34,086 nucleotides of DNA, taken from a virus. The stretch covers positions 1 through 34,086 of the IMG/VR virus record IMGVR_UViG_3300007540_000045, one strand, 5' to 3'. A program made the translations under genes and the position numbers. The notes under the pieces are model-generated. The model had not been told where the DNA came from. It saw only the letters and a program-made list of their open reading frames with translations, and did no database searches. Of this stretch, positions 1 to 34,086 are shown one piece after another (position 1 is the first letter of the stretch; each line of letters begins with the position of its first letter).

Positions 1-996
1 CCATTCACCCAGATAGATATACGTACCTTTGAGCCAGAGGCTGGACAGAAGCTGTTCAGTGAGCTGTTCTGGAAACCTACCACTATACCTGACATCCCTA
101 TCACTGTGTTTAATGTGACAGACTGGGACGTAGAGGCACAGTTACATATCCCTGACCTTGATCCTAACTGGGTATGGAACCGCAAGGTAACTGAGGCATT
201 CGCCTTAGCTATGCATGAGGGTGACACTACCCTGTTACATGGGCTGCAAGGCACAGGTAAGACATGCTTGCCAATGAACTGGTGTGCTACCTTAAACATA
301 CCCTTCTGGCGTATGTCTTGTAACCGAGAGACTAGAGAGGCACACTTCCTTGGTTCACCTAGTGTGGACTACAACGAGGAAGGGCAGATGTACATTAAGC
401 AGGAACCCACTATCCTAACTGATAGCCTGCGTTATGGTGGCATCTTCTGTGAGGATGAGAGCTTCAGACATAACAGTGCATTGGTACTGCAGTCACTGCG
501 TGAGAAGTCTAACCGTACTGTCCTATTGCCTGATGCACCGGGACGTACAGCTGATGAGCGTAAGCTTAAGGCACCGACTGATAAGTGGTGGTACGTGTTA
601 ACTGACAACACCACTGGTAGTGGTGATGAGACTGGCATCTTTGATGCTGAAGTACAGGATGCTAGTACCCTTGATCGTATTGATAGCACCATTGAGGTGC
701 CCTACTTAGGCAAGGCAGATGAGCGCAAGATACTGCAGAATTCTAGCGACCTTAATGCTGACATCATCAACGGTATGTTAGACGTAGCCAAGCTAGTACG
801 TATTGCCTTCAGGAAACAGAACATGATGTCAACCATGTCAGTACGAGGGCTGTTATCATGGGCTAATAAGACAGAGCTGATGGGTAACATCGGACAAGGG
901 CTCCAGCTGTCCTTCTACAATAAGCTGGGCACTGAGGATAAGAAGATACTGGAGGATATATTCCACCAAGTATTTGCCCGTAAGATAACCGACTAG
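1..996 (+). CDS. CobS/MoxR-like AAA+ ATPase (5' end outside window)
   Basis: The reading frame is open from the first base, so the gene begins upstream; the first in-window start-like codon (GTG at 106) is unlikely to be real. Counting from base 1, a Walker A motif GLQGTGKT lies at residues 81-88, a Walker B core CEDE at 150-153, a sensor-1 asparagine in TDNTTG near 203, and an arginine in LDRID near 226. This layout matches the CobS/MoxR group of AAA+ ATPases, which act as ring-shaped remodelling motors, usually with a von Willebrand A partner. The next gene, 9 bases downstream, encodes just such a partner (CobT-like). CobS and CobT are cobaltochelatase subunits in bacteria, but no CobN-type subunit or other cobalamin gene is visible here. 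A chaperone or remodelling role for the pair is therefore more likely than B12 synthesis. Family call is firm; role is inferred. Confidence 0.88.
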   Translation, partial: PFTQIDIRTFEPEAGQKLFSELFWKPTTIPDIPITVFNVTDWDVEAQLHIPDLDPNWVWNRKVTEAFALAMHEGDTTLLHGLQGTGKTCLPMNWCATLNIPFWRMSCNRETREAHFLGSPSVDYNEEGQMYIKQEPTILTDSLRYGGIFCEDESFRHNSALVLQSLREKSNRTVLLPDAPGRTADERKLKAPTDKWWYVLTDNTTGSGDETGIFDAEVQDASTLDRIDSTIEVPYLGKADERKILQNSSDLNADIINGMLDVAKLVRIAFRKQNMMSTMSVRGLLSWANKTELMGNIGQGLQLSFYNKLGTEDKKILEDIFHQVFARKITD

Positions 997-1005
997 GAGT
1001 AGGCT

Positions 1006-2040
1006 ATGAGTAAACCTATGAGTGTGCTGGATGTTAACAACGTCCTTAATGTATGCAAGCGTAGGTGTGATGACATGGGCGTTAGGGTAGAGTTCGATCC
1101 GTATGCTGATACAGCTTACACTACTGAGACAACGATTACCTTGCCGCCAGTCACTCACCCAGTGACACAAGAGGCTATTGATAGACTGTATGGTCTAGTG
1201 ATACATGAATGTGGGCACCACTTAAGACCGGGAGCTTTGAAGATACTGAACAGGGTGCGTCCACCTGAGCACCTATGTGGGCTCTACAATATAGTAGAGG
1301 ATGATGGGATGGAACGTGACCGAGCTAACGCTTGGTTAGGTGATCGCAAGGCACTAGCTACGATGAACAACATCGTAATAGGTAGGATAACAGAGGCAGC
1401 TAAGGAACACGGAGTTAATAATAACATGGACATGGCACCTATTGCCTGTCTCGCTGTCTATCAGGAGTCCCGGCTAGAGTGGGATAAGGAGTCACTAGAT
1501 AACGTGGCTGCCTATATAGATGTCCTACCTGAGGAAGCTAAGCGATTGTACATGGAGCTTAGAGATGAGGGTTATGTTGATAAGTTCCGTGCCACTGTAG
1601 ATGAGTGGGATACATGGAACCTAGCTATTGACTTAGCTAAGAGACTGTACCCCGGTAAGGATGAGGAGTATGAGAAACTACGAGAAGCAGCAGGAGACAA
1701 GCCTGACCCTGATGCTGAGACCGAGCCAAAGCAACCCCCTCGGGCGACAGATGGTGACACTTTTGATGATGCTTATGGTAAGCAAGAATCCAATGATGGG
1801 GACAAGCCGGCTGACGGTGACAATGAGGGTGAAGCCCAACGTACTGAAGGTCGAGTCATTAGTTGGAAGGACGTAGTACTGTCCGAGCATGATGAGTGGT
1901 CATCATCAGGTGAGAAATCTAATGGTGGATTCGGTATTGATTGGGATGGATACCATGATAAAAGTAAGGTGGCCTTAATGCCTACCTCTACTATCAACGT
2001 GATTGACCTAGAGTTTAAGGGTGGTCAGGTTGGTACGTGA
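1006..2040 (+). CDS. CobT-like protein, N-terminal metallopeptidase-like half, ends at in-frame UGA
   Basis: A 344-residue open frame starting at ATG 1006, preceded by TAGGAG overlapping the stop of the CobS-like gene. Residues 67-71 read HECGH, a perfect HExxH zinc-metallopeptidase motif, followed by a conserved-looking NIVEDDGMER segment (95-104) that could supply a further zinc ligand. This resembles the N-terminal metallopeptidase-like domain found in some CobT/VWA proteins. Residues about 225-285 are acidic and low-complexity, as in the linker of CobT. The frame stops at TGA 2038-2040, but the same frame then runs open to 2829 and encodes the expected VWA domain. The normal product is therefore probably one protein of about 607 residues. 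Whether the UGA is read through, a real nonsense mutation or a sequencing error cannot be decided from sequence alone. Confidence 0.8.
   Translation: MSKPMSVLDVNNVLNVCKRRCDDMGVRVEFDPYADTAYTTETTITLPPVTHPVTQEAIDRLYGLVIHECGHHLRPGALKILNRVRPPEHLCGLYNIVEDDGMERDRANAWLGDRKALATMNNIVIGRITEAAKEHGVNNNMDMAPIACLAVYQESRLEWDKESLDNVAAYIDVLPEEAKRLYMELRDEGYVDKFRATVDEWDTWNLAIDLAKRLYPGKDEEYEKLREAAGDKPDPDAETEPKQPPRATDGDTFDDAYGKQESNDGDKPADGDNEGEAQRTEGRVISWKDVVLSEHDEWSSSGEKSNGGFGIDWDGYHDKSKVALMPTSTINVIDLEFKGGQVGT
2038..2040 (+). other. In-frame UGA stop inside the CobT-like gene
   Basis: Codon 345 of the frame starting at 1006 is TGA, followed by C (UGAC, regarded as an inefficient termination context in enterobacteria). 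There is no frameshift: 51 sense codons follow in the same frame up to ATG 2194, and these encode residues typical of the conserved region just before the CobT VWA domain. TGA is a normal stop elsewhere in the window (for example 3128-3130, 5339-5341, 9049-9051), so the phage is not globally recoded. Confidence 0.9.
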
Positions 2041-2193
2041 CGTGAAGCACCTGAGAATTTTATTGGTGATCACAGTGAGTCACGGGTATTCTCTAATCAG
2101 ATACGTAGATACATCCAAGCTAGTGCAAGGACTAAGACTAACACCGAGCAGTACAGTGGTCGGCTTAACCGCAGCGCTATAGTTAGGTTAGCT

Positions 2194-2829
2194 ATGCCAC
2201 CAGTGGATGGTGGTGAGTACAACAAGCGGCTGTTCTACAATCAGATTAAGCAGCAGATGAAGGACACTGCTATCTTTGTGCTAACTGATTGGAGTGGCTC
2301 TATGTGTGGCAACAAGATGAACTATGCTGCTGATGCAAGTCAGCGTCTAGTGCATACGTTTGAACGTCAGCTTAGGGTGCCAGTTGCACTGGCTTTGTTC
2401 TCTAATCGCAGGTCACAGTGTGACATAGGGTATGTGAAGCGCTTCAATACCAGAGGCATTACACAGCAAGCCATTGCTGATAGGTTCTCTAAGTTCTGTA
2501 GCTACAGCTCAGGCAACAACGATGCCGATGCTGTTAACTGGGCATACAATGAACTCCTTAAACGTAAGGAGTCACGTAAGATCCTGATGGTACTCAGTGA
2601 TGGGTCACCAACGGGTAGCTATAAGGGTAACCCCGGTACTGCACTCCGCTTCGTCACTGATAAGATCCAGAAGGATCACAAGATAGAGATGTGGGGAGTA
2701 GGTATACGTAGTGAGGCAGTGAAGGGATACTATAATAACTACGTAGTGATAGATGACCCGACACAAATCAACCAAGAATTGTTTACAATTATAAAGGATG
2801 GATACAATGAGTACAGACGACACGGTTAA
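2194..2829 (+). CDS. CobT-like von Willebrand factor A domain (C-terminal half)
   Basis: The listed start is the first ATG after the internal UGA, but the homologous frame extends back without a stop to 2041, so this may not be a genuine separate start. Only a weak TAGG lies upstream of it. Counting from ATG 1006, the MIDAS metal-binding motif DWSGS is at residues 428-432 and a second acidic element, LSDGSP, has its aspartate at 532; both are typical of VWA domains. The block between the UGA and the MIDAS (RRYIQ, YSGRLNR, VRLA) looks like the conserved CobT region that leads into the VWA fold. VWA proteins of this type bind Mg2+ and pair with a MoxR/CobS ATPase, encoded here just upstream. 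If termination at the UGA is complete, re-initiation would be needed to make this half. Confidence 0.8.
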   Translation: MPPVDGGEYNKRLFYNQIKQQMKDTAIFVLTDWSGSMCGNKMNYAADASQRLVHTFERQLRVPVALALFSNRRSQCDIGYVKRFNTRGITQQAIADRFSKFCSYSSGNNDADAVNWAYNELLKRKESRKILMVLSDGSPTGSYKGNPGTALRFVTDKIQKDHKIEMWGVGIRSEAVKGYYNNYVVIDDPTQINQELFTIIKDGYNEYRRHG

Positions 2830-3130
2830 GATGGTAGAGATGAAGTATGCAAGGTCATTGAGTAGTACTTGGTACGCTGCACTGTTGGCCTTACCAACAG
2901 CAGCTACGATATTCTCGGTACAGATAGAGAACGTGCTTGCAGCAAGTGCGTTCACATTAGTAGGAGGGCTGGTGTTCTTCAGCCTCAAGGCATACAACGC
3001 TTTATGTAGTACGTTCAATGAGTTACAGATAATGACCTTGTTGTACAAGGCATCCAATGGAACTTTATCGGAGTTAGATGGTCTAACTACCACAGACCTA
3101 GGGGATGATAATGAAAAAGATGCCGACTGA
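2807..3130 (+). CDS. Small two-helix membrane protein
   Basis: A 107-residue protein of unrecognised family. I chose ATG 2807 over the in-frame ATG at 2798 because AAGGA at 2794-2798 lies 8 bases before it. Two hydrophobic segments, at about residues 22-40 and 44-62, suggest a helical hairpin in the inner membrane. The C-terminal tail (from about residue 86) is rich in Asp, Glu and Thr. It overlaps the end of the CobT-like gene by 23 bases, so it is probably made from the same message. The overlap raises the possibility, which is only inference, that it tethers the AAA+/VWA pair to the membrane. It could equally be an unrelated early membrane protein such as a superinfection-exclusion factor. 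Confidence 0.7.
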   Translation: MSTDDTVKMVEMKYARSLSSTWYAALLALPTAATIFSVQIENVLAASAFTLVGGLVFFSLKAYNALCSTFNELQIMTLLYKASNGTLSELDGLTTTDLGDDNEKDAD

Positions 3131-3257
3131 AGAAGAAGTAAGACGCTACTTTAACAGCATCTATCGTCACCCTGACGATATGGAAATGTTATACCCAGAG
3201 TATGAGGAGGACGACGATGCTGCAGATCAACATGAAACTGCATCAACAAGTGATTGA
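3111..3257 (+). CDS. Small acidic protein, 48 aa
   Basis: A short open frame from ATG 3111 to TGA 3255-3257, preceded by GGGGA at a plausible spacing. It overlaps the end of the membrane protein gene by 20 bases and the start of the primase gene by 41. The N-terminal half is mixed and amphipathic (MPTEEEVRRYF), the middle contains MEMLYPEYEE, and the C-terminal half is strongly acidic. No family is recognised. The tidy overlaps on both sides, and the fact that it fills the space between 3130 and the primase start, support its being a gene. It could instead be only a leader whose translation opens the primase start. Confidence 0.55.
   Translation: MKKMPTEEEVRRYFNSIYRHPDDMEMLYPEYEEDDDAADQHETASTSD
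3205..3210 (+). promoter_or_regulatory. Shine-Dalgarno sequence setting the primase start
   Basis: AGGAGG, the full consensus, lies 6 bases before ATG 3217. It would be inside the coding sequence if the upstream in-frame ATG at 3202 were used, so 3217 is the better start. Confidence 0.7.
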
Positions 3258-4092
3258 TGACCTGTGTCCGGGTGAAACCGTACGTGTCAATCACACTGAC
3301 TGTCCTTCAGGTGAGGACACTAGACGTAGGCTGTACCTGACTCGCCAGCATGGTGAGGCAAGCAAGGTACTAGGGTACTGTCACAACTGTAGTAACAGTG
3401 GTGTAATGAGCAAGGGATACGAAGCGTTCCGTGATCAACTGCACACTAAGAAGTCTGCTTCAACACAGGTTAGCAGCAAGGTAGTGCCTCCGTCATATCT
3501 GATCACCAAGCTTAGTGACTTCACTATCCATGGTAGATCATGGGCTATCACTAACAAGGTGACCCAAGCTATGCTAGATGATTACCGTATAGCCATGACT
3601 GGTGAGGGTAAGGTATACATACCTAGGTATGATGAGCAGGGATTCTTCACTGGCTACCAGTTACGTAACGTAACTCCTAATACTAGGGAACCTAAGTATA
3701 CTACGATCCTATCTGATAGGGACAGGGGATACAGCTTCGTCCATACTAATGTTAATCATCCTGCTAGTAACTTCGTCATAACCGAGGACACACTGTCAGC
3801 TATCCATGTAGTGGAAGCCTTCAAGAAGCAGGGAAGAACTAACGTGGCAGCCTTAGCTAACCACGGAGTACGTACTAATATCCAGCTACTAGAGCTGTGC
3901 ATTGGATACAGTACTGTTGTATGGTTAGATAATGATAGCCCTAGTGTTATCAATGCAGCAGATAAAATGGCAAGGACACTACAACTAATGAGTGATGGTG
4001 CGGTTGATGTAGTAGATAAACAATACTCAGATCCTAAACACTACCAACCTAGAAAGATCCTTGACATATTAGAGGAGACATGTAATGGATAG
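3217..4092 (+). CDS. DNA primase with zinc-binding and TOPRIM domains
   Basis: A 291-residue protein. A His-Cys...Cys-Cys set (H26, C29, C55, C58) forms a CHC2-like zinc module for template recognition. The TOPRIM catalytic elements follow: E190 in VITEDTLSA and the DND triad at 238-240 in VVWLDND. This combination identifies a bacteriophage primase that makes RNA primers at the fork. It is shorter than DnaG and separate from the helicase, unlike the fused T7 gp4. The stop overlaps the start of the helicase-like gene by 8 bases, consistent with translational coupling. ATG 3217 was chosen over 3202 because of the consensus AGGAGG six bases upstream; ATG 3232 is a weaker alternative. Confidence 0.88.
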   Translation: MLQINMKLHQQVIDDLCPGETVRVNHTDCPSGEDTRRRLYLTRQHGEASKVLGYCHNCSNSGVMSKGYEAFRDQLHTKKSASTQVSSKVVPPSYLITKLSDFTIHGRSWAITNKVTQAMLDDYRIAMTGEGKVYIPRYDEQGFFTGYQLRNVTPNTREPKYTTILSDRDRGYSFVHTNVNHPASNFVITEDTLSAIHVVEAFKKQGRTNVAALANHGVRTNIQLLELCIGYSTVVWLDNDSPSVINAADKMARTLQLMSDGAVDVVDKQYSDPKHYQPRKILDILEETCNG

Positions 4093-5341
4093 TATAGACC
4101 TTGACATCCTTAAGTGGATGTCTAAGAGGGACAGATACTTTGAACTACAAGGTGTAGTTGATAAGACACTGTGTGTTAAGGAAAGCTGGATGATGTTGAA
4201 TGACTTTGGCAAATACTTCAAGGCTCACCCAACAGTGCAGGAGATTAGTGATGACTTTAAGATGTGGCAAAGGGTGCAAGAGCATCCCCAATGGAAGCCC
4301 GAAGAAGCAGGGTTGTACGGAAAGATGGTTGACCGCATTATTAACCGAACCTCACCAGATAGGAGTGGATTCATGGAGTCTCTCACCTATCTCAAGGGTA
4401 AAAATCTATACCAAAATCTCTCAGAAAAAATGGACGCTGGCACAATCACCGTTGAGCAAGCAGAGGTGGAGGTGCGCAACTTTAGCAAAGCGACAACCAC
4501 CGGCAGTGGAAGTACGCAGATCGTTCTCACATTGGATGAGCTTGCACAGCAAGCAAGAACTGGTGGATACTATTGGCGTATCGAAGATCTCAATAGATCA
4601 GTGGGACCACTACGTGCTGGTGACTTCTGCATCGTAGCTAAACGACCAGAGGTAGGAGGCACTAGCTTCCTAGTATCTGAGATGTCACACATGTTGGAGC
4701 AAACAGATGGCAATGCGATTATCTTTAACAACGAGGAAGAGCCAAGTAAAGTTTATAGTCGCATGGTATCCAGCGCTTTGGACATGGATTACAGACAGCT
4801 ACTTACTGATCCCGTCAAGCATCAAGCTGACTACGAAGCTTGGTTAGGCACATCATCTTGGGACTTGTGCCACGACACCAACATGACTATAGCTAGTATC
4901 CATAAGGAACTAGAGAATAAGAAGTACGACCTCATTGCTATCAACGTACTGCTCAAGGTGGGTGGTACTGGTAAGTCAGAGGATCACGACAAGTTCCAAG
5001 AACTAGGTGAGGAGTGCAGACGTATAGCACAGCAGTATGGCCCTGTCATTGCGATAGTACAGGCTGACCCTTCAGCTGAAGGGATGCAGTTCATACCACA
5101 GGACAGGATCTATAAATCTAAGACAGCACTGCAAGGTGAGGCTGACGCACTCATTATGATTGGCACTGATGATCCTATCGTGGATCACAGACGCTATCTA
5201 CATGTGGCTAAGAACAAGCTACCACCTGCACCATGTACAGTGTCGAAGGAGAAGCACATCAAGTGCGAAGTCAAGTTCAACATAGATACAGGCAGGTTTA
5301 CATCAGTGAACCATGCTACTAACTCAAGGAGTGCACCGTGA
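4085..5341 (+). CDS. DnaB/gp4-like replicative helicase with degenerate ATPase site
   Basis: A 418-residue RecA-fold protein placed, as usual in such phages, between primase and polymerase. The family is recognised from the order of elements: a P-loop-like segment KRPEVGGTSF (186-195), FNNEEEPSKV (the strand carrying the catalytic glutamate), a Walker B-like stretch YDLIAINVLLKV (281-292), IVQADPSAEG, then SKTALQGEAD and VAKNKLP near the C-terminus. Two key residues are missing. The Walker A lysine is glycine (G192, codon GGC) and the Walker B aspartate is asparagine (N287, AAC). The SKTGKQGEAD-type motif is also changed to SKTALQGEAD. The N-terminal ~150 residues are a helical region of unrecognised type. 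It may be a non-hydrolysing helicase relative, or use unusual residues for ATP. Its TGA overlaps the GTG start of the polymerase. Confidence 0.75.
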   Translation: MDSIDLDILKWMSKRDRYFELQGVVDKTLCVKESWMMLNDFGKYFKAHPTVQEISDDFKMWQRVQEHPQWKPEEAGLYGKMVDRIINRTSPDRSGFMESLTYLKGKNLYQNLSEKMDAGTITVEQAEVEVRNFSKATTTGSGSTQIVLTLDELAQQARTGGYYWRIEDLNRSVGPLRAGDFCIVAKRPEVGGTSFLVSEMSHMLEQTDGNAIIFNNEEEPSKVYSRMVSSALDMDYRQLLTDPVKHQADYEAWLGTSSWDLCHDTNMTIASIHKELENKKYDLIAINVLLKVGGTGKSEDHDKFQELGEECRRIAQQYGPVIAIVQADPSAEGMQFIPQDRIYKSKTALQGEADALIMIGTDDPIVDHRRYLHVAKNKLPPAPCTVSKEKHIKCEVKFNIDTGRFTSVNHATNSRSAP

Positions 5342-7248
5342 AGTATATATACTTTGACCTAGAGTGCACCGTTAATGGAGGTGTCAATAAGGACAGCCCA
5401 GAGGCACACTGGGACAACAACCGATGCCTAGTAGCAGGGTGGGCAGTAAACAATGGGCCTATTGTTACTGGTAGTTTGAATGATCTAGCCTTGGGCATCA
5501 AGGCAGTGGCAATGAACCACCCAGTTACACTGGTGGCACACAATGCTAAGTTCGATCTTAAGTACCTGCTCAGGTATCATCGACGTAGCATACCGTGGCA
5601 TGATCTGCACGTATGGGACACCATGACCTATGAGTACAGGGTGTCTGGGCACTGGCAGAAGTTCACCTCTATTGGTGATGCTTGTGCTCTGCGTAATGTT
5701 AAGCGACGAAAGACGCTAGACCTAGGTGCTATCCTCAAGACAGGTGTTAAGATGGAGGACATAGATGAGGATACACTAAAGGATTACCTAGTGAATGACG
5801 TTGTTATGCTGCGTGAGTTACACGAGGCACAGCTTACTTCGGGGTACTATGCTGATATGAACTACATACTGCCACTAGCAGAGATGGAGTTGAATGGACT
5901 CAGGGTAGATGTACCCAAGGCACAACAACTATGCAGCACACTACAAACTACGTGTGATGCTAGGCTGTTAAGTATGGAAAATTATATTAGGTACAACTGT
6001 TGTTGGCAAGATGGTAGTGCAATATCTGATGACGACTTCGACCCTAACGTAACCCCTAAGGGTAAGTACATCAAGGCAATGGGAGCTCGCATGACTAGCT
6101 TCCTGCTCACTGGTACACCTAACAAAGTTAAGGTGACAGGTAAGTGGGAGCTTGGGTTCAAGGTTGGTAAAGCACCAGCACTTTCGTCCCTTGAGGTGCA
6201 GCAGCACTTCGCTAAGGCTAAGACCACTAACCTGGGATACCCAATGGCAGAGGATGCACTAAGTAAGATCAACATCCCACTATGTGAGTCAGTGCTTGAG
6301 CACCGTAAAGCACAGAAGGTACTGAGTACCTATGTATCACCAATGCTAGAGCAAGCAGCATTGCAAGGGTGCATCTATCCTAAGCTTAACACGACAGTGA
6401 CTAACACTGGTAGGTTGTCAAGTTCTAATCCTAATGGACAGAACATGCCTACCGTAGTGAGGGAGCTCATCATACCACATAATCTAGGTGAAGATGAGAT
6501 GGCAGAGGTTGACTTCGACCAGCTAGAGATAGTGGGTGCTGCCTGTGTCAGTGGTGATCAAGTACTACAGGATCACTTGAAGACAGGAGCAGACACACAC
6601 TATGAGACTGGCAAGTCAGTAATGGGATGGAAGTCCCCAAGTGATATGACTAAGGAGGACAGGACTAAGGTAAAGAATGTCAACTTCGGTATACTGTATG
6701 GTGGCAAAGCTAACGGCTTATCACATCAGACTGGGGTAGACATAGCGATAGTTAAGAAGCTCATCTCATCCTTCTATACTAACTACCCAGTAGTTAAGAA
6801 GTGGCAAGATGAAGTACTAAATGAGATCCATATCAACATGGAACCCTTCGGCATCAAGGATGGTGAGCAAGTGTATGCCTCACTGTATGAGTGCCCCTTC
6901 AGTGGCAGACGGTACTTGTTCCAAGAGGGCAAGTCACCTCAGTGGATGAGGGCTCAGACAGGACGAGGCTATAGCTTCAGCCCACAGCAAGCAGCTAACT
7001 ACCCTATCCAAGGGTTCTGCGGTGGTGACATAGTGATGAGTACTCTATACGAGATGTGGTGTAGAGTACAGCAACAAGGTGACCCTATCAAATTCGTATT
7101 GACTGTACACGATAGCATCCTGCTAGAAGTACAGAAAGGCTGGTCGATTAAGACCCTACTTAATCAAGCCTGTACCAGAGTAGAAAGTAAATATAATCTG
7201 CCCGTACCCCTCGGTATGTCCGAGGAACGTGGCCCAACATGGAAATAA
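5338..7248 (+). CDS. polA: DNA polymerase I (family A) with 3'-5' exonuclease
   Basis: A 636-residue replicative polymerase. It begins at GTG 5338, overlapping the helicase stop as GTGA. The proofreading domain shows D7/E9 (FDLE), D73 (HNAKFD) and Y150/D154 (YLVND). The polymerase domain shows TGRLSSSNPN, motif A DFDQLE (D392, E397), motif B RTKVKNVNFGILYG (R442, K446, F450, Y454) and motif C VHDS (H591, D592). F450 aligns with E. coli Phe762, the ancestral state that discriminates against dideoxynucleotides. Two deviations are visible in motif A (aspartate at the usual serine, D394; valine at the usual arginine, V399) and one in motif C (serine in place of the second acidic residue). There is no 5'-3' exonuclease domain, as is usual for phage enzymes. 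The catalytic aspartates are intact, so it should be active. Confidence 0.97.
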   Translation: MKYIYFDLECTVNGGVNKDSPEAHWDNNRCLVAGWAVNNGPIVTGSLNDLALGIKAVAMNHPVTLVAHNAKFDLKYLLRYHRRSIPWHDLHVWDTMTYEYRVSGHWQKFTSIGDACALRNVKRRKTLDLGAILKTGVKMEDIDEDTLKDYLVNDVVMLRELHEAQLTSGYYADMNYILPLAEMELNGLRVDVPKAQQLCSTLQTTCDARLLSMENYIRYNCCWQDGSAISDDDFDPNVTPKGKYIKAMGARMTSFLLTGTPNKVKVTGKWELGFKVGKAPALSSLEVQQHFAKAKTTNLGYPMAEDALSKINIPLCESVLEHRKAQKVLSTYVSPMLEQAALQGCIYPKLNTTVTNTGRLSSSNPNGQNMPTVVRELIIPHNLGEDEMAEVDFDQLEIVGAACVSGDQVLQDHLKTGADTHYETGKSVMGWKSPSDMTKEDRTKVKNVNFGILYGGKANGLSHQTGVDIAIVKKLISSFYTNYPVVKKWQDEVLNEIHINMEPFGIKDGEQVYASLYECPFSGRRYLFQEGKSPQWMRAQTGRGYSFSPQQAANYPIQGFCGGDIVMSTLYEMWCRVQQQGDPIKFVLTVHDSILLEVQKGWSIKTLLNQACTRVESKYNLPVPLGMSEERGPTWK

Positions 7249-7252
7249 TATA

Positions 7253-7798
7253 ATGGCGTATCAAGTTAAAGGCGTAGTAGATCGTTCCTTCACGAAGGAC
7301 AAGACCAGCAAGGCTGGACGTAACGTAACTATCAACTACATCGAGGTTGATGGTGTAACAATTAGTACTGGGTTCAATCGTGAGCACCAACAAGGTGAGA
7401 TGATTAACATCGGTGTTGATAAGAAGTTCAATGAGATCCAGAAGGTAACAGCCAACGGTGACGGGATGCCACCTGTGTCACAGTTGACATCAGCACCAGC
7501 CCCTGTAGCTAAGGGTAACTTCGGTGGTGGCGGTGGTGGTTGGAAAGGTGGGGCTAAGAGTAAGTTCCCCATTGATCCAACTGATGGACAGATGAGTATC
7601 ATCCGTCAATCTTCAATGAACCGAGCAGTAGAGATTATTGATCAGATGACTACAGCTGGGCTATTCAAGCCTGACAATGAGCAGGAGTACCTGCGTAAGT
7701 TGTTAGAGATCGCCCTGATCGTAGCTGACTTCGGGTCAGGTCAGGACATCATGCAGATGCAGGCTATTGCATCAGCACGGAGTATTGTTAATGAGTAA
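7253..7798 (+). CDS. Putative single-stranded DNA-binding protein
   Basis: A 181-residue protein starting at ATG 7253, 5 bases after the polymerase stop; in-frame starts further upstream would overlap the polymerase gene. The N-terminal part (1-65) alternates polar and hydrophobic residues as in an OB fold. A glycine-rich linker (91-100) follows, then a segment FPIDPTDGQMSIIRQSSMNR (105-124) of the kind seen in phage proteins thought to bind ssDNA, and a helical C-terminal region. It lacks the acidic C-terminal tip of bacterial SSB. The position straight after the polymerase fits a replication-fork coating role. Function is inferred from architecture and context rather than from a diagnostic catalytic motif. 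Confidence 0.6.
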   Translation: MAYQVKGVVDRSFTKDKTSKAGRNVTINYIEVDGVTISTGFNREHQQGEMINIGVDKKFNEIQKVTANGDGMPPVSQLTSAPAPVAKGNFGGGGGGWKGGAKSKFPIDPTDGQMSIIRQSSMNRAVEIIDQMTTAGLFKPDNEQEYLRKLLEIALIVADFGSGQDIMQMQAIASARSIVNE

Positions 7799-8000
7799 AG
7801 TAATTGTACTATTGAAAGACGATGATGATGGTCATGTGTATGAAGGTGACTATGATGCGCAGCTCACCCCTAACAACGCTCTCCTCATAGTGGAGAACGT
7901 AGTACAATCAGGTGAAGGGTTCGAGAAAGAAGAAGTAACAACCCCTGTTGTACGCTCTATCTACAACGCACATCGTTGGGATCAAGTAGGAGTAAGCTAA
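7791..8000 (+). CDS. Small acidic hypothetical protein, 69 aa
   Basis: Unrecognised family. ATG 7791 overlaps the end of the preceding gene by 8 bases (ATGAGTAA); a longer in-frame start at 7767 would lie deeper in that gene and is less likely. The N-terminus reads MSKVIVLLKDDDDGHVY, a beta-strand followed by an acidic loop, and an acidic stretch recurs near EGFEKEEV. It contains no cysteine and no membrane segment, so it is probably a small soluble cytoplasmic protein. Its stop (7998-8000) directly abuts the ATG of the next small gene. Confidence 0.6.
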   Translation: MSKVIVLLKDDDDGHVYEGDYDAQLTPNNALLIVENVVQSGEGFEKEEVTTPVVRSIYNAHRWDQVGVS

Positions 8001-8168
8001 ATGAAATGGGTACTGATAATCTGGCTACTAGGCATGGATGGTAGCGGATCTATCGGTCTGTTCAACGACGAGGCCGCTTGTACAGCGGCCTTGTCTGAAT
8101 GGATTGATGCCGCTGATAATCATAGAGGCATGTGTGTACAAGGAAATGTAATCAATGAAGACTATTGA
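8001..8168 (+). CDS. Small exported or membrane-anchored protein, 55 aa
   Basis: An open frame from ATG 8001, immediately after the previous stop, to TGA 8166-8168; it overlaps the next gene's start by 14 bases. The first 11 residues (MKWVLIIWLLG) form a lysine-led hydrophobic segment like a short signal peptide or membrane anchor. The remainder carries two cysteines (C27 and C45), which could form one disulfide in the periplasm. No family is recognised. Its exact fit in the gap between two genes argues that it is real. A role at the inner membrane or in the periplasm is inferred only from the hydrophobic N-terminus. Confidence 0.6.
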   Translation: MKWVLIIWLLGMDGSGSIGLFNDEAACTAALSEWIDAADNHRGMCVQGNVINEDY

Positions 8169-9051
8169 TAAGATAGGAGAGGATATATATGAGCTGCTCG
8201 ATAGCTCTACGCACCACGAATCGGACCCCGAACTGGTCGCTGCTTATGCAAAGCGAATTGGAGGGGAGTTTGATAAGGCTACAGATGAAAGAAACAAGCC
8301 TCGTGAGAAAGGCAAGCTATGGGCTAGTGACTTGGGAAAACGATGCCTTCGACAGCATTGGTATAACTTTAATATGCCACAGCTTGGTGAGAAACTAACA
8401 GGTAATACTAAGTTCAAGTTCCTTTATGGGAACATACTTGAAGAAGCTGTCCTCTACTTCGCAGAGTCAGCTGGTCACACAGTGGAAGAGGCGCAAGCAA
8501 GGGTAGAGACACAGCTTGACGACTGGATGATCAGTGGACGGATAGATGGGATCGTTGATGGTGTATTGATAGATGTGAAGAGTACATCTAGCTTTGGATA
8601 TAAGAGGTACAAGGATGGCATTGACCCTACGAACGACTCGTTCGGATACCTTGAGCAGCTGGGGTTTTATCGGGCGTTTAACGACCTGTCTCCCAGCTCA
8701 GTGGATGTTGGATTTATATGGATCGACAAACAGAATGGACACATATCATATACGAAGGCTGATGTTCCAGACAAAGCAGAACTGGAACTCAAGGCAAGAC
8801 GTATCATATATGCAGTGGACCAGCAAGAGGAGGACGTGGCTCAGTTCTATAGCCCACAACCATACGGCAAATCAGGTAACATGAGCTTGCCTATGGCCTG
8901 CTCTTACTGCTCATACAAACAGAGATGCTGGAAGGATAGTAACAATGGAAAAGGACTTAGAGGATTCCTATACAATCAGGGTCCAGTGTGGTTTACTGAA
9001 GTGGGAAGAGAACCTAGATGCCCAGAGATTACGGAGAGTAAAGATGAGTGA
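8155..9051 (+). CDS. PD-(D/E)XK nuclease with Cas4/AddB-type Fe-S cluster motif
   Basis: A 298-residue protein starting at ATG 8155 after AAGGAA. Nuclease core residues are visible in order: E96/E97 in GNILEE, D131 in GRIDG, D140 and K142 in LIDVK, and a YLEQLGFYR helix (165-173) resembling the QxxxY motif of RecB-family nucleases. One cysteine lies before the core (C64) and three after it in the pattern C-x2-C-x5-C (C249, C252, C258). This is the four-cysteine arrangement that holds a 4Fe-4S cluster in Cas4 and AddB. Such phage enzymes are thought to process DNA ends in recombination or degrade host DNA. There is no CRISPR array nearby, so a spacer-acquisition role is not suggested. Its TGA overlaps the next start (ATGAGTGA). 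Confidence 0.85.
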   Translation: MKTIDKIGEDIYELLDSSTHHESDPELVAAYAKRIGGEFDKATDERNKPREKGKLWASDLGKRCLRQHWYNFNMPQLGEKLTGNTKFKFLYGNILEEAVLYFAESAGHTVEEAQARVETQLDDWMISGRIDGIVDGVLIDVKSTSSFGYKRYKDGIDPTNDSFGYLEQLGFYRAFNDLSPSSVDVGFIWIDKQNGHISYTKADVPDKAELELKARRIIYAVDQQEEDVAQFYSPQPYGKSGNMSLPMACSYCSYKQRCWKDSNNGKGLRGFLYNQGPVWFTEVGREPRCPEITESKDE

Positions 9052-9364
9052 CCTAAGAATTGATATGCAAGCAACTATTGATGAGCTGGCAGAGGAGATC
9101 GACAGCCTTGAGTATAATGCTGTAGTTGATGAAGCTAATTACATGGCAGCACTAGATAGCATTGCCGATCTTGAGGCATATAACGCCGAGCATCAGTTTG
9201 TCTGTCAGCTGCAAGAACAGCACATCGAACGCCAAACAAGGCGTATACGGGAACTGGAAGCTAGACTCTTGTTGATTCGTGACAGCACATACAGAAACGC
9301 CACGACATTGAGGGCAATGGCTGATAGGGCCTTGTCAGCACTGGAGAACAACGATAATGATTAA
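9044..9364 (+). CDS. Coiled-coil hypothetical protein, 106 aa
   Basis: Start chosen at ATG 9044, preceded by GGAGAG and overlapping the previous stop by 8 bases; an in-frame ATG at 8945 would overlap the nuclease gene by more than 100 bases. The protein is almost entirely helical and acidic, with heptad-like spacing of Leu and Ile (DELAEEIDSLEY, RIRELEARLLLIRD), so it probably forms a coiled coil. One cysteine and no membrane segment are present. The family is not recognised. It overlaps the DUF3310 gene start by 8 bases and belongs to the same operon. Confidence 0.65.
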   Translation: MSDLRIDMQATIDELAEEIDSLEYNAVVDEANYMAALDSIADLEAYNAEHQFVCQLQEQHIERQTRRIRELEARLLLIRDSTYRNATTLRAMADRALSALENNDND

Positions 9365-9602
9365 GAGTGTAAATGGCATAGCAGCCAGTGATATACAGGT
9401 AGGTGGAACACACTACAAGGACTGTGCTATACAGCCCAGTGAGTTTATCTATAGGAATGGCCTCACTTGGTGTGAGGGCAATGCAATCAAGTACATCTGT
9501 AGACACCACCGTAAGCATGGTGTCAAGGATATAGACAAGGCGATCCATTACCTTGAACTTCTAAAGGAGTGGGAGTATGGCAAGGAAGAAAGCGTTAGCT
9601 AG
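9357..9602 (+). CDS. DUF3310 family protein
   Basis: An 81-residue protein with the family's characteristic elements in order: GGTHYKD (16-22), IQPSEFIYRNGL, EGNAIKYICRH (41-51) and KAIHYLELL near the C-terminus. DUF3310 proteins are very common in phage early regions; they are sometimes labelled nucleotide kinases, but no P-loop is visible here and their biochemical role is not settled. It overlaps the preceding coiled-coil gene by 8 bases and the following endonuclease gene by 26 bases, so it is made from the same transcript. Confidence 0.85.
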   Translation: MIKSVNGIAASDIQVGGTHYKDCAIQPSEFIYRNGLTWCEGNAIKYICRHHRKHGVKDIDKAIHYLELLKEWEYGKEESVS

Positions 9603-10008
9603 TGGCAGGCGATCCAAGTTTGAGGATCGTATTGCAAAGGAGTTGAAAGATGCTGGTGTTAAGTTTACGTACGAAACATACTCATACGAGTACGATGAAA
9701 TGCTGCGTAAGAACATGGCACGATGCGGAGACTGCGGCTCTACAGACCTTATTAGAACAGGCTGGTATACCCCGGACTTCTTCTTGGACAATGGTGTCAT
9801 TATTGAAACAAAGGGTAGGTTCACAGCTGCGGATAGGCGTAAGCACATCGCAGTGAGAGAGGCACACCCTGAACTACGCATCGTAATGCTATTCATGCGA
9901 GACAACAAGATACATAAGAACAGTAACACGTACTACTCAGACTGGTGCATGTCGCACAACATTGAGTTTGCAATTGGTTCCCCACTGAAGGAATGGTTAC
10001 ATGGCTAG
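9577..10008 (+). CDS. T7 gp3-like endodeoxyribonuclease I (Holliday junction resolvase)
   Basis: A 143-residue nuclease with AAGGAG before ATG 9577. The active-site residues of T7 endonuclease I are all present: E16 (FEDRIAKEL), D67 (YTPDF), E77 and K79 (IIETKGRF), followed by the conserved AADRRKHIAVREAHPEL helix. The enzyme cleaves branched DNA during recombination and packaging and helps degrade host DNA. Compared with T7 gp3, an insertion of roughly 16 residues lies between E16 and D67. It contains a C-x2-C-G-S-x-D knuckle (C50, C53) that looks like half of a zinc ribbon. The C-terminus overlaps the following exonuclease gene by 8 bases. Confidence 0.92.
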   Translation: MARKKALASGRRSKFEDRIAKELKDAGVKFTYETYSYEYDEMLRKNMARCGDCGSTDLIRTGWYTPDFFLDNGVIIETKGRFTAADRRKHIAVREAHPELRIVMLFMRDNKIHKNSNTYYSDWCMSHNIEFAIGSPLKEWLHG

Positions 10009-10768
10009 ACCACTACATAAGATGAAGATACTATACTTGGACATAGAGACTACGCCCCATAGTGGGACGTTCTGGAATCTATTCCCCAAGTTCATACCCA
10101 TTGGACAGATCAAGGAACCTACTAAGGTTCTGTGTTGGGCTGCCAAGTGGGAAGGGGATCGGGACATTACATTCCGATCCATTAAGGATAAGGAATGTAT
10201 CCAAGATATGTGGGATCTCGTTGACGAGGCTGACGCAGTGGTGCATTACAATGGTAAGAGCTTCGACATGAAGCATCTCAATAGAGAGTTCTTACTAGCA
10301 GACCTGCCCCCACCTAGTGCCTACCACCAGATAGACCTGCTTAGTGCAGTACGGCAGAACTTTAAGTTCGCCTCTAACAAGCTGGATTGGGTATGTAGAG
10401 CACTAGGGTTGGGTAACAAGGTACAACATGCCGGCATAGAACTATGGTACGGTTGCATGGAAGGTAACGTAAATGATTGGAAAGTTATGGAAAGGTATAA
10501 CAAGCAGGATGTACGCTTGTTGCCTAAGTTGTACAAGAGGTTGTTACCGTGGATCAAAGGCCACCCTAATGTCGGAATGTACATCGACGACCCCAAGTCC
10601 CCCACCTGCACGAACTGTGGCAGCAGGGATTTGGTTAAGAAGGGTACGCAACACAACACAAAGACAGCAAGCTACGACAGGTACTCATGTAAGAAGTGTG
10701 GAACACCACTCCGATCACGTAAGCAATCCCGAACCACAAGCCAGAACGTACTCACAAGGTCAAGCTAA
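10001..10768 (+). CDS. DnaQ-like 3'-5' exonuclease with C-terminal zinc ribbon
   Basis: A 255-residue protein. The RNase H-like exonuclease motifs are visible: DIET (ExoI, near residue 14), VVHYNGKSFDMKHL (ExoII, near 80-93), and YNKQDVRLLPKL (ExoIII, near 165-176). A C-terminal zinc ribbon follows, with CTNCGSRD and CKKCG about 30 residues apart, and then a basic Ser/Arg-rich tail. The nuclease domain resembles the predicted PolB-like 3'-5' exonuclease group. The polymerase already has its own proofreading domain, so this enzyme probably works in recombination, end trimming or host DNA breakdown. The zinc ribbon would supply DNA binding. The stop codon overlaps the next start as TAATG. Confidence 0.85.
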   Translation: MARPLHKMKILYLDIETTPHSGTFWNLFPKFIPIGQIKEPTKVLCWAAKWEGDRDITFRSIKDKECIQDMWDLVDEADAVVHYNGKSFDMKHLNREFLLADLPPPSAYHQIDLLSAVRQNFKFASNKLDWVCRALGLGNKVQHAGIELWYGCMEGNVNDWKVMERYNKQDVRLLPKLYKRLLPWIKGHPNVGMYIDDPKSPTCTNCGSRDLVKKGTQHNTKTASYDRYSCKKCGTPLRSRKQSRTTSQNVLTRSS

Positions 10769-10908
10769 TGAACTATGACTACTACGAAGAACTACTTAGT
10801 AACTTGGACCCAGACACCTTGGTAGGTGATCTGGGAATTACAACTGAAGACCTCATGGCTGCCTTCCCTGCGTTGGTAGCCGAGTACATTGAGGAGAACT
10901 ACCTGTGA
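10768..10908 (+). CDS. Small acidic protein, 46 aa
   Basis: A short gene locked between its neighbours by overlaps: its ATG shares a base with the exonuclease stop (TAATG) and its TGA shares the A of the reductase ATG (TGATG). The protein is acidic and helical, with MNYDYYEELL, LDPDTLVGDLGITTEDL and EYIEENYL as its main blocks. Small phage proteins of this build, with a DLGITTEDL-like core, are familiar from other phages but have no assigned function. Translational coupling to the reductase is likely from the overlap. Confidence 0.7.
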   Translation: MNYDYYEELLSNLDPDTLVGDLGITTEDLMAAFPALVAEYIEENYL

Positions 10909-12779
10909 TGAACGACTACCAGAAGTACATCCACCAATCCAAGTATGCTCGCTATCTCCCAGAGGAGAATAGGCGAGAGGTATGGGAGGAGACAGTGGAT
11001 AGGTACATGGATGCCATGCTAGAGAAGCAACCTGAGTTGTCAATTAAGTATAAGGCAATACGCAAAGCTATCCTTGACCTAGAGGTCATGCCTAGCATGA
11101 GAGCCTTGATGACAGCAGGTCCAGCCTTAGATAGGGACAATGTAGCTGGGTACAACTGTGCCTATGTAGCAGTAGATGATAGGAGAGTGTTCGATGAGAT
11201 CATGTACATACTCATGTGTGGGACTGGTGTTGGATTTAGCGTGGAACGACACGTTATTGATAAGCTGCCAACCATTGCAGAAGAGTTCTTCGATGATGGT
11301 ACAACGACACTACATGTCGCAGACTCCCGCATCGGTTGGGCTACATCCTACCGGAAGCTCATATCGCTACTCTATGACGGACTCATACCGAGCCTCGACT
11401 TTAGTAATGTCAGAGCAAGCGGAGAAATACTACGGACATTTGGGGGTAGAGCTAGTGGGCCAGAGCCACTACAGAACCTTTGTACCTATACAATAAACCT
11501 ATTCAAACAAGCACAAGGAAGGAAACTACATGAACTGGAAGTACACGACCTTATCTGCAAGATCGCAGAGATCATTGTGGCGGGCGGGGTTAGGAGGAGC
11601 GCTCTTATTAGTCTTGGGAACGCAACTTCTGATAGGCTCCGTGGTGCTAAGTCAGGGCAATGGTATATCCCGGCTCCTCATAGAGCACTCGCTAACAACT
11701 CAGTCTGCTACACGGAAACCCCTGATCTTGGATTGTTTCTTAAAGAGTGGGTTGCCCTTATCGAATCCAAGTCCGGGGAAAGGGGCATTTTCTCCAGACC
11801 TGCGGCTGCAAGTAATATGCCAGAGAGGAGAGATCCGTCCTATGAGTGGGGATGTAATCCCTGCTCCGAGATCATCCTCAGGTCAAGACAATTCTGCAAC
11901 CTCAGCGAAGCTGTCTGCCGACCAACTGATACTATGGATGACCTTAAGCGAAAGGTAGAGTTAGCTACTATACTAGGTACGGTACAGTCTACGTTGACTG
12001 ACTTCCGTTACCTAGGTAAGAGGTGGCAACAGAACTGTGAAGAGGAGCGCTTACTAGGTGTAAGCTTGACTGGTATTATGGACTGTCCGGGACTCAATGG
12101 CATAGAGGATGGGCTACCTGAACGCTTAGAGGAGTTAAAGAATCATGCTATCGCTACGAATAAGAAGTGGGCCAAGAAACTGGGTATCGAACCCAGCGCA
12201 GCTATCACCTGTGTCAAGCCTAGTGGAACAGTTAGCCAGCTGGTGGATTGTGCCTCAGGAATTCATCCCCGGTATGCTAGACAATATGTTAGAACGACCC
12301 GTAACGACATTAAAGACCCACTCACAGACCTGCTCATCGAACATGGTATACCACACAGTGTGGACGTTACAAACCCGAACAACATGGTGTTCGAGTGGCC
12401 CATACGAGCCCCCGAGTCCTCTGTTACAGTAGATGACATCGACCCTATTGCCCAGCTGGAGCTGTGGAGCATATACAACGAGCACTGGTGCGAACACAAG
12501 CCCAGTGTGAGTATCTATGTGAAGGAGGATGAGTGGATTAAGGTAGGGGCATGGGTATATGAGAACTTCGACATCATGTCAGGTGTCTCATTCTTTCCGT
12601 ACGATGATAGTGTGTACCAACAAGCACCTTATCAACCTATCCTTCGCGAGGAGTACGAGGCCCGTAGCGCCGTTAACGAGGCCAATGGACCAGTCCCATG
12701 GCTGGACTTAGAAGAGGAGACAGACAGCACTACAAGCTCTCAGGAGCTAGCCTGTAGTGGAGGGGCTTGTGAACTATGA
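10908..12779 (+). CDS. nrdJ: Class II (adenosylcobalamin-dependent) ribonucleotide reductase, monomeric type
   Basis: A 623-residue enzyme that reduces ribonucleotides to deoxyribonucleotides with coenzyme B12. ATG 10908 was chosen over GTG 10905 because it forms the TGATG overlap. Catalytic residues align with the Lactobacillus leichmannii triphosphate reductase: C84 (GYNCAYV), C319 and E321 (NPCSE), and C330 (FCNL). The C319-C330 spacing of 11 equals that of C408-C419 in the reference. CVKPSGTVSQL (near 440) and SGIHPRYARQYVRT are further family signatures. The C-terminus carries a C-x4-C pair (CSGGAC) for re-reduction. It is shorter than the 739-residue reference. The phage must rely on host or environmental cobalamin. 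This gene is the hallmark of the cobavirus/SIO1 group. Confidence 0.95.
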   Translation: MNDYQKYIHQSKYARYLPEENRREVWEETVDRYMDAMLEKQPELSIKYKAIRKAILDLEVMPSMRALMTAGPALDRDNVAGYNCAYVAVDDRRVFDEIMYILMCGTGVGFSVERHVIDKLPTIAEEFFDDGTTTLHVADSRIGWATSYRKLISLLYDGLIPSLDFSNVRASGEILRTFGGRASGPEPLQNLCTYTINLFKQAQGRKLHELEVHDLICKIAEIIVAGGVRRSALISLGNATSDRLRGAKSGQWYIPAPHRALANNSVCYTETPDLGLFLKEWVALIESKSGERGIFSRPAAASNMPERRDPSYEWGCNPCSEIILRSRQFCNLSEAVCRPTDTMDDLKRKVELATILGTVQSTLTDFRYLGKRWQQNCEEERLLGVSLTGIMDCPGLNGIEDGLPERLEELKNHAIATNKKWAKKLGIEPSAAITCVKPSGTVSQLVDCASGIHPRYARQYVRTTRNDIKDPLTDLLIEHGIPHSVDVTNPNNMVFEWPIRAPESSVTVDDIDPIAQLELWSIYNEHWCEHKPSVSIYVKEDEWIKVGAWVYENFDIMSGVSFFPYDDSVYQQAPYQPILREEYEARSAVNEANGPVPWLDLEEETDSTTSSQELACSGGACEL

Positions 12780-12970
12780 GCTGGTTTAAGAAACCCGTAG
12801 ATGTATTCTCTGAATGGGAGGCTGGTAAGGCCATTCCTAACAAGGAAGTGAAGGCCGAAGAACCTATTGTGTGGTATGACATACGAAGGATGGAATACTA
12901 TGATGAAGCTAGCAAGCTATGGTCACAGAATTTAATGGAAGCCTATAAGAAGAGGGTGGTAGTGAAATGA
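12776..12970 (+). CDS. Small hypothetical protein, 64 aa
   Basis: Unrecognised. ATG 12776 overlaps the reductase stop as ATGA, which suggests coupled translation. The protein has no cysteine, so it is not a glutaredoxin-type reductant for the reductase. It opens MSWFKKPVDVFSEWEAG and ends in a basic helix (LMEAYKKRVVVK). Several tryptophans and aromatic residues suggest a small folded helical protein. The 4-base overlap with the following zinc ribbon gene (12967-12970) places all three in one unit. Confidence 0.65.
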   Translation: MSWFKKPVDVFSEWEAGKAIPNKEVKAEEPIVWYDIRRMEYYDEASKLWSQNLMEAYKKRVVVK

Positions 12971-13212
12971 ACACATATGACGGGAGGTGCAATAGCTGTG
13001 ATACTACGTTTGAATACCGAGCTAAGTCAGGAGCGTCTACCCCTGCGTGTGGCTCATGCGGTAGCAATGACACTAAGAAGATCTGGACAGCAGTCCCCAT
13101 ACTGGACAAAGCTAAAGATCCGTATGACCTGCTCGACGGGCACATACCGCAAAGTACCCCGATCAAGTCATTCGCCACAGACCATCGCAAGGGAGGTAAG
13201 GATACTACCTGA
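12967..13212 (+). CDS. FmdB-like zinc ribbon protein
   Basis: An 81-residue protein with two CxxC knuckles, C8/C11 and C28/C31, separated by FEYRAKSGASTPA. This spacing and the aromatic-rich start (TYDGRCNSC, FEY) match the small FmdB-type zinc ribbon family. The C-terminal 45 residues are polar and probably flexible, with KSFATDHRKGGKD at the end. FmdB-like proteins are called putative regulators, and in phages they could bind nucleic acid or act as adaptors; the exact role is unknown. It is the last gene of the rightward arm, followed directly by the bidirectional terminator. Confidence 0.75.
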   Translation: MNTYDGRCNSCDTTFEYRAKSGASTPACGSCGSNDTKKIWTAVPILDKAKDPYDLLDGHIPQSTPIKSFATDHRKGGKDTT

Positions 13213-13246
13213 TGATGAACTAATGAAACGACTATGGCTATAACGC

Positions 13247-13274
13247 AAAAGGCCCCCTTAATGGGGGCCTTCTT
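13247..13274. terminator. Bidirectional intrinsic terminator between the two arms
   Basis: A perfect 9-bp stem, AAGGCCCCC (13249-13257) and GGGGGCCTT (13263-13271), with a 5-base loop TTAAT. Read rightward it is followed by CTTGTG, so the T tract is short. Read leftward it is followed by TTTTGCG. It sits exactly where the rightward and leftward gene arms meet and should stop transcription from both. Confidence 0.92.
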
Positions 13275-13293
13275 GTGTGCGGGCGAGTGGTTG

Positions 13294-13512
13294 TTAAGTC
13301 AAGTATAGTATGTCTACCACCATGCCGTGGGGTATGAACAGTTTACCTGCTATCTCATCGAGGTCACTGTATATGTCAGTGGCAAGGACGTAACCGTACC
13401 TGTTCCTGCATATGAGATACCCTACCGTGGTGCGCCACACTGGTTCAGTAGCTACTGCTTCCTCGTAGGTGAAGTCGTCGCTTTCAATGAAGGCATCACC
13501 CCACTTGACCAC
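13294..13512 (-). CDS. Small hypothetical protein after the spanin genes, 72 aa (GTG start)
   Basis: Last gene of the leftward arm. An ATG start at 13605 is possible (103 aa) but would bury 86 bases in the Rz1 gene and add a low-complexity Ser/Gln/Thr N-terminus. GTG 13512 lies 7 bases after the Rz1 stop with TAGGAT just before it, and gives a compact protein starting VKWGDAFIESDDFTYEEA. The body (TTVGYLICRNRYGYVLATD, then IPHGMVVDILYL) resembles a small beta-rich family often seen in phages, in which a tryptophan/acidic start is followed by a TVGYL-type strand and an isoleucine-proline strand near the end. The function is unknown. There is no signal peptide or membrane segment with the GTG start. 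Confidence 0.65.
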   Translation of the reverse strand: MVKWGDAFIESDDFTYEEAVATEPVWRTTVGYLICRNRYGYVLATDIYSDLDEIAGKLFIPHGMVVDILYLT

Positions 13513-13516
13513 TGCT

Positions 13517-13522
13517 ATCCTA
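13517..13522 (-). promoter_or_regulatory. Shine-Dalgarno supporting the GTG start at 13512
   Basis: TAGGAT on the minus strand overlaps the TAG stop of the Rz1 gene. Its AGGA core lies 5 bases before GTG 13512. This favours the short 72-aa form over the ATG at 13605. Confidence 0.5.
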
Positions 13523-13822
13523 TAAGCACTTGGCTTTGAACTGTTTGTTGTGCTCTTCTGCGAGTCGCTCTGCTGTTCTAACGTAGGATTTAAGTTTGAG
13601 GTCATTGTCAGCTATCTTCCGTAGTGTTTGAGCATTGATACTCATCTGCTCTATAGTTGTTATTGGTTCTAGTGTTGGTCTGTCTGGTAAACACAATGGT
13701 TCTATGACGTTGTTAGATACACACCCACTAGAAATCATTAGGGTTGTTAAGATTATCAATCCCTTCAAAGTTGTTCTCCTTTCCTTCTTCGTGTTTTTCT
13801 TTCTCTTTGATTTGATTGACAA
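13520..13822 (-). CDS. Rz1-like outer-membrane spanin (o-spanin lipoprotein)
   Basis: A 100-residue protein with a basic N-terminal region (about 20 residues), a hydrophobic segment GLIILTTLMISSGC, and a lipobox-like cysteine at residue 34. After lipid attachment it would sit in the outer membrane. Proline residues are present after the lipobox (CLPDRPTLEPI), as in many Rz1 proteins, followed by a helical C-terminal part. It starts inside the i-spanin gene in another frame and overlaps it by 95 bases, a typical Rz/Rz1 arrangement. Together the pair spans the periplasm and fuses the membranes at the end of lysis. The long charged N-terminus before the lipobox is unusual but acceptable for a type II signal peptide. 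Confidence 0.82.
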   Translation of the reverse strand: MSIKSKRKKNTKKERRTTLKGLIILTTLMISSGCVSNNVIEPLCLPDRPTLEPITTIEQMSINAQTLRKIADNDLKLKSYVRTAERLAEEHNKQFKAKCL

Positions 13823-14030
13823 GAGTAGCTCTTCGGCTACTCTCTATGACTCTTTCTTCTTTTACAATCTTCTTCTTTACTCTCTCCGCGTGAACCGTGG
13901 CCTTGAGGTGCTCGACATCTCGTCGGGCTATGTCCCTCTGATTCTTCATCGTCCTGCTGAAGACAGCAAGCACCGTTAACAACACACCCAGTGCTGCTAC
14001 CCCATACAACTTAAGTTTCGCTAGTATCAT
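13728..14030 (-). CDS. Rz-like inner-membrane spanin (i-spanin)
   Basis: A 100-residue protein. An N-terminal transmembrane helix (about residues 6-25, LYGVAALGVLLTVLAVF) is followed by a long charged helical region (RDIARRDVEHLKATVHAER onward) predicted to form a periplasmic coiled coil. Topology and length match i-spanins. The start overlaps the end of the holin gene by 20 bases, and the Rz1-like gene is embedded partly within it. With the lipoprotein partner it should disrupt the outer membrane in the last lysis step. Confidence 0.82.
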   Translation of the reverse strand: MILAKLKLYGVAALGVLLTVLAVFSRTMKNQRDIARRDVEHLKATVHAERVKKKIVKEERVIESSRRATLVNQIKEKEKHEEGKENNFEGIDNLNNPNDF

Positions 14031-14229
14031 CAGTGTTCCCTATGGCTGTCGATGTGACAGCACGTAGTACTATGTTGACAACCCCTATCCCAAACATCCA
14101 GATAGCGTATGTGTCTGGTTCAACCAATGGTTGGAGGGTAGGGATCAACCCTACCACTCCACTTACTACCGCACCCCCGACTACAAGGAGGTTAACCCAC
14201 ATAGTCTTACTCTTATGCCATTGTTTCAA
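14011..14229 (-). CDS. Holin (TTG start)
   Basis: A 72-residue protein with two hydrophobic segments (about residues 11-29, VNLLVVGGAVVSGVVGLI, and 41-60, YAIWMFGIGVVNIVLRAV) and a polar C-terminal tail. The start WHKSKTMWVN before the first helix resembles a common family of small phage holins. The first codon is TTG at 14229, overlapping the TGA of the lipid A deacylase-like gene (TTGA), with AGGAT about 10 bases upstream; an ATG at residue 10 would cut into the conserved N-terminus. It sits directly before the spanin pair. Its role would be to open the inner membrane and time lysis. Confidence 0.75.
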   Translation of the reverse strand: MKQWHKSKTMWVNLLVVGGAVVSGVVGLIPTLQPLVEPDTYAIWMFGIGVVNIVLRAVTSTAIGNTDDTSET

Positions 14230-14705
14230 AACTCATATCCTATTGTTAGCAGGTCTTGCCCTAGGTTGGGCGATCCAGATCCTGCGTTGCTAAAGTGACG
14301 GAAACGTACGCTCCAATGTTCTCCACCGTACCCAAGTGAAAGAGCCCAAGTAAGATTCTTACCTAGTGCTCTGTTGGTATTCTGGAAATAGGCAGGGCCT
14401 ATTCCAATCTCCCACTTGTTACGTTCTATGATCCTCTGAGTAAAGAAGAATATGTTCTCCTCTAGATCAGCCGGCCATTTACAAGAGCAGTACTGCTTAG
14501 ATATATAACCACCCCCTACGTCAAACTTACCTACTCGTTCACTGATGATCAGTGCCCCGCCCTTCGAGTACTCTCCAGACAGAACCCCCATTCCTACTTC
14601 TAGTTCAGCGCTGTTGGCTTCTTCGTACAGGAAGAACACAAGCAGGAGCAGAAAGGCTCCTACTATCCACTTGCCATCTATCCCTAACTTAGAATCCTTA
14701 CCCAT
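14226..14705 (-). CDS. PagL-like lipid A 3-O-deacylase, exported outer-membrane protein
   Basis: A 159-residue protein. A polar N-terminus is followed by a hydrophobic signal (about residues 13-27) and a likely cleavage site after NSA (31-33). The remainder alternates in a beta-barrel manner and ends in GYEF, an aromatic C-terminus typical of outer-membrane barrels. The PagL signature is clear: RHFSNAG with H137 and S139, then PNLG. In Pseudomonas PagL the triad is H126, S128 and E140. The same spacing here places D151 at the glutamate position, a conservative change. The enzyme would remove the 3-O acyl chain of lipid A in the outer membrane. It is encoded between small membrane proteins and the holin, so it may weaken the outer membrane at lysis or alter LPS receptors. 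Family call is strong; timing and purpose are inferred. Confidence 0.85.
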   Translation of the reverse strand: MGKDSKLGIDGKWIVGAFLLLLVFFLYEEANSAELEVGMGVLSGEYSKGGALIISERVGKFDVGGGYISKQYCSCKWPADLEENIFFFTQRIIERNKWEIGIGPAYFQNTNRALGKNLTWALSLGYGGEHWSVRFRHFSNAGSGSPNLGQDLLTIGYEF

Positions 14706-14835
14706 CGTTCTCGCCCTTCGGGTTCACACCATCGGGCTTCTTATTAGAACGTTGCTTCTTCGCAGCGTTGCTGAGGATGACAAACATCCCAGCGACAGCC
14801 GCTATGAATACCACTACTACAAGTACTTCCTGCAT
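14698..14835 (-). CDS. Tiny single-helix membrane protein, 45 aa
   Basis: An open frame from ATG 14835 to TAA at 14698. It starts on the last base of the preceding stop (TAATG) and overlaps the deacylase-like gene by 8 bases. Residues 3-22 are strongly hydrophobic (VLVVVVFIAAVAGMFVIL), followed by a basic and polar tail (AAKKQRSNKKPDG). One membrane helix with a cytoplasmic-type basic tail fits a small holin, antiholin or membrane modulator, but no family is recognised. The tight junctions on both sides support it as a gene. Confidence 0.65.
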   Translation of the reverse strand: MQEVLVVVVFIAAVAGMFVILSNAAKKQRSNKKPDGVNPKGENDG

Positions 14836-14975
14836 TACAATACCCCCGAGTAGTATATCAATGATCCCACCGCAATAGCAACCGCTATCACTGTGAATAT
14901 AGTTTTCTTACGCTCTTTGAGCATAGCTTTACGCTTCTCCCAATACTCTATTGCTTCTTTACCATAGATAGTCAT
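14835..14975 (-). CDS. Tiny single-helix membrane protein, 46 aa
   Basis: An open frame from ATG 14975, preceded by AAGGAG about 10 bases upstream, to TAA at 14835-14837. The N-terminal half is charged and helical (EYWEKRKAMLKERKK, residues 11-25) and the C-terminal part is a membrane helix (IFTVIAVAIAVGSLIYY, residues 27-43). Charge distribution suggests N-in topology. It is coupled to the next tiny membrane gene by a TAATG overlap. The pair may form part of the lysis control module, for example as pinholin/antiholin-like proteins, but this rests only on size, topology and location. Confidence 0.65.
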   Translation of the reverse strand: MTIYGKEAIEYWEKRKAMLKERKKTIFTVIAVAIAVGSLIYYSGVL

Positions 14976-14977
14976 GC

Positions 14978-15568
14978 TTAGAAATCTCCTTCTGCATCTG
15001 TGTCTACTGTTACATCATAGGCTACTGTCAAGTCAGTGTACCCAGTCTTTCTGAACGTGATCTGAATTGTGAAACTGCCGTTGTCGAAGTCAACTCCCGG
15101 GGCTGCACTAGATGTAGCATCCATCTTGAGTCCATAGTTGACTGCGTTAGTTGGGCTAAAGAACGTTGTCTTATCATCATTGGTATACGTACCAATGGCA
15201 GCTAGTGAGATACCATTGTCAGCTACGTCAGAAGCTGAAGTATAGATGTTGATAGAATCAGGTCGTTGCCCTAAGATAAAGACATCCTGGTCTACTCCGG
15301 GAGTACCTTGACTTACATGAGAGGCATTGTACCATAACACTGTTGCGGTTACGTTGCCACTAGCGTTGCCATCTACCCGTATGTAGGCATTTGATGCATC
15401 AGTTTCTACCCATATGGAGCCATCAGCCGTAGCTGATGAGGGAGATGTCTCATAGTCTGAGGCACTGGCTTCAAGGACAGTGTTGCCTGTCTTGTGTCCT
15501 GTCTCGTCAGTGGGGTTGAAGATAAGTCCAGACCCTGCGGCCATTAGACCACCTATATCAAATAGCAT
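14978..15568 (-). CDS. Beta-rich hypothetical protein next to the tail fibre, 196 aa
   Basis: Unrecognised. ATG 15568 overlaps the tail fibre stop as TAATG; an in-frame ATG 24 bases later (residue 9, MAAGSGLIF) is preceded by AGGTGG and is also possible. The sequence is rich in Ser, Thr, Asp, Gly and Ala with alternating hydrophobics (GSIWVETD, AYIRVDG, TVLWYN, FTIQITF), suggesting an immunoglobulin-like or other beta-sandwich fold. It has no signal peptide, cysteine or catalytic motif. Such a protein beside the fibre gene is likely to be virion-attached, perhaps a fibre accessory or adhesin tip, but this is inference. Confidence 0.6.
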   Translation of the reverse strand: MLFDIGGLMAAGSGLIFNPTDETGHKTGNTVLEASASDYETSPSSATADGSIWVETDASNAYIRVDGNASGNVTATVLWYNASHVSQGTPGVDQDVFILGQRPDSINIYTSASDVADNGISLAAIGTYTNDDKTTFFSPTNAVNYGLKMDATSSAAPGVDFDNGSFTIQITFRKTGYTDLTVAYDVTVDTDAEGDF

Positions 15569-16917
15569 TAGCTGAAGTCCTGAGATACGTTACCGTACCA
15601 CGTAGTACCACCGTCGAACGTCTTAAGTGAGACTAGATCCGTGCCCGTGGTAGCCGTAGGTGTAATGGTAGGTGCTGCGCCAGCAGGCCATTTAACTGTT
15701 AGGCCACCCCATGCTACAGTCCTGCTGCCTGTGCCATCCTGCACAAACTTAATTAGGAGTTCACCGTATCGGTCACTACCAGACACGGAACTTATAGACC
15801 ACGTTGTGATGTTCTCGGTAAGAGTAATCTCTATACACTGTCCAGCGTTGTAAGATGTAGTGACAACGCCTGATGCGATAGTCTCTGTTTGCTTGGATAT
15901 GGAGTAGTCCAGCAACTCTGCTGCATTGAGCTGTGCATCCTTCATACTGAATACTGTACCACCCATCTCTATGAGACCTGTGGTAGTGCCAGTACGTGAG
16001 ATCCTAAAGGCATACCCACCATTTACATCCGCATCGGTCAAGAGGCGAGGGAAATAGAGCTGGTTACCCGTAGCGTAGCCTAGTGCCCACTTCTTGTAGT
16101 CTACTGACCCACCAGATTGTTCTACTACTATCTTAGGGACAACGTTAGTGACTTCGACGTTTCCTGTGTTACTAATGTTACCAGTAATACTAACGTTACC
16201 AGTACCAGTGACATCACTGGAGTTAAGATCGAGATCCCCACCCAACTGTGGTGTGGTGTCCTCAACTACGTTGGAAATACCACCCGCTGGGACAGCTTCC
16301 CACGCAGCTGCTCCTGCACCATCAGCAGTGAGCACGTATCCATCGGTGACTGGTCCAGTTGAGAGGACACTCGTGCCTTCCGGTGCTCCACCAGAGGGTA
16401 CAGCTTCCCAAGCTGTTGCCCCTGCTCCATCTGCGGTTAACACGTAACCATCAGTTATGGCAACCGCTGTTACGTCAGTGCCTGCGACAGCAGGAATTGC
16501 TTCCCAAGCGGAAGCATTAGCCCCGTCAGCAGTTAGAACGTAGCCATCTGCAACCCCTGTTGAGAGTACAGTAGTACCTTCATGTGCTGGTATCGCTTCC
16601 CAAACAGAAGCGTTAGCACCATCTGCTGTCAGTATATAACCATCAGTGACACCAGTTGATTTAACTGCTGTGCCTTCTGGCGTAGCCACGCTAGCTGTAA
16701 GCTGAGCGAGTGTTACCGCATCTTGGTTGTTAGTACCATCTGTTAAGTTTACTGCCTTGTTAGAGTTTAGGTCTAGGTTCGCACTCATCGTGTTCGGTGC
16801 AGTGCCATCCCTCGACAGTGTGTTTTCTAATGCTGCTTCGAGCAGGACGTTATTAGCGTTGTATGTAGCAACGCTTAAGTAACCTGCGGATACATCAGTG
16901 AGTGTGAGTTTAGCCAT
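15568..16917 (-). CDS. Tail fibre with tandem repeats
   Basis: A 449-residue protein. The N-terminal 80 residues include DGTAPNTMSANLDLNSNKAV and NNQDAVTLAQL, a segment common in phage fibre proteins. Residues 81-213 hold four copies of a 32-35 residue repeat built around DGYVLTADGA and WEA(I/V)P. Then comes a region with LGGDLDLNS and glycine/asparagine-rich strands (TGNVSITGNISNTGN), typical of fibrous beta folds. The C-terminal domain (ITTWSISSV, DRYGELLIKFVQDGTGSRTV, GGTTWYG) is similar to receptor-binding ends of other marine phage fibres. It should be trimeric and bind the host surface. The gene lies between the membrane/coiled-coil protein and the beta-rich 196-aa protein. Confidence 0.78.
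   Translation of the reverse strand: MAKLTLTDVSAGYLSVATYNANNVLLEAALENTLSRDGTAPNTMSANLDLNSNKAVNLTDGTNNQDAVTLAQLTASVATPEGTAVKSTGVTDGYILTADGANASVWEAIPAHEGTTVLSTGVADGYVLTADGANASAWEAIPAVAGTDVTAVAITDGYVLTADGAGATAWEAVPSGGAPEGTSVLSTGPVTDGYVLTADGAGAAAWEAVPAGGISNVVEDTTPQLGGDLDLNSSDVTGTGNVSITGNISNTGNVEVTNVVPKIVVEQSGGSVDYKKWALGYATGNQLYFPRLLTDADVNGGYAFRISRTGTTTGLIEMGGTVFSMKDAQLNAAELLDYSISKQTETIASGVVTTSYNAGQCIEITLTENITTWSISSVSGSDRYGELLIKFVQDGTGSRTVAWGGLTVKWPAGAAPTITPTATTGTDLVSLKTFDGGTTWYGNVSQDFS
16279..16677 (-). repeat. Four tandem coding repeats in the tail fibre gene
   Basis: Four in-frame units of about 96-105 bases encode residues 81-112, 113-144, 145-179 and 180-213 of the fibre. Each has the core DGY(I/V)LTADGA and ends in WEA(I/V)P. 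Units 1 and 2 share ADGANAS, while units 3 and 4 share ADGAGA, which suggests stepwise duplication. Confidence 0.85.
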
Positions 16918-16919
16918 AA

Positions 16920-17249
16920 TTAATCATCTTCCAGTTTGTTAAGTATTTTGTCTAGTTTCCTAGCGTTGGCTTCCGCAGTCTTGGCAGCCTTCTCTAGCTG
17001 TGCTTTCATCTGTTCTTGTTTCGTTTCAATGCGTACTAATTTCTTGTCTATCTCTGCTACGTCTTCGTGCTCTTCCGATATAGCTGCTTTGTTCTCTTCC
17101 GCTAGTGCCTTAACACTGTCAAGTGTCATCCAGCCACCACCGGCAAGAAAGACAATCGTTATCATCTGTATCAGGTACTTCTGCATAGGCTGTTCAGCCT
17201 TAGCTATACTATCTATCTTGCGTTCCATCGCGATCATCTCCGCATCCAT
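16920..17249 (-). CDS. Membrane-anchored coiled-coil protein beside the endolysin
   Basis: A 109-residue protein with one hydrophobic segment (about residues 26-41, LIQMITIVFLAGGGWM) and a long acidic/basic helix after it (IDKKLVRIETKQEQMKAQL and onward) that should form a coiled coil. The layout resembles small phage holin-like or haemolysin XhlA-like proteins, but no diagnostic motif is seen. It starts 1 base after the stop of the M15 endolysin gene, so a link with lysis is plausible. It could instead be a virion or membrane scaffold component. Confidence 0.6.
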   Translation of the reverse strand: MDAEMIAMERKIDSIAKAEQPMQKYLIQMITIVFLAGGGWMTLDSVKALAEENKAAISEEHEDVAEIDKKLVRIETKQEQMKAQLEKAAKTAEANARKLDKILNKLEDD

Positions 17250-17250
17250 G

Positions 17251-17628
17251 CTATTGGTTTCCTATCAGTTCAAAGTGTGCCAAGTCCTTAAGACTTCTGA
17301 AGTGCCCGCCCCATCTAAGACGTACTCCCCGTTTAGAGGCGGCTCCCAGTACGTGAGTCGCCATTTCGTAGAATGCCTCGTCTTCAGCCGCAAACCCAAG
17401 TGGGTAAGGGATGATGTCGAAGGCTCGTGAAGGTGAGACATTGTGCTTAGACTGTCCCCACCTTGCATTAGAGTTACCTTCAGCGAAGGCTTGCTCTTGT
17501 TCCTCTCTTCCTCTGAATCCACATATAACAGAAAAATCAAAATGGTTGATCGCCTCATCGAGTACTCCTTGTAACTCTACTTCACATTGATCTCTCTTTT
17601 CTCTGGATCTTTTACCTAATGAGGGCAT
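17251..17628 (-). CDS. M15-family peptidase endolysin
   Basis: A 125-residue single-domain enzyme. Zinc ligands of the M15 (VanY-like/L-alanyl-D-glutamate peptidase) family are visible: H62 and D71 in SKHNVSPSRAFDIIPYP, and H118 in DLAHFEL, with WGGHFRSLKDL before it. Enzymes of this type cut the peptide bridges of peptidoglycan. There is no signal peptide, so release through a holin is expected. ATG 17628 overlaps the stop of the 465-aa internal protein as TAATG. The gene is separated from the holin/spanin module by the fibre and several small genes. It is about the size of the smallest phage M15 endolysins. Confidence 0.88.
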   Translation of the reverse strand: MPSLGKRSREKRDQCEVELQGVLDEAINHFDFSVICGFRGREEQEQAFAEGNSNARWGQSKHNVSPSRAFDIIPYPLGFAAEDEAFYEMATHVLGAASKRGVRLRWGGHFRSLKDLAHFELIGNQ

Positions 17629-19025
17629 TACAGTGTGCCCTCTTCACCACGATCACCGGGCATTTGGCTACTAACGCCAAGTACACCCAAGAAGTACGCA
17701 GCAGCTGCTCTAGCTGTACTAGCTGGCTTCCCACCGGAAAGCCTAGGGTCAAACAGGGGCATGAATAGATCCTCGTTCCAGTTAATAATAGATATAGAAC
17801 CAATGTCCTCTACAGTATTGTGATACACAATGTGATCGAACCCTTGGGCTTCTATGAAGGACTGTAATCTTTTCTGTGTGGCTGTTGTGCCAGTGCCTCC
17901 GTTCGTCAAGGCAAGGATCTCTGCTTCCTTATTAGGGAAAATCTTTAGTAGTTCTTCGACCAGTGATCCAGTGGTGAATCCACCACTATCCTTCATGTAT
18001 AGTCCGTTCTTCCCTTTGAAGAGGTGAGGTGTAGAGTTAGCAGTCTTAAGCCGCTTAGCTCTACCAATGAACTTGGATACTTCTCCTACCTCCCCGCCTA
18101 CTTCTCCGATAGCTTCCGCTAGGACTTCTCGTACCTCTTCCCAAAGCTCCGCTGTACTGATAGAATCAGGATCATCAGCGAACTTCTGAAAGAAGTGAGT
18201 ATCTAGGGCTTCAACAACAAGACCACGTATGTCCTTAGGATCATACTCTGACATCAATGAGACCTCATCAAGGAAGGAATCGAACTCATCGAACGCATCT
18301 ATGGCATCGTCAACGTCACGTAGGCCAGCTTGGATAGCTGCCCTATTAGTACCACTGTGTATGCCAGCCTCTCTGGGCTTTTCTAATTGGATGAAACCTT
18401 CCGATCCACGTACAGTGTCAGTCTGTTCATCAACGTGAACCATGACTCTGGGTGTCCCATCTGCATTTACATATGGACTATCCTCCAGCCACTCCAGTGC
18501 AGCCGCCATGCGTCTCTTGTCTCTCCTAAAGACCCTGCCTACTTGACGCTGGAACAAGTTCTCTTGGTGGTTGCCCTTCTTAATGGCTAACGCTTGACTA
18601 AAATCCTCTGGTACATCAATAAAATCCATCATCCCGGCAATTTCTTTTTCGGTAACAGCCTTAGCTGCATAGTCTGGATCAGCCAGTTGTTCATGTAACC
18701 TGCGCTTGAACTGATCCTTATCAGTTGTCTGCACTCTGTTAAATGTGGAGCCCTCGGTATTGAAGAGATCAAACTCTTGCTTCGCTTGTTCTTTCTCTAG
18801 CGCCTTCAGCTTGATGTTATCTATCTCTTCCTTAGGCTTGGCATTGAAATCCCTTGCTGCCTTGTGGTCTTGCACAAGTGCTTGGAGCTCTGAGTCTAGG
18901 TTGCGTCTACGCGCTTGCTTAGCTGCATCTGCCATTTGAGCAGCTTCCTTAGCAACAGCATCCATCTTATTAACGCCTGCTACTACCTCTACTGCTTCAT
19001 CTACTATCTTGCCTATCGCTGCCAT
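17628..19025 (-). CDS. Probable internal virion protein with ADP-ribosyltransferase-like domain
   Basis: A 465-residue protein in the ejection-protein block. Residues 1-180 are helical and charged, rich in Ala, Lys and Glu. From about 185 there is a pattern resembling phage ART-PolyVal type domains: DGTPRVMVH (H197), EGFIQL, then GIHSGTNRAA (221-230), and towards the end GFDHIVYHNTVEDIGSISII (395-414), where a conserved glutamate (E406) would be expected. The C-terminal tail (ASTARAAAAYFLGVLG) is small and hydrophobic. If real, the domain could modify host proteins after injection, but key residues differ from the consensus (MVH instead of YHG) and the domain call is tentative. Start overlaps the preceding gene as TAATG. 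Confidence 0.55.
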   Translation of the reverse strand: MAAIGKIVDEAVEVVAGVNKMDAVAKEAAQMADAAKQARRRNLDSELQALVQDHKAARDFNAKPKEEIDNIKLKALEKEQAKQEFDLFNTEGSTFNRVQTTDKDQFKRRLHEQLADPDYAAKAVTEKEIAGMMDFIDVPEDFSQALAIKKGNHQENLFQRQVGRVFRRDKRRMAAALEWLEDSPYVNADGTPRVMVHVDEQTDTVRGSEGFIQLEKPREAGIHSGTNRAAIQAGLRDVDDAIDAFDEFDSFLDEVSLMSEYDPKDIRGLVVEALDTHFFQKFADDPDSISTAELWEEVREVLAEAIGEVGGEVGEVSKFIGRAKRLKTANSTPHLFKGKNGLYMKDSGGFTTGSLVEELLKIFPNKEAEILALTNGGTGTTATQKRLQSFIEAQGFDHIVYHNTVEDIGSISIINWNEDLFMPLFDPRLSGGKPASTARAAAAYFLGVLGVSSQMPGDRGEEGTL

Positions 19026-21163
19026 TACTGGATCCTGAAGATATTAAAGATTGTATTCATTCCTGCCGATTCAGCTCCAACGTCCATAAACGCTTGGAGA
19101 TACTGGGGTTGCTTGCTAGTAGGATTACGCATATACTCTAGGTGAGCCTGTGATCGGGTGAATGTAGTTACCTCTTCACTAAGCTTAGCTGCTGCTGCAT
19201 TAGCTTCCCTGATAGCCTTCTCTTCTAGTGCAAACAGACTGCCATCCCTACCGGGAACCATGTTAGGGTTAGCTAGACGTACTGCTTCGCGTACTCTAGG
19301 TATTGAAACAGAGAAGGCAAGAGAACCGTCCTCTGATACTGTGGTCTCATCGTAGTCCACTAGATTGAGGAGAGCGAATCCGGGTGTATTCTCGGCAGGC
19401 CCTTGTGCAATACGAGTACGAGCTAATTCACTTACGTCATCAGCCCACTGCTTACGGTCATCTTTGCCATCTAAGCCAAAGTAATCAATCTCGTATGCCA
19501 TCCGTACCTGCTGTACTTCACTAGATTCCTTGCCTACATTGTCAACTAACGCTACCATCGCGTCATCAGCTAGATGCCCTCGCATCCGCTGCTTCTCGTC
19601 CACATGCAGTGGTCGATTGATAGTTCCAGTATCCTCTATGTACTTAGCTACGGTCACCAGACCTGCTGATGCATGTTGTGGTGTGTTAAGTCTGTCGTTC
19701 GTGGCTTCACTTAACACGTTCTCAACCATGCCAAAGGCATCCTTAAGGATCTGTATATCTGTACCACCCTGTACTCGTCGTCCGGGCCTGCCTATTGAAC
19801 GGTTGTGTTTTCTTTCGGCTCTTGCCGCAAACTCATCCATTCCTTTCACTTCAGTGGCACTAACAAAGATGTTAGGGTACACCATTTCCATGTCCTCAAA
19901 CAGCCCTTCGGCTGCTTGGTCTAAGTCCATAGAGTTCTTGTTGGTAACCTGCCACTTATCCAGTGCATCTATCATATTGGTATCAGTACCAATGAGGAAG
20001 TCGTTCAAGTCCCGTAGAGCAGGAGCATCATCTAGCTTCTTAGTGGTGGCGATGTGTGAGATTGTGTCGAGCATCATCTTAACATCTCGTACGTCACCAG
20101 CTAGGCTAGCCTTAACCATCTTAATGTTCTCAATGGAGTTATTAAGCATAGTCCGTGCTGCCTCAGCCTGTGGCTCGTCAGCTAGGTTGCCTGCCCATAC
20201 CTTATTAAACTCTGTCTGCATCGAAATGATTGTCTTATCAAGGGTTCTACTGATGTGGGGTACTGTAACACGCTGCCAGTTGTCTTCTGCCTCTGCCAGC
20301 TGCCCACGGGTGGCTGTGCCACCAGCATGTGCCTCTCGCACTGCCTGTATTGGATCAATTAAACGATTGAGGTCAGTGTACATCGTCATCACATCACCCT
20401 CAGGTGCTAAGAGCTGTCGTCTGGTGATATCAGCTGCCCGTCTAGCGTTCTTATCGTCTATTGCATTGAACAGTGCTACGTCTTCAGCTAATTGGACGCG
20501 CGCCTGTTGTCTCTGCGTCCTGCGGTCGTACTGTACAGCAAACTCTGCTGTGCCAAACTCGATGCGTGGATCCATCTTAAGGCCGAGGTCTCCCTCACCG
20601 TAGGCTTTCTTCTTAATGGAGTCAATGTAGTCTGTATTGACACCACTAGCGTTAGTAGCGTTCACTGCTGCATCACGGAGCCCTAGCTCTGTGAGGTCTG
20701 CGGAACTGGAGATAAACTGGGAAGCTTCAGACTGTAGTTCATCACGTAACCAAGGGTACTTCATCTTAGCTGCTTGCAGAGAACGTTGCATCTGCTGCGT
20801 AGCTCGTGTGCGAGTAGCGCTATCCTTAGATTGAGTAGCTAAAGCCTGATGCCTACGCATCTCATTAGTGAAGTTAACTACTGCATCCCTATCCACGCCA
20901 GAGAGATCCACACCGGACTCGGTAAGAGCCTCTTTTGTCAGTGGATCATACTCTACTGGAGTATCCAGAGCTGCGTCGGAGGCTGCAATGGCATCCTTTG
21001 CGTCTTCTGCTAGGTCATTACGGATGTCTGTCTTAGCGGCTTCGGTTATCACCTTGCCCGTTAGATTCAAACCAGCATTAAGAGCAGCCAGATCACCTTC
21101 TTTGGTGACTGGTGAAACTCCCCTGTTAGTATCAGTTGTATTGATGGATCCTAGTTCTGCCAT
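19025..21163 (-). CDS. Internal virion/ejection protein, 712 aa
   Basis: A large, almost wholly alpha-helical, acidic protein rich in Ala, Asp and Glu with no recognised enzymatic motif. It follows the 1730-aa giant and precedes the 465-aa protein, matching in position and size the T7 gp15-type internal core protein (747 aa in T7). Sequence similarity cannot be judged by eye, so the role as an ejected core protein rests on position, size and composition. It has no membrane segment or signal. Start and stop both form single-base TAATG overlaps with the neighbours, consistent with coordinated synthesis of the core proteins. Confidence 0.65.
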   Translation of the reverse strand: MAELGSINTTDTNRGVSPVTKEGDLAALNAGLNLTGKVITEAAKTDIRNDLAEDAKDAIAASDAALDTPVEYDPLTKEALTESGVDLSGVDRDAVVNFTNEMRRHQALATQSKDSATRTRATQQMQRSLQAAKMKYPWLRDELQSEASQFISSSADLTELGLRDAAVNATNASGVNTDYIDSIKKKAYGEGDLGLKMDPRIEFGTAEFAVQYDRRTQRQQARVQLAEDVALFNAIDDKNARRAADITRRQLLAPEGDVMTMYTDLNRLIDPIQAVREAHAGGTATRGQLAEAEDNWQRVTVPHISRTLDKTIISMQTEFNKVWAGNLADEPQAEAARTMLNNSIENIKMVKASLAGDVRDVKMMLDTISHIATTKKLDDAPALRDLNDFLIGTDTNMIDALDKWQVTNKNSMDLDQAAEGLFEDMEMVYPNIFVSATEVKGMDEFAARAERKHNRSIGRPGRRVQGGTDIQILKDAFGMVENVLSEATNDRLNTPQHASAGLVTVAKYIEDTGTINRPLHVDEKQRMRGHLADDAMVALVDNVGKESSEVQQVRMAYEIDYFGLDGKDDRKQWADDVSELARTRIAQGPAENTPGFALLNLVDYDETTVSEDGSLAFSVSIPRVREAVRLANPNMVPGRDGSLFALEEKAIREANAAAAKLSEEVTTFTRSQAHLEYMRNPTSKQPQYLQAFMDVGAESAGMNTIFNIFRIQ

Positions 21164-24100
21164 TATTGTTCTCTCGCTGGGTTGACTTCAATCATTCGTT
21201 GTCTCAGTTCCTCTTGAGAGAGGTCTGTATACAGATCCTCTACCCAAGCTATTAGTTCTTGCTGTTGTTCAGGGTTCTTAACAAGCTGTTTAATGTAACT
21301 TATCATTGTTCCCTTGTCAAGTTTGCGTCCCTCAATAGCTTCAATGAGCTGTGCTACTGGAGCAGCACCGGGATCGTCAGAATCTAGGCTATCAAGCATA
21401 GATCCCTCTAGTACCTCAGTGATACGCCCAGAAGGTGCGTGTTTGGAGAGGTGTCCTACAATGCGTGAAGCATCCATGAACTCCTGCCTACCAATCTCAC
21501 CCTTATTGTAAAGGAACATCTGTTGTTTAAGGAATCTCTGATTAGCACGGATCATTGACTTCACTTGGAAGTCCTGATCACCCACTTCTCTGTTCATCTG
21601 CATAGCATACAGTTCATCTTGGGTGCGCATACCGAAGACACCCCTTAACAGCAGAGCCTCAAAGGTAGGCTGTAACTGTGTGGATTCTCCTGTCTCAGAG
21701 TAGAGCTTATTCATTTCCCACCCTAACCTAGCCATCTGGATGTCATCATACTGTGGGAAGACTTCCATTGCCAGCATGTCAGCTATCTGCATGAACTTAT
21801 CAGCTGGGGGCATCTCATCGAAGCCCGTTATGAGGTTGTTAGAGAACTCGAATGCATCTAGCATACCACTAAAGCGGTTACCGAAGGGACCAAAGATTGT
21901 CTTCCCCGGTTGCTTGAGCATATTGCCAATGTTCATCTCGTAGAACTGCTGTACGTTAAGGACAGGAGAGAATGACTCTAACTCCACATCCTGCCAGTCA
22001 TCGAACTGCGTAGAGAACACCTTGTTCACTACGTTCTGGACAACACCAGCTGAAAGCAGGTCTATTAGCGTACCACCAGTCCCTGGGATCTCTTGTTCTG
22101 CGTACTCACCTAAGTCCATGGAGTTCAGGTGGTTAGCTACCATATCTCGACCACCAAACATGTTGGCTCCGTACAATAGGAACATACCTGCGTACATCTT
22201 AGACACTTCCTTAGTGGTAAGAGCAGGGTTCTGGAACATCATGGTTAGTGACACCCTGTGGGTGAACGCTAGGAACTGTGTCGTTACACTGAGCAGTCCA
22301 CTCTGATAAGCTGCGTTGTTAGGTCGCGTCATAGCTAGTGAGAGGTTCTCTGTGTCCAGACGTACTTGTTTCCAGTCTTCGTCTGTGAACTCTAGGAGTG
22401 ACTTATACTTCTTGTTCTTCATCAGCCTACGCCAAGCTACATTGAATGTACCTAGCTTGTTGTAGGTCTCACCGAAGTCGAAGCCCACTCTCTTAAGGGT
22501 GCCTGTAACAGCTGCGCTAGCCTGCTTAGTTCTATAAGCTGCATTAGAGGCTATGCTACCTTCTTTAGGTAGGGCTATCTTGTTCCACTTACGTGTACCA
22601 CCTGCAAATGAGTGTACATCTACAACATCCACTACACCTGAGCGATCAAGCTCCTTGGTGAGTTTACGGTACTCTTTCTTAGTGAGTCCCATACGCTTGG
22701 CTGCCCAAGCTTCACTGTATCCGTCCTCAAATGCCTCGTCGTAGCGCTTAATGAACCCACGCTTCAAGGCTTGGGAGTCGATGAGCCCCTTACCTGACAG
22801 CACATACACTGGATCTATACCAGATAGGAACAGGGGCTGTGACATCTGTAACAGAGCCTGCCTAAACGGTCTAAATACCATAAATGCACCAAATGCGACA
22901 GTTCGCATACGGGCTGCTGGGTCTAGCTCTCCTGCTATTCCCTCTAATTTCCTAGTTACCCTAGTCCCACCTAATGCTGCGTCCAGCCACTGGGCTGCAC
23001 GTAACGCAAGACGGCGCATGGCCGGTATGACGGCACTATCAACCCCCTCCATCTGACGGATGTACTTACCTAGCTTAATAGCTTTCTCTAAGCGTAGTAT
23101 CTCATCTGCATCACTGGTTCTGTTAAGCTCACGTGTCAATCCCTTAAGGATTGCACCCATATCTGTCTTAGCTACGACTACGTTGTCTAGTTTAGTCAAG
23201 AGATCAGAGAACTCAGAGTCGAATGCGTTCTTAGCTGCTCGCATGACATCTTCTTCTAGGTTCTGGCGGGCTGCTAGTGCAGTACCGCGCTCAGTAGCCA
23301 TGGTGAAGTCCATGGTGTCAGCTTGATTACCGTTAACATCCAGTAATCGGTCACGATTACGGTTATCCCAGAACAATCGTCCCTCTGTATTGAGAGATTG
23401 CTTCTCTCTAAAGGTTCTGTTGGTCTGGTTGATGTCTCTACCACGCTCGAAGTTGTAAACTACGTCAGGATCCTTTTTATCGACCCATCTAGCTTTACCA
23501 TTGGCATCCACGACACGATTAGCTACCCTTGATAGGTAGCGTTCGGCCTCTAACTTCGAACCCGCAGTTCTAAATGCATCAGATTGGCTCTCTTTACCAG
23601 CTCTTGCAACTCCGTCGATTGTAATACCGTCCGTTTGCTTCGTAATGAAGTACGGATCGTCATAGAATCGGTAATTATATCCGGGGTAGTACTCTAATGG
23701 GTTGTGCGAAAGCTCACCCACCTTGTAATCCTTGCCATCTGCGATGACAACGGTCGTCTTTACTCTGCCATTGGAGCCCGGAACGTCAATAGGCACCTCT
23801 AATTTGATTAGAGTGCCACCATCGCCATAGATTCCCTCTATTGCAGCGTCATCTAAGACACGCATCTCTTGCGTTACTGGGTCAAAGTACTCACCACCCT
23901 TAGCATTCTCTACATCTACCTGTTTACCATGGTATCTGGCTAGCTCAGGGTCACTAGACTTGATAGTCTTGAAGTCCTGTGCCTTCCACTCAAGGAATAG
24001 GCGACGATTGAACACCTCGAACTGGGTGTCCATGCCTCTACGCAGGGCTACTAAGCCCTCTACTTGGGCACGTGGTAGATCTCCGAACTCAGCATGGAAG

Positions 24101-26355
24101 TCAATAAGGTCAGGTGCTCTGCCCTGCTCCTTAGCCCATTCTTCTGACCACTCATACATAGAGTTTACTTTACGCTTATCCTTTAACCCCAGTGTGTAGT
24201 ACGGTTCGTACATCTGGTCGAACAGGCGGGTTACACGCTCTTGTATATTGTAATTCTCTTGGAAGCTTTCAACTAAGTTATCCCCAAACCTAGCATTAGG
24301 TGTGAGGAACCAGTCTGGCATTCTCGTGTGTCTGACCGTATCAGCACCGAAGGCCACCTTGTCAGTAATGTGCCAAGCTCTGAACTGCTCATGTTGCAGG
24401 AAGAACTCGTCACCTAGTATCTCATCTACACTACGTGTAGTGTCGCCGGCTCTCTTAGCTGCCTCTCGTTCTAGCATAAGGAACTCTATTGACCCCTTAT
24501 CTAGGTCAGCTGACCTACTTATTAGTTGGGCATCAGTCATGTTCTTAAGATCCATGGTGACTACCCTAGCTAGACTCTCTGCGTCTAGCCCTGTGTCTAC
24601 TAGAGTACCGTCTGGTCCTCTACGCATCACAGTTACATTCTCTAATTGGGGATCTAAGTGCAACAAGTCAGGGATAAGCTCATCTACGGAGTTCCACCCA
24701 CTCGTACCATCCTTAGCTATGACAGCTTTAATGAGGGCTCCATCGCCCACATCGTCTATCGTTGACATAGCAGGTGCCATGCGAGCGTGGTCACCCAGCT
24801 CTAGCTTAGCCATCTCACCCCTAACTGCCATTACCTTGTCCTCTGTGGACAGGATGCGGGATAATCTACCCCTATGGGCTAGGAGAATCTCACCTTCTAG
24901 TACGTCTGCTCGTGCTGTAGCATGTTCTACACCGGGGAGGTGAATGGTACGCTCGTCTACGAGCTCCTCTGGTCGGGCTAGCTTACTAACAGTAGTAGCT
25001 TCGCCGGGGGCAAGCCCCATCTCTTCAGCTAGTTTACCATCTACGTAGGTCTCGTGCTTAATTTGCTGTTCTCTGTTACCTACTTTACGTGCTGTACGAC
25101 CTACTGTGAGGCTGTCTCCCGCACGAAAGAGGGCTCGGAAGCCCTTGCTACCCATACGTACGCCTGCTAGTACTGAGAACAAGCCTTCGGCTGCGCTCTC
25201 GAAGTTACCAAAGAACCTATCGAATGAATCAGATGAATCGTCACCTGTCAATACGCCCTCTTGGAAGATAGCTTCGAACTGCTCTAGTACGTTAAACGTT
25301 CTAAGGAACGCTTCTGTCTCAGGGTTAGATTGCAGCTTCTCTACAGCTGCTACTATATCTCTAAACGCCTTCTGGCGTTCCTTGGGATTCATAGCCACAA
25401 GAGTATCTCGGATCTGCTGTCTAGCTTCACCGATAAAGAACATTGGTTGATCCTCTGAAGGAACATCCATGGCTGACAGCATCTCACGTAGGAGACCTAC
25501 CTTAGACAGTACGTTGTATACTGGGGTCATTTCCTGTATAGCTACATCCCATACGGCAGATGCTTTGTCTGCCCAGCCTTGCTGTGCTACGAAGTCATCA
25601 ATGATCCGACGACTTAGCTTGTTCTGCTCGTCTATGTCCTGTTGGCGCATAGACTGGATCTCTGCAAAGGTATGCTCACGCTCATATTTACCAGCTACGT
25701 GGGAAGGCAGTTGACCACCACCTGCTAGGAGCAGCTTGGTGGCTATGTAGCTCATGCCAGACATCTTCTTGACATCTAACTGCTCTACCCAGAAGGACAA
25801 GCGATCTAGCTTCTCATCATCATTGTCAGATTCTAGGAGCTCCAGTTGCGGGTTCTCTAATAGGAACCCCTCTTCGTACTGTCGCTTGATCTCACCTATA
25901 ACAGTACCCTCGATAGACATATCATTGCCATCAATAGCCCCGTTACCGGCTGCGTTGTTATTCATCCGCTGCTGGAACTGCGAAGGATCGTCTGATCCGA
26001 GTGTTTCAATCTGTGCTAGGTTAGCTGCACCCGCTGATGTACGCGGGGGCTTGGGCATGTCATCATAGAGTAGTGGCTTAACGTCAGCAAACATACTCTT
26101 ATTTTCTAATAGTGGGGTGGCCTCACCCTCTGCATTACCTCTAGCACGTGCGCCCTCCCTCTGTTGTTCAATCATAGCTGGGTCAAACGGTACGTTGTGT
26201 GTGTCGTCTAGGATAGTCTCTTTTTTATCGTAGTAGCCTGTGTCCCCTAAAATAGGGACATCTCTGATAGGCGTGGTTTCACGCTTGTCAACTTGTTCTT
26301 CTACTGTCTGGCCCCATGCAGAGGTTGATGGTTGCACTTCTTGTTCAGTTGGCAT
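21163..26355 (-). CDS. Giant internal virion/ejection protein, 1730 aa
   Basis: The largest gene in the window. Its position, directly after a gp14-like protein and before the 712-aa helical protein, corresponds to T7 gp16 (1318 aa), which forms part of the channel for DNA entry. The N-terminal ~200 residues are polar and low in structure (PSTSAWGQTVEEQV onward). The middle contains mixed helical and beta-rich stretches (for example GSNGRVKTTVVIADGKDY). Around residues 1150-1450 there are several hydrophobic, potentially membrane-active helices (TVAFGAFMVFRPFRQALL, YAGMFLLYGANMFGG). I see no clear lysozyme or transglycosylase motif, though a divergent one cannot be excluded. Both ends form TAATG overlaps. 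Confidence 0.7.
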   Translation of the reverse strand: MPTEQEVQPSTSAWGQTVEEQVDKRETTPIRDVPILGDTGYYDKKETILDDTHNVPFDPAMIEQQREGARARGNAEGEATPLLENKSMFADVKPLLYDDMPKPPRTSAGAANLAQIETLGSDDPSQFQQRMNNNAAGNGAIDGNDMSIEGTVIGEIKRQYEEGFLLENPQLELLESDNDDEKLDRLSFWVEQLDVKKMSGMSYIATKLLLAGGGQLPSHVAGKYEREHTFAEIQSMRQQDIDEQNKLSRRIIDDFVAQQGWADKASAVWDVAIQEMTPVYNVLSKVGLLREMLSAMDVPSEDQPMFFIGEARQQIRDTLVAMNPKERQKAFRDIVAAVEKLQSNPETEAFLRTFNVLEQFEAIFQEGVLTGDDSSDSFDRFFGNFESAAEGLFSVLAGVRMGSKGFRALFRAGDSLTVGRTARKVGNREQQIKHETYVDGKLAEEMGLAPGEATTVSKLARPEELVDERTIHLPGVEHATARADVLEGEILLAHRGRLSRILSTEDKVMAVRGEMAKLELGDHARMAPAMSTIDDVGDGALIKAVIAKDGTSGWNSVDELIPDLLHLDPQLENVTVMRRGPDGTLVDTGLDAESLARVVTMDLKNMTDAQLISRSADLDKGSIEFLMLEREAAKRAGDTTRSVDEILGDEFFLQHEQFRAWHITDKVAFGADTVRHTRMPDWFLTPNARFGDNLVESFQENYNIQERVTRLFDQMYEPYYTLGLKDKRKVNSMYEWSEEWAKEQGRAPDLIDFHAEFGDLPRAQVEGLVALRRGMDTQFEVFNRRLFLEWKAQDFKTIKSSDPELARYHGKQVDVENAKGGEYFDPVTQEMRVLDDAAIEGIYGDGGTLIKLEVPIDVPGSNGRVKTTVVIADGKDYKVGELSHNPLEYYPGYNYRFYDDPYFITKQTDGITIDGVARAGKESQSDAFRTAGSKLEAERYLSRVANRVVDANGKARWVDKKDPDVVYNFERGRDINQTNRTFREKQSLNTEGRLFWDNRNRDRLLDVNGNQADTMDFTMATERGTALAARQNLEEDVMRAAKNAFDSEFSDLLTKLDNVVVAKTDMGAILKGLTRELNRTSDADEILRLEKAIKLGKYIRQMEGVDSAVIPAMRRLALRAAQWLDAALGGTRVTRKLEGIAGELDPAARMRTVAFGAFMVFRPFRQALLQMSQPLFLSGIDPVYVLSGKGLIDSQALKRGFIKRYDEAFEDGYSEAWAAKRMGLTKKEYRKLTKELDRSGVVDVVDVHSFAGGTRKWNKIALPKEGSIASNAAYRTKQASAAVTGTLKRVGFDFGETYNKLGTFNVAWRRLMKNKKYKSLLEFTDEDWKQVRLDTENLSLAMTRPNNAAYQSGLLSVTTQFLAFTHRVSLTMMFQNPALTTKEVSKMYAGMFLLYGANMFGGRDMVANHLNSMDLGEYAEQEIPGTGGTLIDLLSAGVVQNVVNKVFSTQFDDWQDVELESFSPVLNVQQFYEMNIGNMLKQPGKTIFGPFGNRFSGMLDAFEFSNNLITGFDEMPPADKFMQIADMLAMEVFPQYDDIQMARLGWEMNKLYSETGESTQLQPTFEALLLRGVFGMRTQDELYAMQMNREVGDQDFQVKSMIRANQRFLKQQMFLYNKGEIGRQEFMDASRIVGHLSKHAPSGRITEVLEGSMLDSLDSDDPGAAPVAQLIEAIEGRKLDKGTMISYIKQLVKNPEQQQELIAWVEDLYTDLSQEELRQRMIEVNPAREQ

Positions 26356-26831
26356 TAGTCGCCACCTCCCAGTGGGCCTTCAGTTATCTTAGGTGTGCCA
26401 CCAGTATCACCTCCACCAAAGGAGACGAACTGAGAAGCGAAGGAGCTGACTGCTCCAAATGCTTGTGATCTAAAGGCTTGAGAGGCTGAACGATTCCGTG
26501 CGTTCAATGTCTCTACTCCTAACCTATCAGCTTCTGCAAATTCTCTGGTTGCAAGCCCTGCTTGACTTCTCTCGGACGAAAGTGTGCCTTGGGTTCTACT
26601 AGAACCTAACCCTATCCCACTGGCTATGGATGTAGACAGCACATTAGCCTGTGCTTGCCTGAACCCACGCAAGAAACTGCGCTTAGCTTGGAGATTCTTC
26701 AGTCTGTTGGCCTTCATCTGGGCAGCGTTGGCTGCCTGCTGCGCCTTTTGAGACTTCTTACCAGCTTTCAGTCCTGCTACGGCTGAGCCAGCTGATACTG
26801 CTAAAGCGGCTATGCTTGTTACTATGCCCAT
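26355..26831 (-). CDS. T7 gp14-like internal virion protein
   Basis: A 158-residue protein. Its first 25 residues are small and hydrophobic (MGIVTSIAALAVSAGSAVAG), then come a long Ala/Gln/Lys-rich helix (KKSQKAQQAANAAQMKANRL) and a Gly/Ser-rich C-terminus (FGGGDTGGT). This is the usual look of the small ejection protein (gp14 in T7) that enters the outer membrane first. It is followed by the giant protein, as in the T7-supergroup order. Start and stop form single-base overlaps with both neighbours. Confidence 0.72.
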   Translation of the reverse strand: MGIVTSIAALAVSAGSAVAGLKAGKKSQKAQQAANAAQMKANRLKNLQAKRSFLRGFRQAQANVLSTSIASGIGLGSSRTQGTLSSERSQAGLATREFAEADRLGVETLNARNRSASQAFRSQAFGAVSSFASQFVSFGGGDTGGTPKITEGPLGGGD

Positions 26832-27268
26832 TATAATACCTTCGTGTAAGCGTTTTCAGAGAGCTTGTACCCTTCGGATACATAGTACTCTTGCATATCT
26901 TTTGATGTTACCATGTCTCCAAAGGAGAGTACGGTTACTCTTTCTTTTAGGTCTTCTTCTGCTTGCTTGAACATTTCCTTTCCTCTTCCATCCCGTACTT
27001 CGGGGTGGACAAAGAAGAACATCTCAGTCCCTAGTGTATAGTCTGGATTGAAAGGAAACGGAGATATAAAAATACCAATGAACCCTAGTATCTTATCGTC
27101 TTCATCTGTTGTAACCCTGAGGTAGTGGTTCTGCGCCATTTCAATTAGCAGGTCTTCCACTGCTTCTGGGTTATACTCTATTACATCCTGATACGGGGTC
27201 TGCTTCCAGAAGTACTCACCGTAGTGTAACAAGGGGAGTATGTCATCGTAGATAATTGGTCTTATCAT
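26831..27268 (-). CDS. GNAT-family acetyltransferase-like protein
   Basis: A 145-residue protein with the GNAT fold pattern: MIRPIIYDDI at the start, a central strand pair (LGFIGIFIS), then MFFFVHPEVRDGRGKEMFKQ (83-102). In that last segment VRDGRG is the acetyl-CoA pyrophosphate-binding loop. The strand TVLSFGDM and the C-terminal YYVSEGYKLSENAYTKVL, with EGY, fit the usual GNAT ending. It transfers an acetyl group from acetyl-CoA to an amine; the substrate is unknown. It sits between the tail nozzle gene and the gp14-like gene and overlaps the former as ATGA. A modifying role on virion or host proteins, or an auxiliary structural function, is possible. Confidence 0.78.
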   Translation of the reverse strand: MIRPIIYDDILPLLHYGEYFWKQTPYQDVIEYNPEAVEDLLIEMAQNHYLRVTTDEDDKILGFIGIFISPFPFNPDYTLGTEMFFFVHPEVRDGRGKEMFKQAEEDLKERVTVLSFGDMVTSKDMQEYYVSEGYKLSENAYTKVL

Positions 27269-29682
27269 ACCTTGCGTGTTACCTTGTAGTTTGTAGTGAA
27301 CCCTAGGATGTGTGAATCCTTGTCAGTTGCACCATCGAAGCGTAGTTGTAGAGATCGGCCTCTGCCTCGTACCTTGTTTCTAGTGATGACTAGCGGGTAG
27401 CCATCTGTGTCGCCTGTTCCAGACGGTACGAACTGGCGTACGTGTCGGTAGACTTCATTCTGTGATCCAATCTTATTAGTGACTGCATCATCTGTGAAAT
27501 CCCAGTAAGCTGTCATTAGAGTAGAGGATTCATTAACTGGATCCCATCCATTACCAGCAGCTGTGTAGCCTGTCTCAGTCTTCTTAGAGAAGACTGTAAT
27601 CATAGGAGCCTGTCGCCTGCGCTGCCAGTCACCTATGTTGTCGTGTCCTAGTACCATGTAGGGGAGTGGGCCATTAGTCCCATCCCAATCATCAAAGGTA
27701 GTCTGAGCGAAGTCAGCTACCTGTACAGTAGTAGTACTAGCCTCGTAGATGAACTTCATCTTCTTGTTCTCTGAAGTATCATCGGCGTTCGGGATAGCAA
27801 ACCCTGTCAACAGTACGTTGTTAGTGGGGGTATCGAAGGTGTACTTAAACCAAGCCCCTGCTCGGGCATCGAAGATGAGCATAGTATCTATGCCTATCTG
27901 GGTGCCATTGTTTCCGTACATGAAGTAGGCTCTTCGTAGAGAAGAGTCGTAGGCTGCTTGCACCTTCTGTTGTTCCACATCAGGGATTTGATTCCAGAGA
28001 GTCTGGATCGTCTGCTCAGTAGAAGACTGCGCTTCTAGCTGGCCTGTGTACTGATTAGGTGAAACGACATAGATACCAGAGGGGCCTGTGTATACTGCAC
28101 TGTCTTCAATTCCTAGTACTCCCGTTGGTGAGCTACACCCAGCGGAAGTTATCTTACGCACTGAGTAGCCATCGGCTGTGAATACGCCTCTTGAACCACC
28201 TGACACTTCCCATACGCCTTCGTTAGCGAAGACCAATAGGGAGTTGCGTACTTGTATCATCTCTTGGACACCTGACATTCCGGGAATGATTATGTGTCCA
28301 CCATCTGCACTGGTTAGTGCGTTGAAGTTCTCATCAGTGGGGTCTGCGTCTTGGTAGCAGCGTCCGTACTTCTCAGGGCCATCGGCTATCTGAGAGAAGA
28401 ACACTGAGTCTGCGAACTCTGTGTTGTACATACCAGCAGTGAAGAGCCGGCCTGCAAAGAAGCAGTTGGCTCGTGGTGCATCAGTGTGTACTGTACCGCT
28501 TGGTCTAACTCGGGCTGCGCCTACCTGTCCTAGTGAAAGGAACTGGTCAAACCACCCATCAACATCGTATGTCATTGGGGTATAGGTGAAGATTAGAGTT
28601 GATCCAGTTGTTCCAGTGACTGCTGTCCAAGTCCCATCAAAGGTCTTGAGCCAATCGTATTGCTCTGTGCCTAGAAGGATATCAGAGTAGCCATACATCT
28701 GGTGGCCTGAGATAGTGAATTCGTCACCTACTCCGTAGCCATGTACACCTGAAGTAGTGAGGGTCACTGTCCAGTTGCCACCATTATCAATGTAAGTCCA
28801 CGTTGAAATATCAACAGCTACTACACCAGATGTTTCAACACCGAATGAAGTATCGTATACGTTTAAGAACATTGAGCCTCGTGGGGCACTAGAGCCACCG
28901 AAGGCTTCATTGTCTAGCTTAGAGGAGTCCCAGCTCTTCTGTCCGTCTGCCTCTGCTACAGAAGTACCATAGGTTCTCTTGAATCCTTTCCACCATAGAC
29001 TGTTACGTGCAGGGTACTTGGATAGATCAGTGTGGAACTGATCTCTATCTGTGTTTGTCCACCCACGGTTACGTAGGTTGTAGTTGTGTGGGTCGGTGAG
29101 GGAGGTAGGCTCTGTTGAAAGGTTAGTACCGTCCTCTTGATCTCCGTAGTCTCGGATTCTTATGCCTACCTCTTCTGAAGCGAACCTGCTGGTTGCGCTA
29201 TCAAAGGTAACAAAGATTGTTTTAATGTATGGCCCACTAACAAAGAGAGTACCGCGTCCATGTGAAAAGGACACGGCAATCTCTTCCGTATTAGCAGTGG
29301 TTGCACCAGTAGTGACGTAGTTACCCAGATCAATGGAGCTACCGTCACCAGTATACCACCCACCTGAGATTGTTTCGTCTGCTACTGCGAAGTAGATGTT
29401 GTTACCTTGGCGATAACAAACTATGTTTAGGTCTGGATCTCCACCTACATCAGTCCATAGGTACGACTGTACGAAGTCACCAGCTACAAAGGTATCTACT
29501 GATTTAGCAGCACCTACGCCTGACTCATTGGCTAGTCCTTTCCTACGCCTGCGGCTTCCATCAACCAAGAGCTCGTAGTTAGCTTCATCGACGGTAAAAC
29601 CATCGGGGAAGTTGAGCTCATTGATCTCTGTATTAAGCCCCTGATTTAGCTTGAACAGATCCTTCTTTTGACTTAGTTCCAC
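27265..29682 (-). CDS. T7 gp12-like tail tubular protein B / tail nozzle (GTG start)
   Basis: An 805-residue structural protein. The N-terminus, LNQGLNTEINELNFPDGFTV (12-31), followed by a DGSRRRRKG block, is a familiar start of nozzle-type tail proteins in marine podoviruses. The rest is beta-rich with many Gly, Thr and aromatic residues, as in a beta-propeller. It should close the tail tube at its distal end. The start is GTG 29682, as no in-frame ATG precedes the conserved N-terminus; it overlaps the 112-aa gene by 50 bases. It follows the gp11-like gene as in T7. The stop overlaps the acetyltransferase start as ATGA. Confidence 0.8.
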   Translation of the reverse strand: MELSQKKDLFKLNQGLNTEINELNFPDGFTVDEANYELLVDGSRRRRKGLANESGVGAAKSVDTFVAGDFVQSYLWTDVGGDPDLNIVCYRQGNNIYFAVADETISGGWYTGDGSSIDLGNYVTTGATTANTEEIAVSFSHGRGTLFVSGPYIKTIFVTFDSATSRFASEEVGIRIRDYGDQEDGTNLSTEPTSLTDPHNYNLRNRGWTNTDRDQFHTDLSKYPARNSLWWKGFKRTYGTSVAEADGQKSWDSSKLDNEAFGGSSAPRGSMFLNVYDTSFGVETSGVVAVDISTWTYIDNGGNWTVTLTTSGVHGYGVGDEFTISGHQMYGYSDILLGTEQYDWLKTFDGTWTAVTGTTGSTLIFTYTPMTYDVDGWFDQFLSLGQVGAARVRPSGTVHTDAPRANCFFAGRLFTAGMYNTEFADSVFFSQIADGPEKYGRCYQDADPTDENFNALTSADGGHIIIPGMSGVQEMIQVRNSLLVFANEGVWEVSGGSRGVFTADGYSVRKITSAGCSSPTGVLGIEDSAVYTGPSGIYVVSPNQYTGQLEAQSSTEQTIQTLWNQIPDVEQQKVQAAYDSSLRRAYFMYGNNGTQIGIDTMLIFDARAGAWFKYTFDTPTNNVLLTGFAIPNADDTSENKKMKFIYEASTTTVQVADFAQTTFDDWDGTNGPLPYMVLGHDNIGDWQRRRQAPMITVFSKKTETGYTAAGNGWDPVNESSTLMTAYWDFTDDAVTNKIGSQNEVYRHVRQFVPSGTGDTDGYPLVITRNKVRGRGRSLQLRFDGATDKDSHILGFTTNYKVTRKV

Positions 29683-29971
29683 TACTCTTATATTCCTTTG
29701 CTACTTCTCGTTTACGTTCATTCTTAACATTAGCAGCATCTGCTATGTCCCAAGACTTTGTTACGTAGTTCTTAATCTTCTCTCGTAGTAGGCTAGGCTT
29801 GGTCCAGCGGCCTTCTAGTTCTTTGGGGATCTTTGCATCTTCTCTGTCTGGGTTAGGTCGTGCGAAGCACAGACTTGAACCTCTTTGGAGTTTGATCTCC
29901 CACTTCTTATTCAATGAATCAATGTTGTTTGCTATGTTCGTCTCACGGTCAAGATTGAATTGTTCTGACAT
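29633..29971 (-). CDS. Hypothetical protein between the two tail genes, 112 aa
   Basis: Unrecognised function. Blocks that look conserved include KKWEIKLQRGSSLCFARPNP (23-42), IPKELEGRWTK and an NYVTKSWDIADAA stretch; the C-terminal third is a basic/acidic helix and a polar Ser/Lys-rich tail. It lies between the gp11-like and gp12-like tail genes and overlaps the latter by 50 bases. An AAGGAC lies before ATG 29971. A small accessory tail or assembly factor is a reasonable guess, but no motif supports a specific activity. Confidence 0.6.
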   Translation of the reverse strand: MSEQFNLDRETNIANNIDSLNKKWEIKLQRGSSLCFARPNPDREDAKIPKELEGRWTKPSLLREKIKNYVTKSWDIADAANVKNERKREVAKEYKSSGTKSKEGSVQAKSGA

Positions 29972-29983
29972 TTGGTCTAGTCC

Positions 29984-30748
29984 TTATTTTCGCCCATAGT
30001 TAGGGCCTGTTCGTTTATCGTTGGTTAAGTTCTTCGTAATGTGACGATGCCTCTGTGCTCGCACCTCGGCTCGTCGTCTTGTACGATCTATCTCAGATGT
30101 AATACCATCCTTGTATAGATCGAAGTACATAGCTCGCGCCTCTGTCTTAAGGAGACGGAACAAGTGTTTCGGTAGGTCGGGCTCACTGGCATCAGCCAAT
30201 GACAGGGTAGGCTTCTGCTTACCCTTAGTTACAACCTTGCTCTGTTGTAAATTAGTTTCTAGTGAACTGTCGTAAGCGTCAAAGACTACTGTGTCGTATC
30301 CTTCTAGGATAGTCCAGTAGGTAGGTGACTTATCAGTGCGCACCAGAATCTCAAAGCCTGAGCTCCCTAGAGCTACGGCTGTGACATTAGAATCTGATTC
30401 AGTACGTCTAGAGCAGATCTCTAGGAACCTTGTTGGTTCTAAGTACGTTACATCCTCTGTCTTAGGATCACCACCTGCGGTGGTTCTCTTGTCATATTTA
30501 ATCCACTCTATGGCATAGAAGCCTTCTGGCCTAGTCATTTGATTAGGTGTTGAAGCTCCTGTGGCATCAAGTCTGCTGACAGTCTCGTGATGTCCGAGGT
30601 CATGTCCGTCAACAATCTGGCGAAACGTATCCCGTACAACCCTAGCTGCTTGGTCTGACTCAATAGTATCTGTAATAGAGTTTACTTCGTCCCCATCTGA
30701 TTCAGATAGGAGATCCTGTACGATGTCTAATAGTGTTTCTTTTGCCAT
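29984..30748 (-). CDS. T7 gp11-like tail tubular protein A / head-tail adaptor
   Basis: A 254-residue protein. The N-terminal helices with a DQAARVVRDTFRQIV segment, the conserved-looking RPEGFYAIEWIKYD stretch, and the C-terminal helical region (KHLFRLLKTEARAMYFDLYK) match the gp11/gp4-type adaptor that sits between the portal and the nozzle. The basic Arg/His-rich C-terminus (RRRAEVRAQRHRH) is typical. It is the first gene after the internal terminator at 30.8 kb and starts the tail-gene block. ATG 30748 is preceded by AAGAGAA. Confidence 0.75.
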   Translation of the reverse strand: MAKETLLDIVQDLLSESDGDEVNSITDTIESDQAARVVRDTFRQIVDGHDLGHHETVSRLDATGASTPNQMTRPEGFYAIEWIKYDKRTTAGGDPKTEDVTYLEPTRFLEICSRRTESDSNVTAVALGSSGFEILVRTDKSPTYWTILEGYDTVVFDAYDSSLETNLQQSKVVTKGKQKPTLSLADASEPDLPKHLFRLLKTEARAMYFDLYKDGITSEIDRTRRRAEVRAQRHRHITKNLTNDKRTGPNYGRK

Positions 30749-30761
30749 TGTATTCTCTTAT

Positions 30762-30806
30762 TAAAGAAGGGGGTGGAGTATAGCAGAGCCATTCGACCCC
30801 ACCCCT
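30762..30806 (-). terminator. Intrinsic terminator inside the structural arm
   Basis: On the minus strand GGGGTGGGG (complement of 30797-30805) pairs with CTCCACCCC (complement of 30770-30778), nine pairs including one G-T. The loop is about 18 bases, followed by CTTCTTT. It lies between the capsid/decoration genes and the tail genes and probably terminates part of the transcripts, keeping capsid mRNA in excess. Confidence 0.72.
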
Positions 30807-30824
30807 ATCTAGTTTACCTAATGG

Positions 30825-31355
30825 TTAGGCTGCTAACGTCCCACCAGAACTACCGCTTGGCAAGACAACCTCAACTGTGAGAATGCCTACGCCAGCAGTA
30901 AATACTGCTGTTTCGTACGAAGGTGCAATATAGCAATCTTCGTTAGCTGTTGCGCCAACTGCAATAACACCACCAACGAGTGCGCCATCGCAGATAACAA
31001 CGTCACCGATAGCGTCAATTGCTGTAAGAGCAATATCAACGTCGATGCCATCAGCGTCATCTACAACAGTCGTACCAAACACACCTAGGTCTAGCGTAGC
31101 TGCACCACCTGAAGTGAACGCGGTATGAACCTGAAACGTTGCACTCTTGATGATTGAGCCACGCGGGATGAGCGTGTCTTGGGGTTTAATGTTCGCAGCG
31201 GCAAACGTATCAACCAGATCTACACCAGTAACTTCTACCGTGTATACCTTCGTGTTACCAGAACCACTAACTGCGACAACATCGTTGTCCTCAGAGTGAG
31301 TTCCAAAGCCGACAACCAAGCCATCAGAGTTAGTCCATGTATTTCCTCTAGACAT
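30825..31355 (-). CDS. Putative capsid decoration or head-associated protein, 176 aa
   Basis: A 176-residue acidic, beta-rich protein (many Val, Ala, Gly, Thr, Asp), with no signal or catalytic motif. It follows the major capsid gene by 12 bases and has a strong TAGGAG ribosome-binding sequence, suggesting high expression. It ends before the internal terminator, so it is expressed at capsid level. Segments such as RGSIIKSATFQVHTAFTSGG recall small virion proteins placed after the capsid gene in marine podoviruses, which are thought to decorate the head. No family is named with certainty. Confidence 0.6.
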   Translation of the reverse strand: MSRGNTWTNSDGLVVGFGTHSEDNDVVAVSGSGNTKVYTVEVTGVDLVDTFAAANIKPQDTLIPRGSIIKSATFQVHTAFTSGGAATLDLGVFGTTVVDDADGIDVDIALTAIDAIGDVVICDGALVGGVIAVGATANEDCYIAPSYETAVFTAGVGILTVEVVLPSGSSGGTLAA

Positions 31356-31367
31356 AATATATTACTC

Positions 31368-32321
31368 CTATACTTGGTCGGTGTCAGTCAAGACACAGAC
31401 GAGATTTTCAGGACGATACACTTTCAAACCGTAACGAGCAGTCGTGACGTATTCTTCACGTTGCTTGTTCATGTTATACTGTCCATCAACTTTAGGCATC
31501 TGACGCATAGCACCCATGAATGGGAGCAGGTCAGGTGAAGCAGCAGACATGAAGATGTTTGCTACGCCTTGAGCTGTAGTCAGCGTGATCGTTTCGTTAG
31601 CTTCAGCAAGGTAGTTAGAAACATAGAAGTCGAATCCGAAGATGTTCTTGATGAACCTCATGTCGGAGCCAATACCCGTTTCAATCAAACCTTCCCAGCG
31701 AGGGTTGTTACTAACATTGGTGATGTTCGTAATAGTATTAAGTGCATACTCTACGGACGGATCAACGATAGCAATCAAGTTGCTAGACGGTACGTTGGCT
31801 TTCTTCAAAGCGAAGAGAGCTTTAGCAGCGTCAGCCACAGCGAACGTCTCGTTCGTACCCGTACCAATGAAGCGATGCTCTGCGCCATTGATTGAGTTGG
31901 TAGCATTAGCGGTTTGACCACCAGATGCGCCACCAGCTGCGAGAGCCAGAATATCTGTCTCTAACTTTTCAGCCATTGCTCGTGCCTGTGAAGGTACGAA
32001 TTTGCTTTCGAGTTGTGCAGCATAGAACAAGTCTTGCCGTGCTTTTTCTGTGATGTAGTGTCCAGAAGACAAGTACTCAGAGATGGAGAAGGTGAACTCA
32101 CCAGTGTCGAGTGCATCGAAGGTCACATCAGTGTCTTCGCTGTAATCGCGTACTGTGCTTTCGCCAATAGAAGGGATCGTGAACTGATCGCCATCGGGGA
32201 ATTCCGATAACCAATTCACCCAACCTTGGGCTTCAAGCTGGTCCTGAAGGACCTCTTTGAGTTGCGTACTCCAAATCTCAGAACGAGTCAAAAGTGCACC
32301 ATTAGTCGTGTTCATTGACAT
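31368..32321 (-). CDS. Major capsid protein
   Basis: A 317-residue protein. It follows a scaffold-like gene and precedes a decoration-like gene, the usual head-gene order. Elements consistent with the HK97 fold include an N-terminal arm, a long helix region (DLFYAAQLESKFVPSQARAM), a beta-rich peripheral domain and the C-terminal stretch EEYVTTARYGLKVYRPENLV. A purine-rich AAAAGGAAAA precedes ATG 32321 (an ATG two codons later is also possible). Codon choice is more even than in the neighbours, as expected for the most abundant phage protein. It assembles the icosahedral head in the host cytoplasm. Confidence 0.88.
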   Translation of the reverse strand: MSMNTTNGALLTRSEIWSTQLKEVLQDQLEAQGWVNWLSEFPDGDQFTIPSIGESTVRDYSEDTDVTFDALDTGEFTFSISEYLSSGHYITEKARQDLFYAAQLESKFVPSQARAMAEKLETDILALAAGGASGGQTANATNSINGAEHRFIGTGTNETFAVADAAKALFALKKANVPSSNLIAIVDPSVEYALNTITNITNVSNNPRWEGLIETGIGSDMRFIKNIFGFDFYVSNYLAEANETITLTTAQGVANIFMSAASPDLLPFMGAMRQMPKVDGQYNMNKQREEYVTTARYGLKVYRPENLVCVLTDTDQV

Positions 32322-32347
32322 ATTAGTTTTCCTTTTACTTTATGAGA

Positions 32348-33088
32348 TTATTTATTGAAGCGATCACCAAGTGCCATCGCGTCCTTAGTATACTGACCTT
32401 GTATCTTCACATTGTTCCAGTACTTGTTCACTCCCATCTCTCGTTTGAGGTGGTCGTAATAAGCTTTGGTTTTGTGACCTTCCACTTCCATGGGTTGGTT
32501 CACTTGTGTGTTTACTTGGCCCGAACTAGGGAGTTGCGAAGTACTCCGTGATGCGGTACTTGGATCAACGTCTATCAGCTTGGCAAAAGCGTTTGGAGAT
32601 CGTTCACTCAGCTCGCCTAAGTCTTTGGCACTCATGCCCAGTTGCTTAGCGCGTTCTGCTACGTAAGTCTTGGCAGCTTCAACATCGCCATTTACCTTAC
32701 CTAGTACTAATGAATTACTCCTGCTACGATTCTCAGCAGCGGTCGCTTGCTGTGATTCTCCTTGCATGATTTCTTTGATCTTGTTACTCAGGTCGTCTTC
32801 AGATAAAGATTGGTTACTTTCTTCAGCCACCTGTGGTGCTTTAGACGAACGAACAGATTCGATCAATTCTTCGATCTTGCTGGTCTGGTCAGACTGTGAT
32901 TCTAGCTTAGCTAGTGCTTCACGGATCTGCTTGTTCTCAGCTTGGATCTGTTCAATAAAGTTATCAGCTTCTTGCTTTCCTTTGGCAAGTTCGTTTACGT
33001 CAGCAAACTTCTTACCTTCGCCTACCAGTTCAGACAATACATCTTGGCTGGGATTCTCCGTGGTCGGAGTGTCAAATACATCGGTCAT
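32348..33088 (-). CDS. Head scaffolding protein
   Basis: A 246-residue, acidic, mostly helical protein with long Glu/Gln/Lys/Ser-rich stretches (FIEQIQAENKQIREAL; SLSEDDLSNKIKEIMQ). There is a short basic, aromatic C-terminal segment (KYWNNVKIQGQYTKDAM) that could bind the capsid protein, as is typical for scaffolds. It lies directly upstream of the capsid gene. ATG 33088 was preferred over TTG 33094 because AGAGG is six bases before it. Scaffolds guide prohead assembly and are then removed. Confidence 0.8.
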   Translation of the reverse strand: MTDVFDTPTTENPSQDVLSELVGEGKKFADVNELAKGKQEADNFIEQIQAENKQIREALAKLESQSDQTSKIEELIESVRSSKAPQVAEESNQSLSEDDLSNKIKEIMQGESQQATAAENRSRSNSLVLGKVNGDVEAAKTYVAERAKQLGMSAKDLGELSERSPNAFAKLIDVDPSTASRSTSQLPSSGQVNTQVNQPMEVEGHKTKAYYDHLKREMGVNKYWNNVKIQGQYTKDAMALGDRFNK

Positions 33089-33097
33089 GGTCAACCT

Positions 33098-33355
33098 CTA
33101 GTTTAATAGTTTAATTATACTTCTAAGTGTTTTCCGAGCACTTGCGTTGGCGATAACCAAACGCTCGTACCCGGGGTTTGTGAAGTCTTCTTCGAGACGA
33201 TAAGTTGTCTCGATCTCTTCTTCTAATATACTCTTTAGTCTACGCTGTATAAGCGTAGAGTTTGAAATGATCTTTGCAGATTCTTTGATAGCATCTGCTT
33301 GCTCTTCCTTAGGAAGTTTACGGTCTTCCTTGAACCATCTTTGGTCTAAGCTCAT
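33098..33355 (-). CDS. Small helical hypothetical protein between head genes, 85 aa
   Basis: Unrecognised. Highly charged and helical (RWFKEDRKLPKEEQADAIKE; a later RRLKSILEEEIETTYRLEEDF), with no cysteine or membrane segment. It overlaps the upstream virion-protein gene as ATGA and precedes the scaffold start by 9 bases. The position between two head genes suggests an assembly role or head component, but nothing more specific can be read. Confidence 0.6.
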   Translation of the reverse strand: MSLDQRWFKEDRKLPKEEQADAIKESAKIISNSTLIQRRLKSILEEEIETTYRLEEDFTNPGYERLVIANASARKTLRSIIKLLN

Positions 33356-34086
33356 GTGTTTAGGTTGTTAGGCAGTCTTTCGTTATTGACTATGTAGCCA
33401 CCGAATACTGAAAAGACTTGTGTAGATACGGTGCCAATGATTTGTTGCTTGACTTCTGTCTTCTCTGGGATCAGAGTAGCACCTGCATTATTAGAGTAAG
33501 TCTCGCCATTGAACAACCAGATCTCGGAGATGGCTCGCCATGCTGTGTTATCTCCATACAGTTTGATTAGAGACTTAACGTGTAGGTCTACGTTACCACT
33601 CATGCGGCCTACGCCCATGGTGAAGTTGTCTACGAGCACACTCTTATTTGCTGGAACTGTGTAGTGCGTCTGTTGTGTCTGTCCTTCTAAGGCTTCTATA
33701 TATGCTTGCAGTGCCCCACCTATAGAAATAGATATGTTACCAGCGTTAATCGCACCAGTACCTGCCGTGACGTTGTAGGCTCTATTAACTCTGAACCAAT
33801 CTGTGCCTACTGAGGCAACAGCTACTTGTCCGTCTAGTACTATTGTCTCTGCTATCTCTTCGTAGTTACTATCAAGTCCTTCAACTCTTATCGTCCAAGC
33901 TCCTGTGCCAACAGCAGCTGAGTCATCAGCTGTACTTGAGGACACTACTGATAGTGCTCCTGCGCTTGTCGGCAGCACCCTAGCTGCTCCCGGTGACCAC
34001 ATCTCTTCTGTTCCACTAGCCACTGCATCATTCATCCCGAACTTGCGGAAGATCTCCCAGCCGGGGATGTATCCAGTAGCTGTAGC
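33352..34086 (-). CDS. Virion protein cut by the window end
   Basis: The frame is open to base 34086, so the gene starts beyond the window; ATG 34035 is internal, because the 17 codons before it (GYIPGWEIFRKFG just upstream) read like part of the same conserved N-terminus. The visible ~244 residues are beta-rich with Gly, Ala, Ser and Val, and include GTEEMWSPGAARVLP, then a fibre- or decoration-like pattern of short strands. Proteins opening with a YIPGW...FG...GTEE stretch are common virion proteins in marine phages. Its place upstream of the scaffold supports a head or head-fibre role. Confidence 0.65.
   Translation of the reverse strand, partial: ATATGYIPGWEIFRKFGMNDAVASGTEEMWSPGAARVLPTSAGALSVVSSSTADDSAAVGTGAWTIRVEGLDSNYEEIAETIVLDGQVAVASVGTDWFRVNRAYNVTAGTGAINAGNISISIGGALQAYIEALEGQTQQTHYTVPANKSVLVDNFTMGVGRMSGNVDLHVKSLIKLYGDNTAWRAISEIWLFNGETYSNNAGATLIPEKTEVKQQIIGTVSTQVFSVFGGYIVNNERLPNNLNT

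Follow-up and report, generated by a model that had tools for sequence, protein, structure and literature searches.

Of all the steps of phage lysis, rupture of the outer membrane is understood least, and its known players are non-enzymatic, with the spanins (Rz/Rz1) fusing membranes and the disruptins being peptides. Mycobacteriophages carry out their outer-membrane step with a lipolytic enzyme of the lysis cassette, the mycolyl-arabinogalactan esterase LysB, which is needed for efficient lysis (PMC5707550). In Salmonella, vesicle shedding rose about fourfold with active PagL but not with its inactive form, which was explained by inverted-cone lipid A and membrane curvature (PMC4958258). The characterised structure closest to the protein described below is PagL from Pseudomonas aeruginosa (PDB ID 2erv). 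The Lom/Ail-type proteins of lambdoid phages are, like the present protein, small phage-borne outer-membrane barrels near tail genes, but they have no catalytic triad and belong to an adhesin/serum-resistance family.

Here we describe an open reading frame (ORF) in the late arm of a phage genome, which very probably encodes a PagL-family outer-membrane hydrolase. The DNA analysed (IMG/VR record IMGVR_UViG_3300007540_000045) is a 34-kb fragment of 34,086 nucleotides and is called the window throughout. The protein is a predicted lipid A 3-O-deacylase, for which we infer catalytic activity and a lipid A substrate. The known enzyme family gains a further member here; the genomic context of the gene is new in the open literature searched, where we found no report of a PagL-type lipid A hydrolase together with a holin, and PHROG nowhere annotates the family as an enzyme.

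The window phage and its late arm

The window phage is a podophage that groups with the Cobavirinae (Zobellviridae): its capsid protein is 57% identical to that of Siovirus P12053L, its tail appendage is about 30% identical to the cobavirus counterpart, its early and late arms converge, and it carries CobS/CobT-like genes and a match to the ribonucleotide reductase family. The gene layout also matches that of ICBM1. No integrase was seen among the annotated genes of the 34-kb fragment. Isolates of the Cobavirinae infect marine Rhodobacteraceae (PMC6775973), and for a lytic phage with nearest isolates from such hosts, nothing points to immune evasion, one of the roles suggested in the initial annotation. 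The CobT-like gene of the window may be split or may be without its middle, as positions 1006-2040 and 2194-2829 (plus strand) both match phrog_1576, at profile positions 46-282 and 514-717, respectively.

The late-arm genes around the PagL-type ORF are as follows, G027 being a sister phage and L001 to L003 viral relatives of the PagL locus.

13294..13605, minus strand: conserved 103-aa gene at the late-arm end, with a 44% homologue convergent to PagL in L001 and L003
13520..13822, minus strand: Rz1-like small lipoprotein candidate, SSGC, Pro-rich (phrog_8971, Rz-like, E 0.0025)
13728..14030, minus strand: Rz-like inner-membrane spanin, 100 aa, N-terminal transmembrane (TM) segment and charged stretch, called from its architecture
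14011..14229, minus strand: holin-like two-TM protein, 72 aa, TTG start (phrog_1356, holin, E 1.5e-4)
14226..14705, minus strand: PagL-type outer-membrane beta-barrel hydrolase, called from Pfam, the phage-only profile, the structure model, and VIA alignment to 2erv
14698..14835, minus strand: single-TM protein, 45 aa, with a 44% homologue immediately before the holin in G027
14835..14975, minus strand: single-TM protein, 46 aa, with a homologue that also directly precedes PagL in L002
14978..15568, minus strand: 196-aa protein between the fibre and the membrane proteins (no PHROG match)
15568..16917, minus strand: tail fibre (PHROG tail fibre, E 5.9e-11)
17251..17628, minus strand: endolysin, 125 aa (phrog_465, endolysin, E 8.7e-29), with a 96% homologue in G027

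The PagL-type gene is thus encoded with holin-like, Rz-like, and Rz1-like genes. The calls for the holin and Rz are individually weak by profile but stronger by synteny with G027. The holin-like ORF reaches 22 bits for DUF7940, under the 27-bit cut-off, and has homologues of 77 to 80% identity in G027 and 48% in a second relative, G032. The Rz-like ORF matches the Rz-like phrog_4349 weakly (E 0.016) and has a 90% homologue in G027, as does the Rz1-like ORF, which overlaps Rz in another frame and has a weak lipobox, read by eye. The endolysin gene is not adjacent to PagL, being situated past the tail-fibre gene. The 46-aa membrane protein and its L002 homologue share 35% identity over 34 aa, with a score of 57 against 20 +/- 4 for shuffles. 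The viruses L001 and L003, in which the homologue of the 103-aa gene is directly convergent to PagL, are otherwise different from the window phage, and the copy in L003 aligns with the end of the DNA transfer protein phrog_1745 (E 3.5e-26).

The PagL-type ORF is 159 aa long, has an ATG start, and contains RHFSNAGSGSPNLGQD, with H137, S139, and D151, the last at +14 from the His. All motif residues of the family are present, namely, His-x-Ser-Asn (H137, S139, and N140), Asn at +10 (N147), and the acid at +14. The DNA pattern for HxSN[AV]GxxxPNxGx[DE] has 1 match in the window and none in 100 shuffles, and the Pfam family PagL (Pfam ID PF09411) matches residues 98 to 157 at 36.3 bits (E 7.4e-9), above its cut-off of 23. 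The initial annotation had recognised the motif and the spacing of PagL E140 from the sequence alone, and ORF, motif, and Pfam agree with it. It had also noted an overlap with the holin gene and two tiny membrane proteins in front of PagL, both of which are borne out: the stop codon of PagL and the TTG start codon of the holin-like ORF overlap in TTGA (14226-14229), with that start backed by homologues aligning through it in G027 and in a further relative, G004, while the 5' end overlaps the 45-aa membrane ORF by 8 nt (14698-14705), which is followed further upstream by the 46-aa one. A promoter search gave 6 sites, with 5.9 expected, and so speaks neither for nor against a promoter.

The protein has an N-terminal hydrophobic helix at about residues 11 to 27, a putative signal or anchor, and ends in ...IGYEF. 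The candidate cleavage site NSA|E is not ideal, with better sites in L001 and L002. Compared with three close homologues, L001, L002, and L118 (locus L153), about 85 to 90% of the synonymous sites differ, but only 20 to 26% of the nonsynonymous sites do. Synonymous change near saturation together with a conserved amino acid sequence indicates strong constraint (purifying selection). The shared start MGKDSKLG was considered as the mark of a wider protein family and rejected, as the other sequences matching it are unrelated.

Predicted fold and family

A phage-only sequence profile run against all PDB chains had 2erv as its sole match (E 6.5e-7), aligning H137, S139, N140, and N147 opposite H126, S128, N129, and N136 of the P. 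aeruginosa enzyme, where D151 takes the E140 position by spacing. All 18 phage-type homologues (18/18) match PagL at an E value of 0.001 or less. The AlphaFold2 model, built from 42 homologues, has a pLDDT of 90.4 and a pTM of 0.82 and shows one N-terminal helix and eight main strands. Its top Foldseek match is 2erv (E 3.6e-5), and VIA-align superposes the two over 117 residues with a Z score of 17.7, an rmsd of 1.3 Å, and 25% identity, the runners-up being OmpA (Z 15.0, 2.8 Å) and PagP (Z 12.8, 3.6 Å). The comparison with Pseudomonas PagL that was proposed in the initial annotation thus gives a predicted eight-stranded outer-membrane barrel with 2erv as its best match. The viral structure library holds other phage-borne barrels, with no named PagL among them.

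The window protein and 2erv share the eight-stranded barrel, the HxSN...N...acid motif at identical spacing, and the C-terminal aromatic residue. The window protein differs in being phage-borne, in having Asp for Glu140 at about 25% overall identity, in its long hydrophilic n-region before the hydrophobic helix, and in a CxC pair in a loop, besides its location in a lysis operon. The low identity to characterised PagL in the structural alignment and the Asp in place of Glu140 would also suit a barrel descended from PagL whose acyl substrate is a different one, such as a phospholipid, ornithine lipid, or sphingolipid of the host, or that is non-catalytic, and substrate specificity cannot be read from a sequence. 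We regard this as improbable, given that the H, S, N, N, and D residues are kept in L001 to L004 despite saturated synonymous change. A lipid A 3-O-deacylase is the reading that we carry forward, with the Asp as third catalytic residue counting against it.

The only PHROG that matches any of the 42 viral PagLs is phrog_15758 (9 members, best E 7.8e-111), which has no functional name and can be annotated as PagL-like. A distinct group of short PagL-motif ORFs (L062, L070, L080, L093, L095, and L102) carries ELPxxxxFxxG...HLSNAGxxxPNIGxD, apparently without a normal signal peptide.

The empty site in close relatives and a proposed role at lysis

The near-complete sister phage G027 (45.4 kb) has 96% identity to the window in the capsid protein and the endolysin, 90% in Rz and Rz1, and 77 to 80% in the holin. 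Its gene order, fibre, 50-aa TM protein, holin, Rz, and Rz1, provides the exact empty site, and PagL is absent from the whole 45.4-kb record. The 45-aa single-TM protein of the window is native to the locus in this sister phage. PagL is likewise absent at that site in the 28-kb fragment G032 and in G004 (capsid 85 to 89%), which has holin, Rz, and Rz1 there. G004 bears a 43% identical PagL at the opposite late-arm end, where it is preceded by a gene that we read as small-terminase-like (its match, phrog_8035, is without functional assignment) and followed by a 776-aa protein, tailspike-like as read from the sequence. We found no support for the idea that the cultured cobaviruses carry a different outer-membrane enzyme at the PagL spot.

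Because the three relatives G027, G032, and G004 are without PagL at holin-Rz-Rz1, the window gene is an accessory insertion at the variable junction of fibre and lysis genes, not a core lysis gene. The lysis cassette therefore works without PagL in G027, and any effect of the enzyme would therefore be conditional on the host or the environment. The initial annotation had proposed a fourth component of lysis. The position inside the lysis module and the recurrence beside lysis genes in unrelated phages (see below) speak for this idea, which does not hold in the sense of a core part.

What the enzyme could contribute may be outlined as follows. PagL would be read late, from the tightly overlapped minus-strand operon with the holin-like and Rz/Rz1-like genes, and, once exported, would fold into an eight-stranded outer-membrane barrel. 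H137, S139, and D151, with N147 for the oxyanion, would remove the 3-O-linked acyl chain from lipid A by hydrolysis. The trimmed, less conical lipid A may lead to positive curvature and blebbing, softening the outer membrane while holin and endolysin act, on top of the spanins. We give an even chance at best to this account, in which an accessory lipid A 3-O-deacylase, presumably made late, contributes to lysis by weakening or curving the outer membrane. The Rz/Rz1-like pair that the window phage already has counts against it, as does the siting of the G004 PagL away from lysis genes.

The nearest functional counterpart is LysB, which is also lipolytic, lysis-cassette encoded, and directed at an outer membrane. 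LysB is, however, an unrelated protein that cuts mycolate esters and has been shown to be needed for lysis, whereas the window PagL is a sequence prediction. Spanins and disruptins have the outer-membrane barrier at lysis as a common target with PagL, but neither is an enzyme.

Recurrence of PagL in D-type phage records

At least 119 viral stretches match the motif DNA pattern, and 43 viral stretches match with Asp at the third motif position (D-type, as opposed to Glu in the E-type). Related-locus searches (single protein and A1), which make no use of the motif, returned four viral relatives only, L001 to L004, and no relative in the genome collection. With six PagL queries, tblastn found no credible relative among 50,697 GenBank phages, one query yielding just matches to endonucleases at E = 2.

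Among the three close viral homologues, the order endolysin-PagL-holin is found in one, L118, where an M15 endolysin (phrog_894, 3.6e-41) precedes PagL and a holin-like protein follows. Further D-type records have an M15 endolysin and Rz upstream of PagL (L065, L114, and L124), a holin-like protein and Rz downstream (L133), an Rz1-like protein downstream (L018), or PagL loosely near lysis genes (L026). Overall, of 21 D-type phage records analysed closely, about 6 have PagL near lysis genes, and others have it near terminase, tail-tip, or early genes; the association with lysis genes is, on informal judgement, not clearly above chance. One or a few genes away from PagL, several phages (L004, at 382-759, L032, L137, and L142) encode a protein that combines an N-terminal TM segment with an Ig/fibronectin-like repeat of the NxSWTNP type.

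The neighbourhoods also bring in the main rival to a lysis role, namely, that a late lipid A deacylase remodels the host surface by altering or shedding lipopolysaccharide (LPS), blocking re-adsorption to the dying cell and its debris or excluding a second phage. PagL is often near receptor-binding genes, such as the fibre in the window, an 832-aa fibre-like protein in L002, and a fibre in L133, with J-like tail-tip proteins in L018 and L111 and a tailspike-like protein in L004. In the window, the PagL block coincides with a fibre whose first 40 aa are 82% identical to G027, falling to about 53% and then to 30% or less, a pattern as after a distal swap. Surface remodelling accounts equally well for the fibre neighbourhood and is a live rival, but 3-O-deacylation spares the core and O-chain sugars of LPS, which are the usual phage receptors, and fibre and lysis genes adjoin in many phages regardless. 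The constant neighbour of PagL in the E-type prophages, moreover, is a holin or small membrane protein (see below), and overall we consider remodelling unlikely.

Recurrence of PagL in temperate prophages

The E-type set (L016 to L143) comprises 82 temperate prophage records among the matches listed, with PagL in the interval between Q and terminase. These proteins are close to 2erv (E 1e-67), and the label Pseudomonas-type, which we use for the prophages, rests on that similarity. The typical order is Q antiterminator, PagL, holin or Rz-like gene, HNH, and small terminase. Q (phrog_79, 2e-30) lies within about 3.5 kb upstream of PagL in 22 of the 57 records with enough upstream sequence. In the 54 records that extend at least 2.6 kb downstream of PagL, it is followed in 53 by a holin, a small Rz-like protein, or a small membrane protein, namely, a PHROG holin in 21, phrog_6065 in 28, and phrog_13520 in 4 (none in 1); these 54 hold 39 distinct downstream regions, kin prophages each being counted. 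The possibility that the E-type PagLs are host genes flanking prophages was rejected, as their neighbourhoods put them between Q and terminase. The E-type and window PagLs belong to the same family and share the position upstream of holin-type genes, whereas the Glu at the third position, the closeness to 2erv, the temperate phage, and the Q-to-terminase interval set the E-type apart.

Such a location might instead mark PagL as a cargo (moron) gene that mainly helps the lysogen or host, for example, by endotoxin masking or membrane stress tolerance. Cargo genes of lambdoid phages are known to occupy the Q-to-holin interval, and an integrase is present in all E-type records tested (8/8). The window phage, on the other hand, sits in a lytic group with no integrase seen among its annotated genes, and its PagL overlaps both late-operon neighbours, leaving little room for a promoter of its own, which makes a cargo role very improbable.

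The recurrence beside lysis genes, in L118 and in the E-type prophages, supports a contribution of PagL to lysis. We tentatively put forward, while regarding it as rather doubtful, that PagL-type lipid A hydrolases were acquired repeatedly by phages with Gram-negative hosts to serve in lysis as accessory enzymes, a counterpart of LysB. If true, this would be a holin-timed enzymatic attack on the outer leaflet, alongside or replacing spanins, used by lytic marine podophages as well as by temperate phages of the Pseudomonas type. Produced together with the holin, a lipid A hydrolase would then provide an enzymatic route for opening tough outer membranes, and the acylation state of the LPS released at lysis would be altered. 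The E-type prophages make a role at lysis testable in culturable bacteria.

The membrane-protein modules that follow PagL in the E-type prophages, PHROG holins, phrog_6065, and the phrog_13520 membrane protein, are alternatives, and a PHROG holin and phrog_6065 never occur together (n = 54). The phrog_6065 protein, for example, at L071 2182-2517, has 112 aa, an N-terminal TM segment, and a weak similarity to Rz (E 1e-3), and it may be an i-spanin.
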